This document shows positions 1-21,710 of a DNA stretch of 21,710 nucleotides, piece after piece. The stretch spans positions 1 to 21,710 of IMG/VR virus record IMGVR_UViG_3300037585_002817, one strand, 5' to 3'. Each line of letters starts with the position of its first letter. Positions within the stretch are counted from its first letter, which is position 1. The position numbers and the translations under genes were made by a program. Below the pieces are notes generated by a model. It had not been told where the DNA came from. It did not search any database and saw only the letters and a program-made list of their open reading frames with translations. The DNA comes from a virus.

Positions 1-2
1 CT

Positions 3-182
3 ATTAATGTTGATTACGCTAACAACTTTAATATATTTGCTATTAACGACGATGCACGCCGCGATTTGTCCGGTATTGATATAGAAGCTGCTATCGTAGA
101 GTTCATTGATTTAATGGATATTGAAGATAAAGATGAAGTATCGAAATTTACATTAGAGCTATATAATAACACTCTACAGTAA
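3..182 (+). CDS. 47: Recombination endonuclease subunit gp47 (SbcD/Mre11-like), C-terminal fragment
   Basis: Only the last 59 codons and the TAA stop lie in the window; the gene starts upstream. The visible tail is acidic and helical, and no phosphodiesterase motif is in view. The call rests on position: it ends 2 bases before a clear gene 46, and genes 47 and 46 are adjacent in this order in T4-like phages. gp47 is the Mre11-like nuclease that partners the gp46 ATPase. Together they resect DNA ends for UvsX-dependent recombination and recombination-dependent replication. The tail alone would not be enough to identify the family. Confidence 0.75.
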   Translation: MNVDYANNFNIFAINDDARRDLSGIDIEAAIVEFIDLMDIEDKDEVSKFTLELYNNTLQ

Positions 183-184
183 GC

Positions 185-1987
185 ATGAAACAGGTTGATT
201 TTCAAAAAATAGAAATTAAAAACTTCCTCTCCGTGGGAGACGAGCCTGTTATTGTAGACTTCAAGCCCGGTCTACATATTATAACCGGCATTAATAAGGA
301 TAAGGAAGATCGCCGAAACGGTGTAGGTAAGTCTACTATAGCGGACGCTATACATTTTGCAATTTTCGGAAGTACAATTCGTGAACTCAAAAAAGAAAAT
401 GTAGTTAATCATATCAATCAAAAGAACTGTGAGGTTATAGTAGACTTTACAGTAACGAATAACGATAAGATACAAAATTGCAAGATCATCAGAAAGCTTG
501 AACCGTCAAAGTGCTTTTTATACGTCGACGGAGAGGATAAGACGAGAGATTCAATAAACAACACGACGGAATTTATTCTGAAGTTATTTTCCGCATCACA
601 AGACATATTTCAGAACTGTGTCATCATGACCCTTAATAATACGATACCGTTTATGGGCAAGAAGAAGGTAGAGAAAAGAAAATTTATTGAAGGTATCTTT
701 AATTTAGAAGTCTTCAGTAATATGCTCCATGATATACGAGGTAGGTATAATGATACTAAAAGAAATTATGACATTGAGTACAACAAGCAAGAAGAAATCG
801 AAAAATCTCACAGTACATACGTAAGACAAAAAGAAAAGATAGGCAATGATCGTAAAGAGCGCATAGTGGAGCTCAAAGGCAGACAAGAGGACAATACGAA
901 GGAGTTAAAAGAGCTTCGCGAATCGATTAACCAGAATTGCGATGATAAGCTGAAGACACTTGGATGTAATATAAAGAAATTAGAGGATTATATTGATAAG
1001 TGCTCGAATAAGATACAAAATATTGTTGGGGTACAATCAGAAATAAAAACTGGTCAAAAGTATCTTAAGCAAGACTGTGAGCAAATCGGAACAGAAGGTT
1101 CATCATGTCCAGTATGTTTAAAGCCTGTGTCTGAGCATGATAAGGATAAGATCAATGAAGAGAAACAGACAATCACACGTAAGATAATCAAATTAGACCG
1201 TGACTATATTGAGAAAGAGGACGAGAGGGAGGAGCTAGACGACTTAATGTCTAAACTTAAAGCTTCTCGAGCGTCTCAAACTGAAGAAGTTAATACTATC
1301 AGAATACAATCTAATCAGATTGAAAATAATAAGAAACGGATATTGCAATTAGAGATCTGGCAAAGCCAAATAGTTGATGATCTTAAGAAACTTAACGAAG
1401 ACACAACCGATTTTAACAAGATAATAAACGAAACAAAAACGAGACTTAAAGCAGTAGAAGATGAGATTAATAATATTAAGCATAGCCTGTCGCTATTAGA
1501 GGTCGTCAAGTTTATTGTCTCAGAGGAGGGCGTCAAGTCGTATATCGTTAAGAAGCTTTTACAATTGTTTAACAGCAGATTAGCACATTATCTAAATAAG
1601 ATGGATGCAAATTGTCTATGTATTTTTAATGAATATTTTGAGGATGAGATAATTGATGAGAAAGGTAAGCTCTGTTCGTACTTTAACTTTAGCGGTGCTG
1701 AGAGAAAGAACATTGACCTTGCGTGCTTATTTGCCTTTATGGATATACGCAAATTGCAAGGCAATGTTTCATATAATTTTAGCGTTTATGATGAACTATT
1801 AGACTCGAGCTTAGATGAAAAAGGTGTTGAATTGGTATTAGAAATTCTAAAAGAGAGAGTCGAGAAATACAATGAATGTATTTTTGTTATAAGTCATCGC
1901 AAAGAGAGTACCAAAGCCGCGACAGGTGATATTATTCAACTCGAGAAAGAAAACGGTATAACAAAACGCGTTGCATATACCGCGTAA
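185..1987 (+). CDS. 46: Recombination endonuclease subunit gp46 (SbcC/Rad50-like ATPase)
   Basis: This is the SMC-type ATPase of the gp46/47 DNA-end processing complex. At 600 residues it is slightly longer than T4 gp46. Walker A lies at residues 35-51 (G-x-N ... GVGKST), with a few extra charged residues inside the loop. Long charged coiled-coil arms flank a CPVC zinc hook at residues 308-311. The C-terminal lobe has the ABC signature at about 502-506 (FSGAE), Walker B with D536-E537, a D-loop just after, and the H-loop histidine at 571. All catalytic elements are present, so the enzyme should be active. The ATG is 2 bases after the gene 47 stop. There is no clear Shine-Dalgarno sequence, so translation may be coupled to gene 47. 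Confidence 0.95.
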   Translation: MKQVDFQKIEIKNFLSVGDEPVIVDFKPGLHIITGINKDKEDRRNGVGKSTIADAIHFAIFGSTIRELKKENVVNHINQKNCEVIVDFTVTNNDKIQNCKIIRKLEPSKCFLYVDGEDKTRDSINNTTEFILKLFSASQDIFQNCVIMTLNNTIPFMGKKKVEKRKFIEGIFNLEVFSNMLHDIRGRYNDTKRNYDIEYNKQEEIEKSHSTYVRQKEKIGNDRKERIVELKGRQEDNTKELKELRESINQNCDDKLKTLGCNIKKLEDYIDKCSNKIQNIVGVQSEIKTGQKYLKQDCEQIGTEGSSCPVCLKPVSEHDKDKINEEKQTITRKIIKLDRDYIEKEDEREELDDLMSKLKASRASQTEEVNTIRIQSNQIENNKKRILQLEIWQSQIVDDLKKLNEDTTDFNKIINETKTRLKAVEDEINNIKHSLSLLEVVKFIVSEEGVKSYIVKKLLQLFNSRLAHYLNKMDANCLCIFNEYFEDEIIDEKGKLCSYFNFSGAERKNIDLACLFAFMDIRKLQGNVSYNFSVYDELLDSSLDEKGVELVLEILKERVEKYNECIFVISHRKESTKAATGDIIQLEKENGITKRVAYTA

Positions 1988-2004
1988 TAAAATAATTATT
2001 GTAA

Positions 2005-3225
2005 ATGATTCAATCTGTACCTATAGGTTTTAATCCAATTGGGGTCCCCATGGGCGCTCCTAGGTTTCAGGCCACAGCCCCGTTAACGCGACCGGTATCG
2101 GTAGACCATAGACCTGAAATTGCTAGCAAGTCAATCAATTATCTGGCTGATTATAGTGGTTGTGGGTATTGGCGAATGATCTGGCCTGAGCACCTACTTA
2201 ACGCACATCAAAAGGCAGTCATACACAGCACAACTATGATGTGTTTAGATGAAAGGTGGTATGATGCGACAGATTCCGTGCGGTTACAGAGACAGGCAAC
2301 TCCCAGTCAGCTTAAGTTTGCGCAATTGTTGAGAGATTTTAGCAGTAGGAAGGATTTTAGAATTTTATATGAGATTGATGATATTGTTTTTAAGGAAGAC
2401 ATTCCGGAGTATAATAAATTTAAACCTGCGTTTGAGAATCCTGAAATAAGAGATTCAGCAATGAAGATAATGCAACTTGTTGATGAAGTTACAGTCACAA
2501 ACAAGTTCATGCAGGAATACTATATAGATAAAACAGGTAATAAGAACATAACCGTGATTCCAAACTATCCTCCAAAATGGTGGATGGGAAGATTTTATGA
2601 TACAGATCGTATTAAGACAAATTATAGTAAACATAGGAAGAGACCAAGAATCCTATACTCGGCTAGCGGTGCTCATTTTGATGTTGATAACAGAGTAAAG
2701 CAGAGAGATGACTTTCATCATGTTAACGATGCTGTAATAAAGACATTAAAAGACTTTCAGTGGGTGTTCATTGGAGCATATCCGTTAACTCTCGCACCAT
2801 ACGTCCAGTCCGGTCAGATTGAGTTTCACCAATGGCAGAGATTGTATGAATATCCTGAACTTTTATATGATCTAAAACCTACAATGTTCGTTGCACCGCT
2901 CGCTGATAACACGTTTAATAAAGCTAAGAGTGATTTGAAGTATATTGAAGCATGCTGCTACGGAGTGCCTATTGCCTGTCAGGATCTCTGTACATACGGA
3001 GATGCTCCATACAGGTTTAAGACAGGTGATGAGATGGTCGATCAGATAAAGAAGCTTGTAGGTAATTATACCAAATACCGTGAAGCGTCAAAGGCCTCAT
3101 ATAAGGTAGCCGATACAAGATGGTTGGAATCAGATGCTAATATTGACAAATACGCAGAGCTATATACACATCCCTACAAGTCTCCGAAAAGAATTAATTT
3201 AAATTCGCTTGAAGAAAACAGGTAG
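2005..3225 (+). CDS. Glycosyltransferase, GT-B fold (GT4-like)
   Basis: The C-terminal half resembles the nucleotide-sugar-binding domain of GT4-type glycosyltransferases. It has a segment like NKAKSDLKYIEA (ending at E315) followed by a YGVPIA turn, the usual donor-binding helix, and before it a strand ending in a FIGAYP turn. The N-terminal half carries an acidic strand-loop (EIDDIVF) and a VTVTNKFMQEYY segment typical of the acceptor domain. The first 35 or so residues are Pro/Gly-rich and probably disordered. Donor and acceptor cannot be read from the sequence; phage DNA, a virion protein and host surface glycan are all possible. The gene sits between genes 46 and 43, where T4 has no such gene. 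The start is 17 bases after the gene 46 stop in an A/T stretch without a Shine-Dalgarno sequence. Confidence 0.8.
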   Translation: MIQSVPIGFNPIGVPMGAPRFQATAPLTRPVSVDHRPEIASKSINYLADYSGCGYWRMIWPEHLLNAHQKAVIHSTTMMCLDERWYDATDSVRLQRQATPSQLKFAQLLRDFSSRKDFRILYEIDDIVFKEDIPEYNKFKPAFENPEIRDSAMKIMQLVDEVTVTNKFMQEYYIDKTGNKNITVIPNYPPKWWMGRFYDTDRIKTNYSKHRKRPRILYSASGAHFDVDNRVKQRDDFHHVNDAVIKTLKDFQWVFIGAYPLTLAPYVQSGQIEFHQWQRLYEYPELLYDLKPTMFVAPLADNTFNKAKSDLKYIEACCYGVPIACQDLCTYGDAPYRFKTGDEMVDQIKKLVGNYTKYREASKASYKVADTRWLESDANIDKYAELYTHPYKSPKRINLNSLEENR

Positions 3226-3237
3226 AGACGTTATACT
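3209..3237 (+). promoter_or_regulatory. Sigma70-like promoter for gene 43, predicted leaderless
   Basis: TTGAAG (3209-3214), a 17-base spacer, then TATACT (3232-3237). The -10 ends exactly 6 bases before the GTG start of gene 43, which places the expected +1 on the G of the start codon. The -35 overlaps the end of the upstream glycosyltransferase gene. Seen directly: hexamers and spacing. Inferred: host RNA polymerase use and a leaderless transcript. Confidence 0.6.
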
Positions 3238-3243
3238 ATAGGT

Positions 3244-5868
3244 GTGTATAGGAATATTGCATATCTTCCGGATGAAAAATGCGTTCGGTTATTCACGTGG
3301 GATGAAGACGGAAAGAGAATGTCTGTTGACATTCCTCATAAGCCGTATTTCTATATGGAGACAACTCAAAAGGCTGATGGTATATCTATCTTTAATACGC
3401 CACTCAAAAAGTTTGAGTTTCCAGTTGAGTATAGACGTGGTGAGCAGATACGTCAAATGGTGCGCGCACAGCGTGAGAATGGCGACAAAATTAAGGTCCG
3501 AATATTCGAAAACATCTCTGTGTTGCAACAGTTCTTACTCGATAGATATTGGAAGGTAAACGATACTCGCGAGTTTACTGAGAATCCTCTCAAGATACAT
3601 TTTATTGATATCGAGACATATAGTCCTGATGACTTTCCCGTACCTGATAAAGCTAAAGACACCGTCAATGTGATTACGTTATGGGATTCGTTAGAGAATC
3701 ACTTTTATACATGGGGGCTACAAAAAGATTATATACCTACATTAGATAACGTAACGTATAAGAAGTGCAGAAGCGAGAGAGACCTTCTCTTAAGCTTCGT
3801 CGAGCATATTGAAAAGGATCATCCGGACATTATATCAGGATGGAATAGTGAGTTCTTCGATATGCCATACTTGATGAATCGTATTACTAAGATTCTCGGA
3901 GAAGAAGTCGCAAATAGATTATCACCAGTTAACGTTTCTTATAAGAGAGAATTTAGAGGTAAGTTTGGTAATATGAACACGCGCTGGCATCTTAAGGGTG
4001 TATCGTGTGTTGATTATCTCGATGTATATAAAGGCTTTACGCAAGGCCTGCGCGAGTCATATAAGCTCAATAACATAGCAGAGCTTGAGCTCGGTGAAAA
4101 GAAGGTTGAGTATGGTGAACAAAATTTAGCGTCATTAGCAGACAACGATTGGCAGACGTTCGTTGATTATAATATTCAAGACGTAAACCTGTTAGTGAGA
4201 ATGGAAGAGAAGCTTCAATTTATGATGCTCTTAAGAATGCTTGCTTACGTCGGCCTTACTCCGCTAGAGAATGCGATGGGTACTATTAACGTCGTAACAG
4301 GAGCGGCAGTTATTGAGGCTCGAAGTCAAGGTCAGATCGTACCAACATTTGAAGTGGAGAGGTCAGGTGATAGATACGAAGGCGCGTATGTAGGTGAACC
4401 GGAGCGAGGCTTTAAGGATAATATTGTATCATTCGATTTAAACAGTCTATATCCGAGCATTATGATTTCACTAAACCTATCTCCTGAGACAAAGGTAGGT
4501 AAATTCGAGGTAACAGGTGAGGGAGATGTCGTAGTTACATCCATTACAGGAAAAGTCGTCGAGTTAACCAAAGAAAAGTTTGCAAGATTTGTAGAAAAGG
4601 AAAATATAGCCATAACGAGAGCTAACTGTTTATTTTCGCAGAAGAAAAAAGGTATCTTTCCGCTGATTACTGACAAGTATTACGATAAGAGAAAGGTAAT
4701 TAAAAAGCAATTGGGAATTGCAAAGAGAAAACTCTCAAAGCTCAAGAAAGGCGATACTGAGTATGCTGCTATTAAGTTAGAAGTAGATCAAGCTGAGATT
4801 AAGCAGCTTACTATTAAGATCCTTATTAATAGAATTTATGGCTATTTTGGTAATAAAGTATCACCCATGGGTGATCCAGATATAACACGATCGATTACTC
4901 TAACAGGTCAATCTATTATTAAAAAATCTAACAAGATCTTAACTGATTTCGTAAAGGAGAGAACCGGGCTAGATGATAATGCGATCGAGAAAGATCCAGT
5001 CGTTATTTATAATGATACCGACTCTGTTTACGTTACAATTAAACATTTAATTGAACACGGAAAACTACCGTTCATTACAGACAATAAAGTATCAAAGGAA
5101 GTAATAGACCTCACAGATGAGATTGAGACAATTCTTAATAAGAGCATTAAGAAATGGGGCGAGCATGCCCTCAACTCTCAAGATTGTAGGCTTGAGTTCA
5201 AGAGAGAATCTATTTGTAGCAGAGGCGTCTTCTTGCAGAAGAAAAGATACATATTACACATATTGGATGACGAGGGCATATCGGTCGACAAGTTTAAGTA
5301 TACCGGTGTTGAGGTTGTTAGATCAACAATGCCTAAAGCTCTAAAACCTCACGTTAAGAATATTATCGAGACGATGATACATACAAAGGATTACAACACT
5401 ACTAATAAGCTGTTTAATGAGATGTATGAATTGTTTGATACGCTATCTCTAGATGATATTGCGTTCGTTATGGGATGTAAGAGCTACTCAACTATATCAG
5501 AGAATACTGGTGAAGAGTGTAACAACTTTAAGACATATAAGGGTATGCCAATTCATGCCAAATCAGCATATTATTATAATCACTTACTTGAGAAACAAAA
5601 TCTAACTAACAAATACGAGAGTGTTAGTAGCGGTGATAAAGTAAGATATTTTTATTGTAAACAACCCAACAAATACGGCATCGGATCTATGGGTTATAAA
5701 TACAATTTTCCAAAAGAGTTCAGTAATGACATACAGCCTGATAGAGAGAAAATGTTTGAGAAAATTATTTTTAGTGTATTTGAGAGGCTATACGAAGCAG
5801 TTGGTTGGAAGTGTAGAAAGCCTGGAGAAATGGTTCAGACAGATTTATTTGATTTACTTAAACTTTAG
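3244..5868 (+). CDS. 43: DNA polymerase gp43, family B, with 3'-5' proofreading exonuclease
   Basis: Replicative DNA polymerase, 874 residues (T4 gp43 is 898). Exonuclease motifs are intact: Exo I D122-x-E124, Exo II N-x3-F-D206 and Exo III Y-x3-D313. Polymerase motif A is DLNSLYPSI with D398. Motif B runs from K525 through N529 to Y532-G533. Motif C is YNDTDS with D591 and D593. The last ten residues contain QTDLFDLL, a clamp-binding peptide as expected at the C-terminus of T4-type polymerases. The GTG at 3244 is the first usable start after an in-frame TAG at 3223. There is no Shine-Dalgarno sequence, and a promoter -10 lies 6 bases upstream. The gene is complete, with no intein, intron or split. 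Confidence 0.97.
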   Translation: MYRNIAYLPDEKCVRLFTWDEDGKRMSVDIPHKPYFYMETTQKADGISIFNTPLKKFEFPVEYRRGEQIRQMVRAQRENGDKIKVRIFENISVLQQFLLDRYWKVNDTREFTENPLKIHFIDIETYSPDDFPVPDKAKDTVNVITLWDSLENHFYTWGLQKDYIPTLDNVTYKKCRSERDLLLSFVEHIEKDHPDIISGWNSEFFDMPYLMNRITKILGEEVANRLSPVNVSYKREFRGKFGNMNTRWHLKGVSCVDYLDVYKGFTQGLRESYKLNNIAELELGEKKVEYGEQNLASLADNDWQTFVDYNIQDVNLLVRMEEKLQFMMLLRMLAYVGLTPLENAMGTINVVTGAAVIEARSQGQIVPTFEVERSGDRYEGAYVGEPERGFKDNIVSFDLNSLYPSIMISLNLSPETKVGKFEVTGEGDVVVTSITGKVVELTKEKFARFVEKENIAITRANCLFSQKKKGIFPLITDKYYDKRKVIKKQLGIAKRKLSKLKKGDTEYAAIKLEVDQAEIKQLTIKILINRIYGYFGNKVSPMGDPDITRSITLTGQSIIKKSNKILTDFVKERTGLDDNAIEKDPVVIYNDTDSVYVTIKHLIEHGKLPFITDNKVSKEVIDLTDEIETILNKSIKKWGEHALNSQDCRLEFKRESICSRGVFLQKKRYILHILDDEGISVDKFKYTGVEVVRSTMPKALKPHVKNIIETMIHTKDYNTTNKLFNEMYELFDTLSLDDIAFVMGCKSYSTISENTGEECNNFKTYKGMPIHAKSAYYYNHLLEKQNLTNKYESVSSGDKVRYFYCKQPNKYGIGSMGYKYNFPKEFSNDIQPDREKMFEKIIFSVFERLYEAVGWKCRKPGEMVQTDLFDLLKL

Positions 5869-5870
5869 AG

Positions 5871-5898
5871 TTGATTCTAGCTAGACTAATATTATAAT
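5871..5898 (+). promoter_or_regulatory. Sigma70-like promoter upstream of the orf125-uvsX pair
   Basis: TTGATT (5871-5876), 16-base spacer, perfect TATAAT (5893-5898). The ATG of the next gene is at 5910, so the expected 5' leader is only about 5 bases. The -10 is embedded in a 14-base perfect palindrome (5888-5901), and the spacer contains the palindrome CTAGCTAG (5877-5884). The whole signal lies in the 41-base gap after gene 43. The promoter call is inferred from hexamer match and spacing. Confidence 0.6.
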
Positions 5899-5909
5899 AT
5901 TGGAAACAT

Positions 5910-6287
5910 ATGAGTGATACTAACCATACCGTATTCGTAGATTCTATCGGAAGAGCAATTCTCGGCGCCGTCGCTGATGGACCAGATAATTCCGTCAATG
6001 TTAAGAGACCAGCAATTGTACATGTACAGCCTAATCAGGAAACAGGGCAGATTGCTGTACAATTAATTCCGTACTTCTTTAAAGAGTTTAATGAAACAGA
6101 AGCCGACACTGTTTGGTCTTTTCCTAAGAACTCAATTGTTAGTACGACTGGATTAAAGCTTAATCAACAATTGATCCAGCAATATGAGAATATCGTCAAT
6201 GCACAGCCTGGTGCTGCGCCCGGAGCCCCTCCTGCTGAAGAACCCGGTGTCGTTAAGTTGTTTGATGATGAAGACGATAAGAAGTAA
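5910..6287 (+). CDS. Conserved phage-type protein of unknown function, acidic C-terminal tail
   Basis: 125 residues. I recognise no functional domain, though the general pattern (FVDSIGRAILG..., a beta-rich core with HVQPNQETG) resembles unnamed proteins of marine T4-like phages from memory. Residues 1 to about 90 look like a small beta-rich domain followed by a helix. Then comes an Ala/Pro-rich linker and a strongly acidic end (FDDEDDKK). Acidic tails of this kind are common in phage ssDNA-binding and replication accessory proteins, where they contact partners. The stop overlaps the uvsX start by one base (TAATG), so the two are translationally linked. A weak GGA lies 5 bases before the ATG. 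Position between gp43 and UvsX suggests a replication or recombination accessory role, but this is inference. Confidence 0.85.
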   Translation: MSDTNHTVFVDSIGRAILGAVADGPDNSVNVKRPAIVHVQPNQETGQIAVQLIPYFFKEFNETEADTVWSFPKNSIVSTTGLKLNQQLIQQYENIVNAQPGAAPGAPPAEEPGVVKLFDDEDDKK

Positions 6288-7393
6288 TGGATAAGGATGT
6301 ACTTAAAGCATTTGAGGCGTTAGATAAACTTAATCCTGAGTCAAGTTTTCTCTCTGACGCAAGTTTATCAACTGTTGATGATTGGTATGATACTGGATGT
6401 ATGGCTTTAAATGCTATTATATCTGGCAGCCTTCATGGTGGTGTACCGCAAGGTCGTATTACTGGCTTCTCTGGACCTTCGATGACTGGCAAGACCTATA
6501 TTATCAATAAGATACTCGGCAATGCACAGAGGAAAGGATTAATGCCTGTTATCTTCGATACAGAAGTGGCAGTCGATTCCGAGTCTGCACGTGGAGTAGG
6601 GCTAGACCCGGATACGACCAAGTACGTCCCTGTTAATACTGTCGGTGAGTGTAGAAATCAGATCTTTACATTCTTAGATGGTGTGGAGAAGCAAAATCTA
6701 TACGGTAAGTTTATTATATCAATTGATTCACTTGGTAACTTAGCAGCGGATAAGGAGATTAGTGATGCGGAGAAAGGTAAATTCGCGGCTGATATGGGTA
6801 GTCGAGCTAAGGCTCTAAAAAGTATGATGCGTATCTTGACTTACAAGGCGGCAAAAACGGGCACGACTATCCTGTTCTCCAATCACACGTATGATGATCC
6901 TGCTGCCTTATTCCCAACGCTAGTAAAATCTCAATCCGGTGGTAAGGGTCCAGTATATCTTGCAAGTACACTAGTACAATTAGCATCGAAAAGCGAAAAG
7001 CAAGACGCTGGTAATACAGATGACGAAATGTTACCCACTGCTAATAAATTTAGTGGAGCAACTTTGAGAGCGCTTACTGTCAAGAACCGGTTTATACCGC
7101 CGTTTCTTCAATGTGAGATGTATCTAAACTTTAAGACCGGTTTAGATAAATATTCCGGTCTTAAAGATCTCGCAATCGGGTTAGGCGTTATTCAGCAGAA
7201 CGGTTCTACTTATGCTTTACCGGATGGTACCAAGCTTGGATATTATAAGAGCTGGAGAAAAGATGACAAACTATGGAACACGTCTATTCTACCATCGTTA
7301 GAGAAATCTCTAGAGGAAAAATACAAGTATGGTGATAGTGCCGTAGATGAAGACGAAGATGACGATGAGGTTACGCAGACATCTTCGGAATAG
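6287..7393 (+). CDS. uvsX: UvsX RecA-like recombinase
   Basis: Strand-exchange protein, 368 residues. Walker A is GPSMTGKT at residues 63-70, which is closer to the canonical P-loop than T4 UvsX. Walker B is a hydrophobic strand ending in D147 (IISIDSLGN). A downstream SNHTYDD segment followed by a Gly-rich SQSGGKG loop matches the RecA/UvsX DNA-binding loop region. The C-terminus is a highly acidic tail (DEDEDDDE), as in UvsX. It acts with gp32 and the gp46/47 nuclease; UvsY is not in this window. The last 23 bases overlap the 3' end of a minus-strand gene. No terminator hairpin separates the two convergent genes. Confidence 0.95.
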   Translation: MDKDVLKAFEALDKLNPESSFLSDASLSTVDDWYDTGCMALNAIISGSLHGGVPQGRITGFSGPSMTGKTYIINKILGNAQRKGLMPVIFDTEVAVDSESARGVGLDPDTTKYVPVNTVGECRNQIFTFLDGVEKQNLYGKFIISIDSLGNLAADKEISDAEKGKFAADMGSRAKALKSMMRILTYKAAKTGTTILFSNHTYDDPAALFPTLVKSQSGGKGPVYLASTLVQLASKSEKQDAGNTDDEMLPTANKFSGATLRALTVKNRFIPPFLQCEMYLNFKTGLDKYSGLKDLAIGLGVIQQNGSTYALPDGTKLGYYKSWRKDDKLWNTSILPSLEKSLEEKYKYGDSAVDEDEDDDEVTQTSSE

Positions 7394-7910
7394 TTCCAGA
7401 CTCTCTAGTAACTTCATCTAATGCTTGTCTAATCTTAGGCATATGTTCGGCAATTCTCTTATCATCTTCGAGCTTATCTAGGACTACATCTACTGCCGCT
7501 CGATTTTCTCTAATAGCATTTTTTATCTTTGCAATTTTTGCTCCTGATTTTACTAATGCCTTCTTACCTTTAACTGTTGTTTTAGCGGCCAGCTTGCCTC
7601 CTTTACCAAACGTTCTCATAAACTTAATAAGTTTAGCAGCATAGCCGACAGCTTTACCGCCTTTACCTACCGCATCGCCTATATAAGGAATAACTGAAAT
7701 GATCGAAAGAAGAGCCATTATATATTCACCCTTAGAGGCATGCCACGCAGCATTAGGTACGTCAAAAGCTGCTCCGAGACCTGGAAAGGCGAAATCAGCT
7801 GCTGCTCCACCAATATCTAATGCAATATGACCAGCTTGTCGTCCAGCACCTTCTTCAACAGGTACATTCTTATAGGCTTCCCAGATTAATTGTTGATCTT
7901 TATTTCCCAT
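7371..7910 (-). CDS. Unknown protein with pre-toxin-like hydrophobic motif
   Basis: 179 residues. No enzyme domain is recognised. Residues 45-90 read as a Gly/Ala segment, DVPNAAWHASKGEY, a hydrophobic helix, then IPYIGDAVGKGGK. This order (an aliphatic helix after 'a.Gdy..A', then iP..GD..GK..K) resembles the pre-toxin linker of polymorphic toxins and some phage structural proteins. From residue 90 it is very basic (many K, VKGKKALVK), then a charged helix to the end. The N-terminus has LIWE-A (residues 8-12) and VEE-G (18-21), which fit the T4 prohead-protease pattern of cleavage after Glu. It starts 2 bases after the stop of its upstream minus-strand neighbour. It could be a virion or ejected protein. 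No toxin domain follows, because uvsX occupies that DNA. Confidence 0.75.
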   Translation of the reverse strand: MGNKDQQLIWEAYKNVPVEEGAGRQAGHIALDIGGAAADFAFPGLGAAFDVPNAAWHASKGEYIMALLSIISVIPYIGDAVGKGGKAVGYAAKLIKFMRTFGKGGKLAAKTTVKGKKALVKSGAKIAKIKNAIRENRAAVDVVLDKLEDDKRIAEHMPKIRQALDEVTRESGTIPKMSA

Positions 7911-7912
7911 AG

Positions 7913-8266
7913 TCAGTGTTTATCTTTTTTTGATAGCCAACGAGCCAATGCTGTTCCTGCTATTCCTACTCCCGCACCTGCCAACGCGCCGTATTTACCA
8001 TAATATCCGGCAGCTCCAGCAGGAAGCGCTGCTAATTCAACCTTCGACAGCGGATTATTACCTCCAGGCACATTGGGCGCAACGTCCCGCACCGCTTTTC
8101 CGGCCAGATATCCGAATCCCGCTCCACCTAGCCCACCAACAGCCGCACCCTTCAATGCTCCACCTAAATATGATGGTTTATCCTTATCCTTTTTACCGTC
8201 GCGCTCATTAAGGTTGCTATATTTCTCTAAATAGTTACCTATTTTTAAATTAAATTTAGAAGTCAT
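7913..8266 (-). CDS. Small Gly/Ala-rich glycine-zipper membrane-type protein
   Basis: 117 residues, no family recognised. Residues 1-31 are polar and charged (lysine-rich). They are followed by two Gly/Ala-rich hydrophobic stretches, about 35-57 (GGLGGAGFGYLAG) and about 78-108 (ending GAGVGIAGTALA), then a basic tail (SKKDKH). The repeated small-xxx-small spacing is typical of glycine zippers that pack in membranes or in multimeric channels. There is no cleavable signal peptide. It is the first gene of the minus-strand pair and probably co-transcribed with the gene at 7371-7910. A holin-like, virion or pilot role is possible, but none can be assigned. Confidence 0.7.
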   Translation of the reverse strand: MTSKFNLKIGNYLEKYSNLNERDGKKDKDKPSYLGGALKGAAVGGLGGAGFGYLAGKAVRDVAPNVPGGNNPLSKVELAALPAGAAGYYGKYGALAGAGVGIAGTALARWLSKKDKH

Positions 8267-8275
8267 AACTTATGC

Positions 8276-8304
8276 TTGAAATATTTATGCTCTGAGGTTA
8301 TAAT
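8276..8304 (+). promoter_or_regulatory. Sigma70-like promoter for the queC operon, predicted leaderless
   Basis: TTGAAA (8276-8281), 17-base spacer, perfect TATAAT (8299-8304). The -10 ends 6 bases (CTTTTT) before the GTG start of queC, so the predicted +1 is the start codon itself. No Shine-Dalgarno sequence is possible in that space. This is the best hexamer match in the window and probably drives the overlapping operon through gene 41. Confidence 0.65.
8282..8289 (-). promoter_or_regulatory. Possible T4-type late promoter for the minus-strand pair
   Basis: On the minus strand the sequence CATAAATA differs by one base from the T4 late promoter consensus TATAAATA. It lies 15 bases upstream of the ATG at 8266, leaving a leader of about 10 bases by T4 late-promoter geometry. 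It sits in the 44-base divergent gap, overlapping the spacer of the queC promoter on the other strand. Exact consensus copies also occur by chance inside coding sequence here, so only the location makes this one credible. Confidence 0.35.
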
Positions 8305-8310
8305 CTTTTT

Positions 8311-9003
8311 GTGAGTAAGTGTATTGTTCCAATATCGGGCGGGATTGATTCAACAGTATTGTTGCATCACGCAGTTAAATCGGGTAAATTCGAAGATATC
8401 TACGCTATATCTTTTAATTACGGTCAGAGACATAGTAGAGAGTTAGTATATGCTCGTCTAAACGCAGAGAAATTAAATGCTCCGCATAGGATCATACCTT
8501 TAAATTACTTTGATCACATCAATACATCATCCTTAACTAATCCCGACATTGACGTAGCTAAGACGCGCGATGTCCTTGGTGACGCGCAGACAGTTAACTA
8601 TGTACCGTTCAGGAATCAAATGCTGTTAACGATATGTTGTGCCTTGGCTGAATCTGCAAATGCAGATACAGTTTTTCACGGAGCAGCCCAAGTAGATACA
8701 CAGGCAGGATATTGGGACGGGAGTATGGAGTTTCTAGAAGGAATTAATAGCTTGACTGCCTTGAATAGAAAGCATAGAATAACTATCGAAGCTCCTCTCA
8801 TCGAGATGTCAAAGCGTGAGATTATTAAGTGGGGATTAGATTTAGGTGTTAATTATGAACATACATGGACGTGTTATGAAGGTAAAGATAAAGCGTGCGG
8901 AGAGTGTACAGCATGCTCGTCAAGACTTCAAGGCTTTATCGATGTGGGCATCAGAGACCCTCTTGAATATATCGCAGAGATTCCCTGGGATACATTAGTA
9001 TGA
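8311..9003 (+). CDS. queC: QueC, 7-cyano-7-deazaguanine (preQ0) synthase
   Basis: ATP-dependent conversion of 7-carboxy-7-deazaguanine plus ammonia to preQ0. 230 residues, the usual QueC length. The PP-loop SGGIDST is at residues 9-15. The zinc-binding cysteines near the C-terminus are C188, C196, C199 and C202 (C-x7-C-x2-C-x2-C). Central FNYGQRHSRE and FRNQMLL segments are characteristic of QueC. The protein appears full length and active. In phages, preQ0 made this way is a precursor for 7-deazaguanine bases in DNA as well as for queuosine. The other pathway genes (folE, queD, queE) and a DpdA transglycosylase are not in this window. The gene uses a GTG start directly downstream of a promoter, and its stop overlaps the next ATG (ATGA). 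Confidence 0.95.
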   Translation: MSKCIVPISGGIDSTVLLHHAVKSGKFEDIYAISFNYGQRHSRELVYARLNAEKLNAPHRIIPLNYFDHINTSSLTNPDIDVAKTRDVLGDAQTVNYVPFRNQMLLTICCALAESANADTVFHGAAQVDTQAGYWDGSMEFLEGINSLTALNRKHRITIEAPLIEMSKREIIKWGLDLGVNYEHTWTCYEGKDKACGECTACSSRLQGFIDVGIRDPLEYIAEIPWDTLV

Positions 9004-9236
9004 AAAGAAAAACGTACCCAGCCTATATGACCATAGCTACTAATTTGCAGCTATATGAAAAGGGCTGGTGGATGAAAGTAGCCCCGTTAGCCGGAATAGA
9101 CCCAGAACGTTGGGTATGTGCTATCTATAAGAAGGGAAAAGTCTCCTGGATTACAGAAGAATGTAAAGACTTTAACGACCCGGAATCAGCCTATGAATGG
9201 GCATGGAATAGAATATGCGAATTGAGCAAGAAATAA
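9000..9236 (+). CDS. Small protein of unknown function
   Basis: 78 residues, unusually rich in tryptophan (six), with lysines and a mixed alpha/beta pattern. I recognise no family. It overlaps the queC stop by 4 bases (ATGA) and the guaC start by 22 bases. It is therefore locked into the queC-guaC transcript and almost certainly translated. It may be a small accessory factor for its neighbours, but nothing in the sequence proves this. Confidence 0.8.
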
Positions 9237-10240
9237 AATTAGATTACAAGGATGTACTCTTAAGACCTAAACGATCTACGTTAGGTTCAAGAAAGGAAGT
9301 AGATCTTGAGCGTAGATTCGTGTTTCCTAATTGTAAACAGACATGGCATGGTGTTCCTATCGCAGCAGCCAATATGGATCATGTTGGCACTGTTAAAATG
9401 GCTAAGACATTAACTGAGTTCGGGATGCTAACATGTCTTCATAAGTATATCACCGTAGAGGATACAGATACAACATTAGCTGCTGTGCCATCTGCACATT
9501 GTGCGGTGTCAATCAGATTAAAGGAAAATGATAGAGCGTTGATGGATGCTATGTTTGATAGACACCCGCTTATTACATTTATTTGCATTGATGTTGCGAA
9601 TGGCTATTCAGAAAGGTTTAGTAAATACGTAAAGAATATCAGGAAAGAGTATCCTGATAAGGTTATTATAGCCGGTAATGTTGTGACTGGTGAGATGACA
9701 GAGGAATTAATTTTAAATGGAGCTGATATTGTTAAAGTGGGGATTGGTCCTGGGTCTGTTTGCACTACTCGTATACAAACTGGTGTGGGTTATCCTCAAC
9801 TCAGCGCAGTCATTGAATGCGCAGACGCTGCTCATGGGGTTGGTGGGTTTATTATGGCTGATGGGGGGTGTACTTGCCCTGGCGATGTGGCCAAGGCCTT
9901 TGGTGGGGGTGCTGATTTTGTTATGCTGGGCGGTATGCTGGCTGGTCATGACGAATGCTCCGGACAAGTAGTAAACGGTCAAAAGCAATTCTATGGAATG
10001 AGTTCATCTGAGGCTATGGATAAGTACTCTGGTGGAGTGGCAAAATATAGAAGCTCAGAAGGCAAGTGTGTCAAGGTTCCGTACAAAGGACCTGTAGCAG
10101 ATACAGCCAGTAGCATTTTAGGTGGGCTGCGTAGCGCCTGCACTTATATTGGTGCTAGGACAATTAAACAAATGCCTAAATGTGCAACATTTGTAAGAGC
10201 AAATCAACAATCAAACGAAGTATTTGGAAAGAACTTATGA
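9215..10240 (+). CDS. guaC: GMP reductase (GuaC)
   Basis: NADPH-dependent deamination of GMP to IMP; member of the IMPDH/GMPR TIM-barrel family. 341 residues with no CBS domains, matching bacterial GuaC rather than IMP dehydrogenase. The N-terminus ([14 protein letters not shown]) lines up with enterobacterial GuaC from its first residue, supporting the ATG at 9215. A GGAA lies about 6 bases upstream. Nucleotide-binding and catalytic segments are intact: [30 protein letters not shown] with catalytic C183, [20 protein letters not shown] and a GMSS loop. Similarity to cellular GuaC is very high in the middle, and the codon use there (many GGG) differs from the flanks. It lies between queC and gene 41 in one operon. 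A GMP reductase is an unusual phage gene. Confidence 0.95.
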
Positions 10241-10410
10241 ACTATATTGATAAGATGAATAGTATAATGAAGCAAAGCCATCAATTACAAGAATGTGTAA
10301 GCGGTCTTTGTGAACATCCGGAACATAAAGTTAATGCATTAATATGGATTATACCGATGACTGTCGGAGCATATTTAGTTACTGTAATATATAAGAAGTA
10401 TTTTGGGTAA
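10237..10410 (+). CDS. Small single-pass membrane protein, unknown
   Basis: 57 residues from the ATG at 10237, which overlaps the guaC stop (ATGA) and has GGAAAG about 5 bases upstream. A longer in-frame reading from 10180 would lie inside guaC and is not preferred. Residues 1-32 are polar and include two cysteines (ECVSGLC). Residues about 33-51 form one hydrophobic membrane helix ([19 protein letters not shown]), followed by a short basic end (KKYFG). The predicted product is a small inner-membrane protein. No function is recognised. Confidence 0.75.
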
Positions 10411-10670
10411 TGGCTGATCAAGAAAAATTTATTAAATGTAGTTGTCACGGCGAAGGTATGTTACTTACCAAGTTTGACGACGAAGAAGAAATCTATGTTA
10501 GTTTTTGGCGAGAAGGCTTAGACCCCGTTAAGTTAACCTTCTGGATGAGATTAAAGCTGTGTTATTTGGCCTTATTCAAAGGCAACTATTATGAAGACCA
10601 GGTAGTTTTAAATAAAGAAGGAGTAAGACAGTTTTGCTCGTGGGTTCAGGATAGATATGATGAAGAATAA
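10410..10670 (+). CDS. Small phage protein of unknown function
   Basis: 86 residues. The start overlaps the previous stop by one base (TAATG). The layout is a Cys/His-containing N-terminus (KCSCHGE), an acidic segment, a strand (IYVSFWREG), a W-x-RLKLCYLALFKGNYYEDQ segment and a C-terminal helix. I have the impression of a widespread small phage family with this layout, but I know no function for it and cannot verify the match. CSCH could contribute metal ligands, although a full site is not evident. Confidence 0.8.
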   Translation: MADQEKFIKCSCHGEGMLLTKFDDEEEIYVSFWREGLDPVKLTFWMRLKLCYLALFKGNYYEDQVVLNKEGVRQFCSWVQDRYDEE

Positions 10671-10932
10671 AGGAATACCGCTTAACGACGAAACTCTTGA
10701 AGAAGTCATGGCAAGTGACTTGCCAAAGGTTTATATACATGAAGTAACAGATAACCCGGATGAAACTTGCAACATACAAATTTCCACAAACAAAGCTTTT
10801 GATGGTCTATACAAAAAAAAGAAAGGTCGCACCCGCGTGAGTAAAAAAGGAATACAAGAGTTTTTTATAGAGCTACTTGAAAAGGGCCTAGCTAAAGAAG
10901 ATGGGTATGATATACAGAAATTAAAGAAATAA
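10657..10932 (+). CDS. Small protein of unknown function
   Basis: 91 residues, lysine-rich. Two adjacent ATG codons (10657 and 10660) are both possible starts; the gene overlaps the preceding one by 11-14 bases. The central part (VYIHEVTDNPDET then QIST) suggests beta strands, followed by a KKKKGRTR basic patch and a C-terminal helix. No family is recognised. The ORF ends one base before the amidotransferase ATG, so it belongs to the same transcript. Confidence 0.75.
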   Translation: MMKNKGIPLNDETLEEVMASDLPKVYIHEVTDNPDETCNIQISTNKAFDGLYKKKKGRTRVSKKGIQEFFIELLEKGLAKEDGYDIQKLKK

Positions 10933-10933
10933 T

Positions 10934-11569
10934 ATGTGCGGAATCTTCGGCTCTAACAACTACGAACAGTTAAAGACGCTTTACTCTATTAATAAAGAGA
11001 GAGGTAGCTTTGCTTATGGTTATCTTTATAGAGACGGTACCGGATGCCCTTTAATACAGAGAGGTAGCGGTGATACTATGCCTTCCTCTATCGTTGATAC
11101 AGAGGACTTTAATTATTATCTCGGCCATACACAAGGTCCGACCTCGTCTGAGAGAGAATTCAGACCTGCAACATCACACCCATTTACTGCTAGTAGGTGG
11201 TATGTTGCGCATAACGGTGTACTTTCAAATTACAAAAGTCTCTATCCTGACAATCCATGCGTAGTAGATAGTTCCGTTATACCCTATTTGCTGGACGAGT
11301 ATGGCGAGAGCCATCCCGTTGCTACAATCTCTGCAGTTTGCAGTAAACTACAAGGCACATTCGCTTGCTGGATTTACGACGAGACAGAGAATGATATATA
11401 TCTAGTTAGGTGTGGAAGTACACTGTTTCATAAAGAGGGTTGCTTTTCATCAAAACAGCCTGATAATACATGGAGTACAATGAGTGAAGGTGTTGTTTAT
11501 AAATTGGTAGATAACGATTTTGCACCTCAGGACAAATTTAAATCCAATTCACCGTATTTTATTTTATGA
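10934..11569 (+). CDS. Stand-alone class II glutamine amidotransferase
   Basis: N-terminal nucleophile glutaminase domain with no synthetase domain, 211 residues. The mature nucleophile is C2 (MCGIFG). Other family motifs are ERGSFAYG (22-29), GHTQGPT (64-70), ATSHPF (79-84), AHNGVLSNY (92-100) with the oxyanion N94-G95, and VDSS (111-114). The usual GHTR arginine that holds the glutamine carboxylate is Q67 here, so substrate binding may be altered. It must pass ammonia to a partner enzyme. QueC-linked amidotransferases are known from phages that make 7-deazaguanine DNA bases, and queC lies 2 kb upstream in the same operon. A role in sugar amination with the glycosyltransferase next door is an alternative. 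Confidence 0.85.
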   Translation: MCGIFGSNNYEQLKTLYSINKERGSFAYGYLYRDGTGCPLIQRGSGDTMPSSIVDTEDFNYYLGHTQGPTSSEREFRPATSHPFTASRWYVAHNGVLSNYKSLYPDNPCVVDSSVIPYLLDEYGESHPVATISAVCSKLQGTFACWIYDETENDIYLVRCGSTLFHKEGCFSSKQPDNTWSTMSEGVVYKLVDNDFAPQDKFKSNSPYFIL

Positions 11570-12279
11570 AAATCTTAATTAGTAGCTGCACAAAGCACGA
11601 TGCCACGGAGTTTAAGGAGACTAAGCTGTATACTTCTATACTTAAAAGCCTAAATGACACGTGTATAATAAGCGATAATGTAATGACCTTTTTGTCTGGG
11701 AACATTAACGCTGTTGTTAAATTAAAAAATGATAAAAATATCGGGATTCATTATAACAAGTGTATAGCCTTAGGTAAGGCTGAAGGTTTTGATTGCGTTA
11801 TCTTTATCCATGATGATGTCAGCCTGGAGGATAGTCTCCTATCAGGCAAGCTTACAGAGGCATTTAAAAAATACGATGTTGTAGGCTTGGCTGGTGCAAA
11901 GGACGTTACACTTCGTAAGCCAGCACTGTGGCACCTTTTATCCAAGGAGCAAGACAGGTCGGGAATCGTAGCACACGCTGATGGTAATTATATCTCCTCA
12001 ACATACTTCGGACCAGTACCTCAACGCTGCATTTTACTTGACGGTTTATTTCTTGCAGTTAAGTTAAAAAATCTTCCGTCAGAAGTTCTTTTTGATGAAA
12101 ATCTTCCAGCAATTGCGCATCATTATGATCTTGACTTTTGCCTTACAGCCAACAAACATAAGCTAAAATTGACCACGTGGCCTATTTGGGTAGTACATGA
12201 TAGCCCAGGCTTGGAAAACGTCGAGTCAGATTTTATTAAATCGGAAAATTACTTTTTAAATAAATGGCTGAAAAACTAG
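11566..12279 (+). CDS. GT2-like glycosyltransferase (StrF-type)
   Basis: 237 residues; the start overlaps the amidotransferase stop (ATGA). The pattern is that of small GT-A enzymes of the StrF-like group. It has an N-terminal strand, YNKCIALGKAEGFDCVIFIHDDV with the DxD-like metal site at D83-D84, a GLAGAKD segment, and a C-terminal HYDLDFCL ... VHDS signature. These match what I recall of that family. It is likely cytoplasmic and soluble. The acceptor is unknown: modified DNA base, virion protein or surface sugar. Adjacency to the amidotransferase in a DNA-metabolism operon makes a role in nucleic-acid modification plausible, but that is inference. The last 16 bases overlap gene 41. Confidence 0.8.
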   Translation: MKILISSCTKHDATEFKETKLYTSILKSLNDTCIISDNVMTFLSGNINAVVKLKNDKNIGIHYNKCIALGKAEGFDCVIFIHDDVSLEDSLLSGKLTEAFKKYDVVGLAGAKDVTLRKPALWHLLSKEQDRSGIVAHADGNYISSTYFGPVPQRCILLDGLFLAVKLKNLPSEVLFDENLPAIAHHYDLDFCLTANKHKLKLTTWPIWVVHDSPGLENVESDFIKSENYFLNKWLKN

Positions 12280-13589
12280 ATTTAGATTTTTTTGAGAATG
12301 TCATAGCGTATCATCTTCTCACAGATGAGCTATATCTAGCATCTGTGTGTGAAGATTTATCACCTGTATATTTTAAGGATAAAAATGTTCAAACCATCGT
12401 CGGTATTATTACAGAGTTCTATAAAACACGTAATACTGTACCTTCTTCAACTGAGATCAAGTCATATCTCAATACCCCTGAACTAAAGAAGGCATTTGTC
12501 TCGTTAGTGCAAAGCTTTAACAATTTAGACAAGAACTTTAATAAGGATGAGTTGTATGATAATACAGAAACCTTTCTAAAGCAAAAAGCTGTATATCAGA
12601 CCATGATGGATGTAGTGGATAAATGTACATCTGGCGAAGTGGACACGTCTGATATTCTCAGCAAGTTCGAAAAGGCATGCGGAATTACACTAAGCGCTGA
12701 TCTCGGTTTAGAATTCTTTTCTGAAGTAGATACACACATTAAGGATCTCACGACAGAAGAAAAATATATACCGTCTAATTGGGAATGGTTAGATAGAAAG
12801 CTAGGTGGTGGCTTCCTGGAGACCGGAAGAGCGTTGTATTTATTCGCCGGTCAGACCAACGTCGGTAAATCTATATTCTTAGGCAATATCGCAGTTAACG
12901 TCGCCGAACAAGGTAAGACTGTTGTACTTATTTCCCTTGAAATGTCAGAGCTAATGTATGCTAAGCGTATTTCCTCCAAAGTAACAGGTATTAATATTGG
13001 TGATCTACAGACAAGCTCAGAATTAGTTAAAACAAGAGTTGAAGATGTTGCTGATAAGAAGAAGCCAAAACTTATTATCAAAGAATTTCCACCTAACGCG
13101 ATAACAGCTAATCAAATAAGCGCATATCTTAAGAAATTAATTAATAAGGGTATACATCCTGATATGGTTGTTATTGATTATATCAATTTGTTAAATTCAC
13201 CCATTGGTAACAACTCGTATGAAAGAGTTAAACATACATCAGAGCAAGTTAGAGCTCTATCCTATACGTTTGAATGTCCATTTGTAACGGCAACTCAAAT
13301 TAATAGAGGTGGTATCAATGAGGATAATCCTGGCGTTGAAAATATTAGTGAAAGTATCGGCCTTGCAGCAACTGCGGATTGTATTATGAGTATTTGGCAA
13401 GAAGAAGGAGATACAGAGCTCGGTGTTATCAGACTGGGGATGATGAAGAATAGATACGGTCAAAATTTTGGAACGTGTGCTATGGCTATTGACTATTCAA
13501 CTCTAAGCTTGACACAGACTCAAATGATTAATAGCACAGAAGAGATGGATGGAGTGGATCGGACATTAACTAGCCTGGAAGATTTGTAG
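12264..13589 (+). CDS. 41: Replicative DNA helicase gp41 (DnaB-like)
   Basis: Hexameric 5'-3' helicase of the phage primosome, 441 residues (T4 gp41 is 475). The N-terminal about 150 residues are helical, as in the DnaB/gp41 collar domain. The RecA-like core carries Walker A GQTNVGKS at 196-203, ISLEMSE (the H1a-like glutamate), Walker B VVIDYINLL with D305, and TQINRGG, the motif H3 Gln and adjacent Arg region. The order and spacing are complete. It is loaded by gp59 and works with primase gp61, both encoded in this window. It is the last gene of the operon that begins at queC. Confidence 0.95.
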   Translation: MAEKLDLDFFENVIAYHLLTDELYLASVCEDLSPVYFKDKNVQTIVGIITEFYKTRNTVPSSTEIKSYLNTPELKKAFVSLVQSFNNLDKNFNKDELYDNTETFLKQKAVYQTMMDVVDKCTSGEVDTSDILSKFEKACGITLSADLGLEFFSEVDTHIKDLTTEEKYIPSNWEWLDRKLGGGFLETGRALYLFAGQTNVGKSIFLGNIAVNVAEQGKTVVLISLEMSELMYAKRISSKVTGINIGDLQTSSELVKTRVEDVADKKKPKLIIKEFPPNAITANQISAYLKKLINKGIHPDMVVIDYINLLNSPIGNNSYERVKHTSEQVRALSYTFECPFVTATQINRGGINEDNPGVENISESIGLAATADCIMSIWQEEGDTELGVIRLGMMKNRYGQNFGTCAMAIDYSTLSLTQTQMINSTEEMDGVDRTLTSLEDL

Positions 13590-13610
13590 TCACCGTTTAA
13601 ATAATATTAA

Positions 13611-14486
13611 GTGGGTCAGAGCAAACAATTTATATTTACAAATTTAGATATTGATGGATCGTTATCATATCTACTTTTAAAGTGGGTAACCGGTCAGGAT
13701 ATACCTTATAAATGTTCATCTATCTTTAGCATCGAGAAAGATTTCTCTGATTGGTACCGTGCAAATGGAGAAAAATATGAACGGGTATACATTCTAGGAA
13801 TAGACGTGAGTGAATGTATGAATGTAATCAACAAGGATAACGTTGTTGTCTTTGCACATAAGCTGCCCGTAAAGGAGCTCTCTAACGCTAAGATAGTTAC
13901 CAATGAGAATGCTAGCACATCGATGCTTATATACAAAAAGTTTGCAGAGAAGGTTAATCTCACCGAATCACAAAAGTTATTAATAGTAATAGCAGATGAT
14001 ATAAAGAAACATACATTTGATCTCCCTTATAGCCGCGAGCTCGACATGCTTTATAGAGCCTCAACCGGCGATAGGTTAATGAAATTTTGTATAGATTTTA
14101 AAACCGGCTTTAAGGGATTTACCGACAAACAAAAACGCTTAATTAATTTTTACAAGAAGAGTGTTGATAACGTTGTAGGCGACTTAAGGGTGTTCAAGGG
14201 AACAATTCCGTTCAAAGGAGAAACATATAATGTTATCTCAACGTTTGCAGAAAAGTATATTAATGAAATATCAGACAAGCTCCTACAAGACTATAATTGT
14301 AATGTGTGCTTCGTAGTTAACATAGAGAAGAAAAGAGTTAGTTTCAGGAGATCGCCCGACTGTGACATAGATCTGTCTATTCTTGCGGATAAGATTGCGT
14401 ATGGTGGTGGCTTTCCGTATGCTGCAAGTGGAACAATGGGTGAAAACTTTATAACTATAACTAAGCTCTTTAAGCAAATTAAATGA
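13611..14486 (+). CDS. DHH-family phosphoesterase-like protein with degenerate active site
   Basis: 291 residues. The fold signature of DHH/DHHA1 proteins (RecJ, NrnA, PPX families) is visible in order: N-L-D-I-D-G-S-L-S at 11-19, a VYILGIDVSE strand, VVVFAHK at 79-84, TNENASTSMLIY, IADD, and a C-terminal GGGFPYAASG at 265-274. Metal ligands are altered: the first His is Asn, and the DHH triad reads A82-H83-K84. The protein is probably inactive or repurposed, perhaps binding short RNA, DNA or a nucleotide. It starts with GTG immediately after an in-frame TAA, the only possible start. The 21-base gap after gene 41 has no Shine-Dalgarno sequence and only a weak promoter candidate (CTGGAA, 16 bases, TTAAAT). 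Confidence 0.75.
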   Translation: MGQSKQFIFTNLDIDGSLSYLLLKWVTGQDIPYKCSSIFSIEKDFSDWYRANGEKYERVYILGIDVSECMNVINKDNVVVFAHKLPVKELSNAKIVTNENASTSMLIYKKFAEKVNLTESQKLLIVIADDIKKHTFDLPYSRELDMLYRASTGDRLMKFCIDFKTGFKGFTDKQKRLINFYKKSVDNVVGDLRVFKGTIPFKGETYNVISTFAEKYINEISDKLLQDYNCNVCFVVNIEKKRVSFRRSPDCDIDLSILADKIAYGGGFPYAASGTMGENFITITKLFKQIK

Positions 14487-14806
14487 TTAATATAAACGTA
14501 AAGACTGATCCGGCCTCTGGTATTGTATATAGAGAGCATAAAAATAATTTCTTGAAATTCTGTACCTTGCTGTGTATTATACATAATAAGAAATTAAATC
14601 TTGCCAATATATTTCTACTGATATTACAGGAAAAGCAAATAAAGAAGCTGTACATGAGTATGTGTGATTTTGATACGGAGTTCGAGGCTCTTAAATCTTT
14701 TTTCGAATACGATAGCACTTTGCATAAAAGCAAGTATATTAAGAAGTATCTTAATTCACCATCATTTAAGAGAAAAAATGACCGAGCTAGAAAAAAACGT
14801 TTATAA
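14483..14806 (+). CDS. Unknown basic protein at the gene 33 position
   Basis: 107 residues; ATG overlaps the DHH-like gene stop (ATGA), and the 3' end overlaps gene 59 by 29 bases. It is rich in Lys, Leu, Ile and Phe with a very basic C-terminus (KRKNDRARKKRL), and is probably all helical. In T4 the order is 33-59-32, so by position this would be the late-transcription coactivator gp33. However, I see no gp33-like sequence and no C-terminal clamp-binding peptide, so I leave it unnamed. The overlaps on both sides make it a real gene. A nucleic-acid-binding role would fit its charge. Confidence 0.75.
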   Translation: MININVKTDPASGIVYREHKNNFLKFCTLLCIIHNKKLNLANIFLLILQEKQIKKLYMSMCDFDTEFEALKSFFEYDSTLHKSKYIKKYLNSPSFKRKNDRARKKRL

Positions 14807-15428
14807 CACTTATCTAAGAATAAGCCGAACAAGATCTGGAAAGCACTTTAAGTATAGAAAAAAATTCGACAATTTCGAAGAAAATAAAGCCTACGTTCCT
14901 GTAAAGAAAATAGCTAAGCTTCTTCTAAACCATCCACATATTAATATCAACGACTTCTTCAATGCGCCATATGAGGTGTATCCCGAGAAGAAGTATGAAT
15001 ATGGGCTCGATATTAATTTCTATACAACCTTAAAAGCAACAGGTTGTTATAGCATCTTTAAAAAGATGTGTGATGACAGAAATCCGGACGAACAGATTGA
15101 GAGTATTAAAAAGTCACTATATTTCATTTATATATTCTGTAAAGATAATAAAATTGGCGTCGAGGAGTATCTAAACCATAAAACAAATGCTGAGAGAACT
15201 TTTATGCTACATTTGCGCGAGAGAAAGGTTAATATATATTCTCTATTCGGATTGAGCAATTTCGATAATATTATGTCAAGAGCGGATCCAAATGCCGCCA
15301 AATTTACTTTAGGTCATTTGTATTTAAGCCTTGACTTATACCGATCACGATACTATAATTCTAAAGTAACGATTAACGTCGTTAGTAAAGCAATAGAAAA
15401 ACTAACTAAAATACTAAAAAATAAATGA
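14778..15428 (+). CDS. 59: Probable helicase loader gp59
   Basis: The ATG at 14778 gives 216 residues, against 217 in T4 gp59. An in-frame reading from 14664 lies inside the preceding gene and is not preferred. Position directly before gene 32, with an ATGA overlap, is the T4 arrangement. The sequence is helical and basic throughout. It has a central SLYFIYIFCKDNKIGVEEYL stretch that resembles the equivalent helix of T4 gp59 (IYYFSKK...F), and a KYEYGLDINFYTTL region comparable to the conserved Y/F-rich segment. gp59 binds forked DNA and gp32 and loads gp41. The identity rests on length, synteny and partial similarity, so it is less certain than its neighbours. Confidence 0.75.
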   Translation: MTELEKNVYNTYLRISRTRSGKHFKYRKKFDNFEENKAYVPVKKIAKLLLNHPHININDFFNAPYEVYPEKKYEYGLDINFYTTLKATGCYSIFKKMCDDRNPDEQIESIKKSLYFIYIFCKDNKIGVEEYLNHKTNAERTFMLHLRERKVNIYSLFGLSNFDNIMSRADPNAAKFTLGHLYLSLDLYRSRYYNSKVTINVVSKAIEKLTKILKNK

Positions 15429-16279
15429 GCGGATATACTAATTCAATGTTCGATAGCATCAAGACAGCCCTGACTGATGCTAATACAAAGAACAAAGGCG
15501 GGCTATATAGAGAGATCCTAAAACTTACACCAGGCAATACGTACATTGTACGACTTTTGCCTAATGTTGGTGATCCTAAGAAAACATTCTTCCATTACTA
15601 TACACATGCATGGGAGAGCTTTGCTACTGGTAATTATACTGCTGAGGTTAGCCCTCAGACATGGGGCGAAAGAGACCCGATCGGTGAGTATCGTTTGAGC
15701 ATCTCAAAGCATGGTACAGAAGAGGAAAAGGATAAAGCAAAGGCTATTATGCGTCGTGAGAATTGGCTCGTAAATGCTTACGTTGTTAACGATCCTGTCA
15801 ATCAAGACAATACCGGTAAGGTTAAGCTTATCCGATTCGGTAGACAGCTACATAAAATCATTATGGAGGCAATCGAGGGAGAAGATGCAGATGATTTCGG
15901 AGCACGTATCTTTGATCTTTCCTCTAACGGATGTAACTTTAAGATTAAGTGCGAGAAGCAAGGTGACTTCCCGACTTATGTATCATCAAGGTTTGCTCCT
16001 CCGACTGAGATTGCAGGTCTAGACGACGAAAACGTTCAAGAGGTGTATGATAACATTCATGATCTTGAGAGTGTGTTCCCTGTTAAATCGTATGATGATC
16101 TTAATAAGGTGTTAAGTGAACACTTTCATTGTAAATCACCTGACAGTGAACCTGTACCGGAACCACAAGCACAAGCCCCTGTCGCTGAGCCTGTATCCGA
16201 TGCATCGAGCAACACCAGTACGGATGAAGATCCGTTGAACGATGATAAAGTGAAGGAACTTCTTGACGGATTAGGTTGA
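15425..16279 (+). CDS. 32: Single-stranded DNA-binding protein gp32
   Basis: 284 residues (T4 gp32 is 301). The N-terminal basic region (A-domain) is followed by an OB-fold core with GNTYIVRLLPN, FFHYYTHAW and WLVNAYVVNDP, which are conserved in T4-like SSBs. The C-terminal part is a Pro/Ala/Ser-rich linker with an acidic tail (DEDPLNDDKVKELL), the partner-binding domain. The T4 zinc module (His64, Cys77, Cys87, Cys90) is absent: the equivalent segment reads SPQTWGERDPI with no cysteine. The only cysteines lie elsewhere (two in the NGCNFKIKC segment, one near the tail). The core is presumably stabilised without zinc. The gene sits between gp59 and the clamp-side genes. Confidence 0.93.
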   Translation: MSGYTNSMFDSIKTALTDANTKNKGGLYREILKLTPGNTYIVRLLPNVGDPKKTFFHYYTHAWESFATGNYTAEVSPQTWGERDPIGEYRLSISKHGTEEEKDKAKAIMRRENWLVNAYVVNDPVNQDNTGKVKLIRFGRQLHKIIMEAIEGEDADDFGARIFDLSSNGCNFKIKCEKQGDFPTYVSSRFAPPTEIAGLDDENVQEVYDNIHDLESVFPVKSYDDLNKVLSEHFHCKSPDSEPVPEPQAQAPVAEPVSDASSNTSTDEDPLNDDKVKELLDGLG

Positions 16280-16280
16280 T

Positions 16281-16754
16281 ATGGATCCCGAAGCTCATAA
16301 AAACGTTGCTGCTATAGCACAATTAGCTGCTTTTACTAAAGCTAAGGCGTCAGAGCTAGACGAAAACATCGTTTCGTCATCCGGCAATCTGAAATCCTCA
16401 GCGAACTGGAGCCCTGAAGACATCGTTAAGCGTGAGCTTCAAAGTATGGCTGAGAGCCAACCTGGTGGTATTGCACCACCAGCCGCTCCAGCCGCGCCGG
16501 TACCAGTTCTGCCTGCAGCTCTGCCTGAGACACAATACGAGCCTGCATATGCACCACCACCACCATCATCCCCACAACAAATGAACAACCAATTAGACCT
16601 ATTTACAGAAATCAATAATCGTCTCAAACAAATCGAGGAAGACGTCTCTAAATTAGAGAATACTTACGATAAGGTTATGAAGGCTATGTTGAAAAACAAA
16701 GCAAAGACGATTACAATCAAATTTGATGAAGCTCAAAATAGCAAACAAGACTGA
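16281..16754 (+). CDS. Pro/Ala-rich linker protein with a clamp-binding-type motif
   Basis: 157 residues, one base after the gene 32 stop. Residues 1-55 are helical and polar. Residues 60-100 are a disordered Pro/Ala-rich linker with a run of prolines. Q104-L-D-L-F108 follows, then a coiled coil to about 145. QL(S/D)LF is the textbook bacterial sliding-clamp-binding pentapeptide, and gp43 here ends in a related QTDLF. The gene directly downstream, overlapping by 29 bases, encodes the sliding-clamp-like protein. Seen: motif, linker, coiled coil. Inferred: a flexible tether that binds the phage clamp or the host DnaN clamp. No named family is recognised. Confidence 0.85.
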   Translation: MDPEAHKNVAAIAQLAAFTKAKASELDENIVSSSGNLKSSANWSPEDIVKRELQSMAESQPGGIAPPAAPAAPVPVLPAALPETQYEPAYAPPPPSSPQQMNNQLDLFTEINNRLKQIEEDVSKLENTYDKVMKAMLKNKAKTITIKFDEAQNSKQD

Positions 16755-17460
16755 GTTCGTAAATCGGTTCTTAAATCAGCTTAGTAAAATTAATACAGCT
16801 TGTGTGCTCAAGGTCACAGGTACTGGTATAACAAGCCTACTTACGGCAGCAGATAATACCTTAATTTTATTCTCACGATATAACGCTAAGTTTGATATTG
16901 ATAGAGATATTAATCTCAATATTCCGGATCTGAATAGATTGTCAAAAATGATTCAATGCATCCCTGGCGAAGACATAACGCTAGATGTGTATGACTCAGT
17001 TATTAAGTATGAATCAAAAGATGTAAGGTTTCAGTACTATCTTCTCGATGATGGAATTATCGAAACACCTCCTCTAAGTGAGGAAAAAATTAAAGCTATT
17101 GAATATAACACTAACTTTGAACTAGCATATGAATCCCTAGTCGGGCTAATTAAGAGCAGTTCATTTGTTGTGGATATACATAAGGTATATTTTTATACTA
17201 AGGATGGTTCGATATACGCTGAAGTAAACGATAAGAAGAGACAAAATATTGACAATATATGTCTTAAGCTAGCCGACAAATATAACGGAGATCAAATTAC
17301 AACACCCTTGCCGATGAGCCTAGAAACAATCAGACTACTCGGCTCATCAAGAACAGACAAGCTCGCCGTACTCATTAATAATAAGTTGAATGTTATGATG
17401 TTTGGCATCAATAATAACGATATCAAATTAACTTATATCGTATCGGGATTAGTAAAATAA
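16726..17460 (+). CDS. 45: Sliding clamp-like DNA polymerase processivity factor (gp45)
   Basis: 244 residues from the ATG at 16726 (a TTG one codon earlier is less likely). T4 gp45 has 228. The start MKLKIANKTEF...INTACVLK aligns by eye with T4 gp45 MKLSKDTTAL...INSGIMLK. Then comes the clamp pattern of alternating strands with helices: NIPDLNRLSKMIQ, a strand pair around DVYDSVIKYE, and the inter-domain segment before FELAYESLVGLIKSS. Each half looks like one clamp domain, consistent with a two-domain subunit forming a trimer. The clamp tethers gp43 and activates late transcription. The loader genes 44/62 are not in view. The location next to gene 32 differs from T4, where 45 precedes 44-62-regA-43. 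The call is by fold pattern and N-terminal resemblance. Confidence 0.72.
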   Translation: MKLKIANKTEFVNRFLNQLSKINTACVLKVTGTGITSLLTAADNTLILFSRYNAKFDIDRDINLNIPDLNRLSKMIQCIPGEDITLDVYDSVIKYESKDVRFQYYLLDDGIIETPPLSEEKIKAIEYNTNFELAYESLVGLIKSSSFVVDIHKVYFYTKDGSIYAEVNDKKRQNIDNICLKLADKYNGDQITTPLPMSLETIRLLGSSRTDKLAVLINNKLNVMMFGINNNDIKLTYIVSGLVK

Positions 17461-17462
17461 AA

Positions 17463-17795
17463 ATGTCAAAAAATAAAACATATACTCAAGGGTATTTCAT
17501 TAAGAGGTTAAGAGATAATGGCTACTATGTTATCAGATTATTTGAATCATACAGTACTCCAGACCCTCGCACCTGGACGATTGTAGTCAACCCTGAAGCA
17601 GAGTCGGTCTTTATTACGTGCTATAGAGACAATTTTGGTAGTACGTTTTTTGAATTTAACGACGGCGGAAAGAAGTTTGGAAAAAACTTCCAACTTACAA
17701 CAGATTCGCTCGAAGTTATTATGGTTCACTTGCACGAGAGGGGCATAACAGGTAAGAATCCATTAAATAAACTTGACCATGCCTCGCAAGAATGA
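17463..17795 (+). CDS. Conserved-looking small protein, unknown function
   Basis: 110 residues, ATG 2 bases after the clamp stop. The pattern is mixed alpha/beta: YFIKRLRDNGYYVIRLF, DPRTWTIVV, then SVFITCYRDNFG, then FFEFNDGG, then a helix near LEVIMVHLHERG. The many ordered aromatic and charged positions suggest a compact globular domain. No family is recognised. Its 3' end overlaps the next gene by 17 bases, and it is in the replication transcript with the clamp. Confidence 0.8.
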   Translation: MSKNKTYTQGYFIKRLRDNGYYVIRLFESYSTPDPRTWTIVVNPEAESVFITCYRDNFGSTFFEFNDGGKKFGKNFQLTTDSLEVIMVHLHERGITGKNPLNKLDHASQE

Positions 17796-18075
17796 TGATA
17801 GCAATGATGACAGCCTAGAACGTCTATCGGAGATATTCGACAAGATATCATCCGACAAGACGAAGGACGAAAAAAATTTACAGATCGAAAATCTGTGCGG
17901 CAAAGTCGAAGAAATTCTTTCAACATATATGATTATAGGGTATACAATTGACGGTGATCCGGTAACTGTTACCTACGCTAAGACTAAAAAAGATAGTGAT
18001 GCTTTAGCTCATCTCTTCAATAAACAGATCGCCAATTCATATTATCCCAACAGTGGCAATTCCGACTCTATGTAG
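17779..18075 (+). CDS. Small protein of unknown function
   Basis: 98 residues from the ATG at 17779; a TTG two codons upstream is possible but unnecessary. The N-terminal half is charged and probably a coiled or helical segment rich in Asp and Lys. The C-terminal half has a short strand pair (MIIGYTIDGDPVTVTYAKT) followed by a helix (SDALAHLFNKQIA). No family is recognised. The stop lies directly at the next promoter's -10 element. Confidence 0.75.
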   Translation: MPRKNDDSNDDSLERLSEIFDKISSDKTKDEKNLQIENLCGKVEEILSTYMIIGYTIDGDPVTVTYAKTKKDSDALAHLFNKQIANSYYPNSGNSDSM

Positions 18076-18081
18076 TAAAAT
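18053..18081 (+). promoter_or_regulatory. Sigma70-like promoter for the sugar-nucleotide genes, predicted leaderless
   Basis: GTGGCA (18053-18058), 17-base spacer, TAAAAT (18076-18081), then 6 bases to the ATG at 18088. The spacing is identical to that at genes 43 and queC. The -35 is weaker than the others (4 of 6 matches) and lies in coding sequence, so this is a moderate call supported by the repeated geometry. Confidence 0.45.
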
Positions 18082-18087
18082 GAATGT

Positions 18088-18969
18088 ATGAATATTTTAA
18101 TTTTAGGTAAGGGTTATGTAGGCTCATATCTTAAGAAATATCTCGAAACATTAGTCGTGCGCAGTGAGCAGTTAGACGTGCGAGTTGTCCAGCGAAGTGA
18201 GACAGACTATTCCACGATTTCAGGATTTCACGAGCTCCTAGACCAACAGTGGGTTGATTTTGTTGTTAACTGTAGTGGATATACCGGTGTACCCAACGTT
18301 GATGCGTGTGAAGATGCAAAAGATTTGTGTTGGGATTTAAACGTAACAGTACCTAATCGAATCGCTCAGATTTGCACTGAGAACTCAATTCCTTTCGGAC
18401 AAGTAAGTAGCGGATGTATATATACAGACTATGACAAGGTTTTTACTGAAGAGGATGTACCTAATTTTGGACTATACGATACTGACAGCAGCTTTTACAG
18501 TAAGTCAAAGCATGCATGCGAATTAGCTCTACATGATAAGGAGGCTTACATATGGAGAATAAGAATGCCTTTCTGCAATACGTGGTCACATAAGAATATT
18601 CTAAATAAAATTTATAAATATGATAACTTAATCAGTCTACCCAATTCCTTAACTAGTATCGACGACCTGTGTGAATATATTGGTAAGTTTATTGGAAGAA
18701 GCTACACGAAGGATAAGCTCCCGACTGGTATATACAATGTTGTTAACGATGGTGCTATGGAGGCGTCGACGATTGTTGATATGATGAAATCCAGAGGCAT
18801 TAGCAATGACAGATGGAGCTTTGTACCTTATGAAGAATTAGATATAAAAGCACATCGATCAAACTGCGTACTGTCTCAAGATAAAAATAAAAAATATGGT
18901 GTCGAATTGCCTGATGCTGTCCCGGCCGTTGAGAGAGCTCTAGAGAGGATGTCTAAAGTAACGATATGA
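18088..18969 (+). CDS. RmlD-like sugar-nucleotide reductase/epimerase (extended SDR)
   Basis: NAD(P)-dependent short-chain dehydrogenase/reductase of the RmlD/epimerase type, 293 residues. The Rossmann motif G-K-G-Y-V-G is at 7-12. A VNCSGYTGVPNVDACE segment follows, typical of the RmlD cofactor loop, and then SSGCIYTDY. The catalytic YxxxK is Y137-K141. It probably reduces or epimerises a nucleotide-linked 4-keto sugar. The next gene encodes an RmlB-like enzyme that could make such a 4-keto intermediate. RmlA and RmlC equivalents are not seen, so the exact product is open. The stop overlaps the next ATG (ATGA). No Shine-Dalgarno sequence is seen; the start codon is 6 bases from a -10. Confidence 0.85.
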   Translation: MNILILGKGYVGSYLKKYLETLVVRSEQLDVRVVQRSETDYSTISGFHELLDQQWVDFVVNCSGYTGVPNVDACEDAKDLCWDLNVTVPNRIAQICTENSIPFGQVSSGCIYTDYDKVFTEEDVPNFGLYDTDSSFYSKSKHACELALHDKEAYIWRIRMPFCNTWSHKNILNKIYKYDNLISLPNSLTSIDDLCEYIGKFIGRSYTKDKLPTGIYNVVNDGAMEASTIVDMMKSRGISNDRWSFVPYEELDIKAHRSNCVLSQDKNKKYGVELPDAVPAVERALERMSKVTI

Positions 18970-19943
18970 AGTGCGCTATAACAGGTGGGTATGGTTTTAT
19001 TGGAAGCAATCTCGTAAATTATCTATATGAAAATACTGATGATGAGATAATCATTATCGATAACCTAACTTATGCAGCAGACAAACGAAATATCTCGCAA
19101 GAGATTCAAAAATCAAGTCGTGTTAACACTTTGTATAATGATATCGGTAAAATTGCTGATTCTGATACTGGCTTATTTCAATCATTGAGAGATTGCGATG
19201 TAATATATCATCTTGCGGCTGAGAGTCATGTTGATAATAGTATTACAGGACCGGGCGTCTTCGTGGATACAAATGTAAAGGGAACTTTTAACTTGTTAGA
19301 GATAGCCCGTAAATATGATATTAAGTTTGTCCATATATCAACTGATGAAGTGTACGGTGCATTGGATACACATGATGATCCGTTCACGGAGAATACAAAT
19401 CTAGACCCTAGTTCCGTATATTCGGCTTCTAAGGCAAGTTCTGATCTGCTCGTCAAGGCGTACAGTACTACATACGGTGTCGATACTGTTATAACCCGCT
19501 GTGTGAACAACTATGGCCCAAGACAACACGTAGAAAAACTGTTACCCAAGGTAATTACCAATGCATTAAACTGTATTGATATCCCTGTATACGGAGAGGG
19601 CTTAAATATTCGAGAATGGATTCATGTCCAAGACCATTGCGCCGGAATATTGGCAGCCAGTACTGCGTCCGCTGATAATAAGGTGTTCAATATTGGTTCT
19701 GGAGTTGAGATGTCGAATATTGGGTTAGTTAAGATGGTGCTTGACATTATTGGGGAATCATATACACTTATTAAGTACGTAGAGGATAGATTAGGTCATG
19801 ACTTCAGATATGCCATGAATAGTGATAAGTTACGTAAGGCAACTGGCTGGAAACCAACATATGATACGGAAAATTTTATCAAAGGTCTCGAACTTACTGT
19901 CGAATGGTATAGAGCCAAGGCCAAGGATGATCTACGCAGTTAA
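18966..19943 (+). CDS. RmlB-like nucleotide-sugar 4,6-dehydratase/epimerase
   Basis: Extended SDR, 325 residues. The NAD-binding GGYGFIGSN is at about 7-15. HLAAESHVDNSI and T126-D127-E128 (STDEVYG) follow; the Asp-Glu pair is diagnostic of 4,6-dehydratases rather than simple epimerases. The catalytic YxxxK is Y152-K156, and NNYGPRQHVEKLLPK is the conserved nucleotide-sugar-binding loop of RmlB. dTDP-glucose 4,6-dehydratase is the best reading, though the nucleotide is not certain. With the preceding RmlD-like protein it could provide a deoxysugar donor for the two glycosyltransferases in this window. The 3' end overlaps a small gene by 17 bases. Confidence 0.88.
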   Translation: MKCAITGGYGFIGSNLVNYLYENTDDEIIIIDNLTYAADKRNISQEIQKSSRVNTLYNDIGKIADSDTGLFQSLRDCDVIYHLAAESHVDNSITGPGVFVDTNVKGTFNLLEIARKYDIKFVHISTDEVYGALDTHDDPFTENTNLDPSSVYSASKASSDLLVKAYSTTYGVDTVITRCVNNYGPRQHVEKLLPKVITNALNCIDIPVYGEGLNIREWIHVQDHCAGILAASTASADNKVFNIGSGVEMSNIGLVKMVLDIIGESYTLIKYVEDRLGHDFRYAMNSDKLRKATGWKPTYDTENFIKGLELTVEWYRAKAKDDLRS

Positions 19944-20154
19944 TGGTGGTGATTACCTTGGTGAGTTCTTCGTGTATATGGATGTACAGGGAGATGAGTA
20001 CCATTTCCTCTCTTTACCTAAGATGGAGCTAAGAAAGGTCCCGAAAGACAAATTTGCATTCGCAATTGACGGTAAAGTTCTTGAACTGATAGAAAAGCTA
20101 CCAGCAGACACGTATGAGGTGTGTAGATCACAGTATGAAAACATTAATAATTGA
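19927..20154 (+). CDS. Small protein of unknown function
   Basis: 75 residues from the ATG at 19927, which has CCAAGG directly upstream and overlaps the preceding stop by 17 bases. A longer reading from 19822 lies entirely within the dehydratase gene and is rejected. The sequence suggests a small beta-rich fold (NGGDYLGEFFVYM, DEYHFLSLP, KFAFAID) followed by a helix (VLELIEKLP). No family is recognised. It overlaps the RNase H start by 20 bases. Confidence 0.72.
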   Translation: MIYAVNGGDYLGEFFVYMDVQGDEYHFLSLPKMELRKVPKDKFAFAIDGKVLELIEKLPADTYEVCRSQYENINN

Positions 20155-21040
20155 CAGTAGTAATTTAATCTATCGTATCTGGTGGATAAATAAAGCGAAA
20201 CAGCTTTCTGAATCGTCTGATACGTATAGTATCTTTATGTTTTTAAGATCATTACGATCTTATGTTAAGAAATACCCTTGTGATAGGATCGTTAGTGTGT
20301 GGGATAAGAAGCTAGTATACCCGTCGACGAATTTTCGTAAGGAGCAGACTGAAGGTGAGTATAAAGGTAACAGAGACCATAGCGAAGTGGAGGATGTTTA
20401 TAGGCATACCGATAAAATTGTGAAGTTACTAGAGTCTCTCGGGGTATATAATATGTACCCTAGCCGAATGGAGGGCGATGATGTGGTTGCATGGCTATCG
20501 GATAAGAATGAGCAGTCGATTGTAGTATCTGCAGATCAAGATATGTATCAACTAGTCACAGCTAATACAAAAATATATAATCCTATCAAGAAAATCGAAA
20601 TTAATAATGTCAACTTCAAAGAACAGTTAGATGTGTCAGTTGATGATTATGTTCTCTACAAGAGTATGATAGGAGACAAGTCAGATAATATTAAAGGCCT
20701 TCGTCGCGTAGGGAAGAAGACGGCTATAAAGATGATTAATAAATGGCCTCAATCAAAAGATAAATTGTCTCCGGATCAAATAACAATTCTCGAAAATAAC
20801 ATTAAGTTAATGGATCTAAGATACGGTTATCATTATTATGAAGATGAGATGGTTGCGTATGAGAGGCAATACGGTGAGCAGGCCGATGTTTCTTATAATA
20901 AGAAGGAATTTTATAATTTAGCTAGAGAATATAACTTATATAGCGTGGTGAAGGACGTGACTTGGTCCGATACCTTTAGCCATGGTGTTGAAGAAGCTGT
21001 AGCTTCGGTCATTGAAGCATTAGGGCTCGGGAATAAATAA
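20135..21040 (+). CDS. rnh: RNase H / 5'-3' flap exonuclease (FEN family)
   Basis: T4 RNase H-type nuclease that removes RNA primers and short flaps from lagging-strand fragments. From the ATG at 20135 it has 301 residues (T4 has 305). A reading seven codons longer from 20114 is possible, but LIIDSSNLIYR is the normal N-terminus. Metal-binding segments of the PIN-like FEN domain are present in order: D7 (LIIDSSN), VSVWDK, MEGDDVVAW, VVSADQDMYQLV and MIGDKSDNIKG. A helix-hairpin-helix (GLRRVGKKTAIKMI) for duplex DNA binding follows. The FRKEQTEGEYKGNRD segment corresponds to the helical arch region. All acidic residues expected for catalysis appear to be in place. Confidence 0.92.
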   Translation: MKTLIIDSSNLIYRIWWINKAKQLSESSDTYSIFMFLRSLRSYVKKYPCDRIVSVWDKKLVYPSTNFRKEQTEGEYKGNRDHSEVEDVYRHTDKIVKLLESLGVYNMYPSRMEGDDVVAWLSDKNEQSIVVSADQDMYQLVTANTKIYNPIKKIEINNVNFKEQLDVSVDDYVLYKSMIGDKSDNIKGLRRVGKKTAIKMINKWPQSKDKLSPDQITILENNIKLMDLRYGYHYYEDEMVAYERQYGEQADVSYNKKEFYNLAREYNLYSVVKDVTWSDTFSHGVEEAVASVIEALGLGNK

Positions 21041-21046
21041 TATTAT

Positions 21047-21226
21047 ATGGATTACGTAGTACTTAAAAAGATTGAATCTCCGTTTAGTGGAGAGATGTGC
21101 ACGCCTAAGACAAAGATTCTAGATTACGGAGACAGGATTATCACAGAGGCGTGGTGGTATTGTCCTCGAACTGGTAAGTTTGTTCTCAAGGGCGTCGTTA
21201 GCGATGAGCCTAAGAAAAAAGATTAA
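21047..21226 (+). CDS. Small protein of unknown function, 59 residues
   Basis: Reading ATG at 21047 gives 59 codons before TAA. The product starts MDYVVLKKIESPFSGE and has MCTPKTKIL, then a WWYCPRTGKFV motif with two separated cysteines, and ends in a lysine-rich tail. The WYCP...GKF pattern resembles a small beta or zinc-type knuckle, but only two Cys are present. No family is recognised. It lies 6 bases after the RNase H stop in an A/T stretch. The gene is supported by fit in the gap, codon use like its neighbours and proximity to gene 61. Confidence 0.7.
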   Translation: MDYVVLKKIESPFSGEMCTPKTKILDYGDRIITEAWWYCPRTGKFVLKGVVSDEPKKKD

Positions 21227-21229
21227 CAG

Positions 21230-21257
21230 TTGTTTTTCATTTTTACTCTATTAGAAT
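21230..21257 (+). promoter_or_regulatory. Sigma70-like promoter for gene 61, predicted leaderless
   Basis: TTGTTT (21230-21235), 16-base spacer, TAGAAT (21252-21257), then 6 bases to the GTG at 21264. An inverted repeat TCTATT-AG-AATAGA (21247-21260) straddles the -10 and could be an operator. The -35 is weak (TTG plus T-rich), but the -10 to start-codon distance is identical to that at gene 43, queC and the RmlD-like gene. Confidence 0.5.
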
Positions 21258-21263
21258 AGACGT

Positions 21264-21710
21264 GTGATTCTACCTGAAGAATACGTCTCGCAAAAGTTCT
21301 ACCAGCTTGCAGGATACGTCAAACATAAGCGTTACAATAACGTATATGAGGGTGGATGTCCTATATGTAGAGAAGGTAAGAGTTGGGGTAGAAAGAGACG
21401 TTTATATTATATAGCAAAGCAGAATTATATATTCTGTCATAACTGCGGCTGGACCGGAGACCCATTTAAGTTTATTCAGCAGATAGAAGGTATATCGTTT
21501 AAAGACATACTAGGTGAGGCTAAGGATTATGATCTTATCCCTATTCAGGAAGAAAAAGTAATAAAGGAATATAGAGAAACACAGACTCTTCCAGCTGATT
21601 CAATTAATTTATTTGATACCAACCAAATTGAGTATTATAAGGATGATAAGACCGTTCAAATTGCTCTTGATTATATTAGAGATAGAAAATTAGATATAGC
21701 TGTCAATAAG
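21264..21710 (+). CDS. 61: DNA primase gp61, N-terminal part (runs off window)
   Basis: 149 codons are visible, open to the window end. The start is GTG at 21264; the reading frame has a TAG 12 bases upstream and no ATG, so GTG is the only choice. The N-terminus carries a C4 zinc ribbon: C32-P-I-C35 and C58-H-N-C61, separated by a basic strand segment (GRKRRLYYI). This is the template-recognition zinc domain of gp61/DnaG-type primases. WTGDPFKFI after the second pair is the usual continuation. The catalytic TOPRIM domain lies outside the window. It works with gp41 in the primosome. A SINLFD segment near residue 115 is noted but not interpreted. Confidence 0.88.
   Translation, partial: MILPEEYVSQKFYQLAGYVKHKRYNNVYEGGCPICREGKSWGRKRRLYYIAKQNYIFCHNCGWTGDPFKFIQQIEGISFKDILGEAKDYDLIPIQEEKVIKEYRETQTLPADSINLFDTNQIEYYKDDKTVQIALDYIRDRKLDIAVNK

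Follow-up and report, generated by a model that had tools for sequence, protein, structure and literature searches.

Cdc45 is thought to have descended from a nuclease that accompanied the replicative helicase and was inactivated later, and to our knowledge inactivation of this type has been seen only in deep archaeal and eukaryotic time. The metal site of drRecJ is built from Asp79, Asp81, and Asp83 of motif I, Asp135 of motif II, His159 of motif III, and Asp223 of motif IV, with residues 83, 135, 159, and 223 binding metal A and residues 79, 81, and 135 binding metal B; alanine substitutions at these ligands leave the enzyme almost completely inactive, and Cdc45 lacks the RecJ ligands Asp79, Asp135, and His159 (PMC4846377). 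Archaeal RecJs that lie in conserved replication neighbourhoods have been inactivated independently and are read as structural replication subunits (PMC3307487), and Haloferax RecJ4 is non-catalytic and apparently serves as the scaffold of a nuclease complex (PMC10470531).

Here we describe what appears to be the same kind of change, occurring several times within one large uncultured T4-like phage group in which active, degenerate, and gene-less relatives coexist at one gene position. A search of the open literature found no paper on a phage DHH protein beside a helicase.

A degenerate DHH-DHHA1 gene in a T4-like replication cluster

The stretch of DNA analysed here (the window) is an entire 21.7-kb IMG/VR record and carries a T4-like replication cluster comprising gp46-like, gp43 polymerase, UvsX, gp41, gp32, clamp, and 5'-3' exonuclease genes. 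The gene of interest occupies positions 13611–14486 on the + strand, exactly the open reading frame (ORF) first described, and encodes a 291-residue protein from a GTG start. Its frame is intact, and its stop codon and the start codon of the following ORF share an ATGA, both in the window and in the related contigs L002, L003, and L004. Used as a single sequence, the protein gave only chance matches in a phmmer search of the PDB, and its comparison with Pfam returned no match. PHROG 4771, annotated as DHH phosphoesterase, matches it at E = 1e-7, and Pfam DHH and/or DHHA1 domains were found in eight of ten homologues scanned, the window protein and L004 being those without. These matches, together with the predicted structure and its neighbours described below, bear out the DHH/DHHA1 layout that the earlier note had proposed.

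Directly upstream, on the + strand, lies the gene for a DnaB/gp41-type replicative helicase (12264..13589; PHROG 19, E = 4e-76). The DHH gene had been placed between the helicase and helicase-loader genes; the helicase side of this description holds, and the next gene downstream is a 107-aa ORF (14483..14806, +) whose start overlaps the DHH stop, with a loader-like ORF of about 216 aa coming second (about 14778..15428, +). On the same strand follow a gp32-type single-strand DNA-binding protein (15425..16279; Pfam gp32, E = 1.5e-20) and a sliding-clamp-like protein in the position of gp45 (16723..17460; PHROG 223, E = 6.7e-9). The gene order in T4 is 33-59-32, and we take the 107-aa ORF to correspond in position to gp33. 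Sequence comparison gave no gp33 support and no recognisable family for this ORF, which almost every contig of the group retains and which is a candidate diverged late-transcription coactivator. The loader-like ORF stands in the T4 gp59 position; one of its 24 members matches PHROG 269 at E = 0.001, a weak match, and a PDB profile search with this ORF gave nothing convincing. Position and the PHROG match together hint that it may encode the helicase loader.

Other features of the window deserve mention. A proline-rich 157-aa ORF without a family fills the interval between gp32 and the clamp (16281–16754), and its position is conserved across the group. Most genes in the window lack a Shine-Dalgarno-like motif and have A/T-rich leaders (AAATAA-ATG), possibly a sign of a host with Shine-Dalgarno-independent initiation. 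Two ORFs at 8311–9003 and 9215–10240, judged by eye to be QueC-like and IMPDH/GMP-reductase-like, respectively, may point to a link with 7-deazaguanine or purine metabolism.

Relatives and their gene slot

A tblastn search of INPHARED with the window protein and a peptide-pattern scan of IMG/VR produced no matches. Relatives were reached via the helicase, which led to 13 related contigs, 11 of them with a DHH gene right behind the helicase, and scans with the resulting alignments gave a family set of 92 distinct members. Intact relatives show 26–39% identity and occupy the same slot, and the window protein itself combines the two features of this phage DHH family, PHROG 4771-like homology and a position between the helicase and the 107-aa ORF. 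Four distinct degenerate sequences are present on five contigs: those of the window, L004, L003 (identical in L005), and L002. Each of these contigs, which are fragments, carries one DHH copy and no second, intact one. Cultured phages include no close relative, their best helicase matches being about 30% identical, and a pattern scan of bacterial and archaeal genome contigs, a weak test, revealed no homologue.

The recurrent gene order is amidotransferase, glycosyltransferase-like, helicase, DHH, 107-aa ORF, loader-like, gp32, small ORF, and clamp. Within the family contigs, the DHH gene follows the helicase either directly or, in a few cases, after one or two inserted ORFs. It is present in 43 of 80 helicase-anchored contigs and absent from the other 37, where the helicase is followed directly by the 107-aa ORF. 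The gene is therefore tied to its slot yet optional, which argues for an accessory role in this group and against a core subunit of the helicase. Furthermore, since the entire family including its active members occupies the slot, the location is older than the loss of catalysis.

The clean absence of the gene between helicase and 107-aa ORF in L013 and the 37 helicase-anchored contigs offers natural gene-less controls. Extra ORFs separate helicase and DHH in L024 (1841–2803), L025 (189–1202), L035, L071, and L086; by eye, those of L024 and L025 resemble IMPDH/GMP-reductase and start similarly to window ORF 9215–10240. The DHH gene of L079 (3992–4867) is broken into two ORFs of 197 and 68 aa, possibly through a frameshift or a sequencing error.

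Active-site residues of the window clade

Based on sequence alignments, the equivalents of the six drRecJ metal ligands in the window protein are N11, D13, D15, G63, H83, and D130. Motif I (residues 11–16, N-L-D-I-D-G; 13641..13658, +) carries N11 in place of a conserved Asp, and motif II carries G63 (13797..13799, +) in place of the bridging Asp equivalent to Asp135 of drRecJ. In motif III, the DHH triad reads A82-H83-K84 (13854..13862, +), and the motif IV region reads D130-I131-K132-K133 (13998..14009, +), with D130 retained and Y131 and D132 substituted. The earlier note had read both the triad and the Asn of motif I correctly; it took the latter for a His-to-Asn change, whereas the family carries Asp at this position (80 Asp and 6 His among 92 members). 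D63G and D132K are losses beyond those first described.

Whether the triad loss is conserved could be answered from the alignment. Among 77 intact homologues, Asp occupies position 11 in 95%, positions 63 and 82 in 100%, and position 132 in 99%, and His occupies position 84 in 100%; D11N, D63G, D82A/K, and D132K are found in all four distinct sequences of the window clade, so the loss is clade-wide. The triad is AHK in the window and L004, KHQ in L003, and KHH in L002, which means that the Asp158 equivalent is lost throughout the clade and His84, the equivalent of His160, in three of the four sequences.

The clade retains Asp13, Asp15, His83, Asp130, Arg246, and the GGG motif, the first four being invariant both among the four degenerate sequences and across the family alignment. 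Four of the six metal-ligand positions are thus kept in the window protein. The two that are gone correspond to Asp79, which is specific to metal B, and to the bridging Asp135; both are also among the three RecJ ligands missing from Cdc45. In the DHHA1 domain, residues 242–248 (R-V-S-F-R-R-S; 14334..14354, +) preserve S244 and R246, which belong to the phosphate-binding motif VI of RecJ. The glycine motif, GGGFPYAASG (residues 265–274; 14403..14432, +), had been described as a substrate-binding element that was kept. This is accurate for GGG and AA; relative to the family motif GGGHxxAAGG, His268 is replaced by Phe or Tyr (His persists in L002 only) and Gly273 by Ser in all four sequences.

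Residues N11, G63, I131, K132, K133, D145, and S273 are invariant and specific to the window clade, which suggests a new, stable cleft. The proteins of the clade are also more basic, with a net charge of +6 to +9 versus a median of +3 for intact members. Loss was not significantly enriched at active-site columns compared with other conserved columns (5 of 9 versus 5 of 18 lost, p = 0.22), and Y131, N145, D74, and G273 are lost as well, so the case rests on the identity of the lost residues and not on enrichment.

Compared with an active DHH phosphoesterase, which has six ligands and a DHH triad, the window protein deviates at N11, G63, A82, and K84. The intact motifs I–IV of a RecJ are likewise missing, the Asp79 and Asp135 equivalents being gone, as is the active DHH site of NrnA/Pde2, whose catalytic residues are gone and whose structural Z-scores reach only 12–13. 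The combination of a RecJ-like core and an inactivated metal site that characterises Cdc45/RecJ-Cdc45 is present, with positions 11 and 63 lost; His83 is retained, unlike in Cdc45.

Repeated loss of the active site

The window, L004, L003, and L002 sequences form one clade with support of 100/100. Outside it, L098 lacks the conserved residues at positions 11 and 63, like the window protein; L101 has lost 11, 13, 83, and 84; and L087 has lost 63. L091 and L144 have the triad NHG and a DHHA1 motif of the form GGGT-x-x-I-GGG, with the remaining metal ligands retained. In a further clade (L158, L159, L161, L163, and L169), the ligands lost are precisely the three specific to metal A (D15H, H83S/A/T, and D130T/S), and the metal-B ligands are retained; the sister of this clade has an intact DHH or D130E.

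Counted by metal ligands on a DHH tree computed with the active-site columns excluded, three losses are needed, with L091/L144 in addition. The helicase tree requires seven losses, and well-supported branches make six of these unavoidable. The data neither establish nor reject a single origin of the window clade, L098, and L101 (AU p = 0.134), and for this reason we count at least three to four losses and not the seven of the helicase tree. The safe statement from these trees is that the active site was lost at least 3–4 times independently.

Predicted structure and selection

AF2 models were obtained with a pLDDT of 93.6 for the window protein and 95.3 for its intact relative L008. The window model shows a Rossmann-like DHH domain followed by DHHA1, and its top VIA match is RecJ-Cdc45 from Methanothermobacter (7bhi; Z 18.8 over 264 residues); the top match of the intact L008 model is also an archaeal RecJ-Cdc45 (Z 19.2). 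The next matches, archaeal RecJ2, SaRecJ, PAP phosphatase, and PggH, lie no more than 1–2 Z units lower, with PAP phosphatase and PggH at about 17, Cdc45 chains from yeast and human/vertebrate replisomes at 14–16, and NrnA at 12–13. For these models the ranking is a near tie, and function is not settled by ranking alone. A profile search reached 6mtz and 8a8k at E ≤ 0.001 and Pyrococcus GAN at E = 0.027 only.

By the NG86 method, dN/dS is 0.060 for window/L004, where dS (2.6) is close to saturation, and 0.073 for L003/L002, where dS is 1.1; both values fall inside the 0.02–0.16 found for intact pairs. The clade of L158 and its relatives gives 0.06–0.12. The nonsynonymous rate of the DHH gene exceeds that of the helicase 2–6-fold in the window clade and 1.2–3.9-fold in intact pairs. 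As judged from these rates, the gene is constrained, though somewhat freer than its active relatives.

Proposed function

The window protein is a DHH-DHHA1 protein that is conserved and under selection but has a degraded catalytic site; it occupies the helicase slot, where other members of the group keep the active site. Our best reading, to which we give about even weight, is that it is a pseudoenzyme that serves as a non-catalytic ssDNA- or oligonucleotide-binding accessory of the phage fork. It would work like Cdc45 and the inactive archaeal RecJs, without belonging to that family. The other DHH-DHHA1 family members in the slot are predicted two-metal phosphodiesterases or exonucleases; in the window clade, hydrolysis would be abolished, and the cleft may bind ssDNA or an oligonucleotide end without cutting it, using at most one metal, or lysines instead. 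The protein could then act as a helicase or fork accessory or scaffold, comparable to Cdc45, the inactive haloarchaeal/crenarchaeal RecJ, and Haloferax RecJ4, with gp41, gp32, or the loader as putative partners. We infer that it may bind the helicase.

The earlier note had drawn the same parallel between an inactive RecJ-like scaffold and Cdc45. The conserved loss, purifying selection, fixed cluster, and RecJ-Cdc45 top match support it; the optional gene, the length of only 291 aa, and a slot that predates the loss do not. Two further observations count against a fork accessory: gene adjacency fits simple co-expression equally well, and the distant DHH genes of the cultured phages SP-15, LysYB1, and MTATph1 do not adjoin the helicase. 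The fuller evolutionary scenario, in which a DHH exonuclease linked to a phage helicase of the DnaB type repeatedly lost one or other metal site and became a non-catalytic, ssDNA-holding subunit of the replisome, is offered tentatively and is perhaps doubtful.

Counter-defence against nucleotide signals is the main rival, alongside residual one-metal activity. Active members would degrade the cyclic or linear oligonucleotide messengers of CBASS or type III CRISPR systems, and degenerate ones would sequester them uncut, much like a sponge. A role in countering these messengers has been suggested for jumbo-phage DHH phosphodiesterases (PMC7824862), the patchy presence and absence at one slot is typical of accessory genes, and both the faster evolution of DHH relative to the helicase (dN ratio 2–6) and the retained phosphate-binding residues of DHHA1 fit this role. 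We consider it unlikely, however, as a fixed place inside the replication cluster and translational overlap with the next gene are unusual for anti-defence genes, and the top structural matches are RecJ/Cdc45 and not NrnA/Pde2 (Z 12–13), although Z does not settle the substrate.

Because four of six metal ligands are retained, the protein may also keep some activity. A single metal at site A, bound by Asp15, His83, and Asp130, could hydrolyse a different or easier phosphate bond, in line with the invariance of these residues and of Asp13 noted above and with the retained S244 and R246 in the cleft. This would have to be reconciled with the absence of both the bridging Asp and the motif I Asp, given that single Ala mutants nearly abolish drRecJ activity (PMC4846377), and with the replacement of Asp132 by Lys and of His84 by Lys or Gln (His in L002); the AF2 model, being metal-free, cannot decide the matter, and we regard residual catalysis as rather improbable. 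A functionless gene decaying under relaxed selection is very improbable: the long stem branch (0.86) and evolution somewhat faster than in intact relatives speak for it, but the frame is open on each of the five contigs with their four distinct sequences, a dN/dS of 0.06–0.07 argues against decay, and the clade-specific invariant residues and high-confidence fold do so as well.

Should the pseudoenzyme prove to bind the helicase or DNA at the fork, comparison of the natural variants would allow a direct test of the benefit that a helicase draws from an inactive nuclease. It would also be a novelty for a DnaB-type phage helicase to have a single-strand binding partner.

Comparison with known systems

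The direct homologues of the window protein are the intact phage DHH phosphoesterases (PHROG 4771 and 1850) of the same slot, which, unlike the window clade, keep D-x-D-x-D, D, DHH, and D. NrnA, Pde2, PggH, and PAP phosphatase resemble it in size (about 300–340 aa) and through the profile matches to 6mtz and 8a8k, and PggH and the M. thermolithotrophicus PAP phosphatase score Z of about 17 against the window model; in contrast to the window protein, they are active enzymes with an intact DHH, and NrnA scores only 12–13. Bacterial RecJ can be aligned with it over motifs I–IV and DHHA1 motifs VI–VII and shares its fold (Z 15–17), whereas the window protein has lost metal ligands and has neither the OB and C-terminal domains nor the motif I Tyr of drRecJ.

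Haloferax RecJ4 is likewise RecJ-like with missing active-site residues (PMC10470531), but belongs to another lineage, has additional domains, and partners with the active RecJ3 and aRNase J. Cdc45 and the archaeal RecJ-Cdc45/GAN proteins differ in size, with chains of 430–570 residues (502–568 for the Cdc45 chains matched) compared with 291 for the window protein. Cdc45 has also lost the His159 equivalent that the window protein keeps, and it is essential and works with MCM, whereas the window gene is optional, adjoins a DnaB/gp41-type helicase, and has no GINS. What these proteins share with the window protein is the DHH-DHHA1 core fold (Z 14–19) and, for Cdc45, the loss of the Asp79 and Asp135 equivalents and a genetic link to the replicative helicase.
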